A DNA stretch of 28,081 bases. Source: a virus. The position numbers were made by a program, and so were the translations under genes. The notes under the pieces are model-generated. The model did not search any database. It saw only the letters and a program-made list of their open reading frames with translations, and was not told the DNA's origin. The stretch spans positions 1-28,081 of IMG/VR virus record IMGVR_UViG_3300042469_000523; one strand, written 5' to 3'. Below are positions 1 to 28,081 of this stretch, piece after piece (the stretch's first letter is position 1; each line of letters begins with the position of its first letter).

Positions 1-70
1 GGTCTTTGTAAATTGAGATCCCATCGGTGATCCCAGTCTTCAATTTGGCGGTGATAAGGTCACTTGGCAT
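1..70 (-). CDS. Partial phage tail-region protein (N-terminus only)
   Basis: This is the start of a gene that leaves the window. An ATG lies at 68-70, just 3 bases after the stop codon of the 760-residue tail gene upstream. The 23 visible codons begin MPSDLITAKLKTGITDGIS and stay open to the window edge. No domain can be named from so little. The tight spacing shows that it belongs to the same late tail operon, in the distal tail or receptor-binding part. Confidence 0.55.
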   Translation of the reverse strand, partial: MPSDLITAKLKTGITDGISIYKD

Positions 71-73
71 GTT

Positions 74-2356
74 TTAAGCGATTTCGAGTTCTGCGGCTTC
101 CATTTTGAGCGAGATCGCGCCGCGTGTACCTTCGCGATCTTCGGTGTCGAAGTTGAGGAGGCGGGCGCGGATAGCGAAGGCGGAGTTGCTGGGCGGCGTC
201 GCGTTCTGCGAGCGGCCGTAGAGGGTGCTAGTGGCACTGAGGACTGAGCTGGCATCGCTGGATACCGAAAGCCCGAAGCTGTGCTCGACGATAGTGCTGG
301 AGAGGATGAGTCGCTGGGAAATTATCGGCGTGGCCCACTGAAGGTTGGCAAGGTTCGGGCCGTAGTTGCTGCCCTGTGACTCTTGCAGCGTTCCGAAGGC
401 GACCTCCAGCATGTACTGGGCGCGGGTGTTGCCGAGCAGTTGCAGTGATGGCTTCACGCTTAAGCTGAGGCTGCGTTTTGCGGTGAGCATTTCGGCTGCG
501 ATCCAGAGCAGGAAGATGTCGTGCTCGTACTCGACCGGGAAGTAGCTGTTGCCGTTCTTGCGTACCTCGTACATCACCGAGCCATTGCTGGCGATGTAGC
601 CATTAGATGCCACCGGCCATGCTTTGCGGTTGCGGGCCGATGGGATGAGCCATGGTGTGCTGAGTTGCTTTACTTGCCCGGCGAAGGTCTCCACGGCGAA
701 CGGCGGCGCGGCTGGCGAGACCGTCGCATCGTGAACGGCACCCAGTAGCGGCAGGCGGCCATTAGGCAGCGAGGACCCCGCAGGAATCGTGATGTCGATT
801 TCCTCAATCTTCATCATGGTGCCGCTGGTCTTATTATCGTTCTGGCCGGGGCCGGATGCGATCACGATTGTTTCCAAAGTCTCCACCCGGCTGCCGAGGT
901 CATCGAGGATCAGGTGCAGCCCCTCGATCTGCTCAATCGTATGGCTGTGGGTTTGGAAGGCCGAGATCGGGCCGGCAGTGGTGATGGTCGCCACGTACTG
1001 GTTGGCTGTCGGCGGCGTCTTGAACTTGATGGTGAGATCATCCTCGCTGTCGAGGGTGACGGCGTAGGAGACATAGAGATCTTCGCCATCGACGGAAAAC
1101 TGGCGATCGACGATAGCCGACTCGCCATCGTTCTTGCGCAGCGTCACATGCAGGTCGCGGGTGCCGAGGTTGTGAGTGAGCGTGTACTCGGTGTTAGTGC
1201 CGTCGCCGATCGGGGCGACATAGTGTTGGCTGCCGGTGATGATCTGATCCTCGGTGAACGGAATGTAGGTGCGGCCATGTGGCGGGCGCAGCCAGTCGAT
1301 GTTGGCGGCGGTTTCGAGACCTTCCCAGTTGAGCTCGCGGATGATCCGCACCGGCACGCGGATCGGCGTGATGGTGTAGAGGGTATCCGGGTCACTCTCG
1401 TCCTCGATGGTCATCTCGACCTCCAGCACCGCTGTGGTGATGGTATCGACGGCACGCAGCGCGTCGGCCAGCTCGGCGGTGTTGAGGTTTAGGACAAAGG
1501 TCGGATCGCCCGGAGGCGCTGAGAAGACGGCGACTTCCAATAGCTCTTGGGCCAAGCCTTCCATCGAGCCACCGAAGGTGATGTGGGCGGTGTTGTTGTT
1601 CGGATTGGTGACAGTGAAGCTGCCATCCTCATCGGCGAGCTTAGCGATGGCGGTTTGGATCTCATCCGCGCCGTCCTCAATCGATAGTTCGCCAGATTTC
1701 TTGTATCCTCGGCGGAGTTGATAGCTACCACGGAAAAACGGATTGACCTTGAGAGCTTGGATCTCCGGCCATGTGGTGGTGTTGTCTGCCCCACCCTCTT
1801 GAATCCGCGTGATGCTAGGCATCGCCGGCAGGATGTCGGTAAAGATTGAGGTCGAGGCGAGCGGCGAGCGGATCAGGCGGATCTCGTGGCGCGTCTTGCT
1901 GCCGACGAGGTACGAGCGCACCCGCACATGGGCGGTTGGCTCAAGGCTCACCGAGGTTCCGGTGATCTCGAGCTGGGCCTCGGTGGCATTCGCTACATCG
2001 ACCAGCCACGATCCGTCTTTGAATGTGACCGTTGCTGTTGAGGAGTAGACTTCTTCGAGCGCGGCTTTGACTTGGGCAGCGGTCGCATCGAACGAAAGCG
2101 GCGAGCCAGCGGCATCGCCATCGACATAAAGTTGAAAGGTGCCAGCGGTCGGGCGGGCATCGACAAGGCCGATGCTGGCGCGAAGGGAATTAACCGTGCG
2201 TGAGACCTCGGTGGCGGTGCCTTCGATTTGCTCCGTGAAGCGCAGCCCGATACGGATTTCGTCGCCTTGAACAAGGGTAGGCAAAGTGAACTCCCCGCTC
2301 CCAGCAGATGTTTTCAGCGTGAGGTTTGTGAGGTCAACGAACGCGAGTGCTTGCAT
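74..2356 (-). CDS. Large distal tail / tail fibre-like structural protein
   Basis: This 760-residue protein lies downstream of the tape measure, where baseplate, tail tip and fibre proteins are encoded. Two stretches look like the small beta domains common in phage tail proteins: one near residues 70-110 (QLYVDGDAAGSPLSF, then a helix) and one near 205-265 (YQLRRGYKKSGELSI, then a helix). Residues around 375-465 contain YTLTHNLGTRDLHVTLRK, typical of small beta modules in receptor-binding tail proteins. The segment near 470-510 (HSHTIEQIEGL and onward) looks like a short helical linker. The ATG at 2356 is preceded by GGAG at a short spacing, one of the few clear SD sites in this operon. The exact role (fibre, tip or hub) is not determined. 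Confidence 0.6.
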   Translation of the reverse strand: MQALAFVDLTNLTLKTSAGSGEFTLPTLVQGDEIRIGLRFTEQIEGTATEVSRTVNSLRASIGLVDARPTAGTFQLYVDGDAAGSPLSFDATAAQVKAALEEVYSSTATVTFKDGSWLVDVANATEAQLEITGTSVSLEPTAHVRVRSYLVGSKTRHEIRLIRSPLASTSIFTDILPAMPSITRIQEGGADNTTTWPEIQALKVNPFFRGSYQLRRGYKKSGELSIEDGADEIQTAIAKLADEDGSFTVTNPNNNTAHITFGGSMEGLAQELLEVAVFSAPPGDPTFVLNLNTAELADALRAVDTITTAVLEVEMTIEDESDPDTLYTITPIRVPVRIIRELNWEGLETAANIDWLRPPHGRTYIPFTEDQIITGSQHYVAPIGDGTNTEYTLTHNLGTRDLHVTLRKNDGESAIVDRQFSVDGEDLYVSYAVTLDSEDDLTIKFKTPPTANQYVATITTAGPISAFQTHSHTIEQIEGLHLILDDLGSRVETLETIVIASGPGQNDNKTSGTMMKIEEIDITIPAGSSLPNGRLPLLGAVHDATVSPAAPPFAVETFAGQVKQLSTPWLIPSARNRKAWPVASNGYIASNGSVMYEVRKNGNSYFPVEYEHDIFLLWIAAEMLTAKRSLSLSVKPSLQLLGNTRAQYMLEVAFGTLQESQGSNYGPNLANLQWATPIISQRLILSSTIVEHSFGLSVSSDASSVLSATSTLYGRSQNATPPSNSAFAIRARLLNFDTEDREGTRGAISLKMEAAELEIA

Positions 2357-2387
2357 CTTTCTCCAACGCTCCGCGTCAACTTGATTG

Positions 2388-2555
2388 CTATTTGTCCTTT
2401 TTCTCTGGAGTTAGATTCTCAACCCCAAAGAAATCATAAGGGAAAACCTCCATCCGGTACGGGAAGCGCGGGTTTAGCCGCTCTTTTTCAGCCATCCGTT
2501 CCTCCTCTGCGTCGCTGCGCTTTTTAGCGAGGCTGGCTTTTTTATCTAAGCTCAT
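2388..2555 (-). CDS. Small charged hypothetical protein, 55 aa
   Basis: This short gene fills the gap between two tail genes. Its ATG overlaps the TGA of the upstream gene in an ATGA arrangement, so translation is probably coupled. The product starts MSLDKKASLAKKRSDAEEER. Its first half is a highly charged, probably helical stretch; its second half contains FPYRMEVFPYDFFG and ends in EKKDK. No family is recognised. The exact overlap and the in-frame stop at 2388-2390 make it more likely a real small tail-operon gene than chance. Confidence 0.55.
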   Translation of the reverse strand: MSLDKKASLAKKRSDAEEERMAEKERLNPRFPYRMEVFPYDFFGVENLTPEKKDK

Positions 2556-3613
2556 AGCGACCAAAACCTCCCTCTCATGTTGCGGCTTTTCAGAATTTGC
2601 AGCGCCGTGTTCAACTGGTTGTTGAGCGGGGCTAATATGGTAGCGATTACAAAGTTGGCTACCCCGCCGGCCAGTGCTGTGGTAAGCATTATCGGCTCAA
2701 TCGGGGCGCCATCGGGGATATTCTGCGGGGAATGCGCTAGGTTCCAAAAGTGGTTGTATTCCACATAGGGTGCCCATGTGGCATCCAGCGGCGCTGATGG
2801 ATCCACCCCCTCTGGGCTCACGAAGTAAATGGTGGCAATCTTGGTTAGGTCGTATTCTGGATCGGTGATGCCTTCGAGCAAGGCCATCTCGGACTCCGGC
2901 TCTGGCGGTGGCGAGAACTTCGAGCTGATCCGCAGATAGGGGTTTTTCTTCATCCCGCCGGAATGGCCGTAGGTGATGTAGATCGAACCAAGTGAACCAT
3001 CTAGGATGCTGCCAGGGTAGACCTCGAACTTCGCCGCTGGTCGGTCCTTCCACAGCGAGATGTCGCAGGCCCGCAGGCGGCGAGCTGTTTTCGAGTCCTC
3101 ACGGCCATCGACGAAGCTGATGCCACTACTAAGGTTGCCGGTTACTTGAGTTTGCGCCGAGGTGACGCCGAGTTCGGTGAAGAACTTAGGTACTGGTTCA
3201 TAGCTGAGCTTGATGCCAGCGCCTGACAATGCGCTGCCGCTAATTCCAGTAGGATCTGCGCCAGTGCCGATCACTCGTGTTGGACCCACTTCCAGCTTGG
3301 GCCATTCCGTCAAGAAGGCATCAATCACCCGCTCTTGCTTGCTAGTGTCTTCCTTGGCTTCCTCAAGGCGCGCAATCGTTCTGCTGCTTGCGTTCTTTAG
3401 TCGGGTTGGGGCGGTTACTTCCACGCCATTCACAAAGCCGGGCTTAATATAAAAAATCCATTGGCCAGTGGCGTTGTCCCACATCGGCGTGATTGTCCAA
3501 GGGTGCGGCCATTGCTTGCTTCTCGTGATTTTGAAATTAAGCGGCAGCCGCTGGCCAATGACATCCATCAGGCTGTTCCAGTCTTCGTGGCGTATGAGCT
3601 TGATGGGTTTCAC
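2552..3613 (-). CDS. Phage tail-region structural protein, 353 aa
   Basis: A 353-residue protein of unknown function in the distal tail cluster. It begins with GTG (MKPIKLIRHEDWNSLMD), overlapping the TGA of the preceding gene as GTGA, so coupled translation is likely. It has no signal peptide. A helical charged stretch lies near residues 75-100, a glycine-rich part near 110-140, and a hydrophobic C-terminal helix around 313-340 (ALAGGVANFVIATILAPL) that could be a membrane-active or oligomerising segment. Its place between the duplicated pair of tail genes and the large fibre-like protein suggests a tail tip or baseplate part. This is inferred from position. Confidence 0.5.
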   Translation of the reverse strand: MKPIKLIRHEDWNSLMDVIGQRLPLNFKITRSKQWPHPWTITPMWDNATGQWIFYIKPGFVNGVEVTAPTRLKNASSRTIARLEEAKEDTSKQERVIDAFLTEWPKLEVGPTRVIGTGADPTGISGSALSGAGIKLSYEPVPKFFTELGVTSAQTQVTGNLSSGISFVDGREDSKTARRLRACDISLWKDRPAAKFEVYPGSILDGSLGSIYITYGHSGGMKKNPYLRISSKFSPPPEPESEMALLEGITDPEYDLTKIATIYFVSPEGVDPSAPLDATWAPYVEYNHFWNLAHSPQNIPDGAPIEPIMLTTALAGGVANFVIATILAPLNNQLNTALQILKSRNMRGRFWSL

Positions 3614-4251
3614 ACTGGAAAGAACAAGTGTTGGTTGCCGGTTGCTTCACCCCCATTAGCATTTTTAGTCTGCTTGATGTAGCGGATGTTGTGGTGAACT
3701 ATCTGAAATATCTGATCGATCTCTGTTTGTGAATCATTGAGATAACACAGGGCTATTGGGTAATAACCCTTTTTACCACCAAGCCCCTCGGCAGTCTCCG
3801 ACTGGACAATTCTCAGATCCTTCTGCGGATCATTGATCTCTCCTTGGTCATTGGAATCGACCTCGATACAGATGTAAAACTTCTTGTCTTTTGCTTGGTT
3901 TAATTGGATTTGCATTCCCGGAGCAGGCAAATCTTTCTCATATCTATTGCCAGAATTATCACGGTTGTCGATTCTCCTCCATGCTTTCTCTAATTCATCA
4001 TAAATGTAAGGAACAATTCCATTTACCATGCCACTTGTAACCTTGAGGGTTTTTGCAGAGCCGTAAGTCTTAAATGGATGATTGTGCGACTTGGCGCTCC
4101 TCATCACGGTGACCAGCGTCCCGTTTTTGGTGTAATCCACTTTGATCTCATTGTTCGGTATGACTTTCAATGACTCGACCCATCGGTTAAGCCTATCCCA
4201 TGCTTCCCGAATGCTTTCCCCTTTTCTGACCTTTATCTCCTTGTTGTTCAT
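3610..4251 (-). CDS. Phage tail-region protein, 213 aa
   Basis: A 213-residue protein of unknown function. It begins MNNKEIKVRKGESIREAWDRL, an N-terminal helix, and continues as mixed beta-rich sequence with LKVTSGMVNGIVPYI near residue 70, a pattern seen in tail tip and decoration-type proteins. Its stop overlaps the next gene's GTG. Its start is 11 bases after the previous stop. The DNA here is visibly richer in A and T than the capsid and terminase genes, which hints that this part of the tail module was exchanged as a unit with the two genes upstream of it. Confidence 0.5.
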   Translation of the reverse strand: MNNKEIKVRKGESIREAWDRLNRWVESLKVIPNNEIKVDYTKNGTLVTVMRSAKSHNHPFKTYGSAKTLKVTSGMVNGIVPYIYDELEKAWRRIDNRDNSGNRYEKDLPAPGMQIQLNQAKDKKFYICIEVDSNDQGEINDPQKDLRIVQSETAEGLGGKKGYYPIALCYLNDSQTEIDQIFQIVHHNIRYIKQTKNANGGEATGNQHLFFPV

Positions 4252-4262
4252 TTATTCGGTCA

Positions 4263-4961
4263 TCAAATTGCTTTACCGTAAACCTCTGCCGGCCAGACTA
4301 CTTTTTCCGATAGCTTCCATGACTCGTAAATTTGCCAAATCCCTCCACGAAGCGTTGCTTGCACGGGCATGGTTAGCCAGTTCCGCCCTTTAGTATCGAA
4401 GTCTAATGACGCGCCCGCAGGCAATTCTGACACTGCTATTCCTACTTTAGAGAGAATGCCAGCAGGTAAGTTTGCTGCTGAGTAACTCTTTGATGCCGTG
4501 CAATGAAGAACCATGTAGGTTGTCACTCCTTTCATCGGGCTTAAATCCGTGCCACTCTCTTTACCCGGTTCCTTGTCTGGGAAAACCCATCTAGTCTCAT
4601 CGTTCGGGTCCTTCCACCCTCCGTATTTCTTTTTAATCTCTGAGAAATTCCAGTGTGACTCGATTGGTTCTTCGAGAATGTGAAAGTCAAAATCCCAAGA
4701 TGCCTCATCGTCTTTTTTTCCACTCCCGCCTCCGCTTGCTGATCCCCCCTCGTAAACAATGGTCACAATATAGCCGACAGCATTAGATACCCAGCTTCGG
4801 GAAACCTCTTTGATTAGTGATCCACCACCAACTTTGTATGTGTCTTTAGCTACACTAAGAACCTCCTCTGCGGTTTTAACATAGTATGGCACAGAGTATT
4901 GATACACCCCATCTTTACTGATGGAACCGGTTTCCCCTTCGACTAATTGCGCTTCTGACAT
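4263..4961 (-). CDS. Tail-region structural protein, second copy of a tandem pair
   Basis: This 232-residue protein is a full-length paralogue of the product of 4961-5722. Shared blocks occur in the same order: VPYYVKTAEEVLS, an SRSWVSNA-type segment, PIESHWNFSEIKKKYGG followed by a DPND motif, PMKGVTTYMVLHCTASKSY, and IWQIYESWKLSE near the C-terminus. The pair must come from tandem duplication. The gene shares one base with its upstream partner. The function is unknown; position after the tape measure suggests a distal tail or baseplate component, perhaps forming a hetero-oligomer with its twin. No signal or membrane segment is seen. Confidence 0.6.
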   Translation of the reverse strand: MSEAQLVEGETGSISKDGVYQYSVPYYVKTAEEVLSVAKDTYKVGGGSLIKEVSRSWVSNAVGYIVTIVYEGGSASGGGSGKKDDEASWDFDFHILEEPIESHWNFSEIKKKYGGWKDPNDETRWVFPDKEPGKESGTDLSPMKGVTTYMVLHCTASKSYSAANLPAGILSKVGIAVSELPAGASLDFDTKGRNWLTMPVQATLRGGIWQIYESWKLSEKVVWPAEVYGKAI

Positions 4962-5722
4962 TACCCTCTATTTGAGCTGAATTTAATATAGACCTTATCT
5001 GGCCAGTCATGGTACTCTGACAACCTCCATGACTCCGTAACCTGCCAAACCGATCCTCTTTTACTAATTTGCGGCGGGAGTTGCATCCATGTTCTTTTCC
5101 CCCATCCTAAAGCGTTGAAAGAAGCAGGGGCCCCAGGGATGGCCGCTAATTGCGTGCCGATTTTTTCAACTACTGAAGGCGCTGATTTCTTGGTGTAGCT
5201 TTTTGTTACTCTAGTGAGCATCACAATATAAGTTCTAACCCCTTTCATCGGGTTAGCTTTACTTTGCCCTTTATTTGCATCTTTACTTAAACCTGTGCCT
5301 CCTCCGCTTTTAGCTGATGGCATATTGTCTGGGAAAATCCACGCTTGCGGGTCATTAGGGTCTGGATTTCCGCCATACTTTTGCTTTATGACCTCAAAAT
5401 TCCAATGCGACTCAATCGGCATTTCTTGCAGGTCGAAGTCGATGGACCACACTGGCTTGTTGTATTCATCACCACTTCTATCCATGCTAGTATTGTCCGG
5501 GCCTTCATAAGTAATGGTCGCGATGTAGCTCGGGCTTGGCCCATCATTGTTGCAAATCCATGTCTGCGAAACCTTATCACACCCTTGGTAAGACGCAGGA
5601 ATGGATCCTAATTCGTTAAGCGTTGCTATGTAGTAAGGCACGACCCATTGTACCACTCCTTCACGGCTTTTCGAGCCAGAGGCTCCTTCCATCTCAAATA
5701 AAGTTGTACTAGCCCCACTCAT
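4961..5722 (-). CDS. Tail-region structural protein, first copy of a tandem pair
   Basis: This 253-residue protein is the first of two tandem homologues downstream of the tape measure. It carries the same ordered blocks as its neighbour (VPYYIATLNELGS, PIESHWNFEVIKQKYGG, DPNDPQAW, PMKGVRTYIVMLTRVTKSY, VWQVTESWRLSE) plus a lysine- and glycine-rich insert near residues 138-155 that the second copy lacks. The ATG at 5722 has no SD and sits 42 bases after the tape measure stop. The family is not named. The conserved SHWNF and ESW(R/K)LSE motifs are good search probes for a tail family of unknown role. Confidence 0.6.
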   Translation of the reverse strand: MSGASTTLFEMEGASGSKSREGVVQWVVPYYIATLNELGSIPASYQGCDKVSQTWICNNDGPSPSYIATITYEGPDNTSMDRSGDEYNKPVWSIDFDLQEMPIESHWNFEVIKQKYGGNPDPNDPQAWIFPDNMPSAKSGGGTGLSKDANKGQSKANPMKGVRTYIVMLTRVTKSYTKKSAPSVVEKIGTQLAAIPGAPASFNALGWGKRTWMQLPPQISKRGSVWQVTESWRLSEYHDWPDKVYIKFSSNRG

Positions 5723-5764
5723 GCTAAAACTGAAATTAAAATCTATCGGGTTTACTTTTAGTTC

Positions 5765-7780
5765 TTAATGGAAAACAAAATCGGGGATTTCCGTTTTTGT
5801 CGGTTTGGGCTTAGTGTTCTTCTCGATGGATCGAAGCAATGTGGACTGCCGGCGGTTTTCCTCTAGCAAACCATCATTGGCCGCGCGACCCATCATGATG
5901 TTGGTTGCCTTGGCGACGCTGCCGAGTTGGCCTGCTACTGGAGGGCCAGACGAGCCCGCTTGTTTTGGTTTGTCCCTGCGGTTTTTATCCGCCTCATCAG
6001 CGGCAGCACGGGCATCGACCATCTTGGCGGCGGTGTCCTTTGCTTTGTCGCCGGTCATGCCGAGCTTGTTGAGAGCGACGATCTCTTCTTGGATTGCTTT
6101 CTGGCGTTCGAGATCGGCGATCTTCTTCTCATCACCAGCGATTCGCGCGCGGACCATCTCGGCTTCGAGTCGGTAGGCTTCTTGTTTTGGCTTTAATTCA
6201 GCAGCTTGGACTTCCTTTTCTATTGCAAGGAGTTCTTTTTTCTGTGCGATAAGACCTTTTAGTCTCTTTTCTTCGTCGAACGATTTCTGATTAAGGTCGT
6301 CTAATCTTTTTATCTCATCATTTATCTTTTGGATTTTTTCATCTCTTAATCTTTTGTCTTCTTCCGCCAGTTTTTTTGCATTATCAATCTCTTTTTTTAT
6401 CTCTGCTGCGCGATTGTTGGCATCTTTTAGTTTTCTTTCTTCAATCGATTTATTGGTAACCACATCTCCTGGTATTTGTGTGGTTACTGGTCCTGCGGCT
6501 GTTGGCGTAGTAATTGAACTTCCTTCAGCCCTAACCGTGGTTTTTCCTTGGGCCGCCATCTCCTCTAATGTTTTCTTAGCATTGGCAGCCTCAGCTTTAA
6601 CCTTCGCGAGTTCTTCTTGCAGTTTGCTCAATGCTTCAGCCTCACGCAGCGTTGCTTCATTTGTATCCATGCCCAAAAGCGGCGCTTTTTTGCCTTGCGC
6701 TTCTTGCGATCTTGCATTCAAAGCATCTCGCTCTTTTCTACGCATCTCCATTTCTTTTTCAAGACTGGCTATCTCTCGCTCTGCCTTCTCCCTTTCGATT
6801 GTTGGGTCGTCTTTTTTCCCTTGCAGCTTGAGCAGCCGATCCCGAGCCTCGTAAATTTGCTCTTGAAGGTCTCTCTCTGTTTTCAACCTCTCAATGTTAG
6901 CTCGATGCACTGCTGCCATGTCTTGGCCCAGAGCAGTCATCTTTTCATAATACTTATTGATCTCAGCGACCTCGTTCTTGAGCTTAATCGAGTTGACTGC
7001 GTTGTCGTAGGTGGCCTTTGCCGCCTTCATCCCTTTTTGGAATACATTGGTCCACTCTTTCGATGCGGCTTTGAGGATCTCGGCATCCACTGATGTGAAC
7101 AGCTTTTTCAGATGCGGGTAAAGCTGTACGGCCGCTACTGCTGCGAGGGAGATCGCGCCGGCAAGACCCATCGAGCCACCGAAGCCAAGGATCATCTGCG
7201 GGATGTTGTTGAGAACACCTTTGATGCCATACTGGGCGTCCTCGACCGCTTGGGAGAACGCCAAGAAGCCCATGCTGGAGTTACCCATCGCCCCAGTGAG
7301 GCGATTGAACTTGTTCCTAGCGTCCTGTGCGACAAATGCGGCTCGTTCGGTTTGCTTTAGGTATGCGTCGGTTAAAGGGGCTTCTGGTAGCCCTGCTGCT
7401 CTAGGATTGGATAATGCGGCCGCCCTTTTATCGGCGGCGGCTTGTGCCGAAGCAGAGTTCGTTTTTTGCGTAGCGATATTGCGCTCAAGTGTTTGCTGCT
7501 CACGGAGAAGTGCAATGGCTTTCTCCTTGGTAATGAGCCCACTTTTGGCGAGTTTGTCTGCTTGCGCCTCAATAGCCAAAGTCTGCTTCAAGGAAGTAGC
7601 GAGGCTATCATAGCCGGCGGCTTGCAGCTTGAGGACGCTGATATTACCTTCCAATCCCTTGATGGAATTGGCCGCGCGACTCATCTCCTGATGATAATTG
7701 GAGGTGGCGGATCGTGCCTTCTCAATGCCAGAGGTGAACCCGCTGGTGTTAAGGAACAAATTTGCCGTGAGAGTTGCCAT
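5765..7780 (-). CDS. Tail tape measure protein
   Basis: This protein is expected to set tail length, assemble inside the tail tube and be ejected ahead of the DNA. It has 671 residues. The N-terminus (ATLTANLFLNTSGFTSGIEKA) is typical of tape measure proteins. A hydrophobic stretch lies at about 188-220 (ILGFGGSMGLAGAISLAAV). Much of residues 250-600 is charged, heptad-like coiled coil rich in Glu, Lys, Ala and Asp. At roughly 0.15 nm per residue a tail near 100 nm would follow, which fits a siphovirus. It lies downstream of the G/G-T chaperones as expected, with one extra gene between. The middle of the gene is more AT-rich than its ends, suggesting a mosaic. Confidence 0.85.
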   Translation of the reverse strand: MATLTANLFLNTSGFTSGIEKARSATSNYHQEMSRAANSIKGLEGNISVLKLQAAGYDSLATSLKQTLAIEAQADKLAKSGLITKEKAIALLREQQTLERNIATQKTNSASAQAAADKRAAALSNPRAAGLPEAPLTDAYLKQTERAAFVAQDARNKFNRLTGAMGNSSMGFLAFSQAVEDAQYGIKGVLNNIPQMILGFGGSMGLAGAISLAAVAAVQLYPHLKKLFTSVDAEILKAASKEWTNVFQKGMKAAKATYDNAVNSIKLKNEVAEINKYYEKMTALGQDMAAVHRANIERLKTERDLQEQIYEARDRLLKLQGKKDDPTIEREKAEREIASLEKEMEMRRKERDALNARSQEAQGKKAPLLGMDTNEATLREAEALSKLQEELAKVKAEAANAKKTLEEMAAQGKTTVRAEGSSITTPTAAGPVTTQIPGDVVTNKSIEERKLKDANNRAAEIKKEIDNAKKLAEEDKRLRDEKIQKINDEIKRLDDLNQKSFDEEKRLKGLIAQKKELLAIEKEVQAAELKPKQEAYRLEAEMVRARIAGDEKKIADLERQKAIQEEIVALNKLGMTGDKAKDTAAKMVDARAAADEADKNRRDKPKQAGSSGPPVAGQLGSVAKATNIMMGRAANDGLLEENRRQSTLLRSIEKNTKPKPTKTEIPDFVFH

Positions 7781-7809
7781 ATTACTTAAATTGGGTTGTC
7801 AAAGTCCGC

Positions 7810-8472
7810 TCAAAACTCCCTGCCGATTTTCTTCAAATAGTCGTTGGTTTTATTGTTCATCCTCCTCGTCTGGATTTGTAACGCTTGGTTGATCCTTGCC
7901 CGCAAGCCATAGACCGTATCGGCCCACTCGACCGCGTTGGTGATCGAGGCGGAGATTCCATCCGGCACCTCTTTAATGATACTTGAGCCCGGTGCGGAAT
8001 GGCGCTTGATCCAGCCAGGCACGCGCACTGAGCCCACTTTGATGGCCGCCATCGCCCATGCTGAAGCTAGGTATCCAACTTTTTTTTGCTTCTTTTTAAT
8101 GTACTGAGCGATCAGCGACGATGGGGCTTTGACTCGTATTTTCCTTGGTGTCGCACGAATACTGCCAGCGCGGCGGCTTTCTTTCATTACTTTGCTCATT
8201 TCCGAGAACGAAGAAACCTCCGGCCGCTTCAGGTTTTCACCCCTGAACACCGCTCTTACATCGGCGGCAATCGTATTCTCGCCGGCTTTTTTCGCCTTAA
8301 TTCCTCTCACGCTTCCACGGTTTGGAGGCGTGAGGTATAATAGGGAACGAACCACGCCGCGCACCTGCTCCTTCATATAGGCTTTGCCCTCCCTTTTGGA
8401 ATAGGCAAATGCCCGATCAGCAGCCTTTTGAAATTCGGCGAGGTGAAGATCGAATGAATGGTTGTTGCCCAT
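7810..8472 (-). CDS. Basic minor head-tail or tail protein, possibly HK97 gp10-like
   Basis: This 220-residue, strongly basic protein lies between the frameshifted chaperone gene and the tape measure. Residues 10-60 form charged helices. A segment near 130-150 (KKVGYLASAWAMAAIKVGS) and the following WIKRH resemble the region of HK97 gp10-type tail completion proteins in which a Leu-Ala-Ser-Ala-Trp helix precedes a second amphipathic stretch. That similarity is weak. Genes of this family normally sit before the tail terminator, so the position is unusual. It could instead be an unrelated tail assembly factor. The start at 8472 has no clear SD but has TTGAC about 20 bases upstream. Confidence 0.45.
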   Translation of the reverse strand: MGNNHSFDLHLAEFQKAADRAFAYSKREGKAYMKEQVRGVVRSLLYLTPPNRGSVRGIKAKKAGENTIAADVRAVFRGENLKRPEVSSFSEMSKVMKESRRAGSIRATPRKIRVKAPSSLIAQYIKKKQKKVGYLASAWAMAAIKVGSVRVPGWIKRHSAPGSSIIKEVPDGISASITNAVEWADTVYGLRARINQALQIQTRRMNNKTNDYLKKIGREF

Positions 8473-8481
8473 ATCAAATAC

Positions 8482-9125
8482 CTAAGAGTCAACAAGTCCG
8501 TCGATGTAACTAAGAAGGGAGTCAGGCACCATTTCCTGAATCTTCTGGGAGGTCATCGGCTCAAGTGTCCAGAGATTCGCTGCCTGCAAGGTGCAATGGT
8601 AATACTGCATTGCTCGGGACAAAGGGATCTCCCAAAGGATATGCCTTTCCGTCCAGCCGGTTTCCTTTGCAATGGCAAATACCGCGCTCGCCAGCCATCC
8701 GGGATTTAAGACTTTCCCGGCGGAACCTCTTCTTCGGTGGACTTATACTTGGATTCCACGCGCACCTCATTTGCCGAGATTTGATCGCCAATTTTATTCA
8801 CCTCGGCCAGCAGATCAGGAAGGTCGGCAAGGTCGATATTGAGGGAGAATTTCAACACTTCCGTTTCTGCGGTACCATTGGTGACAGCACGGATCACCTC
8901 ATCTTGAGGGGCTGACTGCATCCACACAAATGTAGAGATTTGCCTTTGAATCTCGCGCTCTGTTACTTCGGCTTGAGTCGCGCCTGTAAAAAGGCTGAGA
9001 TTCAGCAAGTAAGCCAACTGCAATGATCCATACGAAAAAGACCTCACATTGTATTTGGCGATCTTTTTGGTTTCTTGCTCAAGCATGCTGTGAGCTAGAG
9101 TGGTTTGGCGTTTGATTTCGTTCAT
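8482..9125 (-). CDS. Tail assembly chaperone G-T fusion made by -1 frameshift
   Basis: This is the extended chaperone expected to recruit tape measure and tail tube subunits. Ribosomes start at 9125, read 138 codons of the G frame and slip back one base on GGGAAAG (8718 to 8712). They then read 76 more codons to the TAG at 8482-8484, giving a 214-residue product. The T part reads VLNPGWLASAVFAIAKETGW, then ERHILWEIPLSRAMQYYHC, with the pattern of T-type segments (Trp, Pro-Leu, Ala, Tyr, His). It has no start codon of its own near its beginning, so it is made only as a fusion. The gene order (tube, G/G-T, tape measure) is the classical one. Confidence 0.85.
8706..9125 (-). CDS. Tail assembly chaperone G (unshifted product)
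   Basis: This 139-residue protein is the zero-frame product and stops with TAA at 8706-8708, directly after the slippery heptamer. It begins MNEIKRQTTLAHSMLEQETK and is mostly helical, with residues 40-85 (LAYLLNLSLFTGATQAE, EREIQRQISTFVW) resembling G-type chaperones. The C-terminus ends STEEEVPPGKS, where GGA AAG encodes the slip site. In lambda and relatives the shorter G greatly exceeds G-T, and the ratio matters for tail assembly. The gene begins 4 bases after the previous stop and has no SD. Confidence 0.8.
   Translation of the reverse strand: MNEIKRQTTLAHSMLEQETKKIAKYNVRSFSYGSLQLAYLLNLSLFTGATQAEVTEREIQRQISTFVWMQSAPQDEVIRAVTNGTAETEVLKFSLNIDLADLPDLLAEVNKIGDQISANEVRVESKYKSTEEEVPPGKS
8712..8718 (-). 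promoter_or_regulatory. Programmed -1 ribosomal frameshift site GGGAAAG
   Basis: On the minus strand the heptamer reads G GGA AAG in the chaperone frame, fitting the X XXY YYZ rule and identical to the slip site known from lambda G-T. The zero-frame stop follows one codon later and the -1 frame is open for 76 further codons. No strong stimulatory stem-loop is evident just downstream by eye. Confidence 0.85.
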
Positions 9126-9129
9126 AATT

Positions 9130-9597
9130 TTAGAATATCGAAAGGATCTTTTCGCGCTGGGCTTTGCTCTCTGGGTCGTTGCCTGATGGAACGATTGCGA
9201 GGCGCTTGCCCTTGCGGATCAGCAGCATCGGGCGCATGGTCTTGATCTTATCGACAAGCCGGTTGTAGGCGTCCGACATGGCGCGCATGTAGGCGATGGG
9301 GTGATCGGGGTTTTCCTCGCACCATTCCTGCGAATCAAATCGCTTTTGAAGCTCGACGAAGGTTAGTTCCTCCTCTTTATCGATCGGCGCGAACTTAACC
9401 TTCTTTGCACCATCCATCATCCAAGTGACCGTGCGCTTAGGATTGCCGCCGACATCTTCGATGGTGTCGGAAAACGCCTTTTCGGTACCAAACTCGCAGC
9501 CAGAGGCGATAGCAGCGGCAATCAACCGCGTGTTGCGGCTTTCAATGGGTGGCGTGTCGAAGTCGCGCACGATGGCGACCGTGGATCCTTGTCTCAT
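9130..9597 (-). CDS. Hypothetical tail-module protein, 155 aa
   Basis: A 155-residue protein of unknown function, encoded between the tail tube pair and the tail chaperones. It begins MRQGSTVAIVRDFDTPPIES and contains RNTRLIAAAIASGCEFG, a segment ending VTWMMDGAKKVKF, and a helical C-terminal half (ENPDHPIAYMRAMSDAYNRL) followed by a basic MLLIRKGKRLAIV strand. No domain is recognised. The ATG at 9597 lacks an SD. The placement suggests tail assembly rather than a virion enzyme, but nothing in the sequence proves it. Confidence 0.5.
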   Translation of the reverse strand: MRQGSTVAIVRDFDTPPIESRNTRLIAAAIASGCEFGTEKAFSDTIEDVGGNPKRTVTWMMDGAKKVKFAPIDKEEELTFVELQKRFDSQEWCEENPDHPIAYMRAMSDAYNRLVDKIKTMRPMLLIRKGKRLAIVPSGNDPESKAQREKILSIF

Positions 9598-9627
9598 GGT
9601 TGATTTTAGGTGGCTCTTACGAGCCGG

Positions 9628-9972
9628 TTATTGGACGATCGCTGCCGCGTCCGGGAAAACGGTGCCGCTGATCTCGAACTCGTTGAAATCGTCGTTTTTC
9701 TCGCTTAGTTTCACCGAGGTAATGACAGTCACACCACCAGTCGGAATGTAGTCGGGGATGTACCCAGAGGCACTCGTGTCACCGGCATCAACGCTGGTCG
9801 TGCCACGGCCTTTGACCGTGAACTCGTAGGTGGGGTCGAAAGTCTTGGCCGCGCCAAATCCGCCCTCTGTGGACATGATCATCTTCGACTCCATGTTTTT
9901 GGTCGACTCGACGCTCTCGATCAGTTCGGCGGTGACCGACTGAACTCCGATTTGGTTGAAAGTGATTGCCAT
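9628..9972 (-). CDS. Tail tube-like protein, second copy
   Basis: A 114-residue protein related to the product of 9985-10299. Both carry a conserved C-terminal beta region: here VTVITSVKLSEKNDDFNEFE, there VAMITSVKQSESNEDFPEFE, each followed by a short strand and the C-terminus. Position after the tail terminator and before the chaperones is that of the major tail tube protein of siphoviruses, which are small beta-barrel proteins. This copy has a longer loop (near residues 60-80, TSVDAGDTSASGY) than its twin. One copy may be the tube and the other a cap, spacer or specialised ring. The assignment rests on position and size. Confidence 0.6.
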   Translation of the reverse strand: MAITFNQIGVQSVTAELIESVESTKNMESKMIMSTEGGFGAAKTFDPTYEFTVKGRGTTSVDAGDTSASGYIPDYIPTGGVTVITSVKLSEKNDDFNEFEISGTVFPDAAAIVQ

Positions 9973-9984
9973 AGCTTTGAATGA

Positions 9985-10299
9985 TTAGATTTCGTCGTAG
10001 ATGGTCGCTTGGATCTCGAACTCGGGGAAATCCTCGTTGCTCTCGCTTTGCTTGACGGAGGTGATCATCGCTACGCCGAGGGCAACGGTGCCGGGTACGA
10101 CTGCTTCGATGTCGGCGTCGCCCTTGCCAGTGATTGTGACATTGCGCGTGATGAGCTTGCGCGGTCCGGCAAAGACGGTGACACCCTGCTCGTCGCGAAT
10201 GGTTGCAACCTCGACAGAGGAGTCCTTGCTCGACTCGCTCACATGTCCGGTGTTCGGAGAGAGGCCGTGTGTGTTATTGACTCCAAAAGTCGCTGCCAT
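9985..10299 (-). CDS. Tail tube-like protein, first copy
   Basis: A 104-residue protein beginning MAATFGVNNTHGLSPNTGHV, with beta-rich sequence (VTVFAGPRKLITRNVTITGK) and the SVKQSESNEDFPEFE block shared with the next gene. It probably forms or caps the non-contractile tail tube. Two paralogues occupy the slot normally held by one gene V-type protein. A 6-bp hairpin (ACACCC/GGGTGT) lies just upstream of the ATG at 10303-10318, and TTGAC lies about 22 bases upstream. No SD is seen. Confidence 0.6.
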   Translation of the reverse strand: MAATFGVNNTHGLSPNTGHVSESSKDSSVEVATIRDEQGVTVFAGPRKLITRNVTITGKGDADIEAVVPGTVALGVAMITSVKQSESNEDFPEFEIQATIYDEI

Positions 10300-10302
10300 G
10301 AT

Positions 10303-10318
10303 ACACCCGCGTGGGTGT
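10303..10318 (-). promoter_or_regulatory. Short hairpin ahead of tail tube-like gene
   Basis: The bases form a perfect 6-bp stem (ACACCC and GGGTGT) around a 4-base loop, four bases upstream of the ATG at 10299. A related but imperfect sequence lies upstream of the protease gene near 13627-13640. Such a structure right next to the start could limit ribosome access. It is also short enough to be chance. Confidence 0.3.
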
Positions 10319-10323
10319 CAACT

Positions 10324-10722
10324 TCACAAGCGGGTGACGCCGATGAGTGCCTCGATCGAAGTGACCCAGCGGCCATCGTCGGACACAGCGGCGGTGTGAT
10401 TGGTGATGTGGAATCCGCGCACCTCGATAGCGGTGATGCTGAGGCTCTGGGCTGAAGGCAGCGGCTCGGTGAAGGCATCTCTAACATCATCCACAATGTC
10501 CATGTGAGCGCTGCGGGTGCTTCCGTCTGCCGGTGATGATATGGAGACCTTGACCGTGGCTTTATAGAGGCTGCCGACGACGCCTTCCACCTGGTCAGCG
10601 AGTACCAGAACGGCGTGCGATTCTGGCGTGCGGACATCCGAGCTGGTGCCGGTGAAGACCTCGATGTCATTGCCGAGGTTGCCGACGAGCTCGGCGAGAT
10701 AGTCTTCGATGTGTTGGTTCAT
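10324..10722 (-). CDS. Tail terminator / tail completion protein
   Basis: A 132-residue protein with the size, position and pattern of tail terminator proteins, which cap the tube and dock it to the head. It begins MNQHIEDYLAELVGNLGNDI, a helix, followed by HAVLVLADQ, VVGSLYKATVKVSISSPADG, a helix and VTSIEALIGVTRL at the C-terminus. The alternation of an N-terminal helix, long strands carrying a loop, a helix and a final strand matches the alpha/beta fold known for gpU- and gp17-type proteins. It lies between the head-tail joining protein and the tube proteins, as expected. The ATG at 10722 has a CA-rich leader without an SD. Confidence 0.6.
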   Translation of the reverse strand: MNQHIEDYLAELVGNLGNDIEVFTGTSSDVRTPESHAVLVLADQVEGVVGSLYKATVKVSISSPADGSTRSAHMDIVDDVRDAFTEPLPSAQSLSITAIEVRGFHITNHTAAVSDDGRWVTSIEALIGVTRL

Positions 10723-10731
10723 GGTGAAAAA

Positions 10732-11040
10732 TTAGCGGCGGGCAACGCGGTACTCGATGACGCCTGCGCCGGGCTTGAGCATGATCTCTTCGACCTTGTA
10801 GCGCAGATCACCGATGGTCATCGCGCTGTTTTGAGCTGGCGCTGGACTAGGCAAATTGGCGACCAGCATGCGGACGGTGAGTGATCCATCTTGGGAGAAA
10901 CCTCCTTCTTCGAGGTCGATCTGAACGCCACCCATCGAGATCGCGGCGAGGTACTCCTCTTCACCGATGGTGATTGGTACGCCGATGTCATCGAGGATCG
11001 ATGCGAATGCCTCGGCGGCGGCTTCTTGAATTAGGTTCAC
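10732..11040 (-). CDS. Head-tail joining protein, gpFII-like position
   Basis: A 102-residue protein that probably joins head and tail. It starts with GTG (MNLIQEAAAEAFASILDDIG), giving an N-terminal helix, followed by small beta strands (PITIGEEEYLAAISMGG, LTVRMLVANL, LRYKVEEIMLK) and a short basic C-terminus. Length and place between capsid and tail terminator fit the small beta-barrel joining proteins such as lambda gpFII. It is the first gene after the intra-operon terminator, so its expression may depend on read-through. Identification rests on position and secondary-structure pattern. Confidence 0.5.
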   Translation of the reverse strand: MNLIQEAAAEAFASILDDIGVPITIGEEEYLAAISMGGVQIDLEEGGFSQDGSLTVRMLVANLPSPAPAQNSAMTIGDLRYKVEEIMLKPGAGVIEYRVARR

Positions 11041-11057
11041 GCTTCACGCGCGGCGTC

Positions 11058-11094
11058 AAAAAAGCCCCACCCGGAAATTTCCAGATGGGGCTTT
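11058..11094 (-). terminator. Rho-independent terminator inside the late operon
   Basis: On the minus strand AAAGCCCCATCTGGAAA pairs with TTTCCGGGTGGGGCTTT over 17 bp, with two G-U pairs and almost no loop, followed by six T residues. It lies between the gpFI-position gene and the first head-tail joining gene, so it would reduce transcription of tail genes relative to capsid genes unless read through or antiterminated. The stem is also A/T-flanked, so it could terminate weakly in the other direction. Confidence 0.8.
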
Positions 11095-11121
11095 CTCCTT
11101 AGACGCTACCAATGAAACAAA

Positions 11122-11379
11122 TTACTTCTTGGCCTTCTTCGGCTCGGGGGTCTCTGCGGCTTCCGGCTCGATCGGCTCGATCACTGCGGCGGCTGCTTTT
11201 TTCGCATACCGCTTGAGCGTGTCACCATTCGACCAGATTTGCACCTCATCAGCACCACCGAAATCGCCGGTCACTTTCGCGGCCTTGAAATCGGCAAGCT
11301 GGTCGGCCAGCGTCACACTCGGAAGGTGCTTGACCTTCCAAGTGTCGCCATTGCGGGTTAGTGTGATGGCGCGGCGCAT
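11122..11379 (-). CDS. Small head protein in gpFI position, 85 aa
   Basis: An 85-residue protein encoded directly after the major capsid gene, 2 bases beyond its stop. It begins MRRAITLTRNGDTWKVKHLP, has a segment EVQIWSNGDTLKRYAKKAAA and ends in a low-complexity tail rich in Ala, Glu, Pro and Lys. In lambda this place holds gpFI, a small accessory of DNA packaging with an extended charged part. The resemblance here is one of position and composition only. It could also be a capsid decoration or head completion protein. Confidence 0.45.
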   Translation of the reverse strand: MRRAITLTRNGDTWKVKHLPSVTLADQLADFKAAKVTGDFGGADEVQIWSNGDTLKRYAKKAAAAVIEPIEPEAAETPEPKKAKK

Positions 11380-11381
11380 GA

Positions 11382-12287
11382 TTAGGCGGAGACGATCCGT
11401 TTGAGGGCTGCGGCGTGGCCGAGGGCGAAACCATAGTTGACCTCGATGACCGATTTCTCGGTGTCGGTGTCAGGGTCACCCCATGAGCGGTACTCGATGG
11501 TGAGGCCGGTCTCTGGGTCGGTGACGGTCTCGTAGTTGGTGAGGCTGGCGCGGACACCCGAGGAAGGAGTCACGGGCGAGAATGCCACGAGGATCGCTTC
11601 TGGGAGTGCCACCATGCCGACGAGGTTCTGCGAGTTGCCGGGGATGAGGTTGGTGCCGATGACATTGAAGCCAGCGATGCTTGGAAGCAGGCCGTTTTGG
11701 ATCGCCGAGGCGGTGCCAACTGCGGCTGCGTTCTTGATGCCGGCGTCCTTGAGCAGCGCGCCTTCGTAGGCGTTGTCGAGGATCATCGTGCGGCTCGATT
11801 TTGCCCACTTGGCTTGGTCGAGTGCGGTCTTGATCGTGATGACATCATCCGAATCAAACGCGGAGGCCGCGCTGGTAAGGACAGGTGCGCCGTAGTTGGC
11901 GGCCGTCACAACACCGAGGATGTCCTTGATGATGTCTTCGGCGAGCTTGCGACCCTTCAGGAAACCGAGTTGCTCGGGGTTGAAGTAGGGTTGGCGAGCG
12001 AGTTCGCTGGAGGTGAAGGAAAGCGCTTGATACTTGCGCTTGTTGACGGTGATTTCGCGGCTGTTGATCGCATTCGTGTCGCTGAATGCGTAGGTGCCGT
12101 TGAAATCGACGGTGGCGTCCGTTGCCAATGGGAAGAAAGGCACGGAAACTTTGTCAGTGCCTTGAAGCGGGACCGAGTTGTACACGGTGCTGAAGGCATT
12201 GATGGGAAGAAGCGCCTCGCGAAGTGCAACAAGCGCACTGTCGAGGACGACATTCAGTTTGAGTTCATTGCTGATGGTGGTTGCCAT
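11382..12287 (-). CDS. Major capsid protein
   Basis: A 301-residue protein that very probably forms the icosahedral head. It begins MATTISNELKLNVVLDSALV and contains VPLQGTDKVSVPFFPLATDA, a hydrophobic helical centre (LARQPYFNPEQLGFLKGRKL, then IIKDILGVVTAANYG) and a C-terminal VIEVNYGFALGHAAALKRIV. The TMILDNAYEGALLKD and LLPSIAGFNVIGTNLIP segments are of the kind seen in the P-domain and A-domain of HK97-fold coat proteins. Gene order (portal, protease, coat) supports the call. No large cleavable delta domain precedes the mature-looking N-terminus, so scaffolding probably comes from the fused protease-scaffold gene upstream. The ATG has a CA-rich SD-less leader. Confidence 0.8.
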   Translation of the reverse strand: MATTISNELKLNVVLDSALVALREALLPINAFSTVYNSVPLQGTDKVSVPFFPLATDATVDFNGTYAFSDTNAINSREITVNKRKYQALSFTSSELARQPYFNPEQLGFLKGRKLAEDIIKDILGVVTAANYGAPVLTSAASAFDSDDVITIKTALDQAKWAKSSRTMILDNAYEGALLKDAGIKNAAAVGTASAIQNGLLPSIAGFNVIGTNLIPGNSQNLVGMVALPEAILVAFSPVTPSSGVRASLTNYETVTDPETGLTIEYRSWGDPDTDTEKSVIEVNYGFALGHAAALKRIVSA

Positions 12288-12334
12288 GATGATTGGATGA
12301 GTTCGTTGTGGTTAATTCGGGTTGGTTTTTGGTT

Positions 12335-12793
12335 TCAAAGTTTGGCCGCGTGGGCTTCGAGTTCCTTGCGGTGAGCCCTGAAAATTCGGGTTTTCTCTGC
12401 GCCAGAAGCGTTCTTCCACTGGTCGTAGATGCTCTCGCTGCTCTGTGCGTCCGGTGAGACATTCACGGGTGCGCTGGAGCTGCGGCTGGCGATGGCGGCG
12501 GCCTTGGCGGCTACTGCTTCATCGATGGAAAGTTGGTTGGCCTTCAGTGCGGCGATCTCGCCTTGCAGCGATGCCAGAGTTGCCTTGAGGTCGCCGATGA
12601 TCTCGGTGGCGGACTCTTCCTTGGGCTCCTCAGCAGGCGCGCTTTCGGTTTCGCCTTCTGGTGCGGATTCAGGAGCTGCCTCTTGCTCACCTTCCGGTGC
12701 GGATGGGGCGGCTTCGTTTGCGATTTCCGCAACAACGGGCTCGACCGATGCGACGACTTCTTCGGATGGGGTGCTGGCGACTTGTTCGCTCAT
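12335..12793 (-). CDS. Possible separate scaffold protein from an internal start (Nu3-like)
   Basis: In lambda the scaffold is also made alone from an internal start within the protease gene. Here Met278 (ATG at 12791-12793) stands exactly at the junction between protease and scaffold regions, and GGAAG lies 5 bases upstream at 12799-12803. Initiation there would give a 152-residue protein: an acidic disordered half, a coiled coil and a basic coat-binding tail. Initiation is inferred from this arrangement. Confidence 0.5.
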   Translation of the reverse strand: MSEQVASTPSEEVVASVEPVVAEIANEAAPSAPEGEQEAAPESAPEGETESAPAEEPKEESATEIIGDLKATLASLQGEIAALKANQLSIDEAVAAKAAAIASRSSSAPVNVSPDAQSSESIYDQWKNASGAEKTRIFRAHRKELEAHAAKL

Positions 12794-13624
12794 GCCATCT
12801 TCCGCAGTGTCAACTGCGCGAAGCGGAGAGGATCCGGCTTTGCCTGCTTGCGAAGCACTGCGCACCACGGTGGCGAGGCCCAGCGACTCGGCTTGCGGGC
12901 CGTAGAATGTCTGCCCTTGCATCGCCTCGGCGGGGATCTTCCGACCTTGGCGCGTGACGGCGGATTTGAACTCGCCGAAGACTTGATCGATGCGCTCTTG
13001 GATCAACTCGCGTTGCGACTCGGTGAGCGAGGTGCCAGGGAAACCAGCGGCCTTGAACTTGCCGGTGGTGAAAAGTTCGACCTTCACGCCGAGCATCTCC
13101 GCGCGTTTGCTCTGATCGATGTGCGGGACCATCACGCCGATGGATCCGACCGATGCCGAGCGTGTCATCGAGATGCTGGTCGCTTGCGATCCGAGCCAGT
13201 AGGCGGCGGATGCCATCGTTCCGGAGGTGTGCGCACGCACCGGCTTGACCTTGCTGGCTTCGTAGATTGCATCGGCGGCCTCGGGGGTACCGCGAACGGT
13301 TCCGCCAGGAGAGTCGATGTTGAGGACGATCGATGTGACCGCTGGATCAGCGGCGGCGCTTTCAACGGTGGAGCGGACTTCATCGAGACTCGTCGCCCCG
13401 AGCATCACGCGATCGAACTCGTCGGTGGTCGGAAGGAGCGGTCCGGTGATCGAGATTGTGGCGACGCCATCGGCGACGCTCATGATCGACTGCGGTGCAT
13501 CGCTCTGCGGGAGCGTGAAGAGTTTGCCGGCAGCCATGTCCATGGCCAAACCGATGATGCCGTCCATTGCCTCCGGGGCGATGGCCCACGGCTCCTGTGT
13601 CAAAATGAGATCGCGTGCGTTCAC
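12335..13624 (-). CDS. S49-family head maturation protease with C-terminal scaffold region
   Basis: A 429-residue protein. Residues 45-255 form a ClpP/SppA-fold serine protease of the S49 family used by lambda-like phages to mature the prohead. The oxyanion region NIDSPGGTV is at 103-110, the likely nucleophile Ser139 lies in GTMASAAYW, and the likely base lysine is in GKFKAAG (Lys191). Residues 278-429 are rich in Glu, Ala, Pro and Ser, then form a coiled-coil segment (near 345-375) and a basic C-terminus (TRIFRAHRKELEAHAAKL), which is the layout of an internal scaffold like lambda C/Nu3. The start is GTG, with TTGAC 19 bases upstream and no SD. Confidence 0.85.
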   Translation of the reverse strand: MNARDLILTQEPWAIAPEAMDGIIGLAMDMAAGKLFTLPQSDAPQSIMSVADGVATISITGPLLPTTDEFDRVMLGATSLDEVRSTVESAAADPAVTSIVLNIDSPGGTVRGTPEAADAIYEASKVKPVRAHTSGTMASAAYWLGSQATSISMTRSASVGSIGVMVPHIDQSKRAEMLGVKVELFTTGKFKAAGFPGTSLTESQRELIQERIDQVFGEFKSAVTRQGRKIPAEAMQGQTFYGPQAESLGLATVVRSASQAGKAGSSPLRAVDTAEDGMSEQVASTPSEEVVASVEPVVAEIANEAAPSAPEGEQEAAPESAPEGETESAPAEEPKEESATEIIGDLKATLASLQGEIAALKANQLSIDEAVAAKAAAIASRSSSAPVNVSPDAQSSESIYDQWKNASGAEKTRIFRAHRKELEAHAAKL

Positions 13625-13650
13625 GCACCGCGTGGGGTGTCAATTCCCCA

Positions 13651-15075
13651 TCACTTCGCAGGACCAGTCGGCGCTTCGACTGGCGGGGTGGCAACTCCCG
13701 ATGCAAACAGCATCTGAAGTGGGATGTCGTATTTCTTGGCGAGTTCTTGAAGGTGCGCGATGTCGCGAGCTCGGCGTTCGGCCTCTTCCTCGAAGTCCAT
13801 GCCCAGCTCGGCGAAGTGATCGGACAAGGTCTTGAGACCGGCCTTCACATCCTCGCGGTTTTGCAGCGACTCCCGACCGGCATCGACGGTCACCCTGCGT
13901 GGTGTGACCACGGATATTTTCCACCATCCTGCAATCAGCGGGATCTCGCCACGAGTGATGGCATCGCCAATGACGAATTTCCAGACAGGCGTGAGAAAGC
14001 GGCGGATGAGGATGTTTTGCCTGTGGGAGAATCGGCGATCGGCCTTGGCCACGACCATGCGGACGCCAGCGCCGCCGATCTTGCTTGAATCTGCGGTGAA
14101 CTCGTATGGCACCACACCAAGCGCCGAATCGCGGCGAAGGTGATCGAGGAATCCGGTAAAAGTGGGCGATGGGCGGTTGGACTCGAAGGGTTTGAGTTCT
14201 TCTCCCGGCTTGAGCGCGACCCACTTGCCGCCGACGATCTTTTGCAATGCAGTCGGGTCACTGTGTGGATTGTCCTCGGCCTTGCCTGAGTCAATATCCA
14301 GTCCGCCAAAGCCATCATTGCTGTCGATCTCGCCATTCTGCGTGGTGATCGCGAACGATTTGTCGGCATGATCTTTGAGTGCGTGCTTTTCGAGCGCGAG
14401 CAATTCCATCTCATCCCGGATGTGATTGATCGAATGTGCCAGTGATGGCACTCCCCGAGCCGATGATGCGCGCTCTGGGTCAAAGATATGGAGCACCGAG
14501 TAGGCCGGAAGCTCGATGAAAGTGCCGTCATCCTGGCGCACATTGTACGAAACTGGGCGGCCATAGCCGTCGAAACGGATGCCATCGACCGTGCCGTCGT
14601 TGTTCCCACCACTCACGCGGTGGCTTTCGATGAGTTGGATGACCGGCCGCCCTTCGACGCGGGTAAGATGGACGAAAATATCACCGTCTTCGTCGATCGC
14701 GCGGCAGATGAGCATTTCGCACTCGGAAAGGGAGAATCGTCCCGTCACCTCGCACTGATTCGACCATTCTTCCCAGTAGTCGAGCGCGCCGGCAATCCAT
14801 TCGCGGTCTTCGGTCTTGGGTTGGATCTTGAGACCATCGCCGACCGAGTAGACGGCCATGTCGAAGACCATTTCGCGGGCAAACCCGCTGTTTTTCATCA
14901 AGTACCGGCTGCCTTTGATGAGTTCGTTGCGTACCAGTGGCGTCGCCTCCTTGCGGTGGTCTTGCGGAGCTGCGGCGGGCAGGCGTTGGCGAACCGGTGA
15001 TGGGTTGACGCTCTCGTAGGGCGACCATCCAAAGGCTAAAGCGGCGGACTTGGTGATTTTTTGCAGCAGGTTCAT
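13651..15075 (-). CDS. Portal protein, lambda gpB family
   Basis: A 474-residue portal protein of the lambda family, forming the ring through which DNA enters the head. The start at 15075 (MNLLQKITKSAALAFGW) is chosen because it lies one base after the TAA of the gpW-like gene; an upstream extension would overlap that gene out of frame. Family features include LIKGSRYLMKNSGFAREMVF near residue 50, CRAIDEDGDIFVHLT near 120, IQLIESHRVSGGNNDG near 140, the SVLHIFDPERASSARGVPSL segment near 190, and an internal helix rich in Glu and Leu (INHIRDEMELLALEKHALK). Length is close to the usual 480-530. The C-terminus is short and Pro-rich. Confidence 0.9.
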   Translation of the reverse strand: MNLLQKITKSAALAFGWSPYESVNPSPVRQRLPAAAPQDHRKEATPLVRNELIKGSRYLMKNSGFAREMVFDMAVYSVGDGLKIQPKTEDREWIAGALDYWEEWSNQCEVTGRFSLSECEMLICRAIDEDGDIFVHLTRVEGRPVIQLIESHRVSGGNNDGTVDGIRFDGYGRPVSYNVRQDDGTFIELPAYSVLHIFDPERASSARGVPSLAHSINHIRDEMELLALEKHALKDHADKSFAITTQNGEIDSNDGFGGLDIDSGKAEDNPHSDPTALQKIVGGKWVALKPGEELKPFESNRPSPTFTGFLDHLRRDSALGVVPYEFTADSSKIGGAGVRMVVAKADRRFSHRQNILIRRFLTPVWKFVIGDAITRGEIPLIAGWWKISVVTPRRVTVDAGRESLQNREDVKAGLKTLSDHFAELGMDFEEEAERRARDIAHLQELAKKYDIPLQMLFASGVATPPVEAPTGPAK

Positions 15076-15076
15076 G

Positions 15077-15322
15077 TTAGAAAATACCGGCAGTTGACTG
15101 ACAGGTGCGGCGGGTCTTGCCGTAGGTGATCGGGTCGAGCTTGCGGAGAGCGTGCTGGCAGGCCGCGATGATCTCTTTGGTGTCATCGAGGCGCTTGTAT
15201 GTGATCTGCGATCCCGACTCCTGGAAGCTGATCATGAGCTTCTTGAGTGTCTTTTTGTTCTCTTCGAGGATCTCGACCACCTCTTCGGTGGAAAAACCTG
15301 TCGTCATGTCGAGGGCCGCCAT
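15077..15322 (-). CDS. Head completion / connector protein, gpW-like
   Basis: A small protein between the large terminase and portal, the place of lambda gpW, which is 68 residues. The open frame could start much earlier, but that part overlaps the terminase gene; the ATG at 15322 gives 81 residues (MAALDMTTGFSTEEVVEILE). A helix follows (EVVEILEENKKTLKKLMISF), then QITYKRLDDTKEIIAACQHA, matching the gpW pattern of a helix, a short hairpin with a Ser/Tyr-rich turn, and a second helix. Its stop is one base before the portal ATG, so the two are translationally coupled. ATG 15307 is an alternative start. Confidence 0.65.
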   Translation of the reverse strand: MAALDMTTGFSTEEVVEILEENKKTLKKLMISFQESGSQITYKRLDDTKEIIAACQHALRKLDPITYGKTRRTCQSTAGIF

Positions 15323-15338
15323 GCCCTCTGACAAGTTG

Positions 15339-17228
15339 TCAATCTTCGGCGGCTTCCTGCTCGGTCTCGCGGCCAAGGATTTTGAGCATGAAGGCAAACA
15401 CGGTCGCCATCGCCTCGCAGTCGAGAAGGTGGTTCGGTCGTTTTTGGATCCGCGTCCATTGCCAGCGGTCGCCATCCTTGATCCGCATCTCGGATTCCAG
15501 TTGGCTTAGGTAGGCGATTTTCTTTTCGTCGTTATCCGCCTCGGTGAAGGCGTCGGTAGGAACCTCCCATGTTGGACCGCGCGCTGGATCTTGATTGCGC
15601 CGAATCCGAGCCATCGCGTCCTTGATGTTGAGGTTGCTCCAATAAAACATCTGAGCGGTCTTGCCGGCGGCGACATGAATTGACCTCTTGGGCGAGTAAA
15701 ATCTCTCCAATGACTTAACCCGGACGCCGACGCCGAGGCGTTGCTTGAGTCGGTGAGTCCATGTCGCCTTGCGATCGCCCATCAGCGCGACCCATCCATG
15801 CTCGGCACATCTTTGATAGACCTCGTAGCTATTGAAACCGGCATCGACGCCAACCAATGAGGACGAAACGCCGTATTTTTCCTGCTTTTCCTGCAACTCT
15901 TCCCAAGTGTGAGCTGTGCCCCAGTCGATCCGGCGACTGGATCCATCGGGGCTCCATTGGGTGATCAACCACCAAAAGTGATCCATCTGAACATCGACGG
16001 TCATCACGCGCAGCCGCACCGGAGGTTCATCATCCTCATCGGGCAGGCGGATCTTGCCAGCGATGATCGCGCCTTCCTTGCCCCAGAGTAATTCGCCTCT
16101 GGCATACCCGCTATCAGTCGGCTTGATCGAGAAATCCTCGGTGTATTCCGTGAATGGGAGAGCTAGTCGCTTCTGCCAGAAGATTTTCAACTGATCGATG
16201 TCGCCGTACCTTGCTGACGCCTTCGCCCGGAGGTAAATCTCGGCGAGGTTGCCCCATGATCCAGCGCATAACCCGTTCCAGTGAAAACCAACATTCGATT
16301 TAGCCGCTCCGGGATTTTGCACGACATAACGCGCGCCGTTACGAGGGTCGTTCAGCTCTCGGCGTGATCGATCGGCATCTTGAAATCGTTTTCCACACTC
16401 GCAGAACATTTCGGTGGTCTCGCGCACCCTTTCAAAATCCCACCCACCATCATCAAGTTTGGCGTCCTTGCTCCACTCGATGTTCTCCCACCTCCAAGGC
16501 TGCGTCGTCCCGCAACTTGGACAGCGCCAACACCACTCGCGCTGGTCGGTCGATTTGAATTTCCGATCGGTGTCGTCATCGGTCTCGCCGGCCTGCGACA
16601 CGAAGAACCTTTTGCCCAGCCACCCGAAGGCGGTGACCCGCGCCTCGGCCTCGGCCATGTGACCGGATGGCCAGCGCCAGGTCTCATCGCCGATCAACCA
16701 GCGGATCGAACGGCGTTGGAGATTGGTCTTTGAGTGAGCGCCGAGCACCCAGCCGGTCATGCCGTTGAGGAAAGAAACCGAATTTCTTTTCAGCTTGTGA
16801 CGCTCTGCGCCTTGATGGCGCGGCAAAATCTCCCGAACTGGACCGCATTGTTTCCATAGCACTTGCAGACGGTTTTCCATCTGGTCCTTGGCGTCGGCAT
16901 CGGTCTGGTCGAGCCAGAGCATCGGTCCGGGCGCATTGGCCGCGATCCAACACGAACCAAGCTCTGCCGTCATGGTTTTGCCTGCCTGAATCGCCGCGAT
17001 GATCGACACCAGTGATACCGACGGATCGGCCAGCGCCTCCAATGGCTCACGAATCCATGGCGAATTGCCAGATTTGAACCCGCCGGGTACTGGAGAATAC
17101 GGAATCGACTCCACATATTCCTCGCACCACTGCCATGGCGGCCGGCGATCTTGATTAGGCCACCCGTGCAGGAACTTTTCGTCCAGCTCTGCTTTTTCTT
17201 GGGGCGTTGTTGGTGGTGCTTGAATCAT
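15339..17228 (-). CDS. Terminase large subunit, GpA family
   Basis: A 629-residue packaging motor. The ATPase part has a Walker A-like AAIQAGKT at 78-85 and a Walker B-like IRWLIGDET at 175-183 with Asp181-Glu182. A zinc-ribbon-like cysteine cluster (CWRCPSCG near 233-240 and CECG at 276-279) follows, as is usual in GpA terminases. The nuclease part starts with MTVDVQMDHFWW (Asp412), followed by LVGVDAGF (Asp462) and NHLLDCEAMA near 605-615. It cuts concatemeric DNA and pumps it into the prohead. The length is normal for the family. The start overlaps the small terminase gene by 74 bases. GpA-type enzymes usually make cohesive ends, so a cos site may lie nearby. Confidence 0.93.
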   Translation of the reverse strand: MIQAPPTTPQEKAELDEKFLHGWPNQDRRPPWQWCEEYVESIPYSPVPGGFKSGNSPWIREPLEALADPSVSLVSIIAAIQAGKTMTAELGSCWIAANAPGPMLWLDQTDADAKDQMENRLQVLWKQCGPVREILPRHQGAERHKLKRNSVSFLNGMTGWVLGAHSKTNLQRRSIRWLIGDETWRWPSGHMAEAEARVTAFGWLGKRFFVSQAGETDDDTDRKFKSTDQREWCWRCPSCGTTQPWRWENIEWSKDAKLDDGGWDFERVRETTEMFCECGKRFQDADRSRRELNDPRNGARYVVQNPGAAKSNVGFHWNGLCAGSWGNLAEIYLRAKASARYGDIDQLKIFWQKRLALPFTEYTEDFSIKPTDSGYARGELLWGKEGAIIAGKIRLPDEDDEPPVRLRVMTVDVQMDHFWWLITQWSPDGSSRRIDWGTAHTWEELQEKQEKYGVSSSLVGVDAGFNSYEVYQRCAEHGWVALMGDRKATWTHRLKQRLGVGVRVKSLERFYSPKRSIHVAAGKTAQMFYWSNLNIKDAMARIRRNQDPARGPTWEVPTDAFTEADNDEKKIAYLSQLESEMRIKDGDRWQWTRIQKRPNHLLDCEAMATVFAFMLKILGRETEQEAAED

Positions 17229-17850
17229 CAGGATCTTTCTCTTTCGGGTAATCTCCGCGCCTTAATGTGGCCGTGATCTCATCCACGACCTTTACCATTT
17301 CCTTTCGTATGTCTACCGCATCGAGCCCAACCAATAATGGCGGAAGCTCATTCTCTAGCTTGTTGCGGAAAACCGCATGCGCTTGAGCAACATGGTAGGT
17401 CCATCTCTCCCTAACAGCCTCCATGGTGACATAAAATCCCCTCTTCACCGCCACTCGAAGCTCCCGCTCCTCGACCTCTGCCAACAATTTCCTGCCGCGA
17501 AGCTGGGTTTCGTTAAATTCCAATTCGCCGGTATTCCCGCGAAGTCCGCGCGCCTTCACGAATTGCCTCCATGCGATCACATCGTGCGTCCTGTTCGATG
17601 ACTCCTTCGGGCAATCCGGGATTTTTCTCCACTGCCGAATCGTTTCGGTAGTCACACCCAGAATTTCCGCCAACTCAAGCCAGCTCGATGCCTCATGCCT
17701 TGAATCGGCAGACTCCTCACCACCTTGGCTCATCGACTGAAGCAAGGCTCGCTCGCCTCTTGTTAGTTTCTTTCCTGACTTGGCCTTCTTTTCGATCTGG
17801 GCGAAGTCCATTTCCAGTATCTTCTTAGCATTCTCGGGGCTTGGCGGCAT
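17155..17850 (-). CDS. Terminase small subunit, Nu1-like
   Basis: A 231-residue protein directly upstream of and overlapping the large terminase. A charged N-terminus (AQIEKKAKSGKKLTRGERAL) is followed by a helix-turn-helix at about 55-80 (WLELAEILGVTTETIRQWRK) of the kind that recognises the packaging site, then a helical region containing FNETQLRGRKLLAEVEEREL near 110-130, and a basic C-terminus (RKSRAGRKVPARVA). The helical middle probably oligomerises and the tail may bind the large subunit. It is the first gene of the late operon. The GC-rich region upstream is a natural place to look for a late promoter and cos. Confidence 0.8.
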   Translation of the reverse strand: MPPSPENAKKILEMDFAQIEKKAKSGKKLTRGERALLQSMSQGGEESADSRHEASSWLELAEILGVTTETIRQWRKIPDCPKESSNRTHDVIAWRQFVKARGLRGNTGELEFNETQLRGRKLLAEVEERELRVAVKRGFYVTMEAVRERWTYHVAQAHAVFRNKLENELPPLLVGLDAVDIRKEMVKVVDEITATLRRGDYPKEKDPDDSSTTNNAPRKSRAGRKVPARVA

Positions 17851-18193
17851 GCCTAGCCGGCCGCGTCAACTGATCAACCGTGCAAGGTTGAAAACAAAAT
17901 ATGCACAGTTTTACAAGGTGGGTCCCCCGAGCCGCGCCGCATAGGGGCACCGGTCAATAGATTCCTTGGCTTCGCCGGCATCGCCTGGCATTGCCTGCCG
18001 GCGCTCGCCTGGCAGCGCTTGAATGAACCGGCAGCCACCCGGAACCGTGCGACATGCCGGCCGCGCGTGCTTGGCCTGGTGATTGCCGAGCGCCGGCCGC
18101 GGATCCGGCCGCGGGGTGGTCGGGTGGTCATCGCCGGCGCCGGACCGCATGCCAGTAAATCGGCCGCGGGGTGGATCCGCGCGCCCGGTCAAA

Positions 18194-18239
18194 TTAATTT
18201 TAAATTAACTGTTGCAAAGCTTGGCGCCCTTGCTATTTT
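18194..18239 (+). promoter_or_regulatory. Sigma-70-like promoter with AT-rich palindrome
   Basis: TTGCAA at 18212-18217 and TATTTT at 18234-18239 are separated by 16 bases, with a TGC just before the -10 that resembles an extended -10. Upstream lies a perfect odd palindrome, TTAATTT-T-AAATTAA (18194-18208), which ends 3 bases before the -35 and may be an operator or an UP-like element. Transcription would start near 18246, just at the first leader hairpin. Confidence 0.55.
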
Positions 18240-18246
18240 TTGCCTA

Positions 18247-18284
18247 GTCGCATGCAGCGACGCCCTACCCGGTGGGACACCGGG
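18247..18284 (+). ncRNA. Two-hairpin 5' leader, copy A
   Basis: Hairpin 1 is GTCGC-ATGCA-GCGAC (18247-18261). After a 6-base linker, hairpin 2 is CCCGGTG-GGA-CACCGGG (18268-18284). The ATG follows 20 bases later, after an A-rich stretch without an SD. The same arrangement, with different but still paired stem sequences, precedes the plus-strand gene at 20416. The leader may be a cis-regulatory RNA or, as DNA, a protein-binding site. Confidence 0.5.
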
Positions 18285-18304
18285 AAACCGTAGAAAACAA
18301 AAAA

Positions 18305-19081
18305 ATGATACAAGACACATGCACGACGTGGGCCGGCGCTATCGCTGCAGCTCATCGCAAGACAAACAAAAAACCGGGTGGGTACGTTATCCACCGGGGT
18401 ACAGTAAACGGTCAGCGATTCGCTGCCGTTGCGACATTGAAAACCGACAATCGGAAAACAGGGGACATGGTTCAAATTTGGTTTGTCCTCGAGGACATGC
18501 ATCCGGTTGAGGCTGTCGCGCGTGGCATCGATGTGAAAACGATTTGCCGGGGCTGTCCGTTCGCTTCCGGCAATGGCTGCTATGTTAATGTGGGGCAAGC
18601 GCCCCTTGCTGTTTGGCGCGGATTGAATCGCGGGATCTACCCTGAGTTGAATCCGTTTGAATATTCCCGCATATTCGCCGGGCGCAAAGTTAGGTTTGGC
18701 GCGTACGGCAATCCAACCTTGCTACCTATTTCCAAAGTTAAAGCGATCGCGGAAGCTTCAAAGGGTTGGACGGGATATTTTCACGATTGGCGAGAAAATC
18801 CGATGGCTCACGCCTACGCTGCCTATTTTATGGCATCGACAGAAACGGAAGATTCCCGGAAGCTTGCGAATGCGATCGGCTTCCGAACGTTTCACGTTTC
18901 GCCGGATAAGCCGGCCGATGCGATCGAATGTCTAAGTGACGCAAAGGGATTAACATGCGCGCAATGCAAGCTTTGCGCCGGGCTTTCCAAGGGGCGTCAA
19001 CCTTCGGTTTGGATTAATCCGCACGGCTCAAAAAAGAGTCGCGCGATCAGCGCCGCCATGGAAAGGACGGTTTCCCGATGA
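18305..19081 (+). CDS. Cysteine-cluster phage protein of unknown function
   Basis: A 258-residue protein, first of a three-gene plus-strand operon. ATG 18305 is chosen because the in-frame GTG further upstream lies inside the leader hairpin. Two cysteine groups stand out: CRGCPFASGNGCYVNVGQAP near residues 84-103 and CAQCKLCAG near 220-230. Between them are FGAYGNPTLLPISKVKAIAE and WTGYFHDWRENP. From memory, proteins with a Cys-x-x-Cys-Pro, CYVNVGQ and terminal CxxCxLC pattern occur in many phages without an assigned role. The cysteines could bind zinc or an iron-sulfur cluster; this is inference. The stop overlaps the next ATG in ATGA. Confidence 0.7.
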   Translation: MIQDTCTTWAGAIAAAHRKTNKKPGGYVIHRGTVNGQRFAAVATLKTDNRKTGDMVQIWFVLEDMHPVEAVARGIDVKTICRGCPFASGNGCYVNVGQAPLAVWRGLNRGIYPELNPFEYSRIFAGRKVRFGAYGNPTLLPISKVKAIAEASKGWTGYFHDWRENPMAHAYAAYFMASTETEDSRKLANAIGFRTFHVSPDKPADAIECLSDAKGLTCAQCKLCAGLSKGRQPSVWINPHGSKKSRAISAAMERTVSR

Positions 19082-19512
19082 AACCGAGCCCCACCCTGGC
19101 CGGCCGGCTCAGCGACGGGCGCCCTGTATATTACGGAAAAAAGGACCCGTGCGACATGTCCACCCGTGATCTTGAAACATGGGTTACATTGGACCACCCG
19201 AGCGCCGGGCTTTATATCCACCTGGAAATTTTAGGGCTGCCGGATCCATGGGACCGCGGCCGCGTCGGCATGGGCACACCGTTTTTGTCACTGTTGCACA
19301 GGGTGGAATGTTTCCTTGCATTAATCAACCCCGCGACCGTCTACGCGTGGAGAAATGCCGAATTGTTGGATATGCTCGGCGAACCTTTCCCCTTAATAGC
19401 CGAGTGCATGGCGGCCGGCGCCTCGCCGGATGATTTGGAAAAATCCACCCGTGAAAACCTCGCTGATGTATCACCTGAGCATGTCATGGAAAGGGCGGGC
19501 GCCGATGTATGA
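19078..19512 (+). CDS. Hypothetical protein, 144 aa
   Basis: A 144-residue protein of unknown function, coupled to the cysteine-cluster gene by an ATGA overlap. It begins MKPSPTLAGRLSDGRPVYYG, contains LETWVTLDHPSAGLYIHLEI, and has a long probably helical second half (PFLSLLHRVECFLALINPAT, then AWRNAELLDMLGEPFPLIAE). No family is recognised. The sequence around 19243-19265 (GGATCCATGGGACCGCGG) resembles units of the downstream minisatellite, which could be chance or a sign that the repeat arose locally. Confidence 0.6.
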   Translation: MKPSPTLAGRLSDGRPVYYGKKDPCDMSTRDLETWVTLDHPSAGLYIHLEILGLPDPWDRGRVGMGTPFLSLLHRVECFLALINPATVYAWRNAELLDMLGEPFPLIAECMAAGASPDDLEKSTRENLADVSPEHVMERAGADV

Positions 19513-19666
19513 GAAAATCGAAACGGCGCTTGTCATTGCATGCATCGCCGGCGCTGCCGGTGTTTTCCTTGTCGCCGGCCACCTAATCGGCGCCCGGTGG
19601 ACATTAGGACCACCCGACCACGAAACTCGGGCGGCCGCATCGGCGCCCCTAATTTTCGGCGAGTAA
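19505..19666 (+). CDS. Small single-span membrane protein, 53 aa
   Basis: The product begins MYEKIETALVIACIAGAAGV and has one hydrophobic helix at about residues 7-28, followed by a short polar tail. The ATG at 19505 overlaps the stop of the preceding gene by 8 bases. An upstream ATG at 19481 in the same frame (MSWKGRAP) would add 8 residues and cannot be excluded. One short membrane span with an outside tail is compatible with a holin-like, spanin-like or signalling peptide, but no lysis gene lies beside it. A strong terminator follows at once. Confidence 0.5.
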   Translation: MYEKIETALVIACIAGAAGVFLVAGHLIGARWTLGPPDHETRAAASAPLIFGE

Positions 19667-19681
19667 TGAAAAGAAAACCCA

Positions 19682-19713
19682 CCCCGCGCGCGCCATGCGT
19701 GCGGGGTTTTTTT
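19682..19713 (+). terminator. Rho-independent terminator of the first plus-strand operon
   Basis: CCCCGCGCGC pairs with GCGTGCGGGG (one G-U pair) around the loop GCCAT, followed directly by seven T residues. It lies 15 bases after the stop of the small membrane protein and ends the 18305-19666 operon. The minisatellite begins at the very next base. Confidence 0.9.
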
Positions 19714-20080
19714 CCGCGGTCCGTGTGGATCCGCGGTCCGTGTGGATCCGCGGTCCGTGTGGATCCGCGGTCCGTGTGGATCCGCGGTCCGGGGTGGATC
19801 CGTGGCCGTGTGGATCCGCGGTCCGTGTGGATCCGCGGTCCGGGGTGGATCCGCGGTCCGGGTGGATCCGTGGCCGTGTGGATCCGTGGCCGTGTGGATC
19901 CGCGGTCCGGGTGGATCCGTGGCCGTGTGGATCCGCGGTCGTGTGGATCCGCGGCCAGGGTGGATCCGCGGTCGTGTGGATCCGCGGCCAGGGTGGATCC
20001 GCGGCCAGGGTGGATCCATGGCCAGGGTGGATCCGCGGCCGGGTGGATCCATGGCCAGGGTGGATCCGCGGCCGGGGTGG
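19714..20080. repeat. Minisatellite: 21 copies of a 16-18 bp GTGGATCC unit
   Basis: The core GTGGATCC occurs 21 times at a spacing of 16 to 18 bases. The unit is roughly TGTGGATCCGCGGTCCG, with variants GGCC for GGTCC, CATGG for CGCGG and GGGTGG for TGTGG. Variants are clustered: TCCG-type units dominate on the left and GGCCAG-type on the right, as expected from stepwise local duplication. Each unit joins two palindromes, GGATCC and CCGCGG (or CCATGG). Because no stop word occurs and the period is not a fixed multiple of three, every reading frame is open. I do not regard these frames as genes. It may be an iteron-like protein-binding array, a recombination hot spot, or simply expanded DNA. 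Confidence 0.95.
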
Positions 20081-20114
20081 AAATCGGGCGCTTTTGGCCT
20101 GGTCGGTCGGGTTG

Positions 20115-20189
20115 GCCGATTTCCGGCCGCGTGATGAAAAATGCCGATTTCCGGCCGGTGCCACAAAAAACCAATTTCCGCCCCGTGAC
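20115..20189. repeat. GATTTCCGG-type 27-28 bp repeats, left block
   Basis: GCCGATTTCCGGCCG occurs at 20115 and again 28 bases later at 20143. A degenerate copy (CCAATTTCCGCCCCGTG) starts at 20171, 27 bases after the matching position. Each copy is followed by GTG and an A-rich end. Similar copies occur at 22690-22745, past the small-gene cassette. Confidence 0.65.
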
Positions 20190-20208
20190 TATGGCTTATG
20201 TATTCCTG

Positions 20209-20289
20209 CCCCCGCTGCGCTTTTTTGGACGAAAACCCCCGCTGCGCTTTTTTGAGTTAAAACCCCCGCTGCGCTTTTTTGAACCGGAG
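20209..20289. repeat. 27-bp tandem repeat with CGCTTTTTTG core, left block (3 copies)
   Basis: CCCCCGCTGCGCTTTTTTG starts at 20209, 20236 and 20263, an exact 27-base period. The last 8 bases of each unit vary but keep AAAA. Two related copies with the same period lie at 22816 and 22843. The T6 run after GCGC looks terminator-like, but no matching stem is conserved, so the role is open. Confidence 0.8.
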
Positions 20290-20321
20290 AAATAAATTTT
20301 CGGATTATGTGAAAATAAATG

Positions 20322-20349
20322 TTGCCAACTACGAAAAATACTTTATCTT
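20322..20349 (+). promoter_or_regulatory. Sigma-70-like promoter of the second plus-strand operon
   Basis: TTGCCA at 20322-20327 and TATCTT at 20344-20349 are separated by 16 bases, in an AT-rich stretch. The first T of this -35 is 94 bases from the ATG, against 93 bases for the promoter at 18212. A TATAAT at 20398-20403 is a rival -10 box that would give an almost leaderless message, but no -35 stands at the right distance from it. Confidence 0.5.
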
Positions 20350-20356
20350 AAACCCG

Positions 20357-20393
20357 TCGCCAGCAAATGGCGAACCGACCGGGAGGCACCCGG
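20357..20393 (+). ncRNA. Two-hairpin 5' leader, copy B
   Basis: Hairpin 1 is TCGCCA-GCAAA-TGGCGA (20357-20373). After a 5-base linker, hairpin 2 is CCGGG-AGGCA-CCCGG (20379-20393). The ATG follows after 22 bases that end in GTAGAAAA, as in copy A. The gap between the -10 box and hairpin 1 is 7 bases in both copies. The stems differ between the copies but remain complementary, which argues for a conserved structure. Confidence 0.5.
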
Positions 20394-20415
20394 AACCTAT
20401 AATACTAGTAGAAAA

Positions 20416-20832
20416 ATGAAAAATACACAGAAGAAGTCGGCCCAATATTGGGAAGCATATAAAACCCGCGTTCAAGAGTTAGAGGCAGAAGGTCTTTGCA
20501 CTTCGGATGCTCAATCGGTTGCAGATGTTGAGTTCGATGAGAGCTTAAAAAATGTTGATGAGCACACTCCTGGACCATGGGTTGTAGATTTCTGCAATGG
20601 TAAACCATATGTCGTAAACGGCAATTTTTGTGCTGCTCGGGTACATGGCACCGAAAAGACTTTGCTGGCAAACGCCCGCTTGATCGCCGCCGCGCCTGAG
20701 CTGCTCGAAGCCTGCATGGTGGCACTGGCTGCCATCAAATCCGAATACCCGCTCGAGCATGGAAACCCAACGATCGGGCGCGCCTGGGGCACGCTTGAAA
20801 GCGCCATCGCAAAAGCAACCTCTAATATCTAA
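20416..20832 (+). CDS. HTPGPW / NARLIAAAPELL-type phage protein
   Basis: A 138-residue protein. The HTPGPW motif near residue 50, followed by a variable part and NARLIAAAPELLEACMVAL near residues 86-104, marks a family that is very common in phages and has no assigned function. Other features are an N-terminal helix (MKNTQKKSAQYWEAYKTRV) and a C-terminal helix. Translation starts at ATG 20416 after an A-rich leader without an SD. It is the first gene of the plus-strand cassette and follows the two-hairpin leader B. Confidence 0.75.
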   Translation: MKNTQKKSAQYWEAYKTRVQELEAEGLCTSDAQSVADVEFDESLKNVDEHTPGPWVVDFCNGKPYVVNGNFCAARVHGTEKTLLANARLIAAAPELLEACMVALAAIKSEYPLEHGNPTIGRAWGTLESAIAKATSNI

Positions 20833-20853
20833 TCATCCAAACCAACTGAAAAT

Positions 20854-21438
20854 ATGAGACTTAATAAATATAGCAAAAAAACAGTATCCTGCTTTATCCG
20901 ATTCGACGGGTGCGAGCCCGAATGCGTCGATAGAGAGGAGCAACGCGCAGCCCTCCACGCTGCCGTCATCTGTGGCGAACCATGCACTATCTGGGATTCA
21001 AGCGACATTCAGCCAAGCCGTTGCCGCTACGAACCCGGCAACGACATGAGTCGTAATGTTCTTAAATGCCTTGCCAAAGATGGCGTTTCGCCACGCGCAA
21101 AAAACCTCGCCCAACAGCAGGAAACCTGCCGATTGGACGCGCAGGCGGATGAACTCCCAATGGAATTCAAGATTGAGAAAAACTGGGACAGTGCCCCGTT
21201 CGTTTCCCTTGACGGGGTGGTCGAGATATACCCCGAGTTCGTCGGGGTGGCTTTTGGGCGCTCCCCCCGCTTCTCTTATTCGGTAATATGCGCCGGCACC
21301 GGCGCCTTTCTCTCCGAGTACCGCACCGCAAATGAAGCTCTGGTCGCGGCAGCGTTGGAGGCTTTTGCCTTCCGAGCTAGAACCAGGTTTGGTCTAATCC
21401 CAAATTGGTCCGAAGTTCCCGAAATGGCAGGATTTTAA
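20854..21438 (+). CDS. Hypothetical protein, 194 aa
   Basis: A 194-residue protein of unknown function. The first half has several cysteines (VSCFIRFDGCEPECVDREEQ), followed by a charged linker and a second half that looks like a small alpha/beta domain (APFVSLDGVVEIYPEFVGVA, FSYSVICAGTGAFLSEYRTA, then a helix). The ATG at 20854 has the leader CCAACTGAAAAT, again CA-rich and SD-less. It lies 21 bases after the preceding stop, probably in one transcript with it. Confidence 0.55.
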   Translation: MRLNKYSKKTVSCFIRFDGCEPECVDREEQRAALHAAVICGEPCTIWDSSDIQPSRCRYEPGNDMSRNVLKCLAKDGVSPRAKNLAQQQETCRLDAQADELPMEFKIEKNWDSAPFVSLDGVVEIYPEFVGVAFGRSPRFSYSVICAGTGAFLSEYRTANEALVAAALEAFAFRARTRFGLIPNWSEVPEMAGF

Positions 21439-21473
21439 ATGAACCCAACCCCAACAAATAGAAAATCGAAATC

Positions 21474-21755
21474 ATGCAGAAGAACATCATAACTAAAACA
21501 AAAGCCTGTAAACAAGCAGCCTCAGAAATATCGGAATTGTACAGGTTTGGGGGGCAGTGGAGATACTCCTATTACGACCACTCCTGCAAGGCTAACAGGG
21601 AGTCTATTCCAAGAGACTACTACTCCGCCCAGTTCTCACGCCGGTGCGCTCTCATAAGCCGTGCGATGGAATTGCTCCACCCAGACCGCGACGATAGTCA
21701 CGCATATGAGCCTGGCGATTTTTCAGGCGGCGCATGGAAGTCGTATGTCCAATAA
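21474..21755 (+). CDS. Hypothetical protein, 93 aa
   Basis: A 93-residue basic, tyrosine-rich protein beginning MQKNIITKTKACKQAASEIS, with WRYSYYDHSCKANRESIPRD and a C-terminal PDRDDSHAYEPGDFSGG. No domain is recognised. The 35-base gap before it is CA-rich and has no SD. Its codon use and leader type match the neighbouring genes, so it is likely a true member of this cassette. Confidence 0.5.
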   Translation: MQKNIITKTKACKQAASEISELYRFGGQWRYSYYDHSCKANRESIPRDYYSAQFSRRCALISRAMELLHPDRDDSHAYEPGDFSGGAWKSYVQ

Positions 21756-21779
21756 ACAACCAACCAACCAACCAAAAAA

Positions 21780-22064
21780 ATGACATACGAAATCGAACAA
21801 ATTGCTAATTTTGAAAAATGCAATGCAGGGATTCCAATTTCCCTTCTTCGCGCCGCTGCGGTCAGTGTTATGCGGGACGAATGGCAGCATGACCTCGCAC
21901 TGGGGGAAGCTATCCATGAGGAAACACTAGACATGTCCGCTGCCGTTTTGTCGGTAAACCAAACCCTTGTGGACGCAGGTTGTGTTTCCCGCGTGGATGC
22001 GGATGATGTTGCGGAGGGTCTCGCTCAATGGGTTGAGTCCGAAAGCATGAAACTAAATATGTGA
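21780..22064 (+). CDS. Hypothetical protein, 94 aa
   Basis: A 94-residue, acidic, mostly helical protein (MTYEIEQIANFEKCNAGIPI, then a run of helices ending VAEGLAQWVESESMKLNM). No family is recognised. Upstream lies a run of four CAAC-type repeats (ACAACCAACCAACCAACC) and AAAAAA, directly before the ATG. This is an extreme case of the CA-rich leaders seen in the cassette. Confidence 0.5.
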   Translation: MTYEIEQIANFEKCNAGIPISLLRAAAVSVMRDEWQHDLALGEAIHEETLDMSAAVLSVNQTLVDAGCVSRVDADDVAEGLAQWVESESMKLNM

Positions 22065-22099
22065 TCCGGCTTTAATTTGCCTGGAAACAACACCTAACC

Positions 22100-22128
22100 A
22101 GCGGGGCCGGGCAGCCGGTCCCGCTTTA
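22100..22128 (+). terminator. Strong GC hairpin between two cassette genes
   Basis: AGCGGGGCCGG pairs with CCGGTCCCGCT over 11 bp (one G-U pair) with the loop GCAG, followed by only three T residues. It lies 35 bases after one stop and 11 bases before the ATG at 22137. It could be a weak terminator or attenuator, or a 5' structure controlling the next gene. Confidence 0.5.
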
Positions 22129-22136
22129 GTGCTATT

Positions 22137-22361
22137 ATGAACACGCAAGAAAATGAAGAAGAACCGCAATCAATTATCGTCATACGGCTCCCCAGGTGGC
22201 GCAAAGGACAGTACATCGGCGCCTCACGCCTCGAGGGGAAAACGCTTGTCGGGTGGGTCCTCGAACAGTGCGACAAAGGGCTCGCCGACTCCGGTTGGTC
22301 GCCCCCGAACAAGCCACGAGACGAAGGAGAAACTTCGGGTGGTGGCTTTGGCTCGTATTAG
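22137..22361 (+). CDS. Ribbon-helix-helix-like small protein, 74 aa
   Basis: The segment SIIVIRLPRWRKGQYIGASR, then a turn and TLVGWVLEQCDKGL, has the pattern of a ribbon-helix-helix DNA-binding fold: a short strand, a helix, a Gly-Lys turn and a second helix. Such proteins act as dimeric repressors or antitoxins. The C-terminal 20 residues are Gly-, Pro- and Ser-rich, and this part overlaps the next gene in another frame. There is no SD and a GC hairpin lies just before the start. The assignment comes from the visual pattern only. Confidence 0.5.
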   Translation: MNTQENEEEPQSIIVIRLPRWRKGQYIGASRLEGKTLVGWVLEQCDKGLADSGWSPPNKPRDEGETSGGGFGSY

Positions 22362-22587
22362 TCGCGGCGAGTGGTGCGCAAAAAAACTTTGGACCCCTAC
22401 CGAGGACGCTGCACTAGGTACCGCGCCCGACGGTGAGATAGGCACCTTGCTCGGCAGGCCGCGGGGCTCGGTGGTAGCCCGGCGCCACAAGCTCGGGATC
22501 CCTGCCTTTCGATCGCCTGGCCGATCGAAAGGGCAGTGCCTGCCCTGGGCCGAGCAAAAAAAAGGTAAACGAAAACCGAAACTATGA
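22153..22587 (+). CDS. SANT/Myb-like DNA-binding protein with NUMOD3-like motif, start uncertain
   Basis: The frame gives 144 residues. Residues 80-117 (KLWTPTEDAALGTAPDGEIG, then LLGRPRGSVVARRHKLGIP) fit the SANT/Myb-like helical family with Trp, Glu-Asp, a Leu-Gly turn and an RR..LGIP end. Just before, GRPRTSHETKEKL (49-61) resembles the NUMOD3 motif often attached to homing endonucleases. No HNH or GIY-YIG part is present, so it may be a stand-alone regulator or an endonuclease remnant. The first 45 residues overlap the upstream gene in another frame and look like its shadow. GTG 22339, with AAGGAG 9 bases upstream, is a good alternative start (82 residues) but would lose the NUMOD3-like motif. 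Confidence 0.65.
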   Translation: MKKNRNQLSSYGSPGGAKDSTSAPHASRGKRLSGGSSNSATKGSPTPVGRPRTSHETKEKLRVVALARISRGEWCAKKLWTPTEDAALGTAPDGEIGTLLGRPRGSVVARRHKLGIPAFRSPGRSKGQCLPWAEQKKGKRKPKL

Positions 22588-22689
22588 AATAGCCATATCC
22601 ACCCACCAACCTCAAACCGGGCCGGGCTTGTCGCAATGACATAACCGGCCGCCGGCCGCGCGTGCACCCATACGCGGCCGATATGGAAA

Positions 22690-22745
22690 TGCGGGCATTT
22701 TCGGCCGGTCACACAAATCCGGCCGATTTCCGCCCGTGGCTCAAA
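22690..22745. repeat. GATTTCCG-type repeats, right block
   Basis: Two units of about 28 bases: GCATTTTCGGCCGGTCACAC and the following CCGGCCGATTTCCGCCCGTG, each ending in CAAAT. They match the left block at 20115-20189 in word order (GATTTCCGGCCGGTG, then an A-rich end). Confidence 0.55.
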
Positions 22746-22815
22746 TCCATCGGTTTTTGGTTGGTCCCCACACAATTTCTATTTTGGTTCGGTGGCATGG
22801 AAATTAGATTTCCGA

Positions 22816-22861
22816 CCCCCAATGCGCTTTTTTGGGCAAAATACCCCATTGCGCTTTTTTG
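22816..22861. repeat. 27-bp repeat with CGCTTTTTTG core, right block (2 copies)
   Basis: CCCCCAATGCGCTTTTTTG starts at 22816, and a second unit (CCCCATTGCGCTTTTTTG) ends exactly 27 bases later. The period, the TGCGCTTTTTTG core and the C-run match the three copies at 20209-20289. The block ends 12 bases from the 3' end of the replication operon. Confidence 0.75.
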
Positions 22862-22873
22862 AGCTGATTTGGC

Positions 22874-23608
22874 TTACTGCTGATACTGCTCGTAAATTCC
22901 TTTGATGTCTTCGCGGAACTCGTCGGCGATCACAAAGTTTTTGCTCGCGAGGATTCTCGCGCCCACATAGGCGTGAAACTCCACAACCGGCAGCAGGTCT
23001 TTGTGTAGCGAGTAGAGCATCTCTTCATCGACCTCATCGAACCATCCAGCGTCTTCGAGGGAGCGGCGGAACACGCAGAGCCGGTTCACATGCGGAATGG
23101 CGTTGTCGATGCCCCCGCCAGTCGGCTTCTCCATGTCCTCCTTGGTAGCCACGCGGCCGAGCTTGATGGACTTGCGCAGCATGTCACCGCTCATCTCCTT
23201 CTTGGCCGCCGTCTCCAGCCACATCGATTGGTCGTCGGGGTTTTTGAGTGATGCGACTGCCCGGTGATGGTCAAACGAGAGGCGCTCTTTACGGATGCTG
23301 AGTGGCACATTCTTGGCGACGAGAGCGACACGCATGAGCGTGCTCACCTCCAACCTCGTGAGGTTGCTGGCGCGAACATAGTCGAATGATCCCGTGGTGG
23401 ATTTCACCCAGTTGATGGCATCACCGATGATCCATGTGGATGATTCCCGCATCTTGGCGGCTTTGACGAGGATGTCCTCGATCTCGACCATATCGGGCGC
23501 CTCATCACCGAAGACCAGTCCGGTCGGAGTTGCGGTGATGCGCGGTGTTTCAAATCCCGGCAGTGATGGATTGCTGCGGGCGACTTCGGTGATGATTTCA
23601 GTGTCCAT
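22874..23608 (-). CDS. ParB/KorB-like DNA-binding phage protein
   Basis: A 244-residue protein, last gene of the early operon. The central segment (STWIIGDAINWVKSTTGSFD near 57-76, then LTRLEVSTLMRVALVAKNVP, ERLSFDHHRAVASL at 108-121, and SGDMLRKSIKLG at 140-151) has the pattern of a phage and plasmid family with ParB-like helix-turn-helix features, where a LSF.HH.AVA motif is followed by a W..A....S...LR helix. Members are thought to bind DNA in replication, partition or regulation; the exact role is unknown. It overlaps the upstream HTH gene by 11 bases. The C-terminal third is not recognised. Confidence 0.5.
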   Translation of the reverse strand: MDTEIITEVARSNPSLPGFETPRITATPTGLVFGDEAPDMVEIEDILVKAAKMRESSTWIIGDAINWVKSTTGSFDYVRASNLTRLEVSTLMRVALVAKNVPLSIRKERLSFDHHRAVASLKNPDDQSMWLETAAKKEMSGDMLRKSIKLGRVATKEDMEKPTGGGIDNAIPHVNRLCVFRRSLEDAGWFDEVDEEMLYSLHKDLLPVVEFHAYVGARILASKNFVIADEFREDIKGIYEQYQQ

Positions 23609-24161
23609 GGATCTCTAGTTTTTGTTTTTGTACGGAAAGGATTCGGGCCTGCTGGTACGCCTTGCGTGCGTGTCCACTTCTCATGGCACGGTATGGCTTG
23701 ATCTTGAGCGCGTCGGTCATCTCGATGCACCTCTTGCTCACTGCCGCCCGCGTGATGCCATGGCGCTTGGCGATGTCGGTCATCGAGTTGCCCTGGTAGG
23801 CGAGACCGGCAACCAGTGTCGCGCAGTCCATAGTGAGTCCGGGGTTTTTGTCGCTGGCCAGCTCGCCGATCAGCCGGCGCATGATGTCCCAAATCTGGTC
23901 GCTGTTGATGGTTGATGGTGACTCTTCGTTCGGCTCTTCATCCTCATCGGCATCGAAGGTTTTTGCGCTGTAGCTCTCCGCCGCGTCGCGTGAGAGGCCG
24001 ACGCCATTCGAGGAGCGTGCGAGGTCGGGTTTGTCGATCCCCATGCTGGCGACCTTCCTTCGCTCTTCGGGCGAGAGGCTGGCGATCCATGCTTGGTACT
24101 CTTTGGCGTACCGAGCATCCTCGCGGTCTTGGCGCATGGTGTATGGATCTTCGTCGCTCAT
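23598..24161 (-). CDS. HTH-domain phage protein, 187 aa
   Basis: A 187-residue protein with a charged, probably flexible first half (acidic stretch DADEDEEPNEE at 70-80) and a helix-turn-helix at about 127-146 (SMTDIAKRHGITRAAVSKRC) of the sigma-70 region 4 or transposase-like type. A basic C-terminal helix follows (RAMRSGHARKAYQQARILSV). It may regulate transcription or help replication. It sits between the O-like gene and the ParB-like gene, overlapping the latter. No SD is seen at the ATG. Confidence 0.6.
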   Translation of the reverse strand: MSDEDPYTMRQDREDARYAKEYQAWIASLSPEERRKVASMGIDKPDLARSSNGVGLSRDAAESYSAKTFDADEDEEPNEESPSTINSDQIWDIMRRLIGELASDKNPGLTMDCATLVAGLAYQGNSMTDIAKRHGITRAAVSKRCIEMTDALKIKPYRAMRSGHARKAYQQARILSVQKQKLEIHGH

Positions 24162-24221
24162 GGCGGATTTGATGTCATTTGATGCTTTGGGAGGATCGTG
24201 GCAAAAGGTTTCATCCTATTT

Positions 24222-25172
24222 TTACATTTTCTGTTTTTTGATAGGATCGAAGAACTCGGCGAGCTCCTCGCGGCTGATGGTTGGCCTCGATGATACCGGC
24301 ATCGGGATCGTGTTCGGCGGTGGGCGTGACGCCTCTTGGCGCTTCCGCCAAGCGGAGGCGTGAGTCCAAACATCGGATGGGTTCTCAAGGAACTTTGTCC
24401 GGCTTCGAGGTTGCCATGCTGGGACACCTTGCGGGATCTTGGCGTGCATGTAATCCTTCATCGTTTGCCATTGGGCCGCTGTTAGCTCAGAAAGGCACCG
24501 TGACGCCTCCGAAAGAAGTTTTTGCTCTGTGTATGCCAAAGGCAACTCCCAGCCGCTCCTGAGCGATCTGACGCGCTTTTCGAGATCGAGCATCGATTGA
24601 GCGTTTTCGGTTGGCATGTTCTCGGCATAAAAATCCTCCGCGCTCTCGCTCATCTCCCCTTGGGGGGTAGGGGGGAGAGATTCTATTTCCTTTCTATTCT
24701 CCTTCTCCTTCCTTTCTATGGGTTTTTCGTTGGGTTTATGTTGGGTTTCTCGTTGGGTTTCCTGTTGGGTTTCCTGTTGGGTTTCTCGTTGGGTTTCTCG
24801 TTGGGTTTTGGGTGGGCGACCACCGAGCTTCCCATTGTTTTGTGCTGCTGCTTGCTTTGCAGGGGTGCGTAGTTTTCCAAGCTCCCTGAGCTGTTGCACC
24901 TCTCCCTCTTTCTCGATCGGATAACCCCAGACGGTCAGCGTCTCACCATCCCATTGCCAGAGGTCGCAGGTCTGAACGACCTCGTCCTTTGTGACCCGGA
25001 CGAGCTGTTGCCACTTGCGATCGGCCCAGCCAGCGCAGGCGGTGATTGTGCCACCATTCTCTTGCCCGATGCAGTAACGCAGCAGGCAGAGCCATGTGGC
25101 CCGCTGGGTCGGATCGCTTCCGAGGAAGTTCTCCGAGTCCAGCGTTTGAATGCTTAAGTTCAGCCAGTTCAT
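24222..25172 (-). CDS. Phage replication initiator-like protein (O-like)
   Basis: A 316-residue protein. The N-terminal 100 residues (MNWLNLSIQTLDSENFLGSD, ATWLCLLRYCIGQENGGTI, then a winged-helix-like part ending in VWGYPIEKEG) resemble the DNA-binding N-terminus of phage replisome organisers. A linker follows with five copies of Q(R/Q)ET (residues 124-143) and a charged stretch rich in Glu and Lys. The C-terminal half is helical and probably recruits a helicase or loader. It lies directly after the SSB-like gene, as expected for a replication block. The linker DNA is a 12-bp direct repeat that could be the replication origin, as in gene O of lambda. Confidence 0.6.
   Translation of the reverse strand: MNWLNLSIQTLDSENFLGSDPTQRATWLCLLRYCIGQENGGTITACAGWADRKWQQLVRVTKDEVVQTCDLWQWDGETLTVWGYPIEKEGEVQQLRELGKLRTPAKQAAAQNNGKLGGRPPKTQRETQRETQQETQQETQRETQHKPNEKPIERKEKENRKEIESLPPTPQGEMSESAEDFYAENMPTENAQSMLDLEKRVRSLRSGWELPLAYTEQKLLSEASRCLSELTAAQWQTMKDYMHAKIPQGVPAWQPRSRTKFLENPSDVWTHASAWRKRQEASRPPPNTIPMPVSSRPTISREELAEFFDPIKKQKM
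24730..24812. repeat. 12-bp direct repeats inside the O-like gene (candidate origin iterons)
   Basis: Units of TTGGGTTTCTCG or TTGGGTTTCCTG start at 24741, 24753, 24765, 24777 and 24789 with an exact 12-base period. Degenerate units stand at 24730 and 24801. On the coding strand they encode the Q(R/Q)ET linker. Lambda-type origins consist of iterons in the middle of the initiator gene, so this is the natural candidate origin. Confidence 0.7.
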
Positions 25173-25178
25173 GTTGGA

Positions 25179-25517
25179 TCAGAATGGGATGTCGTCGTCT
25201 TCGTCGTCGAATGAGTTGGTGACCGGTGCTTGGGGCGTCGGCTGCGGCTTGGGGTGGTCCCAGTCCATGATCTTAGCGTTGCCGAGGATCGGGCCTTTCT
25301 CGCCTTCGGCCTTGCGGTCTCTTGGTAATTCTTGGGCGATGAAGCCGTGGTATCCGTATTGGTCGGTTTCTCCCACGATCTTACCGGCTCTCAACTCATC
25401 CTCGTCGATTCTGAGTTTAAGCATGAGCGGCAGATACTTTTCTCCGTTCTTGCCGTGGTAAAAAGCTGTCTTGTCGATCTTGCTTAATTTAATGCTAATG
25501 CTGATGTCTTTTTTCAT
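25179..25517 (-). CDS. Single-stranded DNA-binding protein-like, acidic DDDIPF tail
   Basis: A 112-residue protein. ATG 25517 (MKKDISISIKLSKIDKTAFY) is chosen over the longer frame because the extra 27 codons lie in non-conserved DNA and because this start has the same leader as the 62-residue gene upstream. Residues 1-75 are beta-rich (ISISIKLSKIDKTAFYHG, YLPLMLKLRIDEDE, YGYHGFIAQEL), compatible with an OB fold. A Pro-rich linker leads to the C-terminus DDEDDDIPF, the typical acidic tip by which SSB proteins bind their partners. It lies just before the O-like gene, as in other replication modules. Confidence 0.7.
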   Translation of the reverse strand: MKKDISISIKLSKIDKTAFYHGKNGEKYLPLMLKLRIDEDELRAGKIVGETDQYGYHGFIAQELPRDRKAEGEKGPILGNAKIMDWDHPKPQPTPQAPVTNSFDDEDDDIPF

Positions 25518-25719
25518 GTTGTTATGGGGTTGGGGTGAATGTTGAATGGTGAATGGCGGAACGATGTGGCCACATCTTTTCGGCGTCCGGGTTTCCAAGG
25601 TTGCGGGGTGACTTCGTGCTTCTCCACCATCCCCTCCCGACCTCGATGTGCTGGCGGTTGGAAAATCCTAACAAACCAGTCATCCGTGTCGCGACGCCGC
25701 CGCCATTCACCAAAGGTTT
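25518..25719. other. 202-bp gap in the early operon with 14-bp palindrome
   Basis: No gene is supported between the 62-residue gene and the SSB-like gene, although the rest of the operon is tightly packed. A perfect 14-bp palindrome, GATGTGGCCACATC, lies at 25563-25576. Several frames are open on both strands over most of the gap but lack recognisable domains. The segment may be a remnant of a lost gene or a small inserted element, and may carry a promoter or operator for the replication genes. Confidence 0.5.
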
Positions 25720-25908
25720 TCAGTGCAGCGTCGGGATGTCGTCCTCGAAGTCGAAGTATTCGCTGATCTCCTGCATGATCGCATTGTGAACAGCGCCTTG
25801 GATCTGGATTTGATCTGGATCTTCGTCGTGCTTGTGGGCTCGGTGCCATCCGTATTTGATGCCGTTCTCGACGGCTTCACTTAGGACTCGGTATGTTTTC
25901 GGTTTCAT
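25720..25908 (-). CDS. Conserved small phage protein, 62 aa
   Basis: ATG 25908 gives MKPKTYRVLSEAVENGIKYG followed by WHRAHKHDEDPDQ, a helix, and an acidic C-terminus FDFEDDIPTLH. From memory, the EAVE.GI.YGW.RAHKH pattern recurs in phage and plasmid small proteins of unknown function. The longer frame upstream overlaps the RusA gene and is rejected. The start shares a leader, CCAACCCCATAAAAACATG, with the SSB-like gene, where one base differs. Confidence 0.6.
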   Translation of the reverse strand: MKPKTYRVLSEAVENGIKYGWHRAHKHDEDPDQIQIQGAVHNAIMQEISEYFDFEDDIPTLH

Positions 25909-25912
25909 GTTT

Positions 25913-26332
25913 TTATGGGGTTGGTATGGGTGAGATGAGAATCTTGATGCCGGGTTCATTGCCCCAGTACTTCGTGACACGGAGGTCGGCGACCTGTCCG
26001 TCATCGGCGTAGAAGTTCGCTTTTGTAAGAACATCGCCGACGAGCTTCACGAGGTTGTCGGCATCGGGGCGCTTGTCGTTCGGGATCTTGCCCCATTCCT
26101 TCCGGCGTTTTCCTTCGGTCTTGCGCCAGGGGAATGTAAAATCGACTTGCAGCAGGATCGGGCCGTCGAGCGGCTCGGTCGGCGCTTTGGGCTTGATGAG
26201 GTCCATCAGCGAGCGTTCCGCGGCTGCGTGTTCCTTCTTCGGGAAGAACCTCGGCTTGCCTCCGACCATGACCAATCGCTTGGTCTGGCTGGTCGCTGTC
26301 GGCGGGATCATGGGCAGGAAAAATTCGATCAT
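25913..26332 (-). CDS. rusA: RusA-family Holliday junction resolvase
   Basis: A 139-residue endonuclease of the RusA type, which resolves branched DNA formed in phage recombination and replication. The family signature is clear: RPDADNLVKLVGDVL at 88-102 with Asp90, Asp92 and Asp100 as metal-binding candidates, Lys96, then YADDGQVADLRVTKYWG with Asp110-Asp111 and Lys121. The N-terminal strand (MIEFFLPMIPPTATSQTKR) and the length (E. coli RusA has 120) fit. The start overlaps the stop of the 31-residue gene by four bases. It would clean DNA before packaging by the terminase. Confidence 0.9.
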   Translation of the reverse strand: MIEFFLPMIPPTATSQTKRLVMVGGKPRFFPKKEHAAAERSLMDLIKPKAPTEPLDGPILLQVDFTFPWRKTEGKRRKEWGKIPNDKRPDADNLVKLVGDVLTKANFYADDGQVADLRVTKYWGNEPGIKILISPIPTP

Positions 26333-26424
26333 TTGCGGATGGTTTTGCGTATCCAGTTCACGGCGGTGAAGTAGGCGATGATGAGGCCAAGGGTGATGCT
26401 CTTCGGTGTGCGTTTAGGTTTCAT
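26329..26424 (-). CDS. Tiny hydrophobic peptide, 31 aa
   Basis: ATG 26424 gives MKPKRTPKSITLGLIIAYFT and then AVNWIRKTIRK: a basic start, a hydrophobic middle (residues 11-23) and a basic end. It overlaps both neighbours (11 bases upstream, ATGA downstream), so it is likely a coupled small gene. A longer frame upstream overlaps the 201-residue gene and is not believed. The role is unknown. It could be a membrane-associated peptide or only a coupling frame for RusA. Confidence 0.4.
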   Translation of the reverse strand: MKPKRTPKSITLGLIIAYFTAVNWIRKTIRK

Positions 26425-27019
26425 CGTTGAGCATCTTGATGTGGGTGATTGCCTCGCCGATTTTATGAAGGTCGAATGACCGGCAGGATCGGATGTAGTT
26501 CGGGGAGAATTGCCTTCCCTCCTCGGTTTCTTCGACAATCTCCAGCAGCGTGATGATGGTGTCGGTGTGTCGCCGGTATTGTTCGAGCTTGGCTTTTAGT
26601 TCCCGGCACACGCTCGACACCCGGCAGGCATGGGTGATCGCGTTGTTGCGCTCCTGATAGACGGATGCGACCGCCTCGTCATAGACGGATGAGTCATTGT
26701 CGTGGTCCGCCGACATGAATGGATTGTCGTCGTGCGGCCACTTCGACTTCCGGCGGTACAGGCCGTTTCGCACATACTGCTCTTGAAAGTTGGCGAGGTA
26801 GATCGTCTCCCACTTGTCGTTTCCCACATAAACCTCGTCACCGTCTTGCAGGCGCTCGCCGCTACGCAGCATGCGGCCATACTCAGGCTTCCACTCAATG
26901 CCCTTCGGGTGCCATTCTTCCGGCTCGGTGGTTTCCTTTTTGCGAAACGCTGCCTCGTAATTGTCGCGGTAGGCATCGCCATTGACCTGGCGCGGAGTGT
27001 CGCCTTTACCTGCGCTCAC
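26414..27019 (-). CDS. Hypothetical early phage protein, 201 aa
   Basis: A 201-residue protein starting with GTG and a strong SD (AAGGAGG, 6 bases upstream). The N-terminus GKGDTPRQVNGDAYRDNYEA is a motif seen in many phage and plasmid small proteins of unknown function. The middle has a beta-rich part with GDEVYVGNDKWETIYLANFQ, and the C-terminal half is helical (ACRVSSVCRELKAKLEQYRR). It overlaps the DpdA-like gene by four bases. No enzyme motif is seen. Confidence 0.6.
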   Translation of the reverse strand: MSAGKGDTPRQVNGDAYRDNYEAAFRKKETTEPEEWHPKGIEWKPEYGRMLRSGERLQDGDEVYVGNDKWETIYLANFQEQYVRNGLYRRKSKWPHDDNPFMSADHDNDSSVYDEAVASVYQERNNAITHACRVSSVCRELKAKLEQYRRHTDTIITLLEIVEETEEGRQFSPNYIRSCRSFDLHKIGEAITHIKMLNDET

Positions 27020-27729
27020 TGCGGTCCTCCTTCCATGATTGATTCCATGACCATTTGCGGTCTTCCCCTGCCTGTTGAGATTTCGAGGTAATGTTCCAAC
27101 TCAATGAGTCGTTCCTCACCACCTCTCATCCATCCTGTGCCGTCGCAAGATACGGCTCCGGCATCATCAGCCATCCAAAGCAGTCTTTCGGAATTCACTC
27201 TAGCCACATGGACTCTTTTAAAATTGTCAGTCCATGTCCGCAGGTTTTTCCATTTCCACTCGGTCGAACCGCCAACAAAAACAACATCGGCGTCAGCAGG
27301 AACATCCTCTTTTGTCATTCCGTCCTGCACAGCGAAGGCTAGATCCGTGTGAGGTAGCACTCGGCGAATCTGCGGCACCCATTCACCCCACTTGGCTAGC
27401 GTAGCGTCACGATCCATGACGACATCCGGCACCACCACCCACAACGGGAAATGGCTTTTCCTCGCTCGTTCCAACAGCATTGTGAATCCGGCCTCGTCCC
27501 ATTGCGTCCCATTCTTCCATGCGCCGAATGCGCCATTGTCGAGTGCGTAGGGCATCCAGCTTGGTGGTTGCCGCCAACCATCCGGTGACATCAACCAACC
27601 GAGTCGTTTCGGGTATTTCCCGACGAGTCGTCCGACTGCAAGTCCCGAAGAGTTCGAGGGCATAACCATCATTTTTTCGGAAGGTTTGGAGATTCCAATG
27701 ACTTTCCAGTTGTCGGCGTTGAGACTCAT
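27016..27729 (-). CDS. DpdA-like 7-deazaguanine DNA transglycosylase (TGT superfamily), putative
   Basis: A 237-residue protein that looks like the Tgt-related phage family which exchanges guanine in DNA for a 7-deazaguanine derivative, protecting it from restriction enzymes. Motifs in order are YALDNGAFGAW at 61-71 (Asp64), VVVPDVVMDRDAT at 98-110, LAFAVQDG at 130-137, VVFVGGSTEWKW at 149-160, VHVARVNSERLLWMAD at 173-188, and AGAVSCDGTGW at 190-200 (Asp196). Asp64 and Asp196 are candidates for catalytic acids. The zinc site of bacterial Tgt is missing. No preQ0 synthesis gene (folE, queC, queD, queE) lies in the window, so a precursor would have to come from the host or a gene outside. A strong SD (AAAGGAGGT) precedes the ATG. 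Substrate and activity are inferred from pattern. Confidence 0.55.
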   Translation of the reverse strand: MSLNADNWKVIGISKPSEKMMVMPSNSSGLAVGRLVGKYPKRLGWLMSPDGWRQPPSWMPYALDNGAFGAWKNGTQWDEAGFTMLLERARKSHFPLWVVVPDVVMDRDATLAKWGEWVPQIRRVLPHTDLAFAVQDGMTKEDVPADADVVFVGGSTEWKWKNLRTWTDNFKRVHVARVNSERLLWMADDAGAVSCDGTGWMRGGEERLIELEHYLEISTGRGRPQMVMESIMEGGPQ

Positions 27730-27998
27730 GACTGACCTCCTTTCACTTCCTCGACCGCTTTGCGTAGCGCGGCGATGTAAACTCCGGTGTGTTCCACCTG
27801 TTTCCAGAATGGCGTTTCCCAGCGATCGACCACGGCAAGCGCAGCGTCTGTTAGTCTCCCCAGCTTTTCCATGGCCTCAATCGCTTCGTCGATGGCTTCT
27901 CCTATTCCCCACGGATCGGGTTGTTCCATTGCGTCGTCACCCTTGCGCCATAAATTGAAATCACGCAGGGTTTGGATGGTTTTTTGAATGTCACTCAT
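27726..27998 (-). CDS. Conserved small phage protein, 90 aa
   Basis: A 90-residue helical protein. The N-terminal IQTLRDFNLWRKGDDAMEQP and the C-terminal LAVVDRWETPFWKQVEHTG, then YIAALRKAVE, are both patterns found in many phage proteins of unknown function. It starts 8 bases inside the preceding gene with an SD of the AGGAGG type and overlaps the DpdA-like gene by four bases, as part of a compact early operon. Confidence 0.65.
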   Translation of the reverse strand: MSDIQKTIQTLRDFNLWRKGDDAMEQPDPWGIGEAIDEAIEAMEKLGRLTDAALAVVDRWETPFWKQVEHTGVYIAALRKAVEEVKGGQS

Positions 27999-28081
27999 CG
28001 CTCCCTCCTTTCACGGCGGCGAGGGCTTCGAGTGCTTCATCACGCTCTTCTCTTGTCTTTTTCCAAGTGGCAATAGCTTCG
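27991..28081 (-). CDS. Partial early gene (C-terminus only)
   Basis: The last 29 codons of a gene that starts outside the window are seen, ending at the TGA at 27991-27993. The visible part (TWKKTREERDEALEALAAVK) is a charged helix, similar in character to the helical small proteins next to it. Its end contains AGGAGG, the ribosome site of the following gene. Confidence 0.5.
   Translation of the reverse strand, partial: EAIATWKKTREERDEALEALAAVKGGSDE

Follow-up and report, generated by a model that had tools for sequence, protein, structure and literature searches.

Two related promoter-plus-hairpin leaders precede plus-strand operons in a tailed phage of Verrucomicrobia

Two plus-strand operons of a tailed phage begin with leaders of one architecture, in which promoter-like boxes are followed at matched distances by two small hairpins and an open stretch that ends at the start codon. 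The two are probably divergent copies of one leader, and the element is real, modest in its features and restricted to one lineage. A sequence-only reading had proposed a conserved riboregulator; judged by the related sequences, that proposal exceeds what they show. The function favoured here, tentatively and at a little short of an even chance, is that of a 5′-terminal stem-loop leader that would stabilise the mRNA 5′ end, with the second hairpin reinforcing the first.

The window, that is the whole stretch of DNA that was analysed, is an entire IMG/VR record, 28,081 bases long. It encodes a terminase large subunit and a portal of tailed-phage type, and a search of the phage collection with the window returned no DNA match. 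The hosts of the virus are Verrucomicrobia bacteria; in a search of the genome collection, two Verrucomicrobia genomes were found to hold the closest relatives of the window terminase. The minus strand carries the packaging and structural genes, and the two plus-strand operons sit between a probable terminase small subunit gene (17155-17850, so assigned by its position just upstream of the terminase) and a ParB-like gene (22874-23608). Operon 1 opens with a gene of the phrog_2554 family (18305-19081, function unknown), followed within 19078-19666 by an ORF at 19078-19512 and then a small one that ends at 19666, both of which are retained in L086, L096 and L097. It closes with a strong intrinsic terminator (19681-19713; 12 pairs, 9 of them G-C, then TTTTTT) that is retained in L086. 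The first gene of operon 2 (20416-20832) belongs to the phrog_1273 family, also of unknown function. In sister phages with terminases about 90% identical, the small-subunit and ParB-like genes lie close together and the plus-strand cassette (window 17900-22800) is missing. The phrog_2554 gene and the 20416 gene of the cassette are found in the same order in L228 and L230, where a homologue of the window terminase was looked for and not found.

In leader 1 the promoter-like boxes (18212-18239, plus strand) consist of TTGCAA (18212-18217) and, after 16 nt, TATTTT (18234-18239). The start of hairpin 1 (18247-18261, GTCGC-ATGCA-GCGAC) is 8 nt beyond the -10 box, a 6-nt linker leads to hairpin 2 (18268-18284, CCCGGTG-GGA-CACCGGG), and 20 nt of unstructured A-rich sequence (18285-18304; AAACC, GTAGAAAA) reach to the ATG at 18305, which is preceded by no Shine-Dalgarno sequence. 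Leader 2, on the same strand, has TTGCCA (20322-20327) and TATCTT (20344-20349), likewise 16 nt apart (20322-20349 overall), hairpin 1 with its start again 8 nt beyond the -10 box (20357-20373, TCGCCA-GCAAA-TGGCGA), a 5-nt linker, hairpin 2 (20379-20393, CCGGG-AGGCA-CCCGG) and 22 unstructured nt (20394-20415) that end in GTAGAAAA before the ATG at 20416. The -10 box and hairpin 1 are separated by 7 nt in each leader, and the distance from the -35 box to the ATG is 93 in leader 1 and 94 in leader 2; the boxes, hairpins and spacings first read at 18212-18304 and 20322-20415 are confirmed to within a base. The minimum-energy RNA fold comprises both hairpins in each leader, with two extra weak outer pairs in leader 2, and the fold z-scores (about -2.1 to -2.6) lie moderately beyond chance. 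The match of the boxes to the sigma-70 consensus is weak (8 of 12 positions in leader 1, 9 of 12 in leader 2), and a promoter scan returned 1 site versus 3.3 in shuffles; because the boxes alone score poorly, the grounds for calling them promoters are the geometry common to both leaders and their conservation in relatives. The -35 box of leader 1, TTGCAA, is a palindrome, and on the minus strand it is followed by TTAATTT..AATTAATTT (18190-18217); this box may therefore also serve a divergent promoter that faces the gene for the terminase small subunit.

Several familiar roles for leader hairpins were considered and set aside. Sequestration of the start codon was rejected because the AUG stands outside all hairpins, 20-22 nt downstream, and is thus unmasked. 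Hairpin 2 is not an intrinsic terminator, since it is followed by AAACC or AACC without a T run (a U-tract in the RNA), and it was missed by a terminator scan. Short ORFs that cross the hairpins (MQRRPTRWDTGKP and MANRPGGTRNL, each closed by a stop codon) raise the possibility of leader-peptide attenuation, which is unlikely because the ATG of the leader 1 ORF is lost in three of five variants. Riboswitch function found no support either: a scan of the window against Rfam gave no match at the gathering threshold and, with E up to 10 allowed, nothing above chance level, in agreement with the first impression that no known riboswitch class is present, and nothing points to ligand sensing.

The kinship of the leaders is visible in their alignment score, which was equalled by 20 of 5000 dinucleotide-shuffle pairs. 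With the leaders aligned by hand, using padding, for comparison of the stems, TCGC and GCGA of hairpin 1 are common to both, and the core of hairpin 2 aligns as a gap-free 15-mer (CCGGTGGGACACCGG versus CCGGGAGGCACCCGG), a register in which CCGG/CCGG is kept and one pair is swapped from T-A to G-C. Ten pairs are common to the leaders: seven are invariant, one is swapped on both sides and two depart in some sequences. Among eight distinct leaders there is one compensatory base pair. It had been claimed that the stem sequences differ and yet pairing is kept; this holds for the T-A/G-C swap, but the stems are otherwise largely alike (TCGC/GCGA, CCGG/CCGG), and the strong form of the claim shrinks because it comes down to one real pair swap plus differences in stem and loop length. 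The case shows the limits of reading covariation by eye from two sequences.

Related genomes do contain further copies: nine related IMG/VR contigs have leader 1, and four of the nine have leader 2 as well. Across five distinct versions of leader 1, stems vary at 0 of 24 positions and unpaired sequence at 8 of 34 (p 0.009); when both leaders are pooled, the counts are 1 of 46 and 14 of 78 (p 0.006). The TTGCAA and TATTTT hexamers are identical in the relatives of leader 1, with variation in the spacer between them. Both arms of hairpin 1 are invariant in the five variants, and its loop differs at 3 of 5 positions; the arms of hairpin 2 are equally invariant, with one loop base differing. In leader 2 the arms of hairpin 2 are unchanged and its loop carries a C to A change in L118, and the third pair of hairpin 1 goes from G-C to a broken A-C in L095 and L118, both of which gain an outer G-C pair. 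Unchanged stems can result from the close kinship of the sequences alone. A reading built on this, in which GC-rich leaders of a GC-rich phage fold by chance after neutral duplication and are conserved only by kinship, agrees with fold z-scores of only about -2, with the single compensatory pair and with the lack of copies outside the group. It is nevertheless quite improbable in view of the bias toward conserved stems over loops in the pooled leaders, the rarity of such leader similarity among the shuffle pairs, the matched spacing from -35 box to ATG and the presence of hairpins in the leaders of more distant phages.

Searches beyond the related contigs define the reach of the element. A degenerate pattern fitting both leaders, applied to IMG/VR, returned the same phage group together with matches that lack promoter or leader context; its 6 matches among 286 genomes from the Verrucomicrobia class to which L143 belongs, versus 2 for a reversed control, are near control level. 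Covariance model R1 produced five weak matches in 141 genomes of that class, all overlapped by long open frames and judged to be chance; among the phage loci it recovered the known copies and, in addition, hairpin 1 of L010 only. The covariance-model search of phage and Verrucomicrobia genomes that had been suggested as a check thus brought up no copy beyond the phage group. A promoter-plus-GTTGCCGGCAA pattern run on IMG/VR found leader context in L009 and L012 only, and a literature search found no phage riboregulator described for Verrucomicrobia. Because the pattern and covariance searches found none elsewhere, the two-hairpin form is taken to be confined to one small group of near-identical phages. 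Conservation of the element is therefore upheld in part: the leaders are related, their stems resist change and leader 1 is kept across a gene swap, but all this applies to one small group only. A riboregulator with wide conservation is not borne out, covariation being minimal (one pair) and a leader 2 pair being broken in two relatives.

The gene swap concerns L093, L095, L096 and L097, in which leader 1 precedes GP88 (PF17338, phrog_1617) instead of the phrog_2554 gene. A comparison of the GP88 and phrog_2554 proteins showed no significant similarity, and leader 1 is about 91-93% identical in contigs with the unrelated gene behind it. Since it is kept while the gene behind it changes, leader 1 appears to be a separable module; it could also be mere flanking homology used in recombination. 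If confirmed, it would represent a promoter-leader unit that is portable and that phages retain through exchanges of the gene behind it. Other GP88 phages, L279 (at about 1260) and L287 (at about 910), have a promoter-proximal hairpin followed by AGGAGG and ATG, and their stems differ with pairing kept (TTCGGTG/CACCGGA versus TTCGGGG/CCTCGGA).

Persistence across the gene exchange, the gap-free alignment of the hairpin 2 15-mers and the same two-hairpin arrangement on two operons of one phage would also suit an RNA operator, in which a phage or host RNA-binding protein on the paired hairpins represses or activates translation or decay and the two operons form a small regulon. RNA-binding operator proteins usually read hairpin loops, and the loops here vary freely; the start codon lies clear of the hairpins, the analysis identified no RNA-binding protein, and this reading is considered unlikely. 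Control of both operons together by the element, as had been supposed, receives no backing, in that nothing points to coordinated control. A precedent is T4 gene 43, where a hairpin ahead of the start codon serves as an operator to which the gene's own product binds (PMC3014915). The present leaders likewise place a hairpin upstream of a phage-gene start codon, and differ from the T4 operator in having no conserved loop sequence, no overlap with the ribosome site and no known binding protein.

More distant phages bear on whether the element acts as RNA or as DNA. The phrog_2554 gene is present at 76-86% identity in L009, L010, L011 and L012, each of which has one hairpin in the leader, the second being absent. 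The hairpin is TGTTGC...GCGACA in L009, TGTCGC-ACGAAACAA-GCGACA in L010 (where it precedes an extra first gene and the promoter is ambiguous), TGTTGCCG-GTGA-CGGTGGCA in L011 and TGTTGCCG-GCAA-CGGTGGCA in L012, the last two with three G-U pairs in the stem. Read by eye, a plausible -10 box precedes the hairpin by about 6 nt in L009, L011 and L012, so that in three of the four distant phages a hairpin lies near the predicted transcription start. The phage of L010 also has a homologue of the 20416 gene (40% identical), and no promoter-plus-two-hairpin leader was found for it. Hairpin starts after promoter-like sites in the phage loci numbered ten at offsets 3-9 and none at 10-16 or 17-23; this count is supportive only, because the ten include near-identical copies, as well as one GC-rich reverse-strand site. 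For a host control, two 400-kb stretches were scanned with a strict promoter pattern, and the 0 and 11 sites obtained are too few for a judgement.

In both leaders hairpin 1 sits at the expected start site and is almost a perfect palindrome, and GTCGC-N-GCGAC occurs again in L010, as would be anticipated if this sequence were a repressor or activator site on DNA and the hairpins only reflected its palindromic symmetry. Such a DNA operator is distinctly unlikely: GTCGC and its partner arm lie 5, 9 and 9 bases apart, which is unusual for one DNA-binding dimer, G-U pairs hold the L011 and L012 stem and break DNA symmetry, and hairpin 2 would need a separate reason. The G-U pairs and the change from one GNRA loop to another between L011 and L012 favour RNA over a DNA palindrome. 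GTCGC-N-GCGAC as a widespread operator was also rejected, as most of its occurrences look coding.

The stabilising 5′-terminal stem-loop is preferred because placement of hairpin 1 by the expected transcription start is a hallmark of such structures. Transcription would start within a few bases of the stable hairpin 1, just before it, and the hairpins, acting as RNA, would influence stability: the 5′-terminal hairpin would block access to the mRNA 5′ end for decay enzymes that require a single-stranded end, as in ompA/papA-type leaders, the second hairpin would back up the first, and the open A-rich stretch would leave the SD-less start codon accessible. The position of hairpin 1, 8 nt past the -10 box and thus close to the predicted transcription start, speaks for this mechanism, as do the resistance of the stems to change, the retention of leader 1 across the gene exchange and the leader hairpins of the more distant phages; the weak promoter matches, the single compensatory pair, the broken A-C pair and the lack of a second hairpin in L009-L012 count against it. 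The reference list of PMC3997798 includes, as numbers 92-95, work on the 5′-terminal stabilising stem-loops of ompA and papA, and the same source reports that Bacillus RppH requires at least 2 unpaired 5′ nucleotides (PMC3997798). The leaders resemble those of ompA, papA and Bacillus aprE in having a stem-loop, predicted in the present case, a few bases from the 5′ end of an otherwise open leader; unlike these, they have a second hairpin close behind, lack a Shine-Dalgarno sequence and precede phage genes of unknown function. If confirmed, they would exemplify structured mRNA leaders among the phages that infect Verrucomicrobia, a phylum for which little phage molecular biology exists.

Paired stem-loops behind a promoter also recall the two put RNAs of bacteriophage HK022, each of about 70 nt with two stem-loops, similar to one another in sequence and located downstream of early promoters; in putL, which follows PL closely, pairing begins at A3, and long stems, non-canonical pairs and a triplex are present (PMC9378689). 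By analogy, a two-stem leader would bind the elongating RNA polymerase so that pauses and terminators are ignored. The general layout is the same, with two related copies per phage, two stem-loops per copy and promoters upstream, but the stems here are of 5-7 bp and extend over about 38 nt, shorter and simpler than put RNA as described, and the host phylum is different. There would be little to read through, because the operons are short, the terminator that closes operon 1 is strong and conserved, and operon 2 is served by a separate promoter; put-like antitermination is thus very unlikely. That the paired hairpins modify the host RNA polymerase as a put-like, protein-free RNA, or serve the phage as a dedicated RNA operator, is highly doubtful.

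The window also contains repeats. At 19713-20071 a 17-base unit (TCCGCGGTCCGTGTGGA) recurs in tandem about 21 times, with the 6-base palindromes GGATCC and CCGCGG abundant; this array differs in L086 and L097, and L228 has at the equivalent place a different array, of units of about 17 bases with CTGCAG. CCCC..TGCGCTTTTTTG repeats end both plus-strand operons, at 20209-20284 (27-base period, 2.8 copies) and at about 22800-22860, and are possibly terminators.
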